A stretch of DNA of 54,322 bases from Chitinophagaceae bacterium (GTDB taxonomy: Bacteria; Bacteroidota; Bacteroidia; Chitinophagales; Chitinophagaceae), in assembly GCA_004173355.1 (NCBI GenBank), contig SEAD01000016.1:1-54322 (forward strand), written 5' to 3'. This document shows, piece after piece, positions 1 through 54,322 of this stretch. A model generated the notes under the pieces. That model saw nothing but the letters and a program-made list of their open reading frames with translations. It was not told the DNA's origin and searched no databases. The stretch's first letter is position 1; every line of letters begins with the position of its first letter. The position numbers and the translations under genes were made by a program.

Positions 1-1471
1 GATCGAGTATGTCAGCCGGTACACCCGGGCAGGAAACCGGTACATCAAAACCAAACAGGGGGTCTTTTCGGAAGCCGGTGCCCGTGAGTTTGCCATCAAG
101 CACCGCGGTGATCATGGCCCTGGTATATTTCAATGGCATCCGTTTCCCGGTACCGTATTCGCCGCCGGTCCAACCGGTGTTGACCAGCCATACATTGACT
201 TCCTGTTCCCGCATTTTCTGGCCAAGCATCCCGGCATACACCGTCGGGTGAAGCGGGATAAATGGAGCCCCGAAACATGCGCTGAACGTGGGTTTGGGCT
301 CAGTGATCCCGGCTTCGGTACCGGCAATCTTTGCGGTGTAACCGGAAATGAACTGGAACATTGCCTGGCCCGCGTCCAGTTTTGATAACGGTGGTAACAC
401 ACCAAATGCATCACAGGTCAGGAAAAAAATATCGGTGGGCGTATTTCCCACAGATGGCATTGCCGCATTCTCGATATAATCGATGGGATAGGATACCCGT
501 GTGTTCTCGGTGACAGAGGAATCGTCAAAATTGATATGGTTCGTGCCGGGCCTGAACATGGTATTTTCCACCAGCGCACCAAAGCGGATAGCCTGGTAAA
601 TGCCCGGTTCTTTTTCTGCCGAGAGGTTGATGGTTTTCGCATAACAACCCCCTTCAAAATTAAACACACCGCGGGTGTTCCATCCGTGTTCATCATCGCC
701 GATAAGCTGGCGGTTGGGATCTGCGCTGAGTGTTGTTTTGCCCGTACCGCTCAGTCCGAAGAATATGGCAGTGTCCCCGTTCCTCCCGGCATTGGCACTG
801 CAGTGCATGCTGAGCACTTTGTGTTGCATGGGCAGGAGATAATTAAGGATGGTAAACACGCTCTTTTTTGTTTCCCCCGTATAACCGCTGCCCGCAATCA
901 GCACTATCTTTTTTGTAAAGGACACAACGGTGGCATTGTGCTGCCGGGTACCGCAGGTAACGGGATCAAGCCGCAGTCCGGGTGCAGAGAGGATGGTCCA
1001 TTCCGGTTCGAAGTCTTCCAGTTCCTGTTCCGAAGGCCGCAGGAACATATTGTAGGAAAACAGGTTGTTCCATGGCTTTTCATTTACCACCCGCAGGTTG
1101 AGCCGGAACCTTGGATCGGCGCAGGCATAGGCATCCCGCACCCATACTTCAGGGAGGGCATTCAGGTAGCTGAGGATATTTGCATGGATAATATCAAAGG
1201 CTGCTTCGCTGATCGGGTTATTGAATTCGTTCCAGTCGACAGTCGCCTCCGTCATTGCATCCTTTACTATAAACTTGTCCTTTGGCGAGCGCCCTGTAAA
1301 TTCACCTGTCTGGATAACGAGGGCTCCAGTGTCGTTTACCTCACCCTCATCAATCCGGAGGGTATCATCCACCAGTTCTTCAGGTGTGAGCTGGTAGCGG
1401 ATGCGGTCGGCACGGGTAAGCCCCAGTCGCCGGATACCGGCCAGGGGAGCGGCCAGGACGGAAGAATTCAT
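1..1471 (-). CDS. pckA: Phosphoenolpyruvate carboxykinase (ATP), C-terminus cut off by window edge
   Basis: Cytosolic gluconeogenic enzyme converting oxaloacetate and ATP to phosphoenolpyruvate, ADP and CO2. Reading the minus strand from the ATG at 1471 gives one open frame of about 490 codons to base 1 without a stop; the family is usually about 530-540 residues, so roughly 45 residues are missing. Visible signatures are TGEFTGRSPKDKF near residues 50-65, the kinase P-loop GLSGTGKTT with its lysine at about residue 245, the metal/nucleotide region GDDEHGW shortly after it, and the late motifs TGWTGGEYGTGKRM and the TRAM segment that follows. Start chosen because the protein begins at the family position and a perfect -7 box lies 22 bases upstream. 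It stands alone, divergent from pepP. Confident in the call. Confidence 0.96.
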   Translation of the reverse strand, partial: MNSSVLAAPLAGIRRLGLTRADRIRYQLTPEELVDDTLRIDEGEVNDTGALVIQTGEFTGRSPKDKFIVKDAMTEATVDWNEFNNPISEAAFDIIHANILSYLNALPEVWVRDAYACADPRFRLNLRVVNEKPWNNLFSYNMFLRPSEQELEDFEPEWTILSAPGLRLDPVTCGTRQHNATVVSFTKKIVLIAGSGYTGETKKSVFTILNYLLPMQHKVLSMHCSANAGRNGDTAIFFGLSGTGKTTLSADPNRQLIGDDEHGWNTRGVFNFEGGCYAKTINLSAEKEPGIYQAIRFGALVENTMFRPGTNHINFDDSSVTENTRVSYPIDYIENAAMPSVGNTPTDIFFLTCDAFGVLPPLSKLDAGQAMFQFISGYTAKIAGTEAGITEPKPTFSACFGAPFIPLHPTVYAGMLGQKMREQEVNVWLVNTGWTGGEYGTGKRMPLKYTRAMITAVLDGKLTGTGFRKDPLFGFDVPVSCPGVPADILD

Positions 1472-1493
1472 ACTGCAATCGTTTGTTAAGCCA

Positions 1494-1501
1494 CAAAAAT
1501 A
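1494..1501 (-). promoter_or_regulatory. Putative Bacteroidetes -7 box for pckA
   Basis: On the minus strand the sequence is TATTTTTG, an exact match to the TAnnTTTG element of Bacteroidetes primary sigma promoters. It would give a leader of roughly 15-20 bases before the pckA ATG at 1471. No clear -33 TTTG is present at the usual 19-20 base spacing, so this rests on the -7 element alone. The rest of the 294-base pckA/pepP intergenic region shows only AT-rich sequence and a weaker box (TATCTTTA, 1706-1713) facing pepP. Confidence 0.5.
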
Positions 1502-1765
1502 GGGGGAAAGCAAGACATCATACGAACAAGTGTTAGTATTACACATTAAACGGATTTGAGGCATCCGGCCGGGAAGTTGCAAAATCTCCATCCATCTTCG
1601 ATTTAGCAATCGGGAAATTGTAGTCACCCGGATCAGTTTTTGTAAAAAAATGAAAATTTAAAACCGGACGGGTTTTTCAATTTTTATTGGTAACGGGCGG
1701 GGGTTTATCTTTATCGCATTTAGTCACAGGGATTTACCAAAGGCTTCCCTATAAATGTTGAAGAG

Positions 1766-3067
1766 ATGAAGAATCTGCCCCTGGATCCGGCCATTTTTAC
1801 ACAGAACAGGAAACGTTTCAGCAGCCGGATGGAGAAGAATTCGATTGCGGTATTTGTCAGCAATGACGAAGTGCCGAGCAATGGCGACGCCACGTATAAG
1901 TTCAGGCAGAACAGTGACCTGTACTGGCTTTGCGGGGTGCAGCAGGAAGATAGTATGGTCATCCTTAATCCCGGGCATGCCGATCCTGCCTACCGGGAAG
2001 TACTCGTGCTGGTGCGGCCGAACGAACTGAAGGAAAAATGGGATGGCAAACGCCTGCGCGCCGAGGAAGCCCGCAAGATGACCGGCATCCGGACCATTGT
2101 GTGGCTCGATACCCTTGAAGGGCTGCTGCAGCCATGGATCCACCTGGTGGATACGATCTACCTCGACAGTAACGAAAACAACCGGAAGTCGGTATTGCTG
2201 CGCACCCGCGACTATCGCTTTATCGACGAGATGAAGGAAAAATATCCGCTGCACAGGTTTGAGCGTGCGGCGAAGATCATGAAAGACCTGCGGGCCGTGA
2301 AGACACCCGAAGAAGTGGTGGTGATCCAGCAGGCCATCGATATCACGGAAAATACATTCCGCCGCCTGCTTGGGTTTATCCGTCCGGGTGTGATGGAATA
2401 CGAAATAGAGGCCGAGATCTGGCATTCCTTCCTCAGCCAGCGTTCGGCCGGTGAGGCTTATGGCAGCATCATCGCCAGCGGCGACCGCGCAAGGATCCTG
2501 CATTATGTGAGCAACAATGAGGAATGTAAGGACGGTGAACTGATCCTGATGGATTTCGGTGCAGAGTACGGCGGCTATAATGCTGACCTGACAAGGACTG
2601 TACCGGTCAACGGTAAGTTCACCAAACGCCAGAAAGAAGTATATAATGCCTGTCTCGCCCTGCATAATTACGCAAAGTCGGTCCTCAAGCCCGGTGTGAT
2701 TATCCAGAAATACCACGAGGCGGTAGGTGATGAAGCCACCAAACAATTTGAAAAAATTGGCCTTATCAGCAAGACTGATATCCGGAATGAGGATCCGGCC
2801 AACCGTGCATACCGCAAATTCCTTTACCATGGAATTTCCCATCACCTGGGCATCGATGTGCACGACCTGGGGCCGATGGCCGAGCCCATCACCGCAGGGA
2901 TGGTACTCACCGTGGAGCCGGGTATTTATATTGAAGAAGAGCAGATGGGCATCCGGATCGAAAACAATATCTGGATCACAAAGACCGGCAACCGGGACCT
3001 GATGAAAAATATCCCTGTCACCGTGGAAGAGATTGAAACGCTGATGAAAAAACAATCCCGCAAATAA
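1766..3067 (+). CDS. pepP: Xaa-Pro aminopeptidase (aminopeptidase P, M24B family)
   Basis: Cytosolic metallopeptidase removing N-terminal residues that precede proline. The 433-residue protein has the two-domain layout of the family: an N-terminal creatinase-like domain (about 1-170) and a C-terminal pita-bread M24 domain. The five metal ligands expected for M24 are visible: D263 (in LMDFGAEYGGYNAD), D274, H359 (GISHHLGIDVHD), E384 (TVEPGIY) and E399 (GIRIEN). Length fits bacterial PepP. It is first in a same-strand run with pssA (27-base gap), purS and rsmI, so probably co-transcribed; a weak -7-like box TATCTTTA lies at 1706-1713. The 443-codon open frame on the opposite strand is a shadow. 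Confidence 0.95.
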   Translation: MKNLPLDPAIFTQNRKRFSSRMEKNSIAVFVSNDEVPSNGDATYKFRQNSDLYWLCGVQQEDSMVILNPGHADPAYREVLVLVRPNELKEKWDGKRLRAEEARKMTGIRTIVWLDTLEGLLQPWIHLVDTIYLDSNENNRKSVLLRTRDYRFIDEMKEKYPLHRFERAAKIMKDLRAVKTPEEVVVIQQAIDITENTFRRLLGFIRPGVMEYEIEAEIWHSFLSQRSAGEAYGSIIASGDRARILHYVSNNEECKDGELILMDFGAEYGGYNADLTRTVPVNGKFTKRQKEVYNACLALHNYAKSVLKPGVIIQKYHEAVGDEATKQFEKIGLISKTDIRNEDPANRAYRKFLYHGISHHLGIDVHDLGPMAEPITAGMVLTVEPGIYIEEEQMGIRIENNIWITKTGNRDLMKNIPVTVEEIETLMKKQSRK

Positions 3068-3094
3068 GCTGCCGCCATACCATAAACCAAACTA

Positions 3095-3859
3095 ATGAAG
3101 CAAATCCCCAACCTGTTTACCTTACTCAACCTGTTCCTGGGTTGTATTGCCATTGTGTTCATGATCCAGAACGGGATCACGATCTACGCGGTCAATGGCA
3201 CTTCACAGCTGATTGATATGCCCGAGCAGATCTGGATGGCATCGCTGTTTATCGGGATCGCGGCCGTTGTTGATTTCCTCGATGGTTTTGTGGCGCGTCT
3301 TTTCAAAGCCAGTTCCGAGATGGGCAAACAGCTGGACTCACTGGCTGATGTGGTGAGTTTCGGCGTGGCTCCCGGAATGATCCTTTACCAGTTCCTCCGT
3401 CTGAGTATCGCCCGCGAAGCCAATGGGATCGATGCTTCAATTGCCTGGCTGGTGCCGGCGTTCATAGTACCCTGCGCAGCGGCATGGAGGCTCGCCCGGT
3501 TCAATCTCGACACTACCTCCCAGTCCAATTTCAGGGGAGTACCGGTACCCGCAGTGGGTTTGCTGGTAGCCTCCTTCCCGCTTATCTACTGGAGCGTAAG
3601 CACCCAGGAGGCCCGTGAGCTGCTGCTCAGCAAATGGCTTATTTATGGGGTGATAGCTGTTGTGTCCGGACTGATGGTGTCCACCCTGCCGATGCTTGGA
3701 TTCAAATTCAAAAACCTCGGGGTTGCGGATAACCTGCCCCGTTATATCGTGATCGGTGTGGCCGTGATTGGCGCCATTTTTTTACAATGGCTGGCTGTAC
3801 CGCTGGTTTTCCTCGCCTATGTTTTAATATCTTTGCTCTTCAAAAATAAAATCGCATGA
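3095..3859 (+). CDS. pssA: CDP-diacylglycerol--serine O-phosphatidyltransferase
   Basis: Integral membrane enzyme joining CDP-diacylglycerol and serine to make phosphatidylserine, the precursor of phosphatidylethanolamine. The CDP-alcohol phosphotransferase signature D-x2-DG-x2-AR-x8-G-x3-D-x3-D is complete at residues 60-85 (D60, D63, G64, A67, R68, G77, D81, D85). The N-terminus MKQIPNLFTLLNLFLG is typical of the membrane-type (subclass II) PssA, and the rest is a series of hydrophobic segments. 254 residues is normal. The last codons overlap the purS start by 4 bases (ATGA), which suggests translational coupling. A related CDP-alcohol enzyme is possible, but the N-terminus favours PssA. 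Confidence 0.92.
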   Translation: MKQIPNLFTLLNLFLGCIAIVFMIQNGITIYAVNGTSQLIDMPEQIWMASLFIGIAAVVDFLDGFVARLFKASSEMGKQLDSLADVVSFGVAPGMILYQFLRLSIAREANGIDASIAWLVPAFIVPCAAAWRLARFNLDTTSQSNFRGVPVPAVGLLVASFPLIYWSVSTQEARELLLSKWLIYGVIAVVSGLMVSTLPMLGFKFKNLGVADNLPRYIVIGVAVIGAIFLQWLAVPLVFLAYVLISLLFKNKIA

Positions 3860-4101
3860 CATACACAGTCCAGGTCAAGATTATGCCTCTGAAAGAATTG
3901 CTCGATCCGCAGGGTAAAGCCGTGCTGGGTGGACTGCAGAACCTCGGGCTGGCAGGTGTATCGGACGTGCGGATCGGAAAAAATATCACCCTGCAGGTTG
4001 ATGCGGACTCTGCCGACAAGGCAAAGGAAATTGCAACCGAGGCTACGAAGAAACTGCTCGCGAACCCGGTAATGGAATACTTCGAGGTATCGGTCAACTG
4101 A
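3856..4101 (+). CDS. purS: Phosphoribosylformylglycinamidine synthase subunit PurS
   Basis: Small dimeric subunit that bridges PurL and PurQ in the multi-subunit FGAM synthase of purine synthesis. The 81-residue product has the family pattern: an opening beta strand (TYTVQVKIMPLKELLDPQG), the helix AVLGGLQNLGLAGV, the strand SDVRIGKNITLQV, and a closing strand ending YFEVSVN. Length matches PurS. It starts inside the last codons of pssA (4-base overlap) and ends one base before rsmI. No purL or purQ is in the window, so the partners are encoded elsewhere. Confidence 0.9.
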   Translation: MTYTVQVKIMPLKELLDPQGKAVLGGLQNLGLAGVSDVRIGKNITLQVDADSADKAKEIATEATKKLLANPVMEYFEVSVN

Positions 4102-4102
4102 T

Positions 4103-4771
4103 ATGCTGTACCTGGTTCCCACCCCGATCGGCAACCTGAAGGATATTACCCTTCGCGCCTTGGAGGTGCTGAAAGAGGTCGACCTGATCCTTGCCGAGGA
4201 CACACGTACCAGCGGCACCCTGCTCAAACATTACCAGATCACCGGTCCCCTTTCTTCCTATCACCAGCACAATGAACACCAGATTGTACCCCACCTGGTG
4301 ACCCAGTTGCAGGATGGTAAAAATATTGCCGTCATCACCGATGCCGGTACCCCAGCCATTTCTGATCCTGCATTCCTGCTGGTGCGCGAAGCCCTGAAAG
4401 CCGGTGTGAAAGTCGAATGCCTCCCCGGCGCAACGGCATTTGTACCCGCGCTGGTCAACAGCGGGATCCCCGGCAACCGTTTTGTGTTTGAAGGTTTCCT
4501 TCCCCTGAAGAAGGGGCGTCAGACCATGATGAAAAAACTCGCTGAGGAAGAACGTACCATGATCTTTTACGAATCACCCATGCGGCTGGTAAAAACGCTG
4601 GAAGAATTTTCCACGGTTTTTGGTCCTGACCGTACCTGCAGCGTGAGTCGCGAACTCACCAAACTCTTCGAGGAAAACAAACGCGGCACCCTGGCCGAAC
4701 TGGTCACTTACTTCAGCGCCAAAACAGTAAAGGGCGAGATCGTGATTGTGGTGGAAGGCTCTTCCAAATGA
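4103..4771 (+). CDS. rsmI: 16S rRNA (cytidine1402-2'-O)-methyltransferase RsmI
   Basis: SAM-dependent methyltransferase adding the 2'-O-methyl group at C1402 in the ribosomal decoding centre. The tetrapyrrole-methylase fold signatures are clear: LVPTPIGNLKDIT at residues 3-15, AEDTRTSGTLL, the SAM-site loop ITDAGTPAISDPA and the motif PGATAFVPAL. The 222 residues cover the catalytic domain; the C-terminal extension of longer homologues such as the 286-residue E. coli protein is absent. Start ATG follows the purS stop by one base. No convincing terminator follows before the next gene. Confidence 0.94.
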   Translation: MLYLVPTPIGNLKDITLRALEVLKEVDLILAEDTRTSGTLLKHYQITGPLSSYHQHNEHQIVPHLVTQLQDGKNIAVITDAGTPAISDPAFLLVREALKAGVKVECLPGATAFVPALVNSGIPGNRFVFEGFLPLKKGRQTMMKKLAEEERTMIFYESPMRLVKTLEEFSTVFGPDRTCSVSRELTKLFEENKRGTLAELVTYFSAKTVKGEIVIVVEGSSK

Positions 4772-4851
4772 TAATAAAACTTTAAATATGTCTGGCATGG
4801 TTTTGATCCCATCATAAACCATCAAATTTGTATTCCATAAAAATTACCGAG

Positions 4852-5295
4852 ATGAAAAAGACCATTTTATTATCACTGACATTACTGTTCGCCTTCACCA
4901 TAAGTTTCGCGCAGGTGCGTGAGATCCCGAAAGCTGTGGAAGAAACATTCCAGAAACAATACCCGTCTGCATCAAATATCGAGTACAAGGACAAACTCGT
5001 AAGTGTGGATGTTTCATTTACCCAGAATGATGAACACCATGTTGCATCCTACAACAACAAAGGCGTGTGGAGGGAAACCTGGAAAGATTTTTCCTGGGAA
5101 AAATTATCGCCCGAGGTACAGGACGGTTTCAAAAAAAGCAAGTATGCTGATCGCGAGGTAGATGAAGTGATCATGATTTTCCTGCCGGGTGGGGGTGAAC
5201 AGTACAGGCTCCGCGCACGTAAGAATGATGTGCAGAAAACATACCTGTTCTACAACACCACAGGCCGGCTGCTCCGCACATCGCCGACCATTTAA
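4852..5295 (+). CDS. Secreted PepSY-like domain protein
   Basis: Small exported protein, 147 residues from the ATG at 4852. The frame extends upstream to 4828 but the signal peptide MKKTILLSLTLLFAFTISFAQ starts at 4852, so that start is preferred. After the signal comes the pattern of the putative PepSY-like (DUF2874-type) fold: a helix (IPKAVEETFQKQYPSASNIEY), strands with VDVSFTQNDEHHVASYNNKG, then a second half-repeat ending in YRLRARKN and TYLFYNTTGRLL. Such proteins are common in Bacteroidota; their function is unknown. A strong terminator follows. Domain assignment is from the pattern alone. Confidence 0.75.
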   Translation: MKKTILLSLTLLFAFTISFAQVREIPKAVEETFQKQYPSASNIEYKDKLVSVDVSFTQNDEHHVASYNNKGVWRETWKDFSWEKLSPEVQDGFKKSKYADREVDEVIMIFLPGGGEQYRLRARKNDVQKTYLFYNTTGRLLRTSPTI

Positions 5296-5314
5296 GGGTG
5301 CATTAAATATTGTT

Positions 5315-5353
5315 GTCCGCCACCGGTAATACCCGCTGGCGGACATTTTTTTT
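5315..5353 (+). terminator. Rho-independent terminator
   Basis: Eight-base stem GTCCGCCA / TGGCGGAC (5315-5322 and 5337-5344) followed by a run of T's to 5353. It sits 20 bases after the PepSY-like gene and separates it from the M1 peptidase. Confidence 0.85.
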
Positions 5354-5415
5354 GCTGGTAGTCTGACACTCTTCCTTTATTTTTACCCAATTCCCTTTAT
5401 TCAACAAACACTGCA

Positions 5416-7254
5416 ATGAAGCTACACACGAGGCAAATCCGCGCCACCGCTTTTTTCTGCCTTTTCACCCTCGCCCTTTCCGCACAGCCGAACCGCTGGC
5501 AGCAGAAGGTGAAATACAAAATGGATGTGGACATGAATGTGGTGACCAACCAGTTTACGGGCAAACAGAAACTCGAGTACTGGAATAATTCACCTGATAC
5601 CCTTAAAAAAGTTTTTTACCATCTATACTTCAATGCATTCCAGCCGGGCAGTATGATGGATACCCGAAGTTTACGCCAGGGTACCATCCAGGCCGGCCGC
5701 GGGGCCGACTGGGATGGCCGGGTAAAAGACCGGATCCGTAACCTCAAACCGGATGAGATCGGGTACCAGAAAATCCTGAAGCTGACCATGAACGGAAGGC
5801 CGCAGAAGTTCGAGGTGCTGGAGACTATCCTTGAGGTACAGCTTGACCGACCCATTGCCCCCAACAGCAAGGTCACATTCGATATGGATTTTGAGGCGCA
5901 GGTACCACTGCAGGTCCGCCGCAGCGGCAGGGACAATCCAAATACCGGTGTGCGTTATTCCATGAGCCAGTGGTATCCCAAGCTCTGCGAATATGATTAC
6001 GAAGGCTGGCATCCCACACCCTATGTCGCCCGCGAGTTTTACGGGGTATGGGGCGACTTCGAAGTGAATATCAGTATTGATAAATCCTATATACTTGGTG
6101 GTACCGGTTACCTCCAGAATACAGCACAGATCGGATATGGTTATGAAGCTCCTGGTACAAAAGTGGTTCGTCCCGCAGGCGATAAACTGACCTGGAAATT
6201 TATTGCCCCCAATGTGCATGACTTTATGTGGGCGGCTGATCCGGAATACAAACACCTGACCCGTAAAGTACGCGACGGGATCGTGCTGCACCTGTTGTAT
6301 AAATCCACGGCCAGTGCAAAGACTTGGGAAGATATCCTTGACAATGCGGAGAAAGCATTGCCTTTTATCGACAAGACATTCGGATTGTATCCGTACAAAC
6401 AATATTCATTTATCCAGGGTGGTGATGGCGGTATGGAATACCCGATGGCAACCTTACTGGCCAGTCCGGGCGCTTGGCTGCATGAATGGATGCACAACTG
6501 GTACCAGGGTATCATGGGCACCAATGAGTCATTGTATGCCTGGATGGACGAAGGCTTTACCAGTTACGCCGATGACAGGGTAGGGCAGTTCCTCGACAAC
6601 AAAACAGGTTTCGCACAGGGAGGCAATTATGCCGGTTACTTCAGCCTCGTGAAGAGTGGTAAGGAAGAACCCCTCACCACACACGCCGATCATTTCAATA
6701 CCAACTCCGCGTATTCTGCCGCCGCCTATTCAAAAGGTGCGGTATTTATTGAACAGCTTGGTTATATCACGGGCGCAAAACAACGGGATGAGATCCTGCT
6801 GGATTACTACCGGTTGTGGAAGTTCAAACACCCGAATGTGGCCGATTTTATCAGGCTGGCTGAAAAACGGTCTGACCTGAAACTGGATTGGTACAAGGAG
6901 TACTGGGTAAATTCCATCAAAACGATTGACTACGCTTTTGACAGTTTGTGGGAAGAAGCTGGCAAGACACGGATCCGCCTCAAAAGGGTGGGCATGATGC
7001 CGATGCCGGTTGACCTGCAGCTGACTTTCAAGGATGGCAGTTCGGAAATACATTATGTTCCGCTCGACCTGATGTATGGTACCAAACCAGCCGAGGACGA
7101 AACCACCCGCAAAGTATACGCTGCCTGGAAATGGACCAGCGAAACTTATATCGTGGAAACCAACCGTCGCCTGTCCGATCTTTCCGTTGCGGAAATCGAT
7201 CCCAGCCAGCGGATGGCAGATGTGGAACGAAAGAATAACCGGATCAAACTCTGA
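5416..7254 (+). CDS. Secreted M1 family metallopeptidase (aminopeptidase N-like)
   Basis: Zinc-dependent peptidase of the gluzincin M1 family, probably in the periplasm or cell surface. Signal peptide at residues 1-24 ending in LSAQ. An N-terminal beta domain (about 30-230) is followed by a thermolysin-like catalytic domain with the exopeptidase-like loop GGMEYP and the zinc site H356-E357-x2-H360-x18-E379 (HEWMHNW and later DEGF). The 612 residues make it a short M1 member: it lacks the large C-terminal helical domain of about 870-residue PepN. Whether it is an aminopeptidase cannot be settled here, because the usual GAMEN motif is changed to GGMEY. Stands alone between two terminators. Confidence 0.9.
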   Translation: MKLHTRQIRATAFFCLFTLALSAQPNRWQQKVKYKMDVDMNVVTNQFTGKQKLEYWNNSPDTLKKVFYHLYFNAFQPGSMMDTRSLRQGTIQAGRGADWDGRVKDRIRNLKPDEIGYQKILKLTMNGRPQKFEVLETILEVQLDRPIAPNSKVTFDMDFEAQVPLQVRRSGRDNPNTGVRYSMSQWYPKLCEYDYEGWHPTPYVAREFYGVWGDFEVNISIDKSYILGGTGYLQNTAQIGYGYEAPGTKVVRPAGDKLTWKFIAPNVHDFMWAADPEYKHLTRKVRDGIVLHLLYKSTASAKTWEDILDNAEKALPFIDKTFGLYPYKQYSFIQGGDGGMEYPMATLLASPGAWLHEWMHNWYQGIMGTNESLYAWMDEGFTSYADDRVGQFLDNKTGFAQGGNYAGYFSLVKSGKEEPLTTHADHFNTNSAYSAAAYSKGAVFIEQLGYITGAKQRDEILLDYYRLWKFKHPNVADFIRLAEKRSDLKLDWYKEYWVNSIKTIDYAFDSLWEEAGKTRIRLKRVGMMPMPVDLQLTFKDGSSEIHYVPLDLMYGTKPAEDETTRKVYAAWKWTSETYIVETNRRLSDLSVAEIDPSQRMADVERKNNRIKL

Positions 7255-7272
7255 TCCGCCACGGCATATATC

Positions 7273-7310
7273 AAAAGAAAAAGCTATCGGTAAGGATAGC
7301 TTTTTCTTTT
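7273..7310. terminator. Bidirectional terminator hairpin
   Basis: Perfect 16-base stem: AAAAGAAAAAGCTATC (7273-7288), six-base loop GGTAAG, then GATAGCTTTTTCTTTT (7295-7310). The A-rich left arm and T-rich right arm let it act for the M1 peptidase and for transcripts coming from the minus-strand response regulator. Confidence 0.8.
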
Positions 7311-7422
7311 GATTAGGGCCCCTAAATTCAATTGTTCAGCGTCAGAACGCGGTTAAGGTTAATGGTAGACGTTCTCAGGGTGCCTTTGAAATACGAATGT
7401 ACTTTCTTTTGCTACCCCGCAG

Positions 7423-7442
7423 AATACCACTTTAGTGGTATT
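7423..7442. promoter_or_regulatory. Operator-like palindrome downstream of response regulator
   Basis: Perfect inverted repeat with 9-base arms, AATACCACT (7423-7431) and AGTGGTATT (7434-7442), separated by TT. It lies 9 bases beyond the response-regulator stop codon and is not followed by a T-run, so it does not look like a terminator. It shares the TACCAC...GTGGTA core with the palindrome at 8124-8143 at the other end of the same gene. Confidence 0.5.
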
Positions 7443-7451
7443 TTACTACCC

Positions 7452-8090
7452 CTATCGCCTGAAATACTTGTTGACAGCTTCTATACGGTTAGTGACATGG
7501 AGCTTTTCGTATATATGATATACGTGTTTACGTACAGTCTCGGGACTAATAAATAATTCTGCCGCGATCTCTTTATACATCAGTCCTTTTGAAAGTTGTT
7601 CAAGGATCTGCATCTCCCGGTTGGACAGTACTTCCAGTTCTTCCGGTTCATTGCTCACCGGTTTGTCGATAAACGCGGCCACTACCTTACGGGCGATCTG
7701 GCTGCTCATCGGGGCGCCACCCTGGTACAGTTCGCGGATGGCCTCGAGCATACGGGCAGGTGCTGTTTTTTTGAGGATATACCCACTGGCGCCTGCACGC
7801 AGGGCCTGGAAGATCTTTTCATCTTCCTCATAAACGGTACACATCATAAAATTAATGGCCGGGGCCTGCGCCTTGAGCACGCGCACGAGGTCGATCCCGC
7901 TTTCTTCTGAGCCCAGGTTGATATCCATCAACACCACATCCGGCATGAGCGCCGGTATTTTCTGGATCGCTTCATCCGGCGTACCGATGGTACACAGGCA
8001 CTTGTAACCTTCAGACATGTCAATGATTTCTTCCAGCGCGTTGCGCAGGTCACTGTTGTCGTCCACAATACACACTGATATTTCCTTCAT
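7452..8090 (-). CDS. NarL/FixJ-family response regulator (REC + LuxR-type HTH)
   Basis: DNA-binding two-component regulator of 212 residues. Receiver domain at about 1-125 with acidic pair D10/D11, phospho-acceptor D56 (VVLMDINLG), switch T85 and conserved K107 (YILKK). A LuxR-type HTH follows at about 148-212, with LSNREMQILEQLSKGL and the recognition region ISPETVRKHVYHIYEKL. No histidine kinase is adjacent, so it is an orphan here. The gene is flanked by two similar palindromes (7423-7442 and 8124-8143), the upstream one placed where an autoregulatory operator would be. The target genes are unknown. Confidence 0.92.
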   Translation of the reverse strand: MKEISVCIVDDNSDLRNALEEIIDMSEGYKCLCTIGTPDEAIQKIPALMPDVVLMDINLGSEESGIDLVRVLKAQAPAINFMMCTVYEEDEKIFQALRAGASGYILKKTAPARMLEAIRELYQGGAPMSSQIARKVVAAFIDKPVSNEPEELEVLSNREMQILEQLSKGLMYKEIAAELFISPETVRKHVYHIYEKLHVTNRIEAVNKYFRR

Positions 8091-8123
8091 AGTGCAAAAC
8101 TCCGTTTATTGGCAGATTATCCC

Positions 8124-8143
8124 AATACCACATTGTGGTAGTT
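8124..8143. promoter_or_regulatory. Operator-like palindrome upstream of response regulator
   Basis: AATACCAC-ATT-GTGGTAGTT between rsmG (ends 8149) and the response regulator (starts 8090 on the minus strand). The six-base arms TACCAC/GTGGTA match exactly and the core is shared with the palindrome at 7423-7442. Its position 34-53 bases upstream of the start fits a regulatory site for the response regulator gene (inference). Confidence 0.5.
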
Positions 8144-8148
8144 TTGGA

Positions 8149-8781
8149 TCAGCGGGGAACGTAAACAAGGTATTTACCCTCAAAAAAGTCTTCCCCGAAA
8201 ATCTCATGGATGTTCATCAGTCGCGGGCGCGTACCACTTTCCTGGATTTCCAGTGCGAGGTCGCCCCCCTTCAGGCAGAGAAGTCCGCCCCCGATCATAC
8301 CTTCCACCGGTGCGCCAGGTTTTTTCAGGAGGGGTTTGCTCCAGCGCCAGAGGTCTTTCAGCGGGGCCACTGCCCTCGATACCACGAAGTCAAATTTCCG
8401 GTTTTTGATTTCTTCCACCCGCGTGTGCTGTACGGTTACGTTGGACAGTCCGATCGCTTCTGCAACGGCTGCGGCCACTGTCAGTTTTTTATTGATGCTG
8501 TCAACGAGATGGAATTTTACCTCCGGGTAAAAAATAGCCAGCGGGATGCCAGGGAATCCGCCCCCGGTACCGAGATCAACTACTTCCATGCCATCGCTGA
8601 ACGGGTTGAGTGTAGCGATACTCAGTGAGTGTAACACGTGCCGTTCATACAGGCTGTCAATGTCTTTGCGTGACACCACATTGATCTTTTCATTCCATTC
8701 CAGGTAGAGTGGTTTCAGCTGTTCGAACTGTGCCAGCTGCTGCGGTGTGAAATCGTCGAAGTAACGGAGGATGTTTTCCAT
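8149..8781 (-). CDS. rsmG: 16S rRNA (guanine527-N7)-methyltransferase RsmG
   Basis: SAM-dependent methyltransferase that makes m7G527 in 16S rRNA. The 210-residue product starting at the ATG at 8781 has the SAM-binding loop DLGTGGGFPGIP (about 69-80), then LVDSINKK at the acidic loop and VVSRAVAPL, all typical of the former GidB family. The frame is open up to 8886, but the start MENILRYF at 8781 fits the family and lies 10 bases after the upstream glycosyltransferase stop, so both genes are likely co-transcribed. Confidence 0.93.
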   Translation of the reverse strand: MENILRYFDDFTPQQLAQFEQLKPLYLEWNEKINVVSRKDIDSLYERHVLHSLSIATLNPFSDGMEVVDLGTGGGFPGIPLAIFYPEVKFHLVDSINKKLTVAAAVAEAIGLSNVTVQHTRVEEIKNRKFDFVVSRAVAPLKDLWRWSKPLLKKPGAPVEGMIGGGLLCLKGGDLALEIQESGTRPRLMNIHEIFGEDFFEGKYLVYVPR

Positions 8782-8791
8782 ATTCAAAAAA

Positions 8792-9913
8792 TCAGTTCCA
8801 GCGTTTGGAAGGTTTCTTCCAGAGTGCCGGCACAAAGATGATATAATAAAAGAACATCCAGATATCAAGGACAAGGAACCAGCCACGGAGATCGGGTTCG
8901 CCCATTTTTTTCATGGCCTTCGACAGCACGATACCCTGGATGACCAGGCGCAACAGGGCCACAGCAGCAACTATCCGCCAGTCGAAAAAGATAAGGCTGG
9001 CTGCAAGCAGCGGGTAGTACAGGAACTGCGTGGTGAAATAAAGTCCGAGCAGGTATTTGTGTTTTCGTTTATAAAAACGTGAAGTGCTGTAGTGGCGCCG
9101 TTTCTGTTTGAGCCAGCCGGACCAGGTGGTTTCGGGCAGGGAGTAGGTCATTGCGTCGGGGTCGATCACCACGGCCGTATTGGTGGAAGTAGCCACCCGG
9201 TTGATGAAGAGATCGTCATCACCGCTCGGTATATGGTTGATCGAAGAAAAACCCTTGTTGCGGAGGAACAGGTCTTTTTTATAAGACAGGTTGCGTCCCA
9301 CACCCATATATGGCGTACCGGCGAGGGAATAGGAAAGGTACTGCAATGCGGTATGGAAGGTTTCGAAACGGATCAGTTTGTTGAGCATGCCCTTCTTCTT
9401 GTGGTAAGCACCATACCCGAGTACGATTTCGATTCCGTCTTCGTATGCATCCTGCATCCGGTGGATCCAGTTTTCACTTGCGGGTACGCAGTCGGCATCG
9501 GTCAGCAGCAGGATCTCATGTCTCGCTTCGCGGATCCCGATCGAGAGGGGATATTTTTTTCCGGAAATAAGTTTGGCTTCCTGTTTCAGTTCCACCACAT
9601 GGAGATTCTTAAACGTCTTTCCCAGTTCTTCCAGGATGTACTTTGAATCATCCAGTGAATTGTCATTCACGGTGATCACCTGGTAACTTGTCGGGTATTT
9701 CTGCACCAGGATCCCCGGCAGGAATTTCGCGAGGTTTTCGTCTTCATCGCGCGCACACACGATCACGGATACCGGGTGCTGCTGCGAGTTGCCCCGCTCT
9801 TTGGGCTGGTACCAGGAGATTCGCCTGAAAAAGAAAAGATAATAAAAGACCTGGATGGCTGCAGCGGCAGCGAAAGCAGAAAAGAGTATCACACTCCAGT
9901 GAATCGGTGGCAT
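8792..9913 (-). CDS. Membrane-anchored family 2 glycosyltransferase
   Basis: Processive-type GT-A glycosyltransferase of 373 residues. One N-terminal membrane segment (about 7-29) precedes the cytosolic catalytic domain: PVSVIVCARDEDENL at the nucleotide-sugar start, D139-A-D141 metal site, acceptor region GDDD (231-234) and a QKRRH motif (270-274) in the place of QxxRW. Two or three hydrophobic segments close the protein (about 290-365). This layout is seen in polysaccharide and glycolipid synthases; donor and acceptor cannot be told. It diverges from tgt with only 41 bases between start codons and precedes rsmG by 10 bases. Confidence 0.88.
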   Translation of the reverse strand: MPPIHWSVILFSAFAAAAAIQVFYYLFFFRRISWYQPKERGNSQQHPVSVIVCARDEDENLAKFLPGILVQKYPTSYQVITVNDNSLDDSKYILEELGKTFKNLHVVELKQEAKLISGKKYPLSIGIREARHEILLLTDADCVPASENWIHRMQDAYEDGIEIVLGYGAYHKKKGMLNKLIRFETFHTALQYLSYSLAGTPYMGVGRNLSYKKDLFLRNKGFSSINHIPSGDDDLFINRVATSTNTAVVIDPDAMTYSLPETTWSGWLKQKRRHYSTSRFYKRKHKYLLGLYFTTQFLYYPLLAASLIFFDWRIVAAVALLRLVIQGIVLSKAMKKMGEPDLRGWFLVLDIWMFFYYIIFVPALWKKPSKRWN

Positions 9914-9954
9914 AGCCGCGAAGGTATGCCATTATCTTTTTATCTTGCGCCGTC

Positions 9955-11094
9955 ATGGCAGCATTAGCATTCGAACTCCAGTCTACCGACCCCGGGTCAA
10001 AGGCCAGGGCGGGAAAAATCAGTACCGATCATGGTGAGATCCTCACCCCGATCTTTATGCCGGTTGGTACCGCGGGTACCGTGAAGGCCGTCACCCAGCA
10101 GCAGCTGGTGGAGCAGGTAAAGGCACAGGTCATCCTGGGCAATACCTACCACCTGTACCTGCGTCCGGGTCTGGAAGTGCTGGAAGGTGCGGGGGGGCTG
10201 CACCGGTTCAACGGATGGCAGCGGCCGATCCTGACCGATAGCGGGGGGTACCAGGTTTTTTCCCTTGCAGGCACGCGGAAGATCAAAGAAGAGGGGGTGA
10301 CATTTGCCTCACATATTGACGGGAGCAAACACCTGTTCAGCCCCGAACGTGTAATGGATATCCAGCGCAGTATCGGTGGTGATATCATGATGGCTTTTGA
10401 TGAATGCCCGCCCGGTGGTAGTGACTATACCTATGCACGCACGTCGATGGAACTGACGCACCGCTGGCTCGACCGTTGCGTGGACCGCTTCGGTAACACA
10501 CCCGACAAATACGGGTACACGCAGAATCTTTTCCCGATTGTGCAGGGTGGCACTTTCAGGGACCTGCGGAAGCAGTCCTGCGAATACATCGCCTCAAAAA
10601 ATGCCACGGGTAATGCCATCGGCGGACTGAGTGTGGGTGAGCCGGAGGCGGTGATGTACGAGATCTGTGACTGGTGCTGCGATCACCTGCCAAAGGACCG
10701 TCCGCGTTACCTCATGGGAGTCGGCACACCCTGGAATATCCTTGAATGCATCAGCATGGGCATTGATATGTTCGACTGCGTGATGCCAACCCGCAATGGC
10801 CGCAACGCGATGTTGTTTACCACGCAGGGGGTGATCAATATTGATAACAAAAAATGGGAAAAGGATTTTTCCCCCATTGATGAAGGACTCGATAACGAAG
10901 TGAGCCGCTATTACAGCAGGGCCTACCTCCGGCACCTGATGAAGTCGAAGGAATTGCTCGGATTCAGCATCGCGAGTATCCATAACCTCGCTTTCTACCT
11001 CTGGCTGGTAGGCGAGGCACGCGAAAAAATCCGGACCGGTGAATTTGCCTCCTGGAAAACGGAAATGTGCGGGCGGCTGAAGACCCGTCTCTGA
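9955..11094 (+). CDS. tgt: Queuine tRNA-ribosyltransferase, zinc-ligand cysteines absent
   Basis: tRNA-guanine transglycosylase, which swaps guanine-34 of GUN-anticodon tRNAs for preQ1 during queuosine synthesis. The 379-residue protein keeps the catalytic residues: general acid/base D95 in TDSGGYQVFS, FDECPPGG, and the nucleophile D274 in DMFDCVMPTRNGRNA, plus GGLSVGE. The usual zinc site CxCxxC is missing: the aligned positions are L312, N314 and S317 just before YYSRAYLRHL, although the histidine in SIHNLAFY remains. My recollection is that other Bacteroidota Tgt proteins share this loss, but that was not checked. ATG at 9955 follows a -7-like TATCTTGC by six bases. Confidence 0.93.
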   Translation: MAALAFELQSTDPGSKARAGKISTDHGEILTPIFMPVGTAGTVKAVTQQQLVEQVKAQVILGNTYHLYLRPGLEVLEGAGGLHRFNGWQRPILTDSGGYQVFSLAGTRKIKEEGVTFASHIDGSKHLFSPERVMDIQRSIGGDIMMAFDECPPGGSDYTYARTSMELTHRWLDRCVDRFGNTPDKYGYTQNLFPIVQGGTFRDLRKQSCEYIASKNATGNAIGGLSVGEPEAVMYEICDWCCDHLPKDRPRYLMGVGTPWNILECISMGIDMFDCVMPTRNGRNAMLFTTQGVINIDNKKWEKDFSPIDEGLDNEVSRYYSRAYLRHLMKSKELLGFSIASIHNLAFYLWLVGEAREKIRTGEFASWKTEMCGRLKTRL

Positions 11095-11205
11095 CACGGC
11101 TGCCATGCGCCCGCGCCGATTTTTCACATTTCATTCCCCGTTTATTCTGTTACTTCGCAGGTCGGAATATGTAAACGAAAAAATAATGTCTCCCCGGAGA
11201 CCGGC

Positions 11206-12303
11206 ATGGGTAAGATAGACTGGTACATACTTAAAAAATTCATCGTTACGTTTTTCTTCTGCATGGTGATGTTCATGGTGGTTGCCGTGGCAGTCGACAG
11301 CAGTGAGAAAACCGATGATTTTGTAAAAACAGGATTGAGTACCGGCCAGATCATCCGCCAGTATTATTTCGGTTTTGTACCCTTTATCTGGGGACTGCTC
11401 TTCCCGCTCTTCGTATTCATCGCCTGTATATTTTTTACCAGCAAAATGGCCACGCGCTCAGAGATCATTGCGATCCTTGCAAGTGGCACCAGCTACCGCC
11501 GGCTGCTTCGTCCCTACCTGGTCGGCGGACTCTTCCTCGGGACCATACTCTGGTTCGGCACGCGTTACCTGATACCACGTGCAAACGGTCTCCGCAGTGC
11601 GTTCCAGGCAAATTATATCGACAAGAATGACCCGGCAAAAAACCAGCAGCAGGGGAGTTGTTATAACTGTTTTTACCAGCGTGTGGACTCCAACACCTAT
11701 GTGGGTATGAAGAACTATGATACGGTCAGCAAGTCGGCCAATAAGTTTTTCATGGAGGTGGTAAAGGATAATAAAATCGTGTATAACCTCCGGGCCAATA
11801 CCATCAAATGGGATTCCGACCGCCGGCGCTGGAAACTGCTCGATGCCGTGGAGCGGAAGGTCGACAGCATGGGTGAGCGGACAAAAACATTCAAGGAACT
11901 CGGGCTCCGGATGCGCCTCAAACCGGATGAACTCCGTAAGGATGAATACCTGAAAGACCGTCTCACCACCCCCGAACTGGTGGCATATATCCGGGAAGAA
12001 CAGTTACGCGGGCGGGAAGGACTGAGTGCCCTCCAGGTAGAGCGGTACCGCCGTACTGCCACCCCTTATGCGGTGGTGATGCTGGCACTGCTGGGGGTGA
12101 TCATTGCCAGCCGGAAAACGAGGGGTGGAAGTGGCCTGCACCTTGCCATAGGAATCATAGTGGCTGTGCTTTTCATCGTGTCTGACCGCTTCTCCACCGT
12201 ATTCGCCACGAAGAGTAATTTCCCCCCGTTACTGGCAGCCTGGCTGCCCAATATTGTGTTCACGCTGGTGGCCTGGTACATGTATCGCCGCACCCCGAAA
12301 TAA
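11206..12303 (+). CDS. LptF/LptG family permease (YjgP/YjgQ)
   Basis: Inner-membrane subunit of the lipopolysaccharide extraction ABC transporter LptB2FG. The 365-residue protein has the family layout: N-terminal helices at about 9-31, 52-76 and 98-118, a large periplasmic beta domain in the middle (about 125-280), and three C-terminal helices (about 285-360). The start MGKIDWYILKKFI and SEIIAILASGTSYRRLLRP are typical. Only one of the LptF/LptG pair is present and the two cannot be told apart by eye. It follows tgt by 111 bases, with a small GC-rich hairpin (11188-11201) just before the ATG. Confidence 0.88.
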   Translation: MGKIDWYILKKFIVTFFFCMVMFMVVAVAVDSSEKTDDFVKTGLSTGQIIRQYYFGFVPFIWGLLFPLFVFIACIFFTSKMATRSEIIAILASGTSYRRLLRPYLVGGLFLGTILWFGTRYLIPRANGLRSAFQANYIDKNDPAKNQQQGSCYNCFYQRVDSNTYVGMKNYDTVSKSANKFFMEVVKDNKIVYNLRANTIKWDSDRRRWKLLDAVERKVDSMGERTKTFKELGLRMRLKPDELRKDEYLKDRLTTPELVAYIREEQLRGREGLSALQVERYRRTATPYAVVMLALLGVIIASRKTRGGSGLHLAIGIIVAVLFIVSDRFSTVFATKSNFPPLLAAWLPNIVFTLVAWYMYRRTPK

Positions 12304-12369
12304 GCCCCGGATAAGAAGGAAATATTTCTGTCGCAATGCGGTGAAACACCCAACAATATCAGGTAAATG

Positions 12370-12401
12370 TTTGTTCCAGCAAGGGGCTTTGACTACCTTT
12401 A
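12370..12401 (+). promoter_or_regulatory. Putative promoter for citrate synthase
   Basis: TTTG at 12370-12373 and TACCTTTA at 12394-12401, separated by 20 bases. This fits the Bacteroidetes -33/-7 pattern with one mismatch in the last base of the -7 box. The citrate synthase ATG is at 12439, giving a leader of about 30 bases. Confidence 0.5.
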
Positions 12402-12438
12402 AGCCCTCTCATAATTCACCTCATACTAAACGTTTGTC

Positions 12439-13764
12439 ATGGGTATATTAAAAGAACGGTTCAAGCTTCAGGCGGATAAGCTCGGTGCGGAGATCAAGGA
12501 TATTTTAAAGGAACACGGCACAAAAAAAATTGGTGAAGTACAGCTTTCACAACTTTACCAGGGGATGCGGGGAATCACCGGCCTGGTGAGTGAAACATCC
12601 CTGCTTGATGCGCAGGACGGCATCCGATTCCGTGGCTATACGATCCCGGAACTGAGGGAAAAACTCCCGAAAGCACCCGGTGGCTCCGAACCATTACCCG
12701 AAGGACTTTTTTACCTCATGCTGATCGGTGAGTTACCAACCGAGGAGGATGTACAGCATGTGACAACCGTACTCCAGCGCCGCAGCCATGTACCTCCCCA
12801 TGTACTGAACGCTATCGAAGCATTACCGCTCAACAGCCATCCGATGACCCAGTTTGTAGTGGCGATCATGGCCCTGCAGACCGAGAGCACTTTTGCAAAA
12901 AAGTATGCACAGGGGATGAGCAAGAAGGATTACTGGATCGCGGCATTTGATGATTCAATGGACCTGATCGCACGCATCCCGCGCGTGGCGGCCTATATCT
13001 ACCGCCGTAAATATAAATTCGGGGACCATATCCAGCCGGATGGCATGCTTGACTGGGCAGGCAATTTTGCCCATATGCTCGGGTTCGAGGATGAAACATT
13101 CAAGGAGCTGATGCGTCTTTACATGACTATCCATGCCGACCATGAAGGAGGCAATGTATCCGCGCATACCACACATCTCGTGGGTTCGGCGCTGAGTGAT
13201 CCCTACCTGTCCTTTGCTGCCGGGATGAACGGACTTGCCGGTCCCCTGCATGGTCTTGCCAACCAGGAAGTGGTGAAGTGGATCCTGGATATGCAGGAAG
13301 AACTGGGTACCGACAGCCCGACTTCGGAGCAGATCGGCGAATATGTAAAAAAGACCCTCAGTGAAGGTAAAGTGGTGCCAGGTTACGGCCACGCAGTACT
13401 CCGCAAGACCGATCCGCGTTTTACCGCGCAGATGGAATTCGGGAAAAAACACATGCCCGATGACAAGCTGGTGAACACGGTATGGAACATTTATGAAACC
13501 GTTCCCCCGATCCTGCAGTCACTGGGCAAGGTGAAAAACCCATGGCCGAATGTGGATGCACACAGCGGGGCACTGCTCCTGCATTTCGGGATGAAGGAAT
13601 ACGAATATTACACGGTGCTGTTTGGTGTAAGCCGTGCATTGGGTGTACTGGCAAGCCTTTGCTGGGACAGGGCCCTCGGCTTTGCAATCGAACGCCCCAA
13701 ATCGGTTACCACGGACCTGGTAAAAAAATGGCTCGCCGGAGAAGACGAAATATGGGGAGATTAA
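12439..13764 (+). CDS. gltA: Citrate synthase, mitochondrial-like type I
   Basis: Condenses acetyl-CoA and oxaloacetate to citrate, entering the TCA cycle. The 441-residue protein closely follows the animal mitochondrial enzyme rather than the hexameric enterobacterial GltA. Shared blocks include [60 protein letters not shown] and [16 protein letters not shown]. The catalytic triad is in place as H271, H318 and D373 (pig H274, H320, D375). No mitochondrial targeting peptide is present; the protein starts with [16 protein letters not shown]. Has its own promoter-like sequence and a strong terminator, so it is probably a single-gene unit. Confidence 0.95.
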
Positions 13765-13787
13765 GCCCCATGGAATCTGATAAACAG

Positions 13788-13813
13788 ACCCTGCCCAGCG
13801 GCAGGGTTTTTTT
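13788..13813 (+). terminator. Rho-independent terminator of citrate synthase
   Basis: Stem ACCCTGCC (13788-13795), loop CAGC, GGCAGGGT (13800-13807), then a run of T's to 13813; 24 bases after the gltA stop. Confidence 0.88.
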
Positions 13814-13977
13814 GTAAGGGCAGGCGGGGCCTGTAATACAGGTAGATAAACGAGCTGAGGCCCGCCACCGTCTTGACTTTGGGGGTATAGACCCGTATAA
13901 ACCCTGAGTTGGTTCTGGTACGGTTTTTTATCCTTATGTGGTATCTGTTTTATTCCTTAACTCTAAATCTTCAAATT

Positions 13978-14247
13978 ATGTCTACTAAAAGTAAAGTATT
14001 GATAGGTATCCTGGGAGCTGCGGCTGCAGGTGTAGTGATTGGTCTGTTACTGGCTCCTGAAAAAGGAAAAGATACCCGTAAAAAAATCCGTGACACCGCC
14101 GGCGATTGGGCCGACAACCTGAGTGGCCTCTGGCAGAAAGGACGTGCTGCAGCAGAAGATGCTTACAGCGATGCACGTGATAAAGTAAAAGGCGCAAAAT
14201 CTTCAGCTGAGGACAAAGCGAACAAGGTGAAGGAAAACTTCAGCTGA
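13978..14247 (+). CDS. YtxH domain small membrane protein
   Basis: 89-residue protein with one glycine/alanine-rich N-terminal membrane helix (about 7-25, VLIGILGAAAAGVVIGLLLAP) followed by EKGKDTRKKI, the signature of YtxH-type proteins, and a lysine/alanine-rich, probably helical tail. YtxH-like proteins are linked with general stress responses in other bacteria; the exact role is unknown. The frame is open from 13909, but MSTKSK at 13978 is the normal family start. Codon choice is biased to highly expressed codons. It heads a set with the holin-like gene at 14328 and the gene at 14662. Confidence 0.85.
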   Translation: MSTKSKVLIGILGAAAAGVVIGLLLAPEKGKDTRKKIRDTAGDWADNLSGLWQKGRAAAEDAYSDARDKVKGAKSSAEDKANKVKENFS

Positions 14248-14263
14248 TCCCGATAAAGACGTA

Positions 14264-14297
14264 AATGATGCAGGCGCCGGAGTGCGCCTGCATCATT
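14264..14297 (+). terminator. Strong hairpin between YtxH and holin-like genes
   Basis: Perfect 14-base stem AATGATGCAGGCGC (14264-14277) and GCGCCTGCATCATT (14284-14297) with a six-base loop. Only a short AT stretch follows rather than a clean T-run, so it may be a partial terminator or an mRNA-stabilising hairpin that lowers expression of the genes downstream. Confidence 0.55.
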
Positions 14298-14327
14298 TAT
14301 TGTATTATGACTAACCTGATTTGAATT

Positions 14328-14669
14328 ATGGAAGATCTCAAAGAAAAAACCGCGGGGCTTGTCGATCACGCCGAAGAGTTCGCACAGACCTGGATAAAGC
14401 TTGCCCAGGTCAAGGTTACGGAAAAGGCTACTAATGCAGTATCGTTTGCGATTGTAGTGATTACCGTGACCCTGCTTGCTGTGTTTGCGCTGATGTTCCT
14501 CGGTATTGCATTGTCATTATGGCTGGGCGACCTCGTGGGCAACCGCGCACTTGGTTTTGTGCTGGGCGCAGGCGGATTTATTTTATTGTTTTTCATCATC
14601 GCATTGCTTCGCAAGAATATTATTTTCCCTCTCATACGCGACCAAATTATAAAGAAGGTATATGACTAA
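14328..14669 (+). CDS. Holin-like (DUF1469 type) membrane protein
   Basis: 113-residue inner-membrane protein. After a charged N-terminus (MEDLKEKTAGLVDHAEEFAQ) come two membrane helices: about 40-70, with VVITVTLLAVFALMFLG, and about 77-98, with LGFVLGAGGFILLFFI. The short basic tail ends in IIKKVYD. This matches the family annotated as phage holin superfamily/DUF1469, which is a common chromosomal family often paired with YtxH genes. Nothing suggests a prophage. Overlaps the next gene by 8 bases, so the two are translationally coupled. Confidence 0.75.
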   Translation: MEDLKEKTAGLVDHAEEFAQTWIKLAQVKVTEKATNAVSFAIVVITVTLLAVFALMFLGIALSLWLGDLVGNRALGFVLGAGGFILLFFIIALLRKNIIFPLIRDQIIKKVYD

Positions 14670-15078
14670 CAAGATCTCTACCTACAAGGATTTAATCGAA
14701 GAAAAAGAGCGGTTGCAGACACTGCTGAGCCACCAGAAAGAGGTGCTCCGCGATGATATACGTGGGATCAAGGAAGAATTTGAACCCGTGCGTGCTGCTG
14801 CAGGTTTTGTCGGCAAATTTTTCAAAAAAGACAAAACCAATCCGCTGCTGAATATTGCATCGAACAGGGTGATCAACCTGGTTGTGAAAAACCTTTTCCT
14901 GCGGAATGCGGGCTGGTTCACCCGACTGGCGGTACCCTTCCTCGCAAAGAATTTTTCATCCCATGTGCTGGCTGGCAACAAAACGCAGATCCTCGGAAAA
15001 CTAGCATCCTGGTTTAATAAACTTCGTGGTCATAAAGTGAAACACGAAGACCATGAAGCAAGTCCTGAATATTACTAG
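14662..15078 (+). CDS. Hypothetical protein of the YtxH/holin set
   Basis: 138-residue protein not recognised as a named family. It opens with a charged, probably coiled-coil segment (about 8-50, TYKDLIEEKERLQTLLSHQK), has a mildly hydrophobic middle with NLVVKNLFLRNAGW, and ends in a charged tail. Its start overlaps the holin-like gene by 8 bases, which points to a shared job, perhaps cell-envelope stress (inference). No signal peptide. Confidence 0.7.
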   Translation: MTNKISTYKDLIEEKERLQTLLSHQKEVLRDDIRGIKEEFEPVRAAAGFVGKFFKKDKTNPLLNIASNRVINLVVKNLFLRNAGWFTRLAVPFLAKNFSSHVLAGNKTQILGKLASWFNKLRGHKVKHEDHEASPEYY

Positions 15079-15084
15079 GCGTTG

Positions 15085-15115
15085 TTTGTTCAGATGATCA
15101 AATCCCTTATTTTTG
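15085..15115 (+). promoter_or_regulatory. Consensus Bacteroidetes promoter for tRNA-Ala
   Basis: TTTG (15085-15088), 19-base spacer, TATTTTTG (15108-15115). Both elements match the consensus exactly. Transcription would start near 15122, about 28 bases before the mature tRNA 5' end. This is the best promoter in the window. Confidence 0.8.
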
Positions 15116-15149
15116 CGTCCCGCCTTCACCCAGGTGCCGGCGGACAAAG

Positions 15150-15222
15150 GGGGGATTAGCTCATCTGGTAGAGCGCAAGCATGGCATGTTTGAGGTGACC
15201 GGTTCGATCCCGGTATCCTCCA
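15150..15222 (+). tRNA. tRNA-Ala (anticodon GGC)
   Basis: A 73-base cloverleaf. Acceptor GGGGGAT pairs with ATCCTCC (one G-U), the D stem is GCTC/GAGC, and the anticodon stem CAAGC/GTTTG encloses the loop ATGGCAT with anticodon GGC. The variable loop is AGGTG and the T arm ACCGG-TTCGATC-CCGGT. Discriminator A at 15222. The following bases are CCT, so the CCA end is not encoded. Consensus promoter upstream and strong terminator directly downstream. Confidence 0.95.
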
Positions 15223-15227
15223 CCTGA

Positions 15228-15268
15228 CCGGACAACAAATGATTTTTCATTGTTGTCCGGTTTTTTTT
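15228..15268 (+). terminator. Rho-independent terminator of tRNA-Ala
   Basis: Long stem starting CCGGACAACAAATGA and closing TCATTGTTGTCCGG (one bulged base), followed by eight T's (15261-15268). It begins five bases after the mature tRNA end. Confidence 0.9.
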
Positions 15269-15426
15269 GTCCGGCCGGTAACGGCAAACCTGCCGCCTAC
15301 CCATCCGTAACAACCATCCACTACCACCTGCCCCGCGGCTTTATCCCTTCCCCTTAGTTTCGCCGGCAGAAGCGGAAACCCGGACCAATTCCCGGGTTGC
15401 TTTTCACCAGACCATTAAACCTCATC

Positions 15427-16143
15427 ATGAAAAAGATCAACAAACTCAACCCTAAAATCCTGTTGCTGCAGGGTTCTGTCGCTTTTATTTTCTGTTTCGC
15501 CTGGTCCTTCTTCAGGGCTGCATCCGGAAGGCCAAGCGAAGAAGACCTGAAAATAAATGTAGACGCCAGGCAGCCGGTATACCTGGTAGATACGATCCGG
15601 GAATACCCGGGTCAGCTGAAATTCAAATACGCAACCTATGTGGAAGGCACGCCGTTCCTGGGTATGGACAGTGCGCATGTGGTTGAAAGCATCACTTCAT
15701 TCCTTGAATGGTACAGGACAAACCTGAACAAGGCCAATAGTTTCCCGTTCCTCGGGAAAGACAGCGACGGATACTACAGGGTTGACACCGGTGCAGTGTC
15801 AGGTTATCTTGGCCTGCTTGGGCAAAGCGGATTCTTCTCGGTCAGTTACCTGAATATCTGGAAGGTTTTTTTCAATGACCAGGCCGAAGGCTTACGCCGC
15901 GAAAAAATGAATGAGGGAGTGCCCGAAGGATTTGATATGGACTTTGTTCTGGAGACGCAGGAGCCGGGTAGTATCCTGGACCATATCAGGGAACTGCGCT
16001 GGCGCATGATCTCGATGAACCGGGACGTGGTGCTGGCCAGGTGTACGTCATCTGCCGATCCTTCGGTCGAATATGAGTTTGAAATGTACCGGAATGAAAG
16101 GAGCTGGCTGATTGGTTACATCTCACGCCCGGACTGGGACTAG
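15427..16143 (+). CDS. Hypothetical protein with N-terminal membrane segment
   Basis: 238 residues from the ATG at 15427; an in-frame ATG at 15397 is less likely because MKKINKLNPKILLLQG forms a normal basic-plus-hydrophobic N-terminus. One hydrophobic segment (about 9-30) is an uncleaved anchor or signal peptide. The remainder is mixed alpha/beta with many aromatic and charged residues and no motif I recognise. A short GC stem (15377-15383 with 15392-15398) sits in the leader. Converges on rlmN with a seven-base gap and no visible terminator. Confidence 0.75.
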   Translation: MKKINKLNPKILLLQGSVAFIFCFAWSFFRAASGRPSEEDLKINVDARQPVYLVDTIREYPGQLKFKYATYVEGTPFLGMDSAHVVESITSFLEWYRTNLNKANSFPFLGKDSDGYYRVDTGAVSGYLGLLGQSGFFSVSYLNIWKVFFNDQAEGLRREKMNEGVPEGFDMDFVLETQEPGSILDHIRELRWRMISMNRDVVLARCTSSADPSVEYEFEMYRNERSWLIGYISRPDWD

Positions 16144-16150
16144 TGTATTA

Positions 16151-17194
16151 TCAGCCTTTGTTGGCCAGTTGTCCGCAGGCAGCATCGATGTCTTTCCCGC
16201 GGCTGCGGCGCAGTCGCGCATTTACCTTGTGTTTCTCGAGATAGGCCATAAATGCATCCACTTTTTCTTCCGATGGTTTGGTAAACCTGGCAAAAGAAAT
16301 AGGGTTGTACTCGATAATATTTACAAGATCGGCGGGTACCTGGCGATAGATGCGGATCAGCTCGTCGGCATCCTGCAGGCTGTCGTTAAATTCGTTGAAC
16401 AGGATGTATTCAAAAGTGATCTCGTTCTTTGTCTGTTTGTAAAAATAATTCAGCGCATCGATCAGCGATTTGATATTGTTGCTGTCATTGATCGGCATGA
16501 TCTCGTGCCGTTTGGCATCGGTGGCAGCATGCAGTGACAGGGCCAGTTTGAATTTGACTTTTGCATCACCGAGTGCACGGATCTGTTTGGCCACACCTGC
16601 GGTGGAAACGGTGATCCGCCGAGGGCTCATACCCATCCCGTCCGGTGAGGTAATTTTGTCGATTGCCTTCAGCACATTGCGGTAGTTGAGCAGTGGTTCG
16701 CCCATCCCCATGAACACGATATTCGATAATTTCTTCCCGTATTTCTGTTCGCTTTGTTCGTTGAGCAGGGCCACTTCATCATAAATCTCGTCGTACTCGA
16801 GATTGCGTTTGCGGTCGATATAACCCGTTGCGCAGAATTTGCAGCTCAGTGAACATCCGATCTGGGAAGACACACAGGCGGTGTTCCGTTTGTCGGTGGG
16901 GATCAGTACCCCTTCCACCAGGTGTCCGTCATGGGTTTTGAAGCGGGATTTGACAGTGCCATCGTCCGAATGCTGGGTCATATCGGTGGTGAGGGCGGTT
17001 AATACAAAGTCGCGCGCGAGTGAAAGCCGGAATTCCTTGCTCAGGTTCGTCATTTCTTCAAAACCCCGGGCCTGTTTCAGCCAGATCCAGTCATAGACCT
17101 GCCGTGCCCTGAATTTTTTGTCCCCCTGTGTGACCACCCAGGATTCAAGGTCTTCCAGTTCAAGGTGACGGATGTTCTGCATAGCGCTCTTCAT
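16151..17194 (-). CDS. rlmN: Dual-specificity RNA methyltransferase RlmN
   Basis: Radical SAM enzyme making m2A2503 in 23S rRNA and m2A37 in some tRNAs. The 347-residue protein carries the radical SAM cluster motif C114-x3-C118-x2-C121 (GCSLSCKFCATGY). It also has GMGEPLLNY and the mechanistic C-terminal cysteine at about residue 340 (DAACGQL). Start taken at the ATG at 17194; the frame is open further upstream to 17251, but that would overlap the promoter area of the divergent thiolase. Confidence 0.95.
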   Translation of the reverse strand: MKSAMQNIRHLELEDLESWVVTQGDKKFRARQVYDWIWLKQARGFEEMTNLSKEFRLSLARDFVLTALTTDMTQHSDDGTVKSRFKTHDGHLVEGVLIPTDKRNTACVSSQIGCSLSCKFCATGYIDRKRNLEYDEIYDEVALLNEQSEQKYGKKLSNIVFMGMGEPLLNYRNVLKAIDKITSPDGMGMSPRRITVSTAGVAKQIRALGDAKVKFKLALSLHAATDAKRHEIMPINDSNNIKSLIDALNYFYKQTKNEITFEYILFNEFNDSLQDADELIRIYRQVPADLVNIIEYNPISFARFTKPSEEKVDAFMAYLEKHKVNARLRRSRGKDIDAACGQLANKG

Positions 17195-17272
17195 AATCCC
17201 GCAAAGATAGCACGGAATAAGGGATTCAGGGGAATTCCCGGATATTTGCAACCAGAAATTAACATGCCTGCA

Positions 17273-18466
17273 ATGAATCCAGCTTATATTATTGATGCCT
17301 GCCGCACACCTGTTGGCCGCTATGGCGGTTCACTGGCCACGGTCAGGCCCGACGACCTGCTTGCCATTTCCATCCGTGCCCTGCTTTCGCGTAACCCGAC
17401 GGCCGACCCTGCTGCGATCGAGGACGTGGTGGCCGGCGCGGCCAACCAGGCAGGGGAAGACAACCGCAATGTAGCCCGGATGGCCGCACTGCTGGCGGGT
17501 TTGCCGGTGACGGTTGCCGGTACCACCGTCAACCGGCTCTGTGCTTCCGGCCTGCAGGCTATTATGGACGGGGCAAGACAGGTAGCCGCCGGTGACGCCG
17601 CGCTGATCATTGCTGCCGGGGTGGAAAGCATGACCCGTGCGCCGTTTGTCACAGCCAAGGCCGGTACTGCCTTCCAGCGGAATACGGAAACCTTTGACAG
17701 CACGCTTGGCTGGCGGTTTGTCAACCCGGCACTGGCCGAAGCTTATCATCCCTACAGCATGGGGGAAACGGCCGAGAATGTGGCCCGCCAGTGGGAGATC
17801 TCCCGGGAAGAGCAGGATACTTTTGCCTTGTCATCCCAGCAGAAATATTTTGAGGCGCTCAGCGCGGGGAAATGGAGGGAGGAGATTGCCGGGGTTGAAC
17901 TGGATACAAAGGAGGGACGCCGGTTGCTCGAAACTGATGAGCACCCGCGGCAGGTTACCCGCGAGAAGCTGGCTTCGCTCAAACCGGCATTCCTGGAAAA
18001 CGGTACCGTCACGGCCGGTAATTCAGCGGGGATCAATGATGGGGCGGCCGCGCTGCTGATCGCATCAGCTGAGGCAGTGGAAAAATACCAGCTGCGTCCG
18101 ATGGCGCGGGTAGTATCAATGGCCGTAAGCGGGGTTGATCCCGCCGTAATGGGAATCGGTCCGGTGACTGCCAGCAGGAAGGCATTGCAGCGGGCCGGAC
18201 TGGATATGTCGCAAATTGACCTGGTGGAGCTGAATGAAGCGTTTGCTTCACAGGCCATCGCCTGTATCCGCGACCTGCAGCTCGATATAAATAAAGTGAA
18301 TGTAAACGGCGGATCGATTGCCATTGGCCATCCGCTTGGTTGCAGCGGCGTGCGCATTTCCACTACCCTGCTCCATGAGATGAAAAGAAGGAAAGTCCGG
18401 TATGGTCTCGCAACTATGTGTGTGGGTGTGGGGCAGGGAGCCGCAATTATTTACGAAGCGCTGTAG
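17273..18466 (+). CDS. Acetyl-CoA acyltransferase, 3-oxoadipyl-CoA thiolase-like
   Basis: Thiolase-fold enzyme of 397 residues, cytosolic. Catalytic residues are C90 (NRLCASG), H353 (GHPLG) and C383 (MCVGVGQG). Blocks such as RTPVGRYGGSLATVRPDDL, ANQAGEDNRNVARMA and FDSTLGWRFVNP resemble PcaF/PaaJ, which split 3-oxoadipyl-CoA in aromatic breakdown. No aromatic-degradation genes are nearby, so a role in fatty acid oxidation is equally possible. ATG at 17264 is an alternative start nine bases upstream; the frame runs open to 17165 but that would overlap rlmN. Divergent from rlmN. Confidence 0.88.
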   Translation: MNPAYIIDACRTPVGRYGGSLATVRPDDLLAISIRALLSRNPTADPAAIEDVVAGAANQAGEDNRNVARMAALLAGLPVTVAGTTVNRLCASGLQAIMDGARQVAAGDAALIIAAGVESMTRAPFVTAKAGTAFQRNTETFDSTLGWRFVNPALAEAYHPYSMGETAENVARQWEISREEQDTFALSSQQKYFEALSAGKWREEIAGVELDTKEGRRLLETDEHPRQVTREKLASLKPAFLENGTVTAGNSAGINDGAAALLIASAEAVEKYQLRPMARVVSMAVSGVDPAVMGIGPVTASRKALQRAGLDMSQIDLVELNEAFASQAIACIRDLQLDINKVNVNGGSIAIGHPLGCSGVRISTTLLHEMKRRKVRYGLATMCVGVGQGAAIIYEAL

Positions 18467-18549
18467 GGGTAACGCAAGATTAATTTGTCACAGTGCATGA
18501 AGTAAAAGATATTACAGTATTAATAAAAAGTAAAAACCAGCACCACAAT

Positions 18550-18933
18550 ATGAAAAAGTTCCTGTTCTCCACTATTCTACTGCTCACTGTTTATATCGCA
18601 TCTGCACAGGTTGATTCCCTGCAGGAATATACCGGCAAATACAAATTTGCCGAGGGAAGCCCGGTCACCCAGGCAGTGATTTCCGTACAGAACGGGCTGC
18701 TGTATGTGGAAGCTGAAGTGGGTGGATCACCAATGACAAAAATCTCTGCGGATGTATTTTCGGTGGATGCGTATGATGGCGTAGCCACGTTCGTGCGCAA
18801 CACCGATAAAAAAGTTACCGGTGTCAAAGTGGAAGTCGATGGCATGGTGATGGAGGGAACAAAACAGGATCCGGCAAAACTGCAGGAGTGTTTTGTTTTC
18901 AGGAATGAAGTGTTTTCATTCAGTCGAAATTAA
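18550..18933 (+). CDS. Small secreted protein (DUF3471-like)
   Basis: 127 residues from the ATG at 18550, chosen because MKKFLFSTILLLTVYIASAQ is a clear signal peptide. The mature part has the strand-rich pattern of the small lipocalin-like domain found after serine beta-lactamase-like hydrolases (DUF3471 type): EYTGKYKF, then LLYVEAEV, then DVFSVDAYDGVATFVRN and KVTGVKVEVDG. Here it stands alone without a hydrolase domain. Its 3' end overlaps the convergent hisS by 14 bases. Function unknown. Confidence 0.7.
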   Translation: MKKFLFSTILLLTVYIASAQVDSLQEYTGKYKFAEGSPVTQAVISVQNGLLYVEAEVGGSPMTKISADVFSVDAYDGVATFVRNTDKKVTGVKVEVDGMVMEGTKQDPAKLQECFVFRNEVFSFSRN

Positions 18934-20290
18934 AAGCCGCCAATTTATTCCAGGAGATGGAAGACTGGGTTGATGTACGGAGATCTTTTACCGTAACGAC
19001 CTGCTCTTCCATTTCTTTTTCCCCGATGATGGCAATGAAGGGGATGTTCTTTTTCGTGGCGTATTTAAATTGTTTGTCGAATTTGACATTCTCCGGGTAA
19101 ATTTCCCCGCTGATGCCGGTGGCACGCAATTGCTGTAGGAGCTGGAAGGCTTGCCTGCTCTCGGTTTCGCCCAGGTTGAAGAAAAGGATTTTTGAAGTAC
19201 TGAGCAGGTTTTCCGGAAACAGTTTCAGCTCATCCATGACGTCATATATCCTGTCCACGCCAAATGAAATCCCGACCCCCGGGATATCGTTTACACCGAA
19301 CAGACCGGTAAGGTCATCGTACCGTCCCCCGCCGCCGATGCTGCCCATGGTAACATCCAGTGCCTTTACTTCAAAGATGGCACCGGTGTAGTAATTCAAA
19401 CCGCGGGCAAGTGTAAGGTCGAGTACCGGTGCGGCTTTTTCCACCCCGGGATAGTGCAGGAGTGTTTCCAGTTCGGTGATTCCTTCGGCACCGATGGGGC
19501 TTACGCCAAGCAGTTCACGGAGACTGTTCAGTTTATGCTGGTTGTCGCCATGGATTGACAGGAATTCACGCACGAGGTTTACCTGGTTTTCAGCGAAACC
19601 TTTCCCCGAAAGTTCTTCCGCCACTTTGTCCATACCGATCTTGTCGAGTTTGTCGATGGCAACCGTCATATCGGTGAGCCGGTCTTCCGCACCAATGGTT
19701 TCGGCCAGGGCGGCAAGGATTTTACGGCTGTTGACTTTTATTTCCACCCGTACACCGAGGTTGGTGAATGCAGTGTGGTAGATGAAGAGCAGTTCCACTT
19801 CGTTGAGCAATGAACGGCTGCCCACTACATCGGCATCACACTGGTAGAACTCGCGGTAGCGGCCGCGCTGGGGACGGTCTGCCCGCCAGACCGGTTGTAC
19901 CTGGTATCGTTTGAACGGGAATGTCAGTATGGTATGGTTCATTGCCACAAACCGCGCAAAGGGAATGGTGAGATCATATTTCAACGCACGTTCAGTGAGG
20001 TCCTTTTCATTTCTTCCCTGCAGTGCCTGCTCAAATGCAGTCCTTGATTTATCGATATTTTTCGGGTCGCCCAGGCCATTGTTGAGGATCTTGAAAATCA
20101 GTTTGTCCCCTTCTTCTCCATATTTTCCCATCAGCGTGCTGAGGTTTTCCATTGCAGGTGTTTCCAGTGGTTCGAACCCATAGGCCTCGAATACCGAGCG
20201 GATGCAACCGAGGATATAGTTGCGTTTGCGAACCACATCGGGTGGGAAATCGCGCGTGCCCTGGGGCAGGCTCACATTGACCTTTGCCAT
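18920..20290 (-). CDS. hisS: Histidine--tRNA ligase
   Basis: Class II aminoacyl-tRNA synthetase charging tRNA-His in the cytosol. The 456-residue protein begins SLPQGTRDFPPD (motif 1 region). Motif 2 reads QVQPVWRADRPQRGRYREF, the histidine loop is ARGLNYYTGAIFE, and motif 3 is GVGISFGVDRI. A C-terminal anticodon-binding domain covers about 365-456. The start overlaps the end of the upstream phosphatase gene by 19 bases, so they are coupled. Its 3' end overlaps the convergent secreted-protein gene by 14 bases. Confidence 0.96.
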   Translation of the reverse strand: MAKVNVSLPQGTRDFPPDVVRKRNYILGCIRSVFEAYGFEPLETPAMENLSTLMGKYGEEGDKLIFKILNNGLGDPKNIDKSRTAFEQALQGRNEKDLTERALKYDLTIPFARFVAMNHTILTFPFKRYQVQPVWRADRPQRGRYREFYQCDADVVGSRSLLNEVELLFIYHTAFTNLGVRVEIKVNSRKILAALAETIGAEDRLTDMTVAIDKLDKIGMDKVAEELSGKGFAENQVNLVREFLSIHGDNQHKLNSLRELLGVSPIGAEGITELETLLHYPGVEKAAPVLDLTLARGLNYYTGAIFEVKALDVTMGSIGGGGRYDDLTGLFGVNDIPGVGISFGVDRIYDVMDELKLFPENLLSTSKILFFNLGETESRQAFQLLQQLRATGISGEIYPENVKFDKQFKYATKKNIPFIAIIGEKEMEEQVVTVKDLRTSTQSSISWNKLAAFNFD

Positions 20291-20760
20291 AAATCCTGAA
20301 TTCCGTTTTTATATTTTTTTACGATGGCGTCACAGACCCCGTCGATCATTTTGTACACATCGTGATATCCCGGCTCTTCCCCATACCAGGGGTCCGGTAC
20401 GTCCATCTGTTTGCCCGGATATGCCTCGTCCATCAGCAGGCGGGTTTTTGCAGGGTCAAATGACTTACCGGCAATGCGGCGGATTTCTTCCAGCACATCC
20501 CCGGCGAGGGCATAGACCAGGTCGTACCGGTCCATATCGGCGGCCGTAAACCGCCGGGAGCGCTGGTCGCAGATCTCGATACCATTCAGCCTTGCCACTT
20601 TCTGCGAGAGCCGGTGGGGAGCTTCCCCGGTATGGTAACCATTTGTTCCCGCACTGTCCACTTCCCATTCAAGACCCGCCGCGCTGGCCCTGTGTCGCAG
20701 GATGCCCTCCGCCAGCGGGCTGCGGCAGATATTGCCCAGGCAAACCATCAGGATTCTCAT
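20272..20760 (-). CDS. Low-molecular-weight protein-tyrosine phosphatase
   Basis: 162-residue cytosolic phosphatase. The phosphate-binding loop C7-L-G-N-I-C12-R13-S14 sits at the N-terminus, DSAGTNGYHTGEAP follows, and the general-acid motif DPWYG (in VPDPWYG) is present, as in arsenate reductase-like tyrosine phosphatases. Substrates in bacteria are often tyrosine kinases of polysaccharide export, but none is nearby. Overlaps hisS by 19 bases and is first in that pair. Confidence 0.92.
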   Translation of the reverse strand: MRILMVCLGNICRSPLAEGILRHRASAAGLEWEVDSAGTNGYHTGEAPHRLSQKVARLNGIEICDQRSRRFTAADMDRYDLVYALAGDVLEEIRRIAGKSFDPAKTRLLMDEAYPGKQMDVPDPWYGEEPGYHDVYKMIDGVCDAIVKKYKNGIQDLWQRSM

Positions 20761-20877
20761 GCGCGCAAAGGTAATCGTTCAGGCTATGTTAAAACACAGG
20801 GAACCCGTTTATCCCGCTGTGGATTCTCCAACGATTTGCATCTAAAATGTGAAGAACTCAAAGAAAAGGGGGAAAAG

Positions 20878-21192
20878 ATGGAATTTAATATGCATTTAAA
20901 GCGGGGAAAGGGGAAATTCGATAAATTGCCAATCCTGAAAACAAGTGGTATGGTTGAGGAATATGAACAGAAAAGGAGAAAGCAGGTAGCGGGTATGCGG
21001 TCGATTCTCGATTACGGGATCGGCATTGCGATCGTCACTTTTGGTTTGTTCCTGTTTTTCCGCAATTACTTCCACCTTGAATTCAACGAAACCTTTCCAC
21101 CCAATTCACTTGACAAGATCTTTGGCGGGCTCTGTGTATTGTACGGGGGCTGGCGTATTTACCGGGGTTATAAAAAGAATTATTTCAAATAA
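20878..21192 (+). CDS. Small two-helix membrane protein, hypothetical
   Basis: 104 residues from the ATG at 20878 (an ATG at 20890 is possible). A soluble charged N-terminal part of about 45 residues is followed by two hydrophobic segments: about 47-61 (YGIGIAIVTFGLFLFF) and about 80-95 (LDKIFGGLCVLYGGW). Not recognised. It ends 10 bases before the PstS-like lipoprotein, so it probably belongs to that operon and may anchor or assist it (inference). Confidence 0.7.
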   Translation: MEFNMHLKRGKGKFDKLPILKTSGMVEEYEQKRRKQVAGMRSILDYGIGIAIVTFGLFLFFRNYFHLEFNETFPPNSLDKIFGGLCVLYGGWRIYRGYKKNYFK

Positions 21193-21202
21193 AAGGATTT
21201 CG

Positions 21203-22135
21203 TTGAAGAGTCGTTTGTTGACCATTTTCCTTGCTACCGGAACAATCATGTTTACCCTTGCGTCCTGTAAGTCTTACAGCGAGCAGGATGCCGAACGGTT
21301 GGAGACGCCGGTACGGGGTTACATAAATATCAGTGCGGATGAAACATTCAAACCTGTGATTGATGAACAGGTGAAAGTTTTTAATGCAAATAATCCGGAT
21401 GCTACCGTAAACGTGTTTTACAAACCGGAATCCGAGTGCCTGAAAGACCTGGCGAATGACAGCGTGCGGATGGTGATTGCAACCCGGAAGTATTCGAAGG
21501 CGGAGGAGAAATTTATTATCGATTCGGCACATGCCACGCCCAGCTGGAATGTGGTGGCACATGATGCGATTGCAGTGATCGTGCATCCCTCATCACCGGA
21601 TTCGATGTTTACGATGGCACAGATCCGGGCCCTGCTGGAAGGCAACGCCGGATCAAAGCTTGTTCCGGTTTTTGACGGGGCACAGGCAACCAGTACGGTA
21701 CGTTATATCGTCGATTCAGTACTGCGTGGCGCTCCGCTCTCGAAAAATGCGATGGCCGCCAAAAGCAGCCAGGAGGTACTGGACTATGTATCAAGAAGTC
21801 CCAATGCAGTGGGTTTCATTGGTGTAGGATGGATCGGTAACCATGAAGACCCGGAGCAGGTTAGTTTTTTGAAAAAAGTTAAAGTTGCATGGATCGAGAG
21901 CGCAACTGAGCCAGGGTCCTATGTTTCACCGGTACAGGTAAATATTTACGAGAAATCCTACCCTATGGTACGTGATTTGGTATATGTGTTGAAAGAGAAG
22001 GTCCATCTGGGGCTGGGATACGGGTTTGCGCGGTTTTTGGAACAGAGGACAGGTCAGTTGATATTCAAAAGGGCTTATCTTGCTCCGGCCCTCGAAAACT
22101 TTATCCTCCGCCCGATCCAGTTGAACGAACAGTAA
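21203..22135 (+). CDS. PstS-like substrate-binding lipoprotein
   Basis: About 310 residues; start taken as the TTG at 21203, since no ATG gives a full signal peptide (the ATG at 21248 falls inside the hydrophobic core) and the longer frame overlaps the upstream gene out of phase. Signal peptide with lipobox ending L-A-S-C22. The mature part has the PstS/PBP pattern: RGYINISADETFKPV, IATRKYSKAEEKF, VVAHDAIAVIVHP and FIGVGWIGN. No PstCAB transporter is near; the partners are a small membrane protein and a TPR protein. In this phylum such proteins are often next to ExbB/ExbD/TonB genes (recollection). Confidence 0.82.
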   Translation: MKSRLLTIFLATGTIMFTLASCKSYSEQDAERLETPVRGYINISADETFKPVIDEQVKVFNANNPDATVNVFYKPESECLKDLANDSVRMVIATRKYSKAEEKFIIDSAHATPSWNVVAHDAIAVIVHPSSPDSMFTMAQIRALLEGNAGSKLVPVFDGAQATSTVRYIVDSVLRGAPLSKNAMAAKSSQEVLDYVSRSPNAVGFIGVGWIGNHEDPEQVSFLKKVKVAWIESATEPGSYVSPVQVNIYEKSYPMVRDLVYVLKEKVHLGLGYGFARFLEQRTGQLIFKRAYLAPALENFILRPIQLNEQ

Positions 22136-22156
22136 CAAGGCTTATACTTATACTTA

Positions 22157-22164
22157 TATTTTTG
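22157..22164 (+). promoter_or_regulatory. Putative -7 box for the TPR gene
   Basis: TATTTTTG, exact match to TAnnTTTG, 26 bases before the ATG at 22190. No TTTG at the expected -33 position. It would allow the TPR gene to be transcribed separately from the PstS-like gene. Confidence 0.5.
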
Positions 22165-22189
22165 CGAACCTCTAAAAGTGAATTAAACC

Positions 22190-23914
22190 ATGAAGAAATT
22201 TTCAATTGCATTAATAACGGGGTTATTATTTGCTTCCGTGGTTCAGGCCCAGTCTTTACAGGAAGGGATTAATGACCTGTATGCAGAACGTTACAAAAGT
22301 GCGAAGGCCACCTTTGACAAGTTGCTTGCTTCCAACCCTAACAACATTGAGGCTACCTACTGGCTTGGCCAGGTACACCTCGAACAGGAAGATGTGGCAG
22401 GTGCAAAAGCATTGTACGAAAAAGCATTGCTCGCCAGTGCCAATGCCCCGCTCGTAATAGTGGGAATGGGCCAGGTGGAACTTACCGAAAAGAAAGTCAG
22501 TGAAGCACGGCAGCGTTTTGAAGCAGCTATTACTATGACCCGTGGCAAAAAAGGAGATGACCCGCAGATCCTGAATGCAGTGGGTCGTGCGATCACTTCC
22601 GTGTACACAGAAAAGAATAAACTGGGTGATATCAACTATGCCGTGCAGCAGCTCGAGCTTGCGTCGCAGCAGAAAAAAGTGGACAATGCCCTACTCGCGG
22701 ATATCTACCTGAACCTCGGTAATGCTTACCGTAAAGCAAAACCAGGTGAAGGCGGCGGCCAGGCTTACCAGGCTTATAATTCTGCACTGGGAGCAAACGC
22801 CAATTTTGCTGCAGCATCCCATCGCCTGGCAAAACTTTTTGAAAGCCAGAAAAATTCAGAGATGTTTGAAAAGTACCTGAACGAGGCGATCACCAAGGAT
22901 CCACGTTTCGCACCCGCGTATTATGACCTGTACTACACAGCAAAAGACCTGACGGTCGCTGAACAGTGGGCAAAGAAATACATCGAGAGTTCCGATGCTG
23001 ATCCGCAGAACGACTACCTGCGTGTACAAACGCTTTGGAAAAAAGGATCTTTTGACGAAGCGATTGCCGGTGCTAAAAATATCATTGCCCAGGCAGGTGC
23101 CGCTACAAAAGCACGTACTTACAAGCTGATTGCAGATGCCTACGTACAGAAAAAGGATACCCCTTCTGCAAAGCAATACATCGATGAATATTTTGCAAAA
23201 GCAAAACCTGAAGAGGTTCTTGCCCTTGACTACAAGCTGAAGGCGGATGTTTATTCGGCGATCCCTGGCCAGGAAGAAGCGTTGTTTGCTATCTACCAGG
23301 AAGGCGTAAAGGCAGATACTGTGCTGAACAATAAAGTAGAGCTCCTGAAAAAAGGCGCAGAATTTTTCAAGAACAAAGGACAGCGTGAAAAAGAAGGGGA
23401 TCTCCTGCAGTTACTCGTTAACCTGAAGCCCAAACCTACCATCAATGAAATGTTTGACGTAGGTCGTGCTTACTACTTCGGTGGGGCATATGCAAAATCC
23501 TATGCTGCATTTGACAGCTTCCAGGTGAAATACCCGGATGAAGTGTATGGTTATGAGTGGAAGTTCAACAACGCCAAAGCCATTGACACGACCAAGCGTG
23601 ACAGTATTGCGGTACCGATGGCAGAAAGCCTGTTGGCATTTGCAGAAAAGGACACTGCGAAATACAAAAAACAGTATATCACAGCAGCGCTTTACCTGGT
23701 TGACTATTGGGCTAACTACGGTAAGGATGGAGCGAAGGCAACACAATATATTGACAAGGCCCTGATCATGGACCCGACCAATGAATCTTACAAAAATGTG
23801 AAAAAGCAACTGGAAAAATCTGCGGGCGCGGCGCCAAGATCTTCCAACCAGTCGCCGAAAACAGGCTCATCCGGTAAGTTCAAGGCCGCGTTTCGCGAAA
23901 TGGAGCTGGTTTAG
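22190..23914 (+). CDS. Exported tetratricopeptide-repeat protein
   Basis: 574-residue periplasmic protein. Signal peptide 1-20 (MKKFSIALITGLLFASVVQA). The rest is a solenoid of TPR-like helix pairs, with recognisable units such as IEATYWLGQVHLEQEDVAGA, PLVIVGMGQVELTEKKVSEA and LLADIYLNLGNAYRKAKP, and later EVYGYEWKFNNAKAID. TPR proteins mediate protein contacts; the partner here may be the PstS-like lipoprotein upstream or the TonB machinery (inference). Alanine/lysine-rich codon use suggests high expression. Strong terminator follows. Confidence 0.85.
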   Translation: MKKFSIALITGLLFASVVQAQSLQEGINDLYAERYKSAKATFDKLLASNPNNIEATYWLGQVHLEQEDVAGAKALYEKALLASANAPLVIVGMGQVELTEKKVSEARQRFEAAITMTRGKKGDDPQILNAVGRAITSVYTEKNKLGDINYAVQQLELASQQKKVDNALLADIYLNLGNAYRKAKPGEGGGQAYQAYNSALGANANFAAASHRLAKLFESQKNSEMFEKYLNEAITKDPRFAPAYYDLYYTAKDLTVAEQWAKKYIESSDADPQNDYLRVQTLWKKGSFDEAIAGAKNIIAQAGAATKARTYKLIADAYVQKKDTPSAKQYIDEYFAKAKPEEVLALDYKLKADVYSAIPGQEEALFAIYQEGVKADTVLNNKVELLKKGAEFFKNKGQREKEGDLLQLLVNLKPKPTINEMFDVGRAYYFGGAYAKSYAAFDSFQVKYPDEVYGYEWKFNNAKAIDTTKRDSIAVPMAESLLAFAEKDTAKYKKQYITAALYLVDYWANYGKDGAKATQYIDKALIMDPTNESYKNVKKQLEKSAGAAPRSSNQSPKTGSSGKFKAAFREMELV

Positions 23915-23932
23915 CGGACTACAAACCATTGG

Positions 23933-23969
23933 AACGGTCCCGGCCCTCGAGGTCGGGACCGTTTTTTTT
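23933..23969 (+). terminator. Rho-independent terminator after TPR gene
   Basis: Stem AACGGTCCCGGCC / GGTCGGGACCGTT (one G-T pair) with a short CTCGA-type loop and eight T's. It ends the PstS-TPR unit and insulates the nuo operon. The rest of the gap to nuoA holds a 12-base palindrome GGCCTGCAGGCC (24058-24069) and the nuo promoter. Confidence 0.88.
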
Positions 23970-24138
23970 GTGACAATTCCAGGGCTTATCCCGTAAACCG
24001 TCGTTAGCCAGGGATTTTGCGAAAAAGCGGAATAACCCTGTAAGCGGTACTGGTAAAGGCCTGCAGGCCAGGTCGCCGTTTATCATGGTACTGTCATTAT
24101 TAGCCCCTCCATTTATAGGATAATTGGGCTCCCTGTCT

Positions 24139-24146
24139 TATTTTTG
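24139..24146 (+). promoter_or_regulatory. Putative -7 box for the nuo operon
   Basis: TATTTTTG, exact TAnnTTTG match, 16 bases before the nuoA ATG at 24163, implying a leader of roughly 10-14 bases. No clear -33 element. It is the likely main promoter for the 13-kb nuo operon. Confidence 0.5.
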
Positions 24147-24162
24147 CGGCCAGGTAGATATT

Positions 24163-24558
24163 ATGATCCACATACTCCAGCTAAATCCATCCGCAAACGA
24201 CGCCGGTAGTTATCTCCCGGTCGCCCTCCAGGTTATATTCGCCGTAGGTCTGATCGTGTTCCTCGTTGTCCTGACCCATTTCCTGGGTCCGAAACGGAAG
24301 ACCGCCGATAAACTCGCCAGTTTTACCAGTGGTATTGAATCGCACGGTGACGCGAGACAGCCAATGGCTATCAAATACTTCCTCACTGCTATTTTATTTG
24401 TGCTTTTCGACGTCGAGGTGATCTTTTTTTACCCCTACGCCGTGAATTTCAAGAGTCTCGGCTGGGACGGCTTTGTGGCCGTGCTGATGTTTGTGGCATT
24501 TTTCCTCTGTGGATTTACCTACATCATCAAAAAGGGGGCACTTCGCTGGGAGGATTAA
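24163..24558 (+). CDS. nuoA: NADH-quinone oxidoreductase subunit A
   Basis: Membrane subunit at the junction of the peripheral and membrane arms of complex I. 131 residues from the ATG at 24163 (the open frame begins at 24124 but would cover the -7 box). Three membrane helices at about 18-39, 68-90 and 97-119. Family motifs are visible: FLGPKRKTADKLASFTSGIE in the loop that contacts the quinone site, IKYFLTAILFVLFDVEVIFFYPYA in shortened form at helix 2, and the acidic residues in FDVEV. First gene of the operon, 102 bases before nuoB. Confidence 0.93.
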   Translation: MIHILQLNPSANDAGSYLPVALQVIFAVGLIVFLVVLTHFLGPKRKTADKLASFTSGIESHGDARQPMAIKYFLTAILFVLFDVEVIFFYPYAVNFKSLGWDGFVAVLMFVAFFLCGFTYIIKKGALRWED

Positions 24559-24660
24559 TCCGGCCAGTTGGGAAAATGCTTCCGGAATCCGCAACCGGCG
24601 CGGATTTGGTTTGTTATTTAAGGCAGGTAAAAACCTTCCTTAACATTAAAAAATTGATAT

Positions 24661-25245
24661 ATGTCCCGTCCCGTATCATACAACATTAAAGAGAAAAAGC
24701 TGGTAGATGATATCAGCATGGCCGAAATGCCCGAGGGTTTCCAGGGTGAAGGTTTTTTCGCAACGCAGCTGAACAGTGTGATCGGGCTGGCGCGGAAAAA
24801 CTCAATCTGGCCGCTGCCTTTCGCCACGTCCTGCTGTGGGATCGAATTCATGGCCACCATGGCCGCCACCTATGACCTTGGCCGTTTCGGGAGTGAACGT
24901 CTTGCGTTTTCCCCTCGCCAGTGTGACCTGCTGATGGTGATGGGTACGATTTCCAAAAAAATGGGTCCTGTGGTTAAACAGGTCTACCTCCAGATGGCCG
25001 AGCCACGCTGGGTGATGGCCGTGGGCGCCTGCGCTTCCAGCGGTGGCGTGTTTGACACCTACAGCGTACTCCAGGGGATCGACCAGGTGGTACCCGTGGA
25101 TGTATACGTGCCGGGTTGCCCTCCCCGCCCTGAAGCGATCCTCGACGGCGTGATGAATATCCAGAAGCTGGTAGGCAAGGAAAGCCTCCGCCGCCGCAAC
25201 AGCGAACAATACAAAGCACTTCTCGAAAGTTACGGTATACAATAG
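24661..25245 (+). CDS. nuoB: NADH-quinone oxidoreductase subunit B
   Basis: Peripheral subunit that carries the terminal cluster N2, which hands electrons to quinone. 194 residues. The four cluster ligands are visible as the tandem cysteines in ATSCCGIEFM, GACASSGG and PGCPPRPEA. Other conserved blocks are LAFSPRQCDLLMVMGTI and EPRWVMAVG. Length is normal. nuoC starts two bases after the stop. Confidence 0.97.
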   Translation: MSRPVSYNIKEKKLVDDISMAEMPEGFQGEGFFATQLNSVIGLARKNSIWPLPFATSCCGIEFMATMAATYDLGRFGSERLAFSPRQCDLLMVMGTISKKMGPVVKQVYLQMAEPRWVMAVGACASSGGVFDTYSVLQGIDQVVPVDVYVPGCPPRPEAILDGVMNIQKLVGKESLRRRNSEQYKALLESYGIQ

Positions 25246-25247
25246 TT

Positions 25248-25838
25248 ATGAGCCTGAGCAACGAAACGATCAAACAAAAACTGACGGAGAAATTTGGGGA
25301 ATCAGTCACCGGCTTCAGTGAAACTTACGGTATGCTGGGTTTCGAAGCCCCGCGCGAAATGAACCTGAAGGTCCTCAATTTCCTTTTTGATGACGAGGAA
25401 CTCCGGTTCCGCTTCCTGACAGATCTCTGCGGGGTACATTACCCGGATAAAAAGGACCGTGAGATCGCCGTTGTTTACCACCTGCACAATCTCGTTGACA
25501 ATATACGTTTACGTTTTACGGTGTACACCCCGGTTGCGAAGCCTGATATTTTTACCGCCACCGGTGTATTTTCATCGGCCAACTGGATGGAGCGGGAAAC
25601 CTATGATTTCTATGGGGTCAATTTTGTGGGCCATCCCAACCTGATCCGCATCCTGAACGTGGATGAAATGGACTACTTCCCGATGCGTAAGGAGTTCCCG
25701 CTGGAAGACCAGACGCGAATCGATAAGGATGATGAAATGTTTGGCAGGGGCGGGTCTGCGGGATTTGGTACGGAAAAGACAACCCATGGCACCGTGACAG
25801 AAGATGAAAAGGATAACGTGGGAGAGGAACTTAAATAA
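25248..25838 (+). CDS. nuoC: NADH-quinone oxidoreductase subunit C
   Basis: 30-kDa-type peripheral subunit of complex I, here separate from nuoD (many enterobacteria and some relatives have a fused nuoCD). 196 residues. The signature is clear: LTDLCGVHYPDKK and VVYHLHNLVDNIRLR, then SANWMERETYDFYGVNFVGH. It ends with a charged, glycine-rich tail after EFPLEDQTR. Two-base gap to nuoB and 15 bases to nuoD. Confidence 0.94.
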   Translation: MSLSNETIKQKLTEKFGESVTGFSETYGMLGFEAPREMNLKVLNFLFDDEELRFRFLTDLCGVHYPDKKDREIAVVYHLHNLVDNIRLRFTVYTPVAKPDIFTATGVFSSANWMERETYDFYGVNFVGHPNLIRILNVDEMDYFPMRKEFPLEDQTRIDKDDEMFGRGGSAGFGTEKTTHGTVTEDEKDNVGEELK

Positions 25839-25853
25839 CAAGACAATTTAGCT

Positions 25854-27077
25854 ATGGCTGACCAGCATATAAAATTACCCGAAGGGAGTATTGAGAAGAC
25901 CACTACCACCCTTAACCTCGGCCCGACCCACCCGGCCACGCACGGGGTAATGCAGAATATTGTGGAACTGGACGGGGAGAGGATTGTGTCTACCGAACAG
26001 ACCATTGGTTACATTCACCGTGCATTTGAAAAAATTGCTGAACGGCGGCCACTCTACCAGATCACACCGCTGACGGACCGCCTCAATTACTGTTCGTCAC
26101 CGATCAACAATATGGGCTGGCATATCACCTGCGAGAAATTGCTGGGTGTGCAGACGCCGAAACGCGTGGATTATCTCCGGGTAGTGATCATGGAGCTGGC
26201 GCGTATTTCCGACCACCTGATCTGTACATCCATCATGGGTGTGGATGCGGGTGCATTCACGGGCTTCCTTTATGTAATGAGTTACCGTGAACTCATTTAT
26301 GAAATCTATGAAGAGATCTGCGGCTCGAGGCTGACGACCAATATCGGTCGTATCGGCGGTTTCGAACGCAATTTCAATGATATCGCATTTGCAAAAATCG
26401 ATAAGTTCCTGGCCGAATATCCCAAAGCACTGAAAGAACTGGAATCACTGCTCAACAGGAACCGGATTTTCATGGACCGTACACAGGGTGTGGGTCCTAT
26501 CAGCGCCGATCGCGCAATGAATTATGGTTTCACCGGACCCAATCTCCGTGCAGCGGGTGTTGACTACGATGTGCGTGTGCATTCGCCTTACAGCAGTTAT
26601 GAGGATTTTGATTTTACAATCCCTGTGGGCACTACCGGCGATAGTTATGACCGGTACATGGTCCGGATCGAGGAGATGTGGCAATCGATGTCCATCATCC
26701 GCCAGGCGCTGGATAAACTGAAACAGTTTACCGGTGCTGAAGCAGAGGTATACCATGCCGATGTGCCTGAGTACTACCTGCCGAAGAAAAAGGATGTATA
26801 CACAAAAATGGAAGCCCTGATTTACCATTTCAAAATCATCATGGGTGAAGTGGAAATGCCCGCCGGTGAAGTGTATAATTCAGTGGAGGGTGGTAACGGT
26901 GAACTCGGGTTCTATTTTGTCAGTGATGGCGGCCGCACCCCTTACAGGCTGCATTTCCGTCGCCCCTGCTTTATCTATTACCAGGCGTATGAGGAGATGA
27001 CCAAGGGGTCGATGCTCAGCGATGCCATCATCACGATGTCGTCCCTGAACCTGATCGCGGGTGAAATGGATGCTTAA
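25854..27077 (+). CDS. nuoD: NADH-quinone oxidoreductase subunit D
   Basis: 49-kDa subunit related to hydrogenase large subunits; it forms the quinone pocket with NuoB. 407 residues. Conserved blocks include LNLGPTHPATHGV with the quinone-site histidine, YIHRAFEKIAERR, RISDHLICTSIMGVD, NRIFMDRTQGVGP, and the C-terminal DAIITMSSLNLIAGEMD. Cluster-ligand cysteines of hydrogenases are absent, as expected. 26 bases before nuoE. Confidence 0.97.
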   Translation: MADQHIKLPEGSIEKTTTTLNLGPTHPATHGVMQNIVELDGERIVSTEQTIGYIHRAFEKIAERRPLYQITPLTDRLNYCSSPINNMGWHITCEKLLGVQTPKRVDYLRVVIMELARISDHLICTSIMGVDAGAFTGFLYVMSYRELIYEIYEEICGSRLTTNIGRIGGFERNFNDIAFAKIDKFLAEYPKALKELESLLNRNRIFMDRTQGVGPISADRAMNYGFTGPNLRAAGVDYDVRVHSPYSSYEDFDFTIPVGTTGDSYDRYMVRIEEMWQSMSIIRQALDKLKQFTGAEAEVYHADVPEYYLPKKKDVYTKMEALIYHFKIIMGEVEMPAGEVYNSVEGGNGELGFYFVSDGGRTPYRLHFRRPCFIYYQAYEEMTKGSMLSDAIITMSSLNLIAGEMDA

Positions 27078-27103
27078 AAAGATCAATGTTAATTGGGAAT
27101 TAT

Positions 27104-27607
27104 ATGGTGAAGTTCACAGATGATAAGTTGAATGAGGTAAAGGCCCTGATGGCCCGCTACCCGGAAGGCCGGCAGAAAAGTGCGGTCATCCCGGTGCTTC
27201 ACTTGGCGCAGGAGGAATTCGGCGGATGGCTGGATGTACCCGTAATGGACTATGTAGCCGAACTGCTGAGTATTACCCCGATTGAAGTGTACGAGGTGGC
27301 TACTTTCTACAGTATGTTCAACCTGAAACCGGTTGGCAAATACATGTTTGAAGTTTGCCAGACCGGTCCCTGCATGATCAATGGCTGCGATGAGATCATT
27401 GATTATATCGGGGAGAAACTCGGTATCAAACCGGGGCAGACCACGGCGGATGGCATGTTTACACTGAAAACAGTGGAATGCCTGGGTGCCTGTGGTTACG
27501 CGCCGATGATGCAGCTTGGAAAACATTATAAAGAACACCTTACGAAAGAAAAAGTGGACGCGCTGATTGAAGAGTGCCGGAGGGGTGCAGTCGCCAATAA
27601 TTTATAA
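27104..27607 (+). CDS. nuoE: NADH-quinone oxidoreductase subunit E
   Basis: 24-kDa subunit with the 2Fe-2S cluster N1a, part of the NADH-oxidising module. 167 residues from the ATG at 27104; the upstream in-frame ATG at 27086 is less likely. Cluster cysteines are visible in CQTGPCMINGC (CxxxxC spacing) and VECLGACGYAP. The helical N-terminus has VKALMARYPEGRQKSAVIPV. The stop lies one base before the nuoF ATG. Confidence 0.95.
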   Translation: MVKFTDDKLNEVKALMARYPEGRQKSAVIPVLHLAQEEFGGWLDVPVMDYVAELLSITPIEVYEVATFYSMFNLKPVGKYMFEVCQTGPCMINGCDEIIDYIGEKLGIKPGQTTADGMFTLKTVECLGACGYAPMMQLGKHYKEHLTKEKVDALIEECRRGAVANNL

Positions 27608-27608
27608 C

Positions 27609-28961
27609 ATGGGAAGACAATTATTACTTGCAAAAAAAGACGTGGAGGGTATCCGGTATTTTGATACCTACCGTCGTGAAGGCGGATACAGGAGCGTGGA
27701 AAAAGCGCTGAAGACCATGAGTCCCGATGCGGTAACCGAGGAGGTGAAGAAGAGCGGCCTGCGTGGTCGTGGTGGTGCGGGTTTCCCTGCCGGTATGAAA
27801 TGGAGTTTCCTGGCCAAACCCGAAGGCGTGCCCCGTCACCTGGTGGTCAATGCAGATGAATCCGAGCCCGGTACCTTCAAGGACCGTTACCTCATGGAAT
27901 ATATCCCCCACAGCCTGATCGAAGGCATGGTGGTTTCCTCTTTTGCACTTGGTTCCAATGTATCCTATATCTATATCCGTGGTGAATATGCCTGGATCGT
28001 TGAGATCCTTGAGCAGGCTATCCAGGAAGCAAAAAACAATGGTTTCCTTGGGAAAAATATCCTCGGCTCCGGTTTCGATTGTGAAATCTATGTGCAACGA
28101 GGTGCCGGTGCCTATATCTGTGGTGAGGAAACTGCCCTGATCGAATCACTGGAAGGAAAACGCGGTAACCCGCGGATCAAACCACCATTCCCCGCCATCA
28201 AAGGTGTGTGGGACCGTCCGACCGTGGTAAACAACGTGGAGACGATCGCAGCAGTGGTGCCCGTGATCAATGAAGGTGGTGAGGAGTATGCAAAAATTGG
28301 TGTCGGTAAATCAACCGGTACCAAACTTATTTCCGCCTGCGGCAATATCAACAACCCGGGTGTGTTTGAAATCGATATGACGATCAGCGTGGAGGAATTC
28401 ATCTACAGTGATGAATACTGCGGTGGTATAAAAAATAACAAACGGCTGAAGGCCTGTATTCCCGGCGGATCATCCGTACCGATCCTGCCTGCCAACCTGC
28501 TGTTGAAGACGGCGAAGGGTGAATCCAGGCTGATGAACTATGAAAGCCTTGCTGATGGCGGGTTTGCCACAGGTACTTCCATGGGCTCGGGAGGTTTTAT
28601 CGTGCTTGATGAAGACCAGTGTGTGGTGAAACATACCTATACACTCGCGCGCTTTTACCGGCATGAGAGCTGCGGACAATGCTCACCCTGCCGCGAAGGC
28701 ACAGGCTGGATGGAGAAACTCCTGCTCCGTTTTGAAAACGGCATGGGTAAAATGAGTGATATCGACCTGCTCTGGGATATCCAGCGCCGGATCGAGGGCA
28801 ACACGATCTGCCCGCTCGGTGATGCCGCTGCCTGGCCGGTGGCTGCTGCCATCCGTCACTTCCGTGACGAGTTTGAATGGCATGTTACCAATGCAGCCGA
28901 AGCAACCACCCGCAATTACGGGCTGGCACATTATGCCGAGCCGCTGAGCGTGGTGGCCTGA
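27609..28961 (+). CDS. nuoF: NADH-quinone oxidoreductase subunit F
   Basis: 51-kDa subunit that binds NADH and FMN and carries cluster N3. 450 residues from the ATG at 27609. NADH/FMN-binding blocks: LRGRGGAGFPAGMKW, NADESEPGTFKDR and GAGAYICGEETALIESLEG. The 4Fe-4S ligands are in SCGQCSPCREGTGW and the later single cysteine in NTICPLGDAA. Length fits bacterial NuoF. Confirms that this operon has the full NADH-input module. Confidence 0.97.
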   Translation: MGRQLLLAKKDVEGIRYFDTYRREGGYRSVEKALKTMSPDAVTEEVKKSGLRGRGGAGFPAGMKWSFLAKPEGVPRHLVVNADESEPGTFKDRYLMEYIPHSLIEGMVVSSFALGSNVSYIYIRGEYAWIVEILEQAIQEAKNNGFLGKNILGSGFDCEIYVQRGAGAYICGEETALIESLEGKRGNPRIKPPFPAIKGVWDRPTVVNNVETIAAVVPVINEGGEEYAKIGVGKSTGTKLISACGNINNPGVFEIDMTISVEEFIYSDEYCGGIKNNKRLKACIPGGSSVPILPANLLLKTAKGESRLMNYESLADGGFATGTSMGSGGFIVLDEDQCVVKHTYTLARFYRHESCGQCSPCREGTGWMEKLLLRFENGMGKMSDIDLLWDIQRRIEGNTICPLGDAAAWPVAAAIRHFRDEFEWHVTNAAEATTRNYGLAHYAEPLSVVA

Positions 28962-29003
28962 GGGTGCGACAGAAAAATATTGAATTAGTCCTGAACAAAT
29001 AAC

Positions 29004-30110
29004 ATGAGCGAACAACAACTTTTCAAAGTCACTATCGACAACATCACCGTCGAAGTCCCTGCCGGCACCACGGTGCTGATGGCAGCGCGGATGATTGGCG
29101 GCGATGTGACACCACCGGCCATGTGCTTTTACAGCAAACTCCAGGGCAGTGGTGGTAAATGCCGTACCTGCCTGGTAGAGGTGAGCAAGGGTTCCGAAAA
29201 AGACCCGCGTCCCATGCCAAAGCTGGTTGCCAGCTGCCGTACTACGGTGATGGATGGCATGGAAGTGAAAAATATTACCAGCGAAAAGGTGGTGGACGCA
29301 AGGGCGGGGGTTACGGAATTCCTGTTGCTGAACCATCCGCTCGACTGCCCGATCTGCGACCAGGCAGGTGAGTGCCACCTGCAGGATCTCGGGTATGAAC
29401 ATGGCAAAGCCGGTACACGTTACGAGTTTTCGCGCCGTACTTTCCACAAGGAGGATATCGGACCTTATATCCAGCTGCACATGACCCGTTGTATCCTCTG
29501 CTACCGCTGCACCTATGTGGCGTCACAGCTGACAGACAACCGCGTGCATGGTGTACTCGACCGCGGTGACCACGCAGAAATCTCCACCTATATTTCCAAA
29601 GCGATCGACAATGATTTCAGTGGCAACATGATTGATGTATGCCCTGTGGGAGCGCTGACCGATAAAACTTTCCGTTTCAAAAACAGGGTCTGGTTTACCA
29701 AACCCGTGGAAGCACACCGCAACTGCGACAAATGCTGTGGCAAGGTGACGCTCTGGAACCGTGGTGATGAGGTGTTGCGGGTGACGGCACGGAAAGACGA
29801 GTGGGGTGAGGTGAAAAGTTATGATGGTAAAACCGGCTGGATCTGTAACACCTGCCGTTTTGATAAAAAAGACCTGAAGGACTGGACCATCGAAGGCCCG
29901 GCACGTATTGCAAGGCACTCGGTGATTTCGGCGAACCATTATGTGGACACGATAAAACCAAAGGAAACTATCCAGGAAGTAATGGGTGGCCGACAGCCGA
30001 AATTGCTGATGGATATCCATAAAGTCAGTGATGTGAATGATCCTTCCGTTGATCTGAGCAGGATCAGTGGTCCGGCAACTGGTGCAACATTTGAAAAAAA
30101 GAACGCTTAA
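29004..30110 (+). CDS. nuoG: NADH-quinone oxidoreductase subunit G, short form
   Basis: Electron-conducting subunit. N-terminal 2Fe-2S domain ligands C41, C53, C56 and C78; His-Cys3 cluster H111, C115, C118 and C124; a 4Fe-4S set C163, C166, C169 and C213. A further cysteine group follows (C241, C244/C245, C281, C284), where the N7 cluster lies in long NuoG, but its spacing is not the classical one. At 368 residues it stops there: the molybdopterin-oxidoreductase-like domain of 700-900-residue homologues is absent. No frameshift is visible, so this is a natural short form. 42 bases after nuoF, three before nuoH. Confidence 0.93.
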   Translation: MSEQQLFKVTIDNITVEVPAGTTVLMAARMIGGDVTPPAMCFYSKLQGSGGKCRTCLVEVSKGSEKDPRPMPKLVASCRTTVMDGMEVKNITSEKVVDARAGVTEFLLLNHPLDCPICDQAGECHLQDLGYEHGKAGTRYEFSRRTFHKEDIGPYIQLHMTRCILCYRCTYVASQLTDNRVHGVLDRGDHAEISTYISKAIDNDFSGNMIDVCPVGALTDKTFRFKNRVWFTKPVEAHRNCDKCCGKVTLWNRGDEVLRVTARKDEWGEVKSYDGKTGWICNTCRFDKKDLKDWTIEGPARIARHSVISANHYVDTIKPKETIQEVMGGRQPKLLMDIHKVSDVNDPSVDLSRISGPATGATFEKKNA

Positions 30111-30113
30111 TAC

Positions 30114-31169
30114 ATGAACATGTTTTTACTCGCGATAGACTGGTTCCTGATTATCGAAAAGCTGGTGCTGGTGGCATTTATTGTCACCCTCTCGATGATC
30201 GTGGCCATGTATGCCACCTATGGCGAACGCAAGATTGCAGGATGGATGCAGGATCGCCACGGACCTAACCGCGCCGGACCTTTCGGATTGCTGCAACCGC
30301 TTGCGGATGGCGGTAAATTATTTTTCAAGGAAGAAATTATCCCTTCGGTTTCGAATAAGTTCCTGTTTATCCTTGGCCCGGCACTCGCAATGGTGACTGC
30401 CCTGCTGACAAGCGCCGTAATCCCCTGGGGACCGAGCCTGACCATCGGCGACCGCCTTGTGCCGGTACAGATTGCCGATATCAATATCGGGATCCTGTAT
30501 GTATTTGGTGTGGTAAGTCTTGGTGTATACGGGATCATGATCGGGGGATGGGCATCCAACAACAAATTCTCCCTGCTGGCTGCTATCCGTGGTGCCTCCC
30601 AGATGGTGTCATATGAACTGCCGATGGGTCTTGCGCTCATCGCGGTGCTCATGCTTTCCGGCGACCTGCAGATGAGTAAAATTGTTGCCGGGCAACTCGA
30701 GAACGGGTGGAACATTGTATACCAGCCGATCGGTTTCCTGATCTTTTTTGTGTGTGCGCTTGCCGAATGTAACCGTACGCCATTTGACCTTGCGGAAGCG
30801 GAGAATGAGCTGAACATGGGTTACCACCAGGAGTATTCTTCAATGAAACTCGGGTTTTACCTTTTTGCCGAATACATCAACATGTTTATCAGTGGTGTGG
30901 TGATGGCAACATTGTACTTCGGGGGTTACGATATCCCGTTTGTGAATGAGGCGTCATGGGGAATAGCTGACTACTGGCTGAGCATTATCGGTTTTGTGGT
31001 ATTGCTGTCCAAGGCCTTCTTCTTCATATTTATGTTTATGTGGGTACGGTGGACAGTACCGCGTTTCCGTTATGACCAGCTGATGAAGCTGGGCTGGAAA
31101 TCGCTGATCCCGCTGGCGCTGGTGAATATGCTGGTAACAGCTGCGGTGATATTGTGGTTGAAAAAATGA
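30114..31169 (+). CDS. nuoH: NADH-quinone oxidoreductase subunit H
   Basis: Membrane subunit that joins the quinone site to the proton-pumping arm. 351 residues with about eight membrane helices. Conserved blocks: YGERKIAGWMQDRHGPNRAG in the quinone-channel loop, LLQPLADGGKLFFKE, and CALAECNRTPFDLAEAENEL with its acidic residues. Starts three bases after nuoG and ends 69 bases before nuoI; that gap holds a promoter-like box. Confidence 0.96.
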   Translation: MNMFLLAIDWFLIIEKLVLVAFIVTLSMIVAMYATYGERKIAGWMQDRHGPNRAGPFGLLQPLADGGKLFFKEEIIPSVSNKFLFILGPALAMVTALLTSAVIPWGPSLTIGDRLVPVQIADINIGILYVFGVVSLGVYGIMIGGWASNNKFSLLAAIRGASQMVSYELPMGLALIAVLMLSGDLQMSKIVAGQLENGWNIVYQPIGFLIFFVCALAECNRTPFDLAEAENELNMGYHQEYSSMKLGFYLFAEYINMFISGVVMATLYFGGYDIPFVNEASWGIADYWLSIIGFVVLLSKAFFFIFMFMWVRWTVPRFRYDQLMKLGWKSLIPLALVNMLVTAAVILWLKK

Positions 31170-31195
31170 TAAGGAACACCGGTGCAACCGGATAC

Positions 31196-31203
31196 TATAT
31201 TTG
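31196..31203 (+). promoter_or_regulatory. Possible internal -7 box before nuoI
   Basis: TATATTTG, exact match to TAnnTTTG, 35 bases before the nuoI ATG, in one of the wider gaps of the operon. There is no matching -33 element. It could give extra transcription of nuoI-nuoN. Confidence 0.4.
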
Positions 31204-31238
31204 CGAAAAATTTAAAATCCCTGTCGGGAAATTAAGAG

Positions 31239-31781
31239 ATGCAGTTAACACAAAGAGCTAAACAGGTTGATCGCCGGCCAATGACATGGCTGGAAAGTAT
31301 TTACCTGTGGAATATCGCGAAGGGTATGATGATTACCCTGCGTCACCTGTTCATGAAAAAGAAAACGGTCCAGTATCCCGAGGAGAAGCGGACTTTTTCA
31401 AAAGTTTTCCGTGGACTGCAGATCCTCAACCGGGATGAGCAGGGGCGTGAAAATTGTACCGCCTGCGGATTATGTGCCGTGGCTTGTCCGGCCGAAGCCA
31501 TCAGTATGGAGGCGGCTGAACGGCAGCCAGGTGAAGAGCACCTTTACCGTGAAGAGAAGTATGCCGCGAAATATGAGATCAATATGCTGCGCTGCATCTT
31601 CTGTGGGTATTGTGAGGAAGCCTGTCCGAAGGATGCGATTTACCTTTCACAGACTTTTGCGCCATCCAACTATGGACGCGATGGGTTTATTTATAAAAAA
31701 CAGGACCTCCTGATTCCCCATCCGATCGAAGACCCGGCGGGTTTTGCGAAGGCGAGGGGTGAGAAGTCCGTAACAAATTAA
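31239..31781 (+). CDS. nuoI: NADH-quinone oxidoreductase subunit I
   Basis: Ferredoxin-like subunit carrying clusters N6a and N6b. 180 residues. Two complete 4Fe-4S motifs are visible: CTACGLCAVACP and CIFCGYCEEACP. The N-terminal amphipathic segment (WLESIYLWNIAKGMMITLRH) lies along the membrane in known structures. Length is normal. 57 bases before nuoJ. Confidence 0.96.
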   Translation: MQLTQRAKQVDRRPMTWLESIYLWNIAKGMMITLRHLFMKKKTVQYPEEKRTFSKVFRGLQILNRDEQGRENCTACGLCAVACPAEAISMEAAERQPGEEHLYREEKYAAKYEINMLRCIFCGYCEEACPKDAIYLSQTFAPSNYGRDGFIYKKQDLLIPHPIEDPAGFAKARGEKSVTN

Positions 31782-31838
31782 TAAGGGGAAGGAAATCGAA
31801 CCAGCCGGTGATACTGGACCGGTATATAGCTTAGAGAA

Positions 31839-32336
31839 ATGATTACACAAATACTATTCTGGTTGCTGTCTGTGGTGGCGCTCTTCGGTGCACTGATGGT
31901 TATTACCAGTAAGAATCCTGTTTACAGCGTACTGTGGCTTGTGGTCACATTCTTCGCTATCTCCGGACATTATATCCTGCTGAATGCGCAGTTCCTGGCG
32001 ATCGTGAATATCATCGTTTATGCCGGTGCCATCATGGTACTGTTCCTGTTTGTGATCATGCTGATCAACCTCAACCGGGAATCGGAACCCAACAAGAACC
32101 GCTGGATCCGGATGGCCGGTGCCGTTGCGGGTGGTTGCCTCCTGCTCGTGATCGTGGCGGCGCTGAAGAATACCGAGTTCAATACCCGATCGGCAGAGGT
32201 TGTGACAGGTGATATCGGGCTTATCAAAAATCTCGGGAAGGAATTATTCACCACGTTTGTGGTACCATTTGAAATCAGCAGCATCCTGTTCCTGAGTGCC
32301 ATGGTGGGTGCGGTGCTGATGGGTAAAAAGAATTAA
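31839..32336 (+). CDS. nuoJ: NADH-quinone oxidoreductase subunit J
   Basis: Small membrane subunit of complex I with about five helices. 165 residues. Typical features are the N-terminal [20 protein letters not shown] segment and [20 protein letters not shown], the pi-bulge helix region, followed by [13 protein letters not shown] loop and a final helix ([19 protein letters not shown]) close the protein. 10 bases before nuoK. Confidence 0.94.
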
Positions 32337-32346
32337 AGAAAAGGAC

Positions 32347-32682
32347 ATGCCTATAAATTATTACATATTCCTGTCCATCGCGCTGTTCTGCATCGGCATT
32401 GTCGGTGTGCTTACGCGGCGGAACTCGATCATCGTATTTATGTGTATCGAATTAATGCTGAATGCGGTGAACCTGCTGTTCGTTGCGTTTTCCAAAATGC
32501 ACCATCTCGCGGCCGAAGCGGCGGGCACGGTGAACACTGCAGGAACCGATGGCCAGCTTTTCGTATTCTTTATCATGGTGGTGGCAGCGGCGGAAGTGAG
32601 TGTTGGTCTCGCCATTATCGTGATGATGTACCGGAATATCCATTCGGTGGATGTAAATTTTTTGAACAGGTTAAAACACTGA
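32347..32682 (+). CDS. nuoK: NADH-quinone oxidoreductase subunit K
   Basis: Three-helix membrane subunit, an Mrp-type proton-channel component. 111 residues. The buried glutamates expected in helices 2 and 3 are visible in [12 protein letters not shown] and [17 protein letters not shown]. The loop between helices 2 and 3 is slightly longer than usual, with [19 protein letters not shown]. 33 bases before nuoL. Confidence 0.95.
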
Positions 32683-32715
32683 TTGCACCCGGAGGTGCAA
32701 CTGTAACTGCGTTTT

Positions 32716-34635
32716 ATGAAGAATGTTTTACAACTGGCTTATCTGGTCCCGCTGTTTCCCCTGCTGGGCTTCCTGATCAACGGACTGGGACGGAAATCGT
32801 TGTCGAAAGGCGCCATCGGCGTGATCGGCAGCGGCATGATCCTCGCTTCCTTTGCGGTGAGCGTATACCTGTTCCTGCAGGTAAAGGGTGGTGCTGCTGA
32901 CCATGTGGTTACTTATTTCAATTTTATACATGTCGGCCAGCTGAGCATCCCGTTTGCTTTCCAGATCGACCAGCTGTCGTCTATTTTCCTGCTGGTGATC
33001 ACCGGTGTGGGTTTCCTGATACATGTGTACTCCACTTCATACATGCATGAGGAACCGGCCGAACATTTTGGCCGTTATTTCGCCTACCTCAATCTCTTCG
33101 TATTCTCGATGCTGCTGCTCGTGATGGGCGCCAACTATGTGATCATGTTTATTGGCTGGGAAGGGGTTGGTCTCTGTTCATACCTGCTGATCGGATTCTG
33201 GTTTAAGAAAACCGAATACAACAAAGCCGCAAACAAGGCATTTATCATGAACCGGATCGGTGACCTTGCTTTCCTGCTGGCCATTTTCTGGATCATCGGG
33301 AAAGTAGGTGGTGTTGGTTACAGCGAGGTTATCAGTTTCACCGAAGCCGGGAAATTTTCCCCTGCTGACCTGACCGGTATCACGATCCTGCTCTTTATCG
33401 GTGCCACCGGTAAAAGTGCACAGATCCCCTTGTACACCTGGCTGCCGGATGCGATGGCGGGTCCTACCCCGGTATCGGCCCTGATCCACGCGGCCACGAT
33501 GGTGACTGCCGGTATATACATGATAGCGCGCAGCAATATCATGTATACGCTGTCGCCACTTACATTGAATATTATCACGGGTATTGGTCTTGCCACGGCA
33601 TTGCTGGCAGCCACTATCGCGATGAAACAGAACGATATAAAAAAGGTGCTTGCCTATTCAACCGTGAGCCAGCTGGGCTATATGTTCCTGGCGCTGGGTA
33701 CCGGATCGTATGTGGCAGCCGTGTTCCATGTGATGACACATGCCTTTTTCAAGGCCCTCCTTTTCCTTGGCAGCGGCAGCGTAATCCATGCGATGGGTGG
33801 TGAACAGGATATCCGGAAAATGGGTGGCTTATCAAAGTACATGAAGATTACCAACCTGACATTCCTGATTGGCTGTATTGCCATTGCGGGTATCCCGGGT
33901 TTCTCCGGCTTTTTTTCCAAAGATGAAATCCTTGCGGGTGCGTTTGCCAGGTCACCCATTATTTACGGGGTTGGTTTATTCACAGCATTGCTGACCGCAT
34001 TTTATATGTTCCGTTTGTATGCCACCACGTTCCGTGGTTCATTCCGCGGCACACACGACCAGGAACATCACCTGCATGAAAGTCCGGCCGCAATTACCAT
34101 CCCGCTTGTTATCCTTGCGGTATTGTCGGTGGTTGGCGGATATATCGGCATCCCCGAATTCATGGTGCATGGGGCACACCGTCTCGCTGATTTCCTGCAT
34201 CCCATTTTTGCGTCCTCGCAGGAGATTTTTGAACAGCATGGCCATACGCATCCCGACCACCAGACGGAATGGATACTTACCGGGCTTTCATCTGCCCTGA
34301 TCATTGTGGTGGTGGTATTTGCGTGGAAAAAATTCAGTGCAAAACCCGATATCGCGGAAGCACAGGGTTTTGGCAAAGTGCTCGAAAACAAATGGTATGT
34401 GGATGAGCTGTATGATAAAGTGATCGTGCAGCCGATTTATAAGTTTGCCGGTTTCCTCAGCAATGTGGTAGAGCGGCTGGTGATCGACGGGCTGGTGAAT
34501 GGTGTCGGACGGCTGGTAAATTACAGTGGCCGGCAGCTGCGGTTGCTGCAGAGCGGGCAGGTGGGCAGTTATGTATTGCTGATGGTGATCGGCATGTTGC
34601 TCGTGTTTGTGATTCAATTCTTTTTAAGAAAATAA
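32716..34635 (+). CDS. nuoL: NADH-quinone oxidoreductase subunit L
   Basis: Largest antiporter-like subunit, at the distal end of the membrane arm. 639 residues with about 16 helices. Conserved blocks: FIGWEGVGLCSYLLIGFW with its essential glutamate, GATGKSAQIPLYTWLPDAM with its lysine, PTPVSALIHAATMVTAG, and KKVLAYSTVSQLGYMFLALG. The long C-terminal lateral helix region (about 540-639) is present. Normal length. Confidence 0.97.
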   Translation: MKNVLQLAYLVPLFPLLGFLINGLGRKSLSKGAIGVIGSGMILASFAVSVYLFLQVKGGAADHVVTYFNFIHVGQLSIPFAFQIDQLSSIFLLVITGVGFLIHVYSTSYMHEEPAEHFGRYFAYLNLFVFSMLLLVMGANYVIMFIGWEGVGLCSYLLIGFWFKKTEYNKAANKAFIMNRIGDLAFLLAIFWIIGKVGGVGYSEVISFTEAGKFSPADLTGITILLFIGATGKSAQIPLYTWLPDAMAGPTPVSALIHAATMVTAGIYMIARSNIMYTLSPLTLNIITGIGLATALLAATIAMKQNDIKKVLAYSTVSQLGYMFLALGTGSYVAAVFHVMTHAFFKALLFLGSGSVIHAMGGEQDIRKMGGLSKYMKITNLTFLIGCIAIAGIPGFSGFFSKDEILAGAFARSPIIYGVGLFTALLTAFYMFRLYATTFRGSFRGTHDQEHHLHESPAAITIPLVILAVLSVVGGYIGIPEFMVHGAHRLADFLHPIFASSQEIFEQHGHTHPDHQTEWILTGLSSALIIVVVVFAWKKFSAKPDIAEAQGFGKVLENKWYVDELYDKVIVQPIYKFAGFLSNVVERLVIDGLVNGVGRLVNYSGRQLRLLQSGQVGSYVLLMVIGMLLVFVIQFFLRK

Positions 34636-34659
34636 GCGTTAGCTAAACTGGGACGATTT

Positions 34660-36129
34660 ATGATTGCATTATTTCTGATACTGATACCACTGGTGACCGG
34701 GCTGCTGGCTTTCTTTTTCCGCGAGGAGAAGATGGCAAGGGGCTGGGCCCTATTGTCGGCCATCGGTACGCTGACGGTTTCGGTTCTTGGGCTCACTGTG
34801 CTGAAAGCACCGGCCAACCTGCGTTTCACGGGTGAATGGATGGGCAATCTCGGCAGCAGTTTCAGCATCGGGCTGGATGGCATGGGCCAGCTGCTCTGCC
34901 TCCTCAATGCGGTGGCATATGTGATTATCCTGCTTGCGACCTGGAATTCATCTTACCGGAAGGCGAATAATTTCTTTGGCCTGTTGTTGCTGGCGCAGGC
35001 CGGTATGATGGGTGTGTTCCTGGCCATGGATGCGCTGTTGTTTTATTTCTCCTGGGAACTTGCACTGATACCAGTGTACTTCCTCTGTTCGCAGTGGGGA
35101 GGGGATCGCCGCATTCCGGTTACGTTCAAGTTTTTTGTTTATACATTCCTTGGTTCGCTGCTGATGCTGACCGGGATCCTGTTTGTCTATTCGCATACAC
35201 AGTCCTTCTCAATGGAGGCGTTCTATAATTCAAATCTCCCCAACGACCAGCAGGCATGGGTATTCTGGTTGTTCTTTATTGCCTTTGCGGTGAAGATGCC
35301 CGTGTTTCCTTTCCATACCTGGCAGCCCGACACCTATGAACAATCGCCTACTGCTGTCACGATGGTGCTCAGCGGGATCATGGTGAAGATGGGGGTATTT
35401 GCGGTGCTTCGCTGGTTGCTTCCCGTGTTGCCGGTGGCATCCTACAGCTGGGGTGACCTGGTGTCCACGCTTTCGGTAACGGGCATGCTGTATGCATCAC
35501 TTATTGCGATGCGCCAGGATGATATCAAACGCCTGGTGGCTTATTCTTCCATTGCGCATATTGGCCTGATGTCGCTGGCTATTTTCTCCGAAAGCCAGAT
35601 GAGTATCCAGGGTGTGATGATCCAGATGTTCAGCCATGGTATCAATATTATCGGGCTCTGGATTGTGGTGGAACTGATCGAACGGCAGTTTGGCACCCGG
35701 AAGATGTCGGAGCTGGGCGGACTGGCACAGAAGGCGCCCGCGATGGCGATCTTTTTTGTGCTGATTGCTTTTGCAAACATTGCGCTTCCGCTGACCAATG
35801 CATTTATCGGTGAGTTCCTGATGTTCTCCGGTATTTACAATTCGCAGGTAACGCAGTACAATGTGATCCTGACCGTGCTTGCGCTGGTCTGTATTATCCT
35901 TGCTGCGGTCTATACGCTGAATATGATCCGTAAGGTGTTTTTTGGTGATGCGCAGATCCTGACTGCAAAAGCGGTGGACCTGCGTAGCAGTGAAACGCTG
36001 GCCCTTGGGATACTGGCGATCCTGATCCTCTGGAGCGGTATTTACCCGCAGCCGTTGCTGGATCTTACATCGAATATCACCGATGCAATTTTAAATAAAG
36101 CAGATGTGATGCATCTGATAAAGAAGTAA
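34660..36129 (+). CDS. nuoM: NADH-quinone oxidoreductase subunit M
   Basis: Second antiporter-like subunit, 489 residues with about 14 helices. Conserved blocks: FYFSWELALIPVYFLCSQWG with the key glutamate, FAVKMPVFPFHTWQPDTYEQ with its lysine, and RLVAYSSIAHIGLMSLAIFS. 24 bases after nuoL and 10 before nuoN. Confidence 0.96.
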   Translation: MIALFLILIPLVTGLLAFFFREEKMARGWALLSAIGTLTVSVLGLTVLKAPANLRFTGEWMGNLGSSFSIGLDGMGQLLCLLNAVAYVIILLATWNSSYRKANNFFGLLLLAQAGMMGVFLAMDALLFYFSWELALIPVYFLCSQWGGDRRIPVTFKFFVYTFLGSLLMLTGILFVYSHTQSFSMEAFYNSNLPNDQQAWVFWLFFIAFAVKMPVFPFHTWQPDTYEQSPTAVTMVLSGIMVKMGVFAVLRWLLPVLPVASYSWGDLVSTLSVTGMLYASLIAMRQDDIKRLVAYSSIAHIGLMSLAIFSESQMSIQGVMIQMFSHGINIIGLWIVVELIERQFGTRKMSELGGLAQKAPAMAIFFVLIAFANIALPLTNAFIGEFLMFSGIYNSQVTQYNVILTVLALVCIILAAVYTLNMIRKVFFGDAQILTAKAVDLRSSETLALGILAILILWSGIYPQPLLDLTSNITDAILNKADVMHLIKK

Positions 36130-36139
36130 CTGAACAGGT

Positions 36140-37510
36140 ATGAACGCATTAATAATTTCGGCGGTTTTTGGAGTGATCATGATGTTCAGCGGGATCCTGC
36201 TGAAGAACAAAGGCAGTATCCGGGCGGTGGCCATAGCCGGCGTGCTGTTGCTGCTGGCGGCTAATATCGCCGAGATGTGCAGCGGGCCGTTATTCCATAT
36301 CCCTGTGGAGGGGATGCTGCGTTTCGAGCGCTTTTCGCTGTTCTTCAACAATATTGTATTTGTGTGTACCCTGGTTTATTTCCTGCTCACGGCACGTGAT
36401 ATGGAAAAGGTAGGGGCGGACTATGCAGAATATTTTGCACTGATCTTTTTTATCCTGGCGGGAACGGTAATGGTGGCTTCGTTTACCTCATTACTGATCC
36501 TCTTCCTTGGGATCGAGATCATTTCGATTCCGCTGTATATCCTGACGGGCAGCGACAAGAAAAATCTCCGGAGTAATGAGGCATCGCTGAAATATTTCCT
36601 GATGGGGGCTTTTTCAACCGGCCTGATGCTGATGGGTATTGCGCTTATTTATGGTTCAACCGGTACGTTCAACACCACACTGATGAGCATCGGCACCAAG
36701 ACCCCGGATCTCCCGGCGGTTGCGGGTATGCTGCTGTTGCTGTTTTCCATGTCTTTCAAGGTATCGGCTGCTCCTTTCCATTTCTGGACTCCGGATGTGT
36801 ATGACGGTGCGCCAACGGTATTCACCTCCATTATGGCAACGATCGTGAAGGTGTCGGTTTTCATCGGGTTCATCCGTTTGTTCCAGGATGCCTTTGGACA
36901 CCTGCACAATACCTGGCAGCTCTGGGTTGCCGTGGTGGCGGCGCTCACGCTCCTGATCGGTAATATCACTGCGGTCTTCCAGCAGAGTGTGAAGCGTATG
37001 CTGGCCTATTCCAGTATATCACAGGCAGGCTTTATGCTGCTGGCTTTGTTTGCCATGAACAGCAATGCCAAGGAAGGGATCCTTTTATATTCCCTGGCTT
37101 ACTCACTTGCCAGCATTGCTATTTTTGCTGTGCTTGTAAGAATGGCTGATTATAGTTTTGAAGGATTTAACGGACTGGCCAGACAGCAGCCACTCGTGGC
37201 GGCGGTGACAACCATCTGTATCCTTTCGCTTGCCGGTATCCCGCTTACCGCAGGTTTTATTTCCAAGTTTTACATGCTCAGTGCGGTGATGCTTACCGGT
37301 AAGTATCTCTGGCTGGTGATCTTTGCAGTAGTGATGGCGGCGGTCAGCGCCTACTATTATTTCCGCGTTATCCAGGCAATGTATTTCAAGGACGGGAATG
37401 CTACCATTGAGGCTGGTACCGGGTTCAAGGTCCTGCTGGTTGTGGTGGCGGTGCTGATCATCCTGGTTGGTACTTTCCCTTCAAGTATCCTTTACTGGTT
37501 ATATTTCTAA
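36140..37510 (+). CDS. nuoN: NADH-quinone oxidoreductase subunit N
   Basis: Third antiporter-like subunit, 456 residues with about 14 helices. Conserved blocks: FLGIEIISIPLYILTG with the key glutamate, SFKVSAAPFHFWTPDVYDGA with its lysine, and VKRMLAYSSISQAGFMLLAL. It is the last of the 14 nuo genes. There is no terminator directly after it, so transcription may run into the permease gene. Confidence 0.96.
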   Translation: MNALIISAVFGVIMMFSGILLKNKGSIRAVAIAGVLLLLAANIAEMCSGPLFHIPVEGMLRFERFSLFFNNIVFVCTLVYFLLTARDMEKVGADYAEYFALIFFILAGTVMVASFTSLLILFLGIEIISIPLYILTGSDKKNLRSNEASLKYFLMGAFSTGLMLMGIALIYGSTGTFNTTLMSIGTKTPDLPAVAGMLLLLFSMSFKVSAAPFHFWTPDVYDGAPTVFTSIMATIVKVSVFIGFIRLFQDAFGHLHNTWQLWVAVVAALTLLIGNITAVFQQSVKRMLAYSSISQAGFMLLALFAMNSNAKEGILLYSLAYSLASIAIFAVLVRMADYSFEGFNGLARQQPLVAAVTTICILSLAGIPLTAGFISKFYMLSAVMLTGKYLWLVIFAVVMAAVSAYYYFRVIQAMYFKDGNATIEAGTGFKVLLVVVAVLIILVGTFPSSILYWLYF

Positions 37511-37544
37511 ACCACGGATGCCCCGTAATGACTAAATTTAGGGC

Positions 37545-38822
37545 ATGGGTTTCCGGGATATATTTTCACTTGCATGGCGTACTGTACGTGGTAACAAGCT
37601 GCGTACGGGACTGACCGTGGCTATTATTGCCTTTGGTATCATGGCATTGGTGGGAATTATTACGGCTATCAAGGCGATGAACCAGAAGTTCACCGAAAGT
37701 TTCTCCAGCATGGGCGCCAATTCATTTACGATCCGTTTCCAGGAACGCAATTTCCGCATGGGCGGACCGGGTTCCGGCAACATCAGGTTATCCCGCAAGT
37801 CGGCGCGCAAGGAAAAGACATCGAGTCTCGGCCGCAGGATTACCCGTGACCAGGCGGAGTTGTTTATCCGTAATTACCAGTACCCTGCGCTTACCGGTGT
37901 GTCGGTGTTTGGCAACCGTAACAGTATTGTGTCGATGGGGGAAAAAAAGACCAGTCCGAATGTGATGGTCATGGGTGCGGATGAAAATTATGTGCAGCTG
38001 AATGGTATGGCTATTTCGGATGGGCGTAACCTGAGCCGCAGTGAAGTCCGTGCCGGTACAAATGTGTGCCTGCTTGGGTTTGATGTGGCGAATAAATTTT
38101 TTCCCGGACAGGCCGGACGTGCGGTGAATGCGCAGGTCCGGATAAACAATATTCCGTTCAGGGTGGCCGCTGTGCTGGAAAGCCGTGGGTCGAGTTTTGG
38201 TTTCAGCCGCGACAATATGATCATCACCAGCTATAATTGTATAGAAAAATATTTTTCAACCGGTAATTCCTATGTGGTGGCCGTGATGACAGATGACCTG
38301 CTGAAGATGGAGCAGGCGATGGGCGAGGCAGAAGCAGCTTTCCGCCCGATCCGCAAACTGACTACAACAGAGGAGAGTAATTTTGCGCTTGACCGGAGTG
38401 ACAGTGTGGCTGAGAAGGCGATGAAAAGCCTTGGATTCCTCACTATTGCGGCTACGGTTATCGGCCTGATCACACTGGCCGGTGCAGCGATCGGGCTGAT
38501 GAATATCATGCTGGTATCGGTCTCCGAGCGCACGAAGGAAGTGGGCCTGGTTAAGGCCATTGGCGGGAAAGGGAAGATGGTGCAACGGCAGTTTCTCCTG
38601 GAATCCATGATCATCAGCCTTCTCGGCGCGTTCTTCGGCATTGTTTTAGGGGTATGCGTGGGCAATCTGTTCTCGTCATTCCTTGGTACGGGTTTCGTAG
38701 TTCCCTGGGATTGGGTGATTGGGGGTATACTGCTTTGCGGAGTTGTAGGTCTTGCCGCGGGCATTTACCCTGCCATCAAAGCAGGGAGGCTGAATCCCAT
38801 CGATGCCCTGCGATATGAATAA
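37545..38822 (+). CDS. ABC transporter permease (MacB/FtsX type)
   Basis: 425-residue inner-membrane permease of the MacB class. One N-terminal helix (about 22-42, TGLTVAIIAFGIMALVGIIT) precedes a periplasmic MacB-type domain (about 45-290), then three helices in the FtsX domain (about 295-320, 345-375, 385-410), ending GIYPAIKAGRLNPIDALRYE. The matching ATPase is not in the window. It is 34 bases after nuoN. TAAATTTA at 37533-37540, a one-mismatch -7 box, may give it its own promoter. MacB-type transporters move lipoproteins, toxins or peptides; the cargo here is unknown. Confidence 0.88.
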   Translation: MGFRDIFSLAWRTVRGNKLRTGLTVAIIAFGIMALVGIITAIKAMNQKFTESFSSMGANSFTIRFQERNFRMGGPGSGNIRLSRKSARKEKTSSLGRRITRDQAELFIRNYQYPALTGVSVFGNRNSIVSMGEKKTSPNVMVMGADENYVQLNGMAISDGRNLSRSEVRAGTNVCLLGFDVANKFFPGQAGRAVNAQVRINNIPFRVAAVLESRGSSFGFSRDNMIITSYNCIEKYFSTGNSYVVAVMTDDLLKMEQAMGEAEAAFRPIRKLTTTEESNFALDRSDSVAEKAMKSLGFLTIAATVIGLITLAGAAIGLMNIMLVSVSERTKEVGLVKAIGGKGKMVQRQFLLESMIISLLGAFFGIVLGVCVGNLFSSFLGTGFVVPWDWVIGGILLCGVVGLAAGIYPAIKAGRLNPIDALRYE

Positions 38823-39017
38823 TAAGGGTTAGCATCATCAGGATTAATTTGTTATCATTTTTTTTGCAGGGCGTTTTCAAGTTGAAAAAATCCTTAACTT
38901 GACGCCCTTGTTTATCCAAAAAATAAACGACTAAGAGGATTTTTGTATAAACTTTTTCAGTAGAATTGTAGCCTAAAGAGGCTCACTAACATTTTAAAAA
39001 CACTAAAAAATTAGATC

Positions 39018-39878
39018 ATGGCTGAGACAAAACCAACTGCAAGCGCATCGGTTAAGGCTACTTCTGTTCAACCCAAGAAAAGCGGTAATTCTATCTCGTG
39101 GATCGCTCCGATCGTTTGTATTGTTGCTGGTTATTTAATCTGGCGTTTCGTTTTCGGCGCTGAAAGTGGTTTCACAGATCCGGACAAAGCAGGTGGATTC
39201 TGGCCGAAACACCACGGACCTAAAGGAGCCCTCAATGGTATCTATGAAGGTGGTATCATCGTTCCTCTTCTCGTTGGGATGCTGCTGATGGTATTCGTGT
39301 TCTCGATCGAGCGTTTCCTCACAATTCAGAAAGCGCTTGGTAGCGGTTCTATTTCTGATTTCATCCGTAAAGTACAATATCACCTCGCTAACCGTAACGT
39401 AGATGCGGCCCTGAGCGAGTGTGACAAACAGCGTGGATCTGTAGCCAACGTAATGAAGGCTGGTCTCCGCCGTTACAAGGAAATGATCAACGAAGGTGGT
39501 CTTGACACTGAGCAGAAAGTGCTTTCTATCCAGAAAGAAGTGGAAGAAGCTACTGCGCTTGAACTTCCAATGCTCCAGAAGAACCTCGTGTTCCTTTCCA
39601 CTATTACATCAGTTGGTACCCTCGTTGCCCTCCTGGGTACGGTAATGGGTATGATCCGTGCCTTCGCTGGTCTCGGTGCATCCGGTGGTGGTTCTGATAC
39701 CAACGCACTTGCGGTAGGTATCTCTGAAGCACTTTACAACACAGCGATCGGTATCGGTACATCTGCCCTGGCGCTTGTAATGTATAACGTATTTACTACC
39801 AAGATCGACTCGATCACTTATGGTATCGATGAGTCTGGTTTCACACTTACGCAGAGCTTTGGTTCACTTTACAAATAA
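39018..39878 (+). CDS. exbB: MotA/TolQ/ExbB proton channel protein
   Basis: Inner-membrane proton channel subunit that energises TonB. 286 residues, with a helix at about 27-47, then about 78-97, a cytoplasmic stretch, and paired helices at about 190-213 and 236-258. The channel signature LLGTVMGMIRAF (205-216) is clear. Compared with E. coli ExbB it has a longer N-terminus, with the segment FTDPDKAGGFWPKHHGPKG between helices 1 and 2. Codon use is strongly biased (CGT, GGT, AAC), so it is probably highly expressed. Preceded by a 195-base leader region with no clear promoter match. First of a four-gene operon. Confidence 0.92.
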   Translation: MAETKPTASASVKATSVQPKKSGNSISWIAPIVCIVAGYLIWRFVFGAESGFTDPDKAGGFWPKHHGPKGALNGIYEGGIIVPLLVGMLLMVFVFSIERFLTIQKALGSGSISDFIRKVQYHLANRNVDAALSECDKQRGSVANVMKAGLRRYKEMINEGGLDTEQKVLSIQKEVEEATALELPMLQKNLVFLSTITSVGTLVALLGTVMGMIRAFAGLGASGGGSDTNALAVGISEALYNTAIGIGTSALALVMYNVFTTKIDSITYGIDESGFTLTQSFGSLYK

Positions 39879-39941
39879 ATCCGGAATAGTTTTATGGATT
39901 TGTCCTGACTATTCATCTCATTATTTTAAAAGTAGCAAACA

Positions 39942-40607
39942 ATGCCAAGCGTAAAATTACCAAAGAAGAGCACTGACACGGACATGACGCCGTTCGTGGA
40001 CATTGCTTTTCTGCTGTTGTCATTTTTCATCATGGCAACGAAGTTTAAGCCGCCTGAGCCGGTGAAAGTGGAAACCCCGAATTCGGTTTCCTCTGCAAAG
40101 CTCAAGGAGGAGAATTCAGTCCTGATCACTATTGATAATGAAAGCAAGGTGTATGTGAGCTTTGGTGGTAAAACCACGGAAGACAAAGGCAAGATCACCG
40201 GCATTATCAATGACCTGAATTCTTCCCGCAGTCTCGGTCTCACCCCTCAGGAAATCGAAGCTTTCCAGTCGACCCCGCTTATTGGTGTACCTCTCGCCGG
40301 TATCAAAAACCTGCTGAGTCGTCCGCTTGCTGAGCGTGAAAAAATCAAACAACCCGGTATTCCTGTCTCTGACAGCCTGAATAACGAGCTTGTATGGTGG
40401 GTTGGTGCAGCGAAGAAAGCCTTTGGCGGTACCAAACTGATGTACCTGGTGAAGGGAGATAATACTTCCAAGTTCCCCGCGTTCGAGTCCGTTATCAACG
40501 CACTGAAAAGGAACGAGGAATTCAAGTATTTCCTGATCACCGGTCAGGAAGGTGCACCGGCTGGTTCGGATCTTGCGAACAAGCTGTCAGCTGACTCGCG
40601 GAAATAA
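39942..40607 (+). CDS. exbD: ExbD/TolR family biopolymer transport protein (first copy)
   Basis: Stator partner of ExbB, with one membrane helix and a periplasmic domain. 221 residues. The proton-path aspartate is D20, in DMTPFVDIAFLLLSFF. At 221 residues it is longer than the usual 140-residue ExbD. The extra part lies in the periplasmic domain at about 85-150 (from SLGLTPQEIEAFQSTP to SLNNELVWW). 63 bases after exbB and 29 before the second copy. Confidence 0.88.
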   Translation: MPSVKLPKKSTDTDMTPFVDIAFLLLSFFIMATKFKPPEPVKVETPNSVSSAKLKEENSVLITIDNESKVYVSFGGKTTEDKGKITGIINDLNSSRSLGLTPQEIEAFQSTPLIGVPLAGIKNLLSRPLAEREKIKQPGIPVSDSLNNELVWWVGAAKKAFGGTKLMYLVKGDNTSKFPAFESVINALKRNEEFKYFLITGQEGAPAGSDLANKLSADSRK

Positions 40608-40636
40608 ATTTATTCAAATAAGTAAACCATTTTATT

Positions 40637-41260
40637 ATGGCAAGTATTGAAGGCGGAGACGGCGGGGGCCACAAGAAAGGCCCCGGGGTGAAAAAAGCCA
40701 AAAAGCTGTCTACCCGCGTGGATATGACTCCCATGGTGGATCTCGGGTTCCTGCTTATTACTTTCTTCATCTTTACTGCTACGCTGAGCACTCCGTCCAC
40801 GATGGATCTCAACGTGCCGAAGGATACAGACAAGGATGAGGAGCAGACCAAGGCCAAACAGTCCGGCGCGCTGACCATCATGCTCGGTAAGAATAACAAT
40901 GTTTATTACTACGAGGGTGAGTTAAGTGCGGAAGGGTTCAAACAGACTACGTTCAAAGGTATCCGTGATATCATCATCAAGAAAAAGAGATCGGTGATTG
41001 CGGCGTATACCGGCAGCGCAGCCTGTGAAGAGAAGGCACGTGCCAAGAAACTGGATGTGCGTTCCGAATGTGCCGATGAGGATTTTGTGGTGGTTATCAA
41101 GCCGATGCCGGATGCTACTTACAAAAACACCGTGGATATCCTTGATGAGATGACGATCAACCAGGTGAAACGTTTTGCCATGGTAAAAATCGCTGACTCT
41201 GAAAAGGAACTGATTGTGGCTACCGAGGGTCCTTCAACAGGGACAACCCCGGCACCATAA
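40637..41260 (+). CDS. exbD: ExbD/TolR family biopolymer transport protein (second copy)
   Basis: Second, diverged ExbD of 207 residues. A glycine/lysine-rich cytoplasmic N-terminus leads to the helix with D35 (RVDMTPMVDLGFLLITFF). The periplasmic domain ends with NQVKRFAMVKIADSEKELI and a threonine/proline tail. Two cysteines sit in the periplasmic part (SAACEEKARA and SECADEDF), close enough in sequence to form a disulfide (inference). Having two ExbD types suggests a heteromeric stator. Confidence 0.88.
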   Translation: MASIEGGDGGGHKKGPGVKKAKKLSTRVDMTPMVDLGFLLITFFIFTATLSTPSTMDLNVPKDTDKDEEQTKAKQSGALTIMLGKNNNVYYYEGELSAEGFKQTTFKGIRDIIIKKKRSVIAAYTGSAACEEKARAKKLDVRSECADEDFVVVIKPMPDATYKNTVDILDEMTINQVKRFAMVKIADSEKELIVATEGPSTGTTPAP

Positions 41261-41322
41261 TTTTCCCGGAAAGCTTGTGGAAAGTGCCACAACCTGCATC
41301 TAATTATTAAACAAACTGACAA

Positions 41323-42150
41323 ATGGAAGCTAATAAGATTTTATCTGCCGACCTGCTGGACCTCGTTTTCGAGGGTCGGAACAAGGAGTATGGGGCTTAC
41401 CAGTTGCGCAAAACTTACAATAAGCGCATTATCCTGGCCCTCGTAATCACGGCTTCTGTTGCCCTGCTGGCGCTGGTTAGTTCTTTCATTGCCAATCGCA
41501 TGGAAGATGACGGACCTGCCAAGGTAGAGGTGAAAGAGGTAACGATGATGGACCTGAAGGAAGAGGAGAAGATTGTGGAACCGCCACCTCCCCCTCCGCC
41601 GAAGCCACCAGATCCTCCAAAAATTGAAATGAAACAGTTCACCCCTCCCAAGATCGTGAAGGATGAGGAAGTGCAGGAGCCACCTCCCGCGCAGGAAGAA
41701 CTGAAAGAAGCAAAAATTGACGTGGTTAGCCAGGAAGGTATCAAGGACGAAGGTATTGCTGCCCCTGTAGTAGTGGACGATGGTAAAGGTATCGTTGAGA
41801 CTAAAAAAGTTGAAGACGAAAACAAGATCTTCGAAAAAGTGGAGATCGAAGCCTCGTTCAAAGGCGGTGAAGGTGCCTGGAGGAAATTCCTCGAAAGGCA
41901 GCTGAACCCGAACGCCCCGATCGATAACGGTGCACCGGAAGGTGTGTATACAGTGTACGTGCAGTTTGTTGTGAGCAAAGACGGTAGCATCAGCGACGTT
42001 AAAGCCCTGACCAGTCATGGATATGGTATGGAAGCTGAAGCGGTACGCGTTATCAAAAAAGGTCCGAGCTGGGTACCAGCGGTGCAGAACGGTCGTCCCG
42101 TGAATGCATTCCGGAAACAGCCGATCACGTTCCAGGTTACTTCTGAATAA
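41323..42150 (+). CDS. tonB: TonB energy transducer
   Basis: Transmits proton-motive force from ExbB/ExbD to outer-membrane receptors. 275 residues. A cytoplasmic N-terminus of about 34 residues (with GRNKEYGAYQLRK, typical of Bacteroidota TonB) precedes a membrane helix at about 36-57. A proline-rich periplasmic stretch follows (eight prolines in a row region at 87-94, then KPPDPPK), and a C-terminal TonB domain at about 185-275 with GVYTVYVQFVVSKDGSI and AEAVRVIKKGPSW. Normal length. Terminator 22 bases after the stop. Confidence 0.93.
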   Translation: MEANKILSADLLDLVFEGRNKEYGAYQLRKTYNKRIILALVITASVALLALVSSFIANRMEDDGPAKVEVKEVTMMDLKEEEKIVEPPPPPPPKPPDPPKIEMKQFTPPKIVKDEEVQEPPPAQEELKEAKIDVVSQEGIKDEGIAAPVVVDDGKGIVETKKVEDENKIFEKVEIEASFKGGEGAWRKFLERQLNPNAPIDNGAPEGVYTVYVQFVVSKDGSISDVKALTSHGYGMEAEAVRVIKKGPSWVPAVQNGRPVNAFRKQPITFQVTSE

Positions 42151-42171
42151 CGTTGAGTTAGTAAGTATATG

Positions 42172-42203
42172 AATCCCCGGGTTTGCGCCTGGGGATTTTT
42201 TTT
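42172..42203 (+). terminator. Rho-independent terminator of exbB-tonB operon
   Basis: Stem AATCCCCGGG (42172-42181) and CCTGGGGATT (42188-42197, one G-T pair), six-base loop, and T's to 42203. Confidence 0.85.
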
Positions 42204-42217
42204 GTGCGGTTTTTTTT

Positions 42218-42272
42218 GGAGAGCGTGGGGCAAACCAGGTTGATGGGAGAGCGTGGGGCAAACCAGGTTGAT
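42218..42272. repeat. Two tandem copies of a 28-base unit
   Basis: The 27 bases at 42218-42244 (beginning GGAGAGCGTGGGGC and ending AACCAGGTTGAT) are repeated exactly at 42246-42272, with one spacer base. It lies just after the tonB terminator in a gene-free stretch. No coding pattern supports the minus-strand frames that run through it. Confidence 0.85.
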
Positions 42273-42329
42273 CCGGCTCCGCCGGCACGCCTTCGGCATC
42301 CCGCCTAATGCCGGATCATTCCTGGTTTG
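42259..42329. repeat. Imperfect inverted repeat enclosing small hairpins
   Basis: Arm 42259-42276 (CAAACCAGGTTGATCCGG) pairs with 42311-42329 (CCGGATCATTCCTGGTTTG) with one unpaired base and two mismatches. The 34-base loop holds two further small hairpins: CCGGCTCCGCCGG (42273-42285) and GCCTTCGGC (42289-42297). Looks like a REP/BIME-type extragenic palindrome (inference). Confidence 0.6.
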
Positions 42330-42411
42330 TCCGCACTTCTGACTTTTATGAACCACGCAGGCCTGAAAGCCACATGACGCAAAGGCGGGAATTTTGAGTG
42401 AGGTTGGTGTT

Positions 42412-42570
42412 TTAATGTTTTTTCTGCTGTCCGGGAGCAAAGGGTTTGGCGGATTTTGAGCCGCTGGCTTTTTTGGCCTGGCCGGGAGGAAGCGGGCGGC
42501 TGGTGGTGCAGGCACTTGTTACCAGGAGCAGCGCGGCAACGACAGGGACAATTGATTTCGGGAATTTCAT
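42412..42570 (-). CDS. Very small lipoprotein with PGQ-KK motifs
   Basis: 52 residues, too short for many gene finders. ATG at 42570; signal peptide MKFPKSIVPVVAALLLVTSA with cysteine at residue 21 (lipobox T-S-A-C), so a mature lipoprotein of 32 residues. The mature part is a double motif: RPLPPGQAKKASG then PFAPGQQKKH, with KSAK between. I recall similar tiny Bacteroidota lipoproteins with PPGQ...APGQQKK tails, some carried in databases under a doubtful 'quinol oxidase subunit 4' name; this is unverified. Divergent from mnmE. A one-mismatch -7 box on the minus strand (CATCTTTG, 42625-42632) would give a leader of about 50 bases. Confidence 0.75.
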   Translation of the reverse strand: MKFPKSIVPVVAALLLVTSACTTSRPLPPGQAKKASGSKSAKPFAPGQQKKH

Positions 42571-42596
42571 GTGCTTTGTTTAGGTGGGTTATTGTC

Positions 42597-42628
42597 AAAC
42601 GGGATGCCCGTTTTGCGCGGAGCGCAAA
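42597..42628. promoter_or_regulatory. Two adjoining perfect hairpins between small lipoprotein and mnmE
   Basis: AAACGGG-ATG-CCCGTTT at 42597-42613 and TTTGCGC-GGA-GCGCAAA at 42612-42628, both with perfect seven-base arms and sharing two bases. They lie between the divergent starts of the small lipoprotein (42570) and mnmE (42667), and the second overlaps the possible lipoprotein -7 box. They could be operators or leader hairpins for the lipoprotein (inference). Confidence 0.5.
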
Positions 42629-42655
42629 GATGTCCGGCAATTGGGTCTGAGGGTG

Positions 42656-42663
42656 TAATTTTG
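42656..42663 (+). promoter_or_regulatory. Putative -7 box abutting the mnmE start
   Basis: TAATTTTG, exact TAnnTTTG match, ending four bases before the mnmE ATG at 42667. Transcription from it would start within a few bases of the ATG, giving a leaderless or near-leaderless mRNA. No -33 element is evident. Confidence 0.5.
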
Positions 42664-42666
42664 CGC

Positions 42667-44040
42667 ATGCTTAAGTTATCAGGTTGGGACGATACTATTG
42701 TAGCGCTGGCCACCCCTCCTGGTATCGGGGCCATCGGGGTATTGAGATTGAGCGGCAAAGAAGCAGTTCATATTGCCGACCGGCTGTTCCCGTCGAAAGA
42801 CCTGGCGGCCCAACCCACCCATACCCTTCATGTAGGTTACCTGAAACAGGATGACCGGGTGCTCGATGAAGTGGTGGTTTCGCTGTTCCATGGCCCAAAA
42901 TCGTACACCGGGGAAAATGTGGTGGAAATCAGCTGTCACGGTTCGCCCTATATCCACCAGCAGGTGCTGGATGCCTGTATCTCACAGGGCGCGCGGCTGG
43001 CCAAACCAGGAGAATTTACCCAGCGCGCATTTCTCAATGGCAAAATGGATCTCGCGCAGGCAGAGGCCGTGGCAGATATTATCTCCTCCAATACAGAAGC
43101 ATCCCTCCGGACCGCACTCAATACGATGCGAGGTGGCTTTTCAGCCCGTTTACGCGAGCTTCGTGAACAGCTAATCAAATTCTCCGCACTGATTGAACTC
43201 GAGCTGGATTTCGCCACAGAGGACGTTGAGTTTGCAGACCGTTCCGCCTTTTATATCCTGATCGGGCAGCTCCGGGAATCAACTGGACAACTCATGCAGT
43301 CGTTCCACCTCGGAAACGTGATCAAAAACGGGGTCAGCGTGGCCATCATCGGCAAACCCAACGCGGGCAAATCCACACTGCTGAATGTGTTGCTGAATGA
43401 AAACCGGGCAATCGTGAGCGATATTCCCGGAACCACCAGGGATACAATCGAAGAAGTACTGAATATCGAAGGGATCCTGTTCCGCCTGATCGATACAGCC
43501 GGTATCCGTGAACACAGCAGTGACCTCATTGAACATGCAGGTATCGAACGCAGCCGGGAGAAGATGAAGGAGGCAGACCTCGTATTGTTCCTCTTCGATG
43601 CGGCCGATCCGCTGGAGGAAATCCTGGCCATGAAAAATGAAATCGAAAACGCTGGATTGAAATACTTGATGGTTGCCAACAAAGTTGACCGGTACAATGA
43701 GGGGATGAAGAAGTTTGAAGGCCTGGGAGGCATCACGTTTATCTCCGCAAAAAACAACCAGCAGGTCAATGAGCTCAGGGATGCAATGACGGCTGCGGTG
43801 CTGGATGGCCAGGTGAATACCGAAAGTACCATTGTCACCAATGCACGACACTACCATGCGTTGAAGGAAGCCGCAATTTCGATTGATGAAATAAAAGCCG
43901 GGCTAGACAACGGACTTCCCGGGGACCTGCTCGCGCTGGATATCCGCCGCTGCCTGCACTATCTCTCCGAGATCACCGGTGATATTTCGAATGAGGATAC
44001 CCTGGATTATATTTTCAGCAAATTCTGTATCGGGAAATAG
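42667..44040 (+). CDS. mnmE: tRNA modification GTPase MnmE
   Basis: With MnmG it makes the (carboxymethyl)aminomethyl group at U34 of several tRNAs. 457 residues from the ATG at 42667; the frame is open to 42571 but the family begins with DTIVALATPPGIGAIGVLR. N-terminal folate-binding domain (about 1-120), helical domain, G domain with P-loop GKPNAGKST (229-237), GTTRDTIEE, DTAGIR and NKVD. C-terminal catalytic cysteine in FCIGK, the last four residues. Complete. Terminator 18 bases after the stop. Confidence 0.97.
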   Translation: MLKLSGWDDTIVALATPPGIGAIGVLRLSGKEAVHIADRLFPSKDLAAQPTHTLHVGYLKQDDRVLDEVVVSLFHGPKSYTGENVVEISCHGSPYIHQQVLDACISQGARLAKPGEFTQRAFLNGKMDLAQAEAVADIISSNTEASLRTALNTMRGGFSARLRELREQLIKFSALIELELDFATEDVEFADRSAFYILIGQLRESTGQLMQSFHLGNVIKNGVSVAIIGKPNAGKSTLLNVLLNENRAIVSDIPGTTRDTIEEVLNIEGILFRLIDTAGIREHSSDLIEHAGIERSREKMKEADLVLFLFDAADPLEEILAMKNEIENAGLKYLMVANKVDRYNEGMKKFEGLGGITFISAKNNQQVNELRDAMTAAVLDGQVNTESTIVTNARHYHALKEAAISIDEIKAGLDNGLPGDLLALDIRRCLHYLSEITGDISNEDTLDYIFSKFCIGK

Positions 44041-44058
44041 GCCTGACTGCCGTAAATG

Positions 44059-44104
44059 AAGATGCCTCCGGAAAACGCTGACTTTCCGGAGGCATCTTTT
44101 TTTT
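44059..44104 (+). terminator. Rho-independent terminator of mnmE
   Basis: Perfect 16-base stem AAGATGCCTCCGGAAA (44059-44074) and TTTCCGGAGGCATCTT (44083-44098), with T's to 44104. The left arm starts with A's, so it may also stop the convergent minus-strand gene. Confidence 0.9.
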
Positions 44105-44118
44105 GGAAGGAGCTGACC

Positions 44119-44694
44119 TTAGTCGGTCAATCCGAGATAGGCTTTTACTGCCGTGTAATCAGACCAGTCAACTGCTGTGGACGATCTTGCAGTGGTGCCG
44201 CCTGGCACAATCATATAACGGTATTGCTGGTATTTATTACCACCCGATGAAACGGTACTCAGGTCGGCATTGGAATACAATTCAATTGTCTGGGTGTAAG
44301 CCACCATCTGGATGTACAGGCCGGAGTTAAGGCTGCTGTAGGGTAAGGCAAGAATGACGGGATCTGCTGCCGTATTGGAATTGATGTATGCTTTTACATC
44401 CGCGGATGCCAGCAGGGCTGTGGTCAGCTTCGGTGCATCGATAATTGCGTAATACCCAACAGTGTCAATGCCACCGTTTCCAAGGTGGATAGTATCAGGC
44501 TTGTAGGACACGTCCAGCCAGGCTGAATAAATCACATTGCTCGTTCCGGGAGGTCCAGCGGGTCCTGCAGGTCCGGCGGGTCCGGTGGCTCCATCAGCAC
44601 CAGTTGAACCATCCTTACTGCAGGATGCCATAAGCACAACAAAAAAAAGTCCTGACAACAGGACCAGCGGGGAAAGGAGGTTTCGTCTTTTCAT
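44119..44694 (-). CDS. Collagen-like lipoprotein
   Basis: 191 residues from the ATG at 44694 (MKRRNLLSPLVLL; the frame extends to 44730). Signal peptide with lipobox M-A-S-C25. Directly after it, residues 29-49 are seven G-x-y triplets (GSTGADGATGPAGPAGPAGP, then GPPG), a short collagen-like stalk. The C-terminal 140 residues are probably a beta-rich globular domain, containing YSAWLDVSYKPD and QYRYMIVPGGTTA. A surface-exposed, stalked lipoprotein is the likely picture; function unknown. Converges on mnmE. Confidence 0.8.
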   Translation of the reverse strand: MKRRNLLSPLVLLSGLFFVVLMASCSKDGSTGADGATGPAGPAGPAGPPGTSNVIYSAWLDVSYKPDTIHLGNGGIDTVGYYAIIDAPKLTTALLASADVKAYINSNTAADPVILALPYSSLNSGLYIQMVAYTQTIELYSNADLSTVSSGGNKYQQYRYMIVPGGTTARSSTAVDWSDYTAVKAYLGLTD

Positions 44695-44841
44695 TTTGGA
44701 ATTAATGTTTGAGGGTATGATGTATTTCACACCTGATTCTTTTGGATTACCAAAGTAAACATTCTTTTCAGGAATTCAAATTGCATCACACGGATACCAG
44801 CGGGCAGCAGGGGTTACAGAAAGTTGACCGGTCCCGTGTTG

Positions 44842-46755
44842 TCAGAGTTTACGTATGCTGATATTGCTGACATGGTAGAGGTTTTTTTCATTCACTACCA
44901 GCGAAAAACCTTTTAACCGCATATCGGCATTGTAGGAGGTGTTGCATTCGTAAATGACTTTGTTGCCGGAAACAAAACTGATGGTGCTTCCTGTTTTGCG
45001 AAGTTTAACCGTGGACTGGTTGACGGGCGCGCTGCCTTTGAAGTCCGGAAGGGAGTAATAATTTTTCATCGTGCAGCCTGCGTTGCCGAAGTTGAACATT
45101 ACCCATCCTTCTGCATCTTTCCGGTTCATATCCCCGGGTGAAATATCAAACGTAAATTTTTTTTCACCGGCACTTGTCATGAAAGGGAGTTCGATCACGA
45201 TACCCGGCGTACCCCATGGCACATCCCCTTTCCGCACCAGCAGGTCCATACTGAATTCAAAGTCGTCTTTCAGGTCCAGTGCCAGCTGTTTCGGAGTTGC
45301 CTTTTTCTGCAGCTTCAGCCATTTTCCTTTTACCCCATCCACTTCCCCGACACTTACGCCATCACCCGAATGGTTTTTTTCGGTGGTCCAGTTTTTCGGC
45401 GAGCCACCTGTGGCCACCGAAGAGAAGTCTTCAAAAAACAAAACCGATTTATCGGCCGTTAGCCTTTTTGCATTATCGGAAAGGGCAGTGGAGGCCTGGT
45501 TGTTTTGTTTTTCCTCCTGTGTGGCAAAAGGCACAACAGTATATGCCTGCGTTGTTTTATTTTCAAAATAATAATTGTAGAGGTAATCGTAATTGAACCG
45601 GCTGGTGAAATTATCCATCAGGTCGGAGCAGCCTCCGAAGCTCTCGTCCAGGGCACCCTGGATCGTACACACGATCCATTGCGGGCCACCAGTCGCGCAG
45701 GCCTGTTTCGCCTCTTTTTTCAGGTGCAGTAAAGGGAAAGCCGTTTCCACCCAACCGTTTTTGCCCTGTTTTACAGGCTGTGTACCGATCCAGGTTATTT
45801 CCTTTGCCTCCTCGATACCGGCGAGATCGAGACAGTCAATATCATTGTTGACATCGGTGAAATAGACATAATCGCCGAGCCGGTTTTTATAATTGTTTTT
45901 CAGGATCCGTATTCCCCGCTGTGCGTTCTCCAGCAGGTTGGTGGACCGGATGTTCATATTCATCGCGATCTTGTACATCGTGGGAAGTTGCTTTTCCAGA
46001 CGGGCAATATATTCACCCATGGTGACCTGTTCAAAGGGTAGTGGCTTACCGTCGCGGGTCAATACAACCACGTACAGGTTGGCGTCGGGTCGCAGGTAAT
46101 GATCAAATTTTTTCAGGTTGGGACTATTGGTAAAGTCACGGTATTGTGCCATCTGGTCCCTCCAGTCTTTCTCATACTGCCCTTTCATCCCGATAGTATA
46201 ACGCGGCTGGATACAATAGTAGTCCTCAGGGGAAGAGAGGTATGCCATCTGCCGGCTGATCAGTTCCACGTTATTGGCCATTACATTCCAGGTGGTGTAA
46301 CACCAGTTGCCTGGCATCGGAAAGAATTTATGTTTGCTGTTTCTGACCAGGCATTTATGCAAACGCGCAAATGCCCCGTAGGTATTGGGCAGTGCGCGTT
46401 TATTATCCTTTTCTGCTTCATTGTATTCATATGACCGGTTGCCAATGGGTAATGCCGGCACAGGTGCCAGTATACTCGGAATCATTTCGCCCAGCAGTCC
46501 TTTCGGGCTATACGTCCGCTGCCAGTCAGTCACCAGTTTCTGTGTAAATGCACCTTGCACTGCCGGATAGGTCCAGCCATTTTTCACCACCGCTCCTGGC
46601 GCCAGTTTGTATTGTATGGTTTCCAGCCATCCGACCTGCACGTCTTCGAGGTCTTTGGAGTCGTACCAGCCTTTTTCATTGGTTGGCTGGGCGAATGAAC
46701 TGGTTACACTGGCCGTCAGGAGCAGGCAGGCCAGGAACGGGGCAACTTTGAGCAT
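44842..46755 (-). CDS. Large secreted protein of unknown function
   Basis: 637 residues with signal peptide 1-22 (MLKVAPFLACLLLTASVTSSFA, then Q). The N-terminal 430 residues contain many aromatics and scattered cysteines (NWCYTTWNVMANN, CIQPRYTIG, QWIVCTIQG) and match no family I know. A C-terminal domain at about 440-637 looks like a concanavalin/LamG-type beta sandwich (SVLFFEDFSSVATGGSPKNW to GFSLVVNEKNLYHVSNISI). A sugar-binding or enzyme role is possible but unproven. A one-mismatch -7 box (TAAGTTTA on the minus strand, 46779-46786) precedes the start by 24 bases. Confidence 0.75.
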   Translation of the reverse strand: MLKVAPFLACLLLTASVTSSFAQPTNEKGWYDSKDLEDVQVGWLETIQYKLAPGAVVKNGWTYPAVQGAFTQKLVTDWQRTYSPKGLLGEMIPSILAPVPALPIGNRSYEYNEAEKDNKRALPNTYGAFARLHKCLVRNSKHKFFPMPGNWCYTTWNVMANNVELISRQMAYLSSPEDYYCIQPRYTIGMKGQYEKDWRDQMAQYRDFTNSPNLKKFDHYLRPDANLYVVVLTRDGKPLPFEQVTMGEYIARLEKQLPTMYKIAMNMNIRSTNLLENAQRGIRILKNNYKNRLGDYVYFTDVNNDIDCLDLAGIEEAKEITWIGTQPVKQGKNGWVETAFPLLHLKKEAKQACATGGPQWIVCTIQGALDESFGGCSDLMDNFTSRFNYDYLYNYYFENKTTQAYTVVPFATQEEKQNNQASTALSDNAKRLTADKSVLFFEDFSSVATGGSPKNWTTEKNHSGDGVSVGEVDGVKGKWLKLQKKATPKQLALDLKDDFEFSMDLLVRKGDVPWGTPGIVIELPFMTSAGEKKFTFDISPGDMNRKDAEGWVMFNFGNAGCTMKNYYSLPDFKGSAPVNQSTVKLRKTGSTISFVSGNKVIYECNTSYNADMRLKGFSLVVNEKNLYHVSNISIRKL

Positions 46756-46958
46756 GGGACTGGAGTTTGACTAAGGGGTAAACTTATAGAAGATGGCCAG
46801 TGATGGGTATACCCGAAAACAGTGATTTTGATAAGGAAGGAACTGCGGGAGGCGGGGGTCGCCGCCGGGGCCTACTATAAATTGAGTATAGCAGGAAACC
46901 GCGGATAGGTTGAATTTGCGTCCGGTCAGTCGTAATCGCCATTTCAAAATCAAGCATC

Positions 46959-48008
46959 ATGAAAAAAATACCTGTCCTGTTCGCCGTGTACGTCACATTT
47001 TTCCTGAACCTTTCCTGCAGCAAGGATAAAAAAAGTATGCAACCGGATCCGGATGGGCGGACTGTCATCGCAGTCGGTTCGTTTGAGAATAATGCCGGGA
47101 TAACGGTGCCGGCCGTCTGGGTGAACGGTGTTCCGCAAACGCTTGGTTCGGTTGAAGGGGAAGCGTACGACCTGTTTGTTTCGGGATCGGATGTGTATGT
47201 AACCGGATATGAACTGACCGGTACCGGGAGCGACCGGGTTGCGAGGTTGTGGAAGAATGGCGTAGGCCAGACCCTGCCATCCGGTACCGGTTATGCTTCG
47301 GGTGAGCAGGTATATGTGGCAAACAACAAAGTGTATGTCCTGGGGTTTGATGATTTCAGTTACCGGACTGCTCTATGGGTCGACGGCGTTAAACAGGCAG
47401 TACCACTGCCCGCGCATCCATACAATGGGGGTAACCAGAACGTGGGACTGGCCGTAGACGGGACCGATATTTATACCTGCGGTGCAACCCGCAACGCCCG
47501 CGGTACGGCCAAGGCAACGCTGATGAGAGGTGGCGGCAGGATGGGCGTTGACACCCTGGCCAATACCGTATCGCATGCCGAGCGGATCTTTATTTCGGGG
47601 AAAGATGTGTATATGGTCGGACTGGAAGAAGAGGGCGTGTTGGTAAAACCACGACTCTGGAAGAACGGCCAGCGACAGGAACTGGACAACCTGCCTGCCC
47701 AGGGTTATATGCAATGTGTTGAAGTGGAAAACGGTAACGTGTATGTTGTGGCGGAAAACCGGTCAACACTCGCGGGTGACGAATTGATTTTATGGAAAAA
47801 CGGAAAAATCATTCACCGCATTCCCGGCGCCGGGAACCACCTGTCGGCAGATGGTATTTCGGTAATGGATGGAGACGTATATATCTGCGGCCATGAATCG
47901 ATCAGGACGACGGGCGAAAACCAGATCCGCATCTGGAAAAACGGGGCGGTCCAGGAGATATCGCCGGGTGGAGGTCTTGCCGTGCTGACAAACCTGGTGG
48001 TGAAGTAA
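46959..48008 (+). CDS. Lipoprotein with repeated WKNG-type blades
   Basis: 349 residues; signal peptide MKKIPVLFAVYVTFFLNLS with cysteine at residue 20 (a relaxed lipobox, N-L-S-C). The mature part is built of repeated units of about 45-50 residues, each with a strand VYVTGYE / VYVLGFD / IYTCGAT / VYMVGLE / VYVVAEN / VYICGHE, then LWKNG or LWVDG and a short strand. Six to seven units suggest a beta-propeller (inference). Ligand unknown. The start is the first ATG after a 203-base gap that holds a small CTATA...TATAG repeat (46875-46891). Confidence 0.78.
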   Translation: MKKIPVLFAVYVTFFLNLSCSKDKKSMQPDPDGRTVIAVGSFENNAGITVPAVWVNGVPQTLGSVEGEAYDLFVSGSDVYVTGYELTGTGSDRVARLWKNGVGQTLPSGTGYASGEQVYVANNKVYVLGFDDFSYRTALWVDGVKQAVPLPAHPYNGGNQNVGLAVDGTDIYTCGATRNARGTAKATLMRGGGRMGVDTLANTVSHAERIFISGKDVYMVGLEEEGVLVKPRLWKNGQRQELDNLPAQGYMQCVEVENGNVYVVAENRSTLAGDELILWKNGKIIHRIPGAGNHLSADGISVMDGDVYICGHESIRTTGENQIRIWKNGAVQEISPGGGLAVLTNLVVK

Positions 48009-48119
48009 AACCAGATCCATGTCGAATTAATACCGTGCCGATAGAAAAAAGGTTATTTTGTCCTTTATATCCACCCCGGTCCAATTAATTCAACACCGGT
48101 TTCCCCCAAGTTTATTTTT

Positions 48120-49595
48120 ATGCCAGTCAGTGTTACCCGAAAGAATGTCCAGTTTGAACCGGACGCAAGCCGAGTGATCAGCCGTTTTTTTTACCCAAGT
48201 GATTCGCGCGCGACCGACCTCATTAAACGCATACTGGCGCTCCCCGAAAAAGAACAGCAGGAAGCACTGACCCAGGTGCTGAGGGATTATTCTAAAAGGC
48301 ATCGCAGTATTTCAAGGATTTTTGAAAAACACTTTGGAAAGCTCAGCAGATTACTGGAGCAGCTCGGAATCGATCCCCATTCACTCAGCATCGCACAAAA
48401 GGGTTTGATCGGTGCTTATTTCACCATGGAGTACTCCATCGAGGCAGCTGCGTTTTTTAATCCCAGTATCATGCAGGACCCCGACCAGACGGGTCTTGCA
48501 GAGGGCGAGACAAGGGTCATTCTCAGTTTCCGCGCCACTGGTGAGGGACATATTTCCTCTGTAGTGTTCCGGTCGGGCATTATTGACAGCAACAACGATA
48601 TCCAGATTGAACCCCCGGGTAAGATGCTGGAATCGCCGGAGCAGGTAAAAAACCACACCTACCATAAAACTTCTTTCCTCCGGAAACTGGAAGAAATGCA
48701 GACCTGGAACAGCAACGCATATTCCATCATGGGCGGGAAACTGACTGAAACTTTTACCTATGAAGAATTAAAGAGGTATGTTGAAGAAACGCGTGCCGTG
48801 GTGTCCGACGACCTGCAGAGCCAGGCATTACTGACAGAGATCATGTGGCTGGCTTCTTCCCATTATGAAATGGACTTCTCCGTAGATACGGCGATTTCGG
48901 AAAGGGTGATCTTCCCGATCGCCGACACCGAAATGAAGGGCATAGAAGATGCGCGGTTTGTCCGGTTTACGGGGGAGGATAATGAAGTGACATACTATGC
49001 AACCTATACTGCATTCGACGGCATAACCATCCTGCCAAAGCTCCTGATGACAAAAGACTTTTATCATTTCAAGGTAATGCCTGTCCATGGGGAGGTAGCG
49101 CAGAACAAGGGCATGGCGCTTTTCCCCCGCAAGATCAATGGAAAGTTTGCCATGCTTTGCCGGATTGATGGCGTGAATAATTATATCGCTTTCTCGGATA
49201 ATATCAATGTGTGGCGCGAAGCGAGTCTTCTCCAGACACCTGTTTTTCCGTGGGAGTTTGTGCAGATGGGTAATTGTGGATCACCCATCGAGACTTCTGA
49301 AGGTTGGCTGGTGATTACCCACGGCGTCGGCGCAATCAGGGAGTATGTGCTGGGTGTATCGCTGCTTGACCTGGAGAACCCCGCCCGTCAGATCGGGCGA
49401 TTGTCTGTACCATTACTCACACCCAACGCGCAGGAGCGGGAAGGTTATGTGCCGAACGTGGTCTATTCCTGTGGCTCCATGATCCATGGGGAGAACCTGG
49501 TGATCCCCTATGCGATGTCGGACTATGCATCCACCTATGCAACGGTTAACCTGGAAGAGCTGTTGGGGGAATTGAAAAAATCACCTGTGGGTTAG
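48120..49595 (+). CDS. Family GH130 glycoside phosphorylase/hydrolase
   Basis: 491 residues, no signal peptide, so cytosolic. Resembles GH130 beta-mannoside phosphorylases: conserved acid D277 in GIEDARFVRF, YYATYTAFDG, MALFPRKINGKF, GNCGSPIETSEGWLVITHGV, PNVVYSCGSMIHGENLVIPY, and MSDYASTYATVNLEELL at the end. An N-terminal helical extension of about 110 residues (with FEKHFGKLSRLLEQLGID) sits before the five-bladed catalytic domain. GH130 enzymes cleave or form beta-mannosidic bonds, usually by phosphorolysis; the substrate here is not shown. A -7-like TATTTTTA overlaps the ATG. Its end overlaps the convergent GT4 gene by four bases. Confidence 0.85.
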   Translation: MPVSVTRKNVQFEPDASRVISRFFYPSDSRATDLIKRILALPEKEQQEALTQVLRDYSKRHRSISRIFEKHFGKLSRLLEQLGIDPHSLSIAQKGLIGAYFTMEYSIEAAAFFNPSIMQDPDQTGLAEGETRVILSFRATGEGHISSVVFRSGIIDSNNDIQIEPPGKMLESPEQVKNHTYHKTSFLRKLEEMQTWNSNAYSIMGGKLTETFTYEELKRYVEETRAVVSDDLQSQALLTEIMWLASSHYEMDFSVDTAISERVIFPIADTEMKGIEDARFVRFTGEDNEVTYYATYTAFDGITILPKLLMTKDFYHFKVMPVHGEVAQNKGMALFPRKINGKFAMLCRIDGVNNYIAFSDNINVWREASLLQTPVFPWEFVQMGNCGSPIETSEGWLVITHGVGAIREYVLGVSLLDLENPARQIGRLSVPLLTPNAQEREGYVPNVVYSCGSMIHGENLVIPYAMSDYASTYATVNLEELLGELKKSPVG

Positions 49596-50602
49596 GCAGA
49601 CAGGGCCTGTTTGTACAGACTGATATAATCATCTACCATTTTTTCTCTGGTAAACATCGACATGGCCCATTCCCGGCAATCGTTGCGGTTGATAGCCGCT
49701 ATCTGTGCTGCGGCGTCGGCAGCCTCGTCCATGTTGTTCGCGAGGAATCCTGTACGTCCATGCCTGATCAGTTCGGGCATCGAACCCCGTGCATAAGCTA
49801 TCACCGGTGTACCGCAAAACATCGACTCAGCTACACTCAGCCCAAAGGGCTCGTCAAATGAAATCAGGTGAAGTAAGGCAAGGGCATTACCCAGCAGTTT
49901 GTCACGTTCCTGGGGATCACAATTTCCCAGGTATACTACCCGGTCGTTATCGATATGCGGCCGCACCGCCGAATTGAAATATTCTGTGTCCTGTACCGGT
50001 CCCGCAATAATCAGTTTCCTGTTGCAGCGCCTTGCAAGCCCGATAGCTTCGGATGTTCCTTTCTCCGGGTGGATCCTGCCAAAGAACAGGAAGTAGTCAC
50101 CCGGCTCCCGCCGGAACGTGAACCCGCTGCTGTTTATCCCGTTGTACACCGTTCCCAGGTAGTCGAGATCGGGATGGCGGTTGGCATTGCTGATGGAAAC
50201 ATAATGGCTGCCCTGGTTGTATTTTTTGTAAACCGGTATTATTTTCTCCGATGAAAATCCGTGGATCGTGGTGATGACGGGGGTGTTGGTGAGCCGGGTA
50301 TACGTCAGGGGTAAAAAATCAAAATGGTTGTGGATGATATCGAAGTTGTCTGCAGCTTCAAACACCTGGCTGATATGAAGGCATTCATTTACTTTGGCAT
50401 CTGTGTCCGGATCTTCCGAATATCCGCGTTTGATGCAGGATTCCAGTTTTGCGGTCGTGATGGAGTCAGCAGTGGCGAACAGGGTGACGTCATGGCCCCT
50501 GGCCACCAGTTCTTCCGTGATATTGGAAGCTACCAGTTCCCAGGGACCGTACTGCCGCGGCGGTGTACGCCAGGAGATGGGTGCAAGTATGGCTATGCGC
50601 AT
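49592..50602 (-). CDS. Family GT4 glycosyltransferase
   Basis: 336 residues from the ATG at 50602 (a GTG codon precedes it in frame). GT-B fold retaining glycosyltransferase: N-terminal acceptor domain starting MRIAILAPISWRTPPR with GPWELVASNITEELVARGH, donor domain with FFGRIHPEKGTSEAI, and the E-x7-E motif EPFGLSVAE for the nucleotide-sugar phosphate and ribose. The TGA of the preceding gene overlaps its ATG as TGATG, so the two are translationally coupled. Converges on the GH130 gene. Donor sugar unknown. Confidence 0.88.
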   Translation of the reverse strand: MRIAILAPISWRTPPRQYGPWELVASNITEELVARGHDVTLFATADSITTAKLESCIKRGYSEDPDTDAKVNECLHISQVFEAADNFDIIHNHFDFLPLTYTRLTNTPVITTIHGFSSEKIIPVYKKYNQGSHYVSISNANRHPDLDYLGTVYNGINSSGFTFRREPGDYFLFFGRIHPEKGTSEAIGLARRCNRKLIIAGPVQDTEYFNSAVRPHIDNDRVVYLGNCDPQERDKLLGNALALLHLISFDEPFGLSVAESMFCGTPVIAYARGSMPELIRHGRTGFLANNMDEAADAAAQIAAINRNDCREWAMSMFTREKMVDDYISLYKQALSA

Positions 50603-52839
50603 CACTGATCGGCTTTATAGAAATCATCAAATGCCTGAAGCACCGTCAGGTGGGAGATCAGGTAAGCGAGTGTGCTTTCTGCACCCTGGTTCCTGTTGAC
50701 CCCATAACTCTCCAGTCCGTCGCAGCATCCCTTCGTTTCAAAATCATACAGGCACATACGCATGTCATTTTCCCCGAGGAACCACATGAAGGATGCATAC
50801 AGTTTGTTGAGATAGGTTTTATCTTTTGTCAGGTGGAATGCCTGGTGGAACATGAGTACCATGGCCAGGGCATCAAGCGGCTGCTGCGCATAACGCGAGG
50901 ATTCGCCATCTTTCATGTACCAGTTTTCATTACCTACCAGCGACAGCGACCCATCTTTCAGGGTTATGTCGGAGAGGAACTGCATACTTTCGAGTGCGGT
51001 GTTACGGATCTGTTCGTCGTTAAGAATTCCGGCAGCATGTAACAGGGCAAGTGGCAGGATGGCGTTATCGTAGGCAAGCATGCCTTCAAACCAGCGCCAG
51101 TCTTCGGTTTTGTTCTCATTATAACGGTCCACCAGTTTGTAAGCCATTACCCGCAGTACGGATCGTATGTTTTCATCATTCGGGTTTTTCTGCAGGTAGT
51201 ATGCGGTACCGATCATGGTATTGGCAATACTCCGGATCGACCCGAGCTTTTCGAAATTGGGGACTGCTTCAAAAAAAATCTGTTGCCCCGACTGGAAGTA
51301 GGCGTCGTTCGGGGCATTGCCAAGCAGGTATCCAAGTGCCCAGATGGTGCGGCCGAATGAATCTTCCGAGCCCTGTTCATCGAGGAAATCGCGGCGGAAG
51401 CTGAGGAAGTTGCGGAAGCTGCCATCCTCATTCTGCATATAGTGGATATAACTGAGATAGACCGGCAGCAGATCCAGCGCAATGGGCAATTTCATTTGTT
51501 TGTGCGCCATCAGCACCATCAGTAATGCCCTTGCGTTGTCATCGAGACAGTACCCTTCTTTCAGGTTGGGGATCCCGAATTTCGCGTGCTGGATAATACC
51601 CGTATCATCGGTCATCCGTTTGATATGATCCAGGAGGAAAGGGGGCAGCAGCAATGGATCAAGGATGGTTTCTTTTTTCGGTGGCTGTCCGGATCCTTCC
51701 TGCATGACTGCCTTTGCCACGGCGATATATTTTGCCCCGGCTTTTGGCCAGGTGATCTCCAGTCCGTAGGTATGTGCTTTCTGCCGCAGTGTTTTCAGTT
51801 TGGCGGGATGGTCAAGCAGGTCGGTCAGGATAGTGGCGAGACCGTCTGAATCATTGAAGTCGAACAGCATGCCCCGGCCGTCTGCCAGGAGTTCGGTGGC
51901 ATGCCAGTAGGGCGTGGAGATTACGGCTGTGCCTGCGCCGACTGCATACGATAATGTACCGCTGGTGATCTGCGCTTCGTTGAGGTAAGGGGTGATATAG
52001 ATATCGGAGGCATGCAGGTACTGAAACAGTTCTTCCTGGTCGATGAATTCATTCAGGAACAACACATGTTTGTCGAGCTGTAATTTTTTTGCCAGCCGGA
52101 GCAGGAAAATCCGGTACTCTTCACCGGAGTGCCTGATGACTGCGGGATGGGTTTTACCGGCCACGATGTAAATGGTATCGGGATACTTTGCCACCACGGC
52201 CGGTAGCGCCTTGATGACTGTTTCGATGCCCTTATTACGACTGATAAACCCGAATGTGAGCAGTACATTTTTCGATTCAAGTTTGAATTCTTTTTTCGCG
52301 AGATCGTGATCAAATTCAAAATCAGGCACACCATGTTCAATGAGTTCGATTTTTGAAGGCTCCACATTATAAATCTCCGTCAGGAATTCAACTGCCTTAT
52401 GCGTCATTACAATAATCCGGGCAGCCATCTTGCACACCTCCAGAAGGATTGCTTTTTCATTGTATGACGGGGTTTTCAGTACGGTGTGTAAGGTTACGAT
52501 CAGGGGGATCTCCAGCCGGTGAAGCAGGGGCAGGATGTACACGCCATTTTGTCCCCCGAAAATCCCGTATTCATGTTCGAGTATGCAGGTATCAGCGCCG
52601 CTGAGGTTGATGAAGCGGGCGGCTTCAATATAATCACCCTGCTGTTCCTGACGGATCTTCAGCTGGACTTCCCTGGGGTAGTCCAGTGGCTGGTCCTGGT
52701 CATGCATAGCCACAACAATTCCTTCATGCTGTTTGCGATTGTCTTTCCCGCGGTTGGTCATGGCGGAAAAGAGGTTCTGGGTGAACGTACCGATCCCGCA
52801 TTCCCGGGGTGGGTATGTCCCTATAAAAGCGATTTTCAT
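50602..52839 (-). CDS. GT4 glycosyltransferase fused to a C-terminal (alpha/alpha) domain
   Basis: 745 residues. N-terminal GT-B glycosyltransferase (about 1-380): MKIAFIGTYPPRECGIGTFT, the acceptor/donor linker LTFGFISRNKGIETVIKAL, and SYAVGAGTAVISTPYWHATELL at the donor site. The C-terminal part (about 400-745) is all-helical and resembles an alpha/alpha toroid of carbohydrate enzymes: GYCLDDNARALLMVLMAH, NEDGSFRNFLSF, EDSFGRTIWALGYL, LGSIRSIANTMIG, WFEGMLAYDNAILPLALLH, and GCCDGLESYGVNRNQGAEST. The two could act in series (transfer, then trimming). No signal peptide. First gene of a coupled pair with the GT4 at 49592; divergent from the GNAT-nitrilase gene. Confidence 0.85.
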   Translation of the reverse strand: MKIAFIGTYPPRECGIGTFTQNLFSAMTNRGKDNRKQHEGIVVAMHDQDQPLDYPREVQLKIRQEQQGDYIEAARFINLSGADTCILEHEYGIFGGQNGVYILPLLHRLEIPLIVTLHTVLKTPSYNEKAILLEVCKMAARIIVMTHKAVEFLTEIYNVEPSKIELIEHGVPDFEFDHDLAKKEFKLESKNVLLTFGFISRNKGIETVIKALPAVVAKYPDTIYIVAGKTHPAVIRHSGEEYRIFLLRLAKKLQLDKHVLFLNEFIDQEELFQYLHASDIYITPYLNEAQITSGTLSYAVGAGTAVISTPYWHATELLADGRGMLFDFNDSDGLATILTDLLDHPAKLKTLRQKAHTYGLEITWPKAGAKYIAVAKAVMQEGSGQPPKKETILDPLLLPPFLLDHIKRMTDDTGIIQHAKFGIPNLKEGYCLDDNARALLMVLMAHKQMKLPIALDLLPVYLSYIHYMQNEDGSFRNFLSFRRDFLDEQGSEDSFGRTIWALGYLLGNAPNDAYFQSGQQIFFEAVPNFEKLGSIRSIANTMIGTAYYLQKNPNDENIRSVLRVMAYKLVDRYNENKTEDWRWFEGMLAYDNAILPLALLHAAGILNDEQIRNTALESMQFLSDITLKDGSLSLVGNENWYMKDGESSRYAQQPLDALAMVLMFHQAFHLTKDKTYLNKLYASFMWFLGENDMRMCLYDFETKGCCDGLESYGVNRNQGAESTLAYLISHLTVLQAFDDFYKADQ

Positions 52840-52970
52840 AATTAATGATTGATATTAGCCGGAGGTGCAGTCAGGGGGGACAGGAAGGTACGCTTTCTGA
52901 CGGGGATCACGGACAAAACTTATGTGTCAGGGCAAGTGAATACTAGCATAAATATTGTAATACAGGCCAA

Positions 52971-54322
52971 ATGGATATGAACATAAATGAACTGAGTACC
53001 GGGCAACTTTCAGTGGACGACTACCAGGAATTACTTGAAGCGATGAAAGCGTCTTACCCGGGCTGGTCCGGTAGCTACTGGAGCCTTGTATCGATCAGTA
53101 AGCTCATCAGTACTTTTCCCGCGGGGCAAATTGTAATCAAAGCAAACGGAAAGGTAATTGGTTGCGCATTGTCGCTCATTGTAGACTACGATCGGTTTGA
53201 AGACAACCACACCTATAAACAGATCACGGGCAACTACACTTTCAGCACTCATGACCCGAATGGCGATGTGTTGTACGGAATTGAAGTTTTTATCCATCCG
53301 GATTACCGCGGACTAAGGATGGGCCGCAGGTTATATGATGCGAGAAAGGAATTGTGTGAAGAACTGAATCTTAAATCCATTGTGTTTGGCGGTCGCATTC
53401 CATATTATTTCAAACATTCGGAAAAGCTGAGTCCAAAGGAATATATCCACAAGGTAAAAACAAAGGAAATTTATGATCCGGTGCTGAGTTTCCAGCTGGC
53501 AAATGATTTTCACGTGATGAAAGTGATGCGGGGGTATATGCCGGAGGATCTTGAAAGTAAAGAGTTTGCCACCTTGCTCGAATGGGACAATATTTATTAT
53601 TCCCCCAGGGTGAAAAGGTCTTTCGGGCCCTCTGGTTATGTACGGCTCGGACTGGTTCAATGGCAGATGCGGCCCTATCCCGGCCTGGACGAATTGTTTG
53701 CACAGGTAGAGTACTTCGTGGATGCAGTATCCGGATACAAAAGCGACTTCGCACTTTTTCCCGAGTTGTTCAACGGCCCGCTGATGGCACAGTTCAGCCA
53801 TCTGGGCGAAGCCGAATCCATGCGTGCCATTGCGCGTTTCACCAATGAAATCAGGGATAAATTCCTTTACCTCGCAATCAAGTATAATGTAAATATTATC
53901 ACCGGCAGTATGCCGAGTATCGAGGGTGAGAAACTGAAAAATGTCGGGTTCCTGTGCCACCGCAACGGTAAGGTGGACAGTTATGAAAAAATCCACGTCA
54001 CACCTGATGAATCCAAGTCATGGGGTATGCAGGGTGGTAGTAAAGTACAGTCTTTTGAAACAGACGCCGGTAAGATCGGGATCCTGATCTGTTATGATGT
54101 GGAGTTTCCCGAACTCGCCCGCCTGCTGGCAGCACAGGGCATGCAGATCCTGTTTGTTCCATTCCTTACTGATACCCAGAATTCGTATATGCGCGTACGT
54201 TGCTGCGCGCAGGCGAGGGCAATCGAGAACGAATGTTTTGTGGCGATTTCCGGCAGCGTGGGCAATCTGCCCAACGTGGAAAATATGGATATATCCTATT
54301 CCCAATCCGTGGTGTTTACACC
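52971..54322 (+). CDS. GNAT acetyltransferase fused to carbon-nitrogen hydrolase, cut by window end
   Basis: Open from the ATG at 52971 to the end of the window, 450 codons with no stop; the C-terminus is missing. N-terminal GNAT domain (about 1-185) with YDRFEDN and the acetyl-CoA-binding region VFIHPDYRGLRMGRRLYDARKEL. From about residue 215 a nitrilase-superfamily domain begins at VRLGLVQWQMRPY. Its triad is E265 (FPELFNG), K340 (EKIHVTP) and C374 (ICYDVEFPE). Such GNAT-amidohydrolase fusions are known in Bacteroidota, probably acting on an amine/amide substrate; the substrate is unknown. Divergent from the GT4 fusion gene, with 131 bases between starts. Confidence 0.88.
   Translation, partial: MDMNINELSTGQLSVDDYQELLEAMKASYPGWSGSYWSLVSISKLISTFPAGQIVIKANGKVIGCALSLIVDYDRFEDNHTYKQITGNYTFSTHDPNGDVLYGIEVFIHPDYRGLRMGRRLYDARKELCEELNLKSIVFGGRIPYYFKHSEKLSPKEYIHKVKTKEIYDPVLSFQLANDFHVMKVMRGYMPEDLESKEFATLLEWDNIYYSPRVKRSFGPSGYVRLGLVQWQMRPYPGLDELFAQVEYFVDAVSGYKSDFALFPELFNGPLMAQFSHLGEAESMRAIARFTNEIRDKFLYLAIKYNVNIITGSMPSIEGEKLKNVGFLCHRNGKVDSYEKIHVTPDESKSWGMQGGSKVQSFETDAGKIGILICYDVEFPELARLLAAQGMQILFVPFLTDTQNSYMRVRCCAQARAIENECFVAISGSVGNLPNVENMDISYSQSVVFT

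Follow-up and report, generated by a model that had tools for sequence, protein, structure and literature searches.

We identified a conserved gene module, rather than a chance neighbourhood, comprising a long-form GH130 enzyme and two GT4-family glycosyltransferases (GT4a and GT4b) in a 54,322-nucleotide stretch of DNA from a Chitinophagaceae bacterium (contig SEAD01000016.1; hereafter the window). Our leading interpretation, held tentatively and at a little under even chances, is that the window carries one local version of a widespread, horizontally mobile module predicted to make and edit an intracellular, soluble or lipid-linked, mannose-containing glycan. Co-occurrence, linkage, domain make-up, a changed active-site residue and genomic context were established computationally; the sugar, donor, bond types and physiological role of the module are what we infer. 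A description of the module was not found among the open-licence PMC papers that our searches listed. Should the prediction hold, many Bacteroidota and environmental Alphaproteobacteria would possess an undescribed internal mannose glycan together with dedicated enzymes to build and edit it, partly moved on conjugative plasmids. A function would also be assigned to a large uncharacterised GH130 group, and GH130 chemistry would be widened past the phosphorylase/hydrolase split.

Organization of the locus

The module comprises the following features:

48120..49595, + strand: long-form GH130 enzyme, 491 aa (PF04041, 99.3 bits against a curated cut-off of 26; predicted model pLDDT 87.9)
48120..48434, + strand: GH130 N-terminal extension, aa 1 to about 105, mostly helical (alignment; helices in the model)
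48600..48884, + strand: GH130 beta-propeller insertion between parts 1 and 2, about aa 161-255 (alignment, model)
48945..48950, + strand: GH130 Glu276-Asp277, catalytic Asp and its neighbour (101/102 long forms)
49263..49265, + strand: GH130 Gln382 (column is Lys/Arg in four solved GH130 enzymes)
49592..49595, no strand: four-base overlap of the convergent GH130 and GT4a genes (sequence)
49592..50602, - strand: GT4a, GT4-family glycosyltransferase, 336 aa (PF00534, 78 bits)
50600..50604, - strand: TGATG stop-start coupling GT4b and GT4a (sequence)
50602..52839, - strand: GT4b, fusion of a GT4 and an (alpha/alpha)6 domain, 745 aa (PF00534, 62 bits)
50605..51669, - strand: GT4b C-terminal (alpha/alpha)6 glycosidase-like domain, aa 391-745 (predicted model pLDDT 95.7)

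The GH130 gene runs from an ATG at 48120 to a TAG at 49593-49595, and GT4a ends in a TAA at 49594-49592 of the minus strand, leaving 49592-49595 common to both; the GT4b TGA (50604-50602) likewise overlaps the GT4a ATG (50602-50600). The four-base convergent overlap and the TGATG junction of the first-pass annotation are therefore both borne out. For GT4a, the mechanical ORF list gave a GTG start at 50605, and the ATG at 50602 yields the 336 aa protein. A hydrophobic stretch was not found when the GH130 N-terminus, MPVSVTRKNVQFEPDASRV, was read by eye, in agreement with the earlier description of the enzyme as lacking a signal peptide.

The same annotation had stated that no SusC/SusD or transporter gene is near. 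Our scan of window proteins, which covered 29-54 kb, indeed detected no SusC/SusD, and the polysaccharide utilization locus (PUL) reading was dropped for the window locus only. The transporter half of the statement calls for caution, as the region 6-11 kb upstream of the module encodes a MacB/FtsX-type permease (37545-38822) and also contains ExbB/ExbD/TonB genes (39018-42150). No mannose supply gene adjoins the module in the window.

Co-occurrence and linkage of module genes

Among 147 genomes of the family, a close GT4b was present in 23 of the 24 with a long GH130 and in none of the 123 without, and a close GT4a in 17/24 and 0/123, respectively (Fisher p of 5e-26 and 5e-17, with the genomes being related and hence not independent). 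Of the 22 family loci, 21 have GT4b within 7.5 kb of GH130, the distance being 7.4 kb in one case; this limit also holds for 28 of the 43 full-flank loci from a species scan of 80 loci out of at least 583 relatives. The remaining 15 full-flank loci lack GT4b within this distance, and 13/43 lack any partner. Linkage was also observed on plasmids, including those of Alphaproteobacteria carrying both GH130 and GT4b, with a GH130-GT4b distance of at most 700 bp in 20/28 plasmid records by best place, many of the plasmids being near-identical. All three genes occur together in Fusobacteriota, and a module variant is present in Deinococcota; this account of phylum spread leaves out MAGs labelled 'Bacillota' (L082), 'Syntrophomonadaceae' (L086) and 'Syntrophales' (L114). 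Gene order is convergent in Bacteroidota and co-directional, often overlapping, in Alphaproteobacteria and Ilyobacter.

GT4a is missing from many otherwise similar loci. The window copy shares 58% identity with that of Ilyobacter and 52% with a Deinococcus plasmid copy; at E 1e-70 close GT4a was found in three records in all, none of them a module-bearing alphaproteobacterial plasmid. The GH130-GT4-GT4 linkage that the first-pass annotation proposed to look for, and whose absence from relatives would have counted against it, is kept in most relatives though not in all. Outside the module, no further gene family, these being named only in part, recurs in more than 4/22 family loci or 8/80 species-scan loci.

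GH130 and GT4 genes are common in Bacteroidota and could have met by chance, as might be expected of a genome with 24 GT1-domain matches (21 above cut-off) and four GH130 matches. We consider such loose association highly improbable: the near-perfect co-occurrence and the linkage kept in several phyla and in two gene orders argue against it, and on these counts chance neighbourhood was rejected.

Divergence of the long-form GH130 enzymes

The predicted model of the window GH130 belongs with the five-bladed propellers of the family (Z 36 to GH130 structures), its best solved match being the beta-1,2-mannobiose phosphorylase 7fir (Z 36.2, rmsd 1.8, 282 aligned residues, 31% identity). The stretch spanning residues 161-260 comprises 34-39 residues in alphaproteobacterial copies. 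Asp277, the invariant GH130 Asp with a catalytic role (PMC4599007, excerpt), is present in 101 of 102 long forms, and a receiver domain is fused to 12 of the 102, two of these coming from one contig.

Mannoside phosphorylases of GH130 possess three basic phosphate-binding residues, as described in the excerpted text of PMC4599007. This set is incomplete in the window enzyme, where Arg348 is kept (101/102 long forms) and Gln382 replaces Lys/Arg. Column 382 comprises 98 Gln, 3 Lys and 1 Leu among the long forms, and is Arg/Lys in Teth514_1788, Teth514_1789, Lin0857 and Uhgb_MS. The assignment of individual residues to this published trio is taken here as an assumption. Beta-1,2-mannosidases of the BT3780 type carry glutamates where the phosphorylases have basic residues. 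The window enzyme has Arg348, Gln382 and Asn385, with the columns of BT3780 Glu227/Glu268 falling outside our mapping; in one automatic alignment, a GH92-GH130 protein of the host genome carries Glu in column 385. As judged from sequence, the long forms are a distinct group within GH130, and the window enzyme, by its residues, would not be a typical phosphorylase.

Lys330, retained in 101/102 long forms and also Lys in Teth514_1788/1789, probably occupies the column of BT3780 Lys199, the beta-1,2-specificity Lys, and would supply the residue expected of a beta-1,2-specific GH130. Together with the closest solved structures, which are beta-1,2-mannoside phosphorylases, its retention hints at a beta-1,2 preference of the long forms.

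Domain architecture of GT4a and GT4b

Both glycosyltransferases match Pfam GT1/GT4 models, placing them in GT4. GT4b consists of a GT4 domain (aa 1-390) followed by the (alpha/alpha)6 domain; in 7 of the 21 loci retrieved from Chitinophagaceae it is encoded by two separate genes. At E 0.05 the C-terminal domain matches no Pfam model, and weak GH88 matches were found for it in 25/50 relatives. Its model matched 7tem (Z 39.3), cellobiose 2-epimerase (Z 31.7), the GH9 structure 6gdt (Z 29.7) and the GH76 structure 4v1r (Z 29.0). AGE epimerases possess conserved catalytic His residues; across 50 sequences no His was invariant and only H15 reached at least 90%. Epimerase function is consequently not favoured despite the similar fold.

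The best solved matches of GT4b, all weak, are PimA-type mannosyltransferases, which raises the possibility that the GT4 enzymes, like PimA, glycosylate a lipid acceptor at the face of the membrane and that GH130 trims the head group of an envelope glycan during synthesis or stress. The receiver-fused GH130 enzymes suggest signalled remodelling, and in Croceicoccus cardiolipin synthase and cyclopropane-fatty-acyl synthase genes adjoin GH130. The PimA match, however, holds at the level of the GT4 superfamily, and the scarcity of other recurrent gene families around the module also counts against this alternative, which we regard as improbable, slightly more so than the salvage route considered below.

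Mannose supply and stress-related context

Of the 15 alphaproteobacterial GH130 regions read, 10 carry a GDP-mannose supply gene inside the operon or close to it, and five have none. On account of the former, mannose is the likely sugar of the module, in support of the mannose-based glycan first suggested from the window. A whole supply operon was seen once, on Sphingobium pSES220, in the order groES-groEL, mannose-1-P guanylyltransferase/mannose-6-P isomerase, mannose-6-P isomerase, GT4b, GH130 and phosphomannomutase, the last with PGM/PMM domains. HAD-IIB proteins of three loci (L159, L165 and L168) match PF03332 (eukaryote-type PMM), with Hydrolase_3 scoring about equally. One Sphingomonas GT4a adjoins GH130 and an alpha-amylase gene, which suggests that glucose is also involved.

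Chaperone, Usp or Dps genes occur in 6/15 alphaproteobacterial regions, four of the six being on one island, where the stress genes may be mere neighbours. An exact scan of the 15 loci for the EcfG motif returned three matches against about 3.9 expected, with no enrichment. None of the three immediately precedes GT4b, GH130 or a supply gene; that of L168 falls within cls, some 540 bp ahead of a gene overlapping GH130. In S. melonis Fr1, adjacent genes listed as '#1750 Glycosyltransferase' and '#1751 Glycosidases' are EcfG-dependent (PMC6599016, excerpt); they are possible counterparts of the module, but the second could instead encode an alpha-amylase of the kind present in L174. Of the storage or stress role originally proposed, a stress link is plausible, its basis being neighbouring genes.

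Import and degradative settings among relatives

The claim that the locus is not a PUL stands for the window, but SusC/SusD genes are present near the loci of some relatives. L045, a long GH130 relative with 41% identity and likewise a Gln, is found with SusC/SusD, an ABC importer and a second GH130; L108 is a long GH130 beside a SusC/SusD pair without glycosyltransferase partners; and L044 combines the full module with an adjoining SusC/SusD pair. The surroundings of L045 and L108 are degradative settings. A TonB-dependent receptor lies about 6 kb away in L034, the candidate in L026 has no Pfam match, and L048 has another SusC/SusD-like pair, judged by size and start; the remaining loci were screened for SusC/SusD by a size rule alone. 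Elsewhere in the host genome, GH130 genes were observed with SusD and MFS genes (L001), fused to GH92 (L002), and, as a mannosyl-glucose phosphorylase type, with AGE epimerase and SSF transporter genes (L004); these look catabolic.

Given the SusC/SusD genes near L044, L045 and L108, more weight was given to salvage, in which imported beta-1,2-mannosides would be cleaved by GH130 through phosphorolysis or hydrolysis, the resulting mannose or mannose 1-phosphate entering GDP-mannose that the glycosyltransferases merely consume. Such a route has been proposed for Thermoanaerobacter, in whose cluster two GH130 genes accompany GT4 and guanylyltransferase genes (PMC4264767, excerpt) and whose phosphorylases provide the closest structures. 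Against this, the window scan of 29-54 kb revealed no SusC/SusD, and the lack of any gene family recurring beyond 4/22 family loci indicates that an importer is not a constant partner; in addition, the mannose-6-P isomerase and PMM encoded next to GH130 draw mannose out of central metabolism, and the phosphate-site Lys/Arg is lost. We therefore consider salvage unlikely, at around one chance in four.

Predicted function of the module

GT4 enzymes are retaining and form alpha bonds. GH130 enzymes act on beta-mannosides (PMC4599007, excerpt). It is therefore unlikely that the glycosyltransferases and GH130 work on the same bond, and a simple cycle in which three enzymes make and break one bond is rejected on stereochemical grounds. 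In the preferred glycan-making and -editing interpretation, GT4b and GT4a would attach alpha-linked sugar(s), at least partly mannose, to an acceptor, with GDP-mannose as the likely donor, and the (alpha/alpha)6 domain of GT4b would probably trim or transglycosylate the product. The long GH130, its phosphate site unlike that of known phosphorylases, would act on a beta-1,2-mannosyl end of the glycan. There it may both add and remove the residue, with mannose 1-phosphate or some other activated form of mannose, or else release it on recall of the glycan. The glycan would probably serve storage or stress protection.

Comparison with known systems

The module resembles the Teth514_1788/1789 cluster, in which cytosolic GH130 enzymes of beta-1,2 type are encoded next to a GT4 and a gene for GDP-mannose synthesis (PMC4264767, excerpt), and these two enzymes are the nearest solved structures to the window GH130. 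The Thermoanaerobacter cluster differs in possessing an ABC importer and GH5, and no GT4-(alpha/alpha)6 fusion is described in the excerpted text (PMC4264767); its GH130 enzymes, of 303-313 residues in PDB, carry Arg/Lys in the Gln382 column. BT3780 and BACOVA_03624, beta-1,2-mannosidases, share the GH130 fold, the catalytic Asp and, by alignment, the beta-1,2 Lys, but are secreted PUL enzymes (PMC4599007, excerpt), whereas the window GH130 has neither a signal peptide, by eye, nor a PUL location among the proteins at 29-54 kb. Uhgb_MS (9eqq, 9erg, 9erh), a GH130 which builds beta-1,2-mannosides from mannose 1-phosphate (PMC8950772, excerpt), is similar to the window enzyme at Z about 35, but has 350-358 residues and Arg in the Gln382 column. 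The GT4b C-terminal domain shares the (alpha/alpha)6 fold of YPO2471 (7tem; 18% identity, profile E 1.2e-20), which is a stand-alone exported protein by its record title.

Leishmania GT108 shows a related propeller fold (6q50, Z 21.9), a match far below those to GH130 and no better than GH43 (Z about 22), and belongs to another CAZy family. No GT108 chain appeared in hmmsearch matches at E up to 1, an absence which is no proof of non-membership. The mannogen system is not known to have GT4 partners. Mannogen itself combines beta-1,2-mannose chemistry with an intracellular reserve (PMC8950772, excerpt). A more specific form of our interpretation, to which we give roughly one chance in four, is a signal-regulated, mobile bacterial counterpart of mannogen fed by GDP-mannose, in which GT4b and GT4a would build a primer, and a GH130 of new catalytic type, with Gln in its phosphate site, would make and recall a cytosolic beta-1,2-mannose reserve or protectant. 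If true, the module would offer a testable bacterial parallel to the Leishmania mannogen reserve.

Gene organization of the module

The first-pass annotation described a GH130 gene converging on two GT4 genes, and the sequence and Pfam domains bear this out: GH130 and GT4a have 4 bases in common, and the coupled GT4b-GT4a junction reads TGATG.

48120-49595, + strand: GH130 (PF04041, 99 bits)
49592-50602, - strand: GT4a, Glycos_transf_1/GT4 domains
50602-52839, - strand: GT4b, Glycos_transf_1/GT4 domains, second domain at residues 391-745

Diverging from GT4b and truncated where the window stops is a gene for a GNAT acetyltransferase-carbon-nitrogen hydrolase (nitrilase type) fusion (52983-54322), with no counterpart found in the relatives among the 22 family loci compared for gene families. 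On the other side of the module are two genes with no Pfam/NCBIfam match at E 0.001 (44842-46755, 637 aa; 46959-48008, 349 aa), and one with a lipoprotein-like start followed by a short collagen-like Gly-Pro-Ala repeat (44119-44730; no Pfam match).

Conservation and mobility

The module is real, conserved and mobile. Long GH130s, resembling the window's 491-residue protein, were identified at E <= 1e-100 in 24 of 147 family genomes, the window included. Close GT4b C-domains (E <= 1e-90; in genome G128, a fragment at a contig edge was also counted) occurred in 23 of these 24 genomes compared to 0 of the 123 others, and close GT4a (E <= 1e-120) in 17/24 compared to 0/123 (Fisher p 5e-26 and 5e-17, respectively, ignoring kinship of genomes). 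Divergent GT4b C-domains (33-36% identity) and divergent GT4a were found in 8 and 2 of the 123, respectively. Linkage of the genes, which the first pass put forward as a test, is kept in most relatives though not in all, with the convergent GT4b-GT4a/GH130 order present in 16 of the 21 neighbourhoods fetched from the 23 other long-GH130 family genomes. Loci L029, L030 and L033 possess GT4b with no close GT4a adjoining GH130, L035 places GT4b ~7.4 kb from GH130, and L045 has neither GT4; in seven of the 21 loci (L038-L044) GT4b is divided into a GT4 gene and an (alpha/alpha)6 protein gene. Beyond GH130, GT4a and GT4b, no family was shared by more than 4 of 22 family loci, and the module therefore seems to move as one unit.

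A scan of species genomes yielded at least 583 relatives. The 80 best-scoring ones were retained, some being contigs already in the family set; 79 had an intact GH130, 43 of these with >=7.5 kb on each side. Within these 43 loci from the best 80 of at least 583, GT4b (including divergent types) was present in 28, GT4a in 14 and no module partner in 13. GH130 and GT4b distances were correlated (Mantel r 0.54, 0/2000 permutations, 71 loci). A phylum-wide sample gave matches at E <= 1e-30 in 56/395 genomes, shorter forms counted. Four loci (L055, L057, L071, L109) carry an additional short GH130 (308-309 aa) adjoining GT4a. Near the long GH130 of Bacteroidales-type genomes, a second recurring set comprises a PIG-L-type deacetylase, a GT4-like enzyme and a GH100/debranching-like protein (L079:11037-14133; also L059, L064, L055).

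Among 72,556 plasmid records, GH130 matched in 48 (E <= 1e-20), some being other GH130 types, e.g. in Listeria, and GT4b in 28 (1e-40). The best GT4b and GH130 places lay <=700 bp apart in 20 of these 28, many of the plasmids being closely related; three of the remaining eight had them at 4 kb, three farther apart, and two had no GH130 entry. For two of the farther records (NZ_CP011450, NZ_CP119128), GT4b adjoins GH130 by annotation, another GH130 copy having scored best; in the Deinococcus record, which lacked an entry, GT4b-GT4a is followed by an unannotated short GH130 ("hypothetical"). Ilyobacter (Fusobacteriota) has GT4a-short GH130-long GH130-GT4b in a single row, and GT4a identity across phyla is 58% (Ilyobacter) and 52% (Deinococcus). 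In Sphingomonas paeninsulae (L172:9120-11331, plasmid NZ_CP032827.1), a GT4b copy is fragmented over several annotated ORFs, with GH130 ~4 kb off. One phage record from human faeces, titled "Bacteriophage sp." although it may be bacterial DNA, contains a relative of the GH130 (MT836224.1:5649-6917, 39.7% identity over 82% of it).

Plasmid module genes are co-directional; GT4a at E 1e-70 was not found on any alphaproteobacterial module plasmid. Sinorhizobium and Devosia have mannose-6-P isomerase-GT4b-GH130, and Sphingobium yanoikuyae pSES220 has groES-groEL, mannose-1-P guanylyltransferase/mannose-6-P isomerase, mannose-6-P isomerase, GT4b, GH130 and phosphomannomutase, followed by a hybrid histidine kinase. 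Four sphingomonad plasmids carry guanylyltransferase-GT4b-GH130 next to GrpE, DnaK, DnaJ-type, Usp and HAD-IIB genes. The HAD-IIB proteins of the two scanned (L159, L165) and of Croceicoccus match eukaryote-type phosphomannomutase, all three matching the general Hydrolase_3 model as well. Across 15 alphaproteobacterial GH130 regions (L158-L166, L168-L173; L160 and L165 are one plasmid), a mannose supply gene occurs in 10 and chaperone, Usp or Dps genes in six; L161, L163, L169, L171 and L173 are without the former, L163 and L171 having an AGE epimerase.

Structural features of the enzymes

The GH130 AlphaFold model (pLDDT 87.9) best matched beta-1,2-mannobiose and 1,2-beta-oligomannan phosphorylases (Z 36, rmsd 1.8, 282 aligned, 31% identity), followed by GH130 hydrolases (Z 30-31) and GT108 (Z 21-22, no better than GH43). 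Glu276, Asp277, Lys330, Arg348, His401 and Asp468 are each conserved in 101/102 long forms, which also have an N-terminal extension of ~105 residues and an insertion at ~161-255. At the column of Gln382, four solved enzymes of GH130 (Teth514_1788, Teth514_1789, Lin0857, Uhgb_MS) carry Arg/Lys; long forms have Gln (98), Lys (3) or Leu (1), and plasmid copies have Gln in 14/15 alphaproteobacterial cases and in Ilyobacter, with Lys in Croceicoccus. Lys is also found in the short GH130s of L055, L057, L071, L109 and Ilyobacter and in the Deinococcus GH130; the two types thus occur together in these four loci and Ilyobacter, as well as L045. Given Arg at the Lys330 column, Bacteroidota and Ilyobacter short forms may differ from the long form in linkage. 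A C-terminal response-regulator receiver domain is carried by 12/102 long GH130s (11 if L030/L094 are identical), possibly yielding a phosphorylation-controlled sugar enzyme; such fusions (e.g. L029:8656-10518, L033:9258-11120, L035:9409-11268) mostly have GT4b adjoining and lack GT4a.

The GT4b C-domain had no Pfam match at E 0.05; among 50 relatives, weak Glyco_hydro_88 matches occurred in 25 and C5-epim_C in nine. Its model is an (alpha/alpha)6 barrel (pLDDT 95.7) matching 7tem (Z 39.3), cellobiose 2-epimerase (31.7), GH9 exo-enzyme 6gdt (29.7) and GH76 (29.0). Since Asp44 is invariant, Asp43 and Glu331 are almost so, and the alignment has no invariant His, fold and conservation suggest that a glycosidase would fit better than an epimerase.

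Product and possible roles

GT4 enzymes form alpha bonds. GH130 acts on beta bonds, and this chemistry argues against the simple make-and-break cycle first proposed, pointing instead to GH130 action on a beta-mannosyl end or elsewhere in the glycan. The GTs would start the glycan, and GH130 would put on or take off a beta-mannosyl end; alternatively, a different part would be its target. Mannose is the most probable sugar of the module, for part of the product if not all. Glucose may be involved as well, given a Sphingomonas parapaucimobilis plasmid operon (L174:6303-10008) in which a GH130 (371 aa) and a gene of the alpha-amylase family accompany a GT4a that shares 54% identity with that of the window.

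As a reading of the module, a synthesis-and-editing set is more probable than a polysaccharide-utilization locus. Salvage, in which GH130 works on beta-1,2-mannosides from outside, draws on three loci: L045 (3-14519), where SusC/SusD genes precede an ABC-import operon enclosing one GH130 each of the Gln and the Lys type with a solute-binding protein, two permeases, a MalK-like ATPase and a GFO/IDH oxidoreductase; L108, where SusC/SusD adjoin GH130 and the GT partner is absent; and L044, a complete module with SusC/SusD alongside. These settings count against a purely synthetic role and make salvage slightly less improbable, though still unlikely; the preferred reading, a mannose-containing internal glycan made and edited by the module, accordingly moves from evenly poised to just short of that.

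A stress role is favoured by chaperone, Usp and Dps genes as plasmid neighbours, the receiver-domain fusions, and a RelA/SpoT-domain gene with a Usp gene in L099. Against it, genes that share an island may have no functional connection, and the EcfG motif was not enriched in 15 loci, with none immediately before the module.

No description of a GH130-GT4b-GT4a module appeared among the open-licence papers that the searches brought up. One paper reports an EcfG-dependent "Glycosyltransferase"/"Glycosidases" gene pair in S. melonis Fr1 (PMC6599016), which may or may not be related. The module is built of known families, and its GH130 type is distinct.
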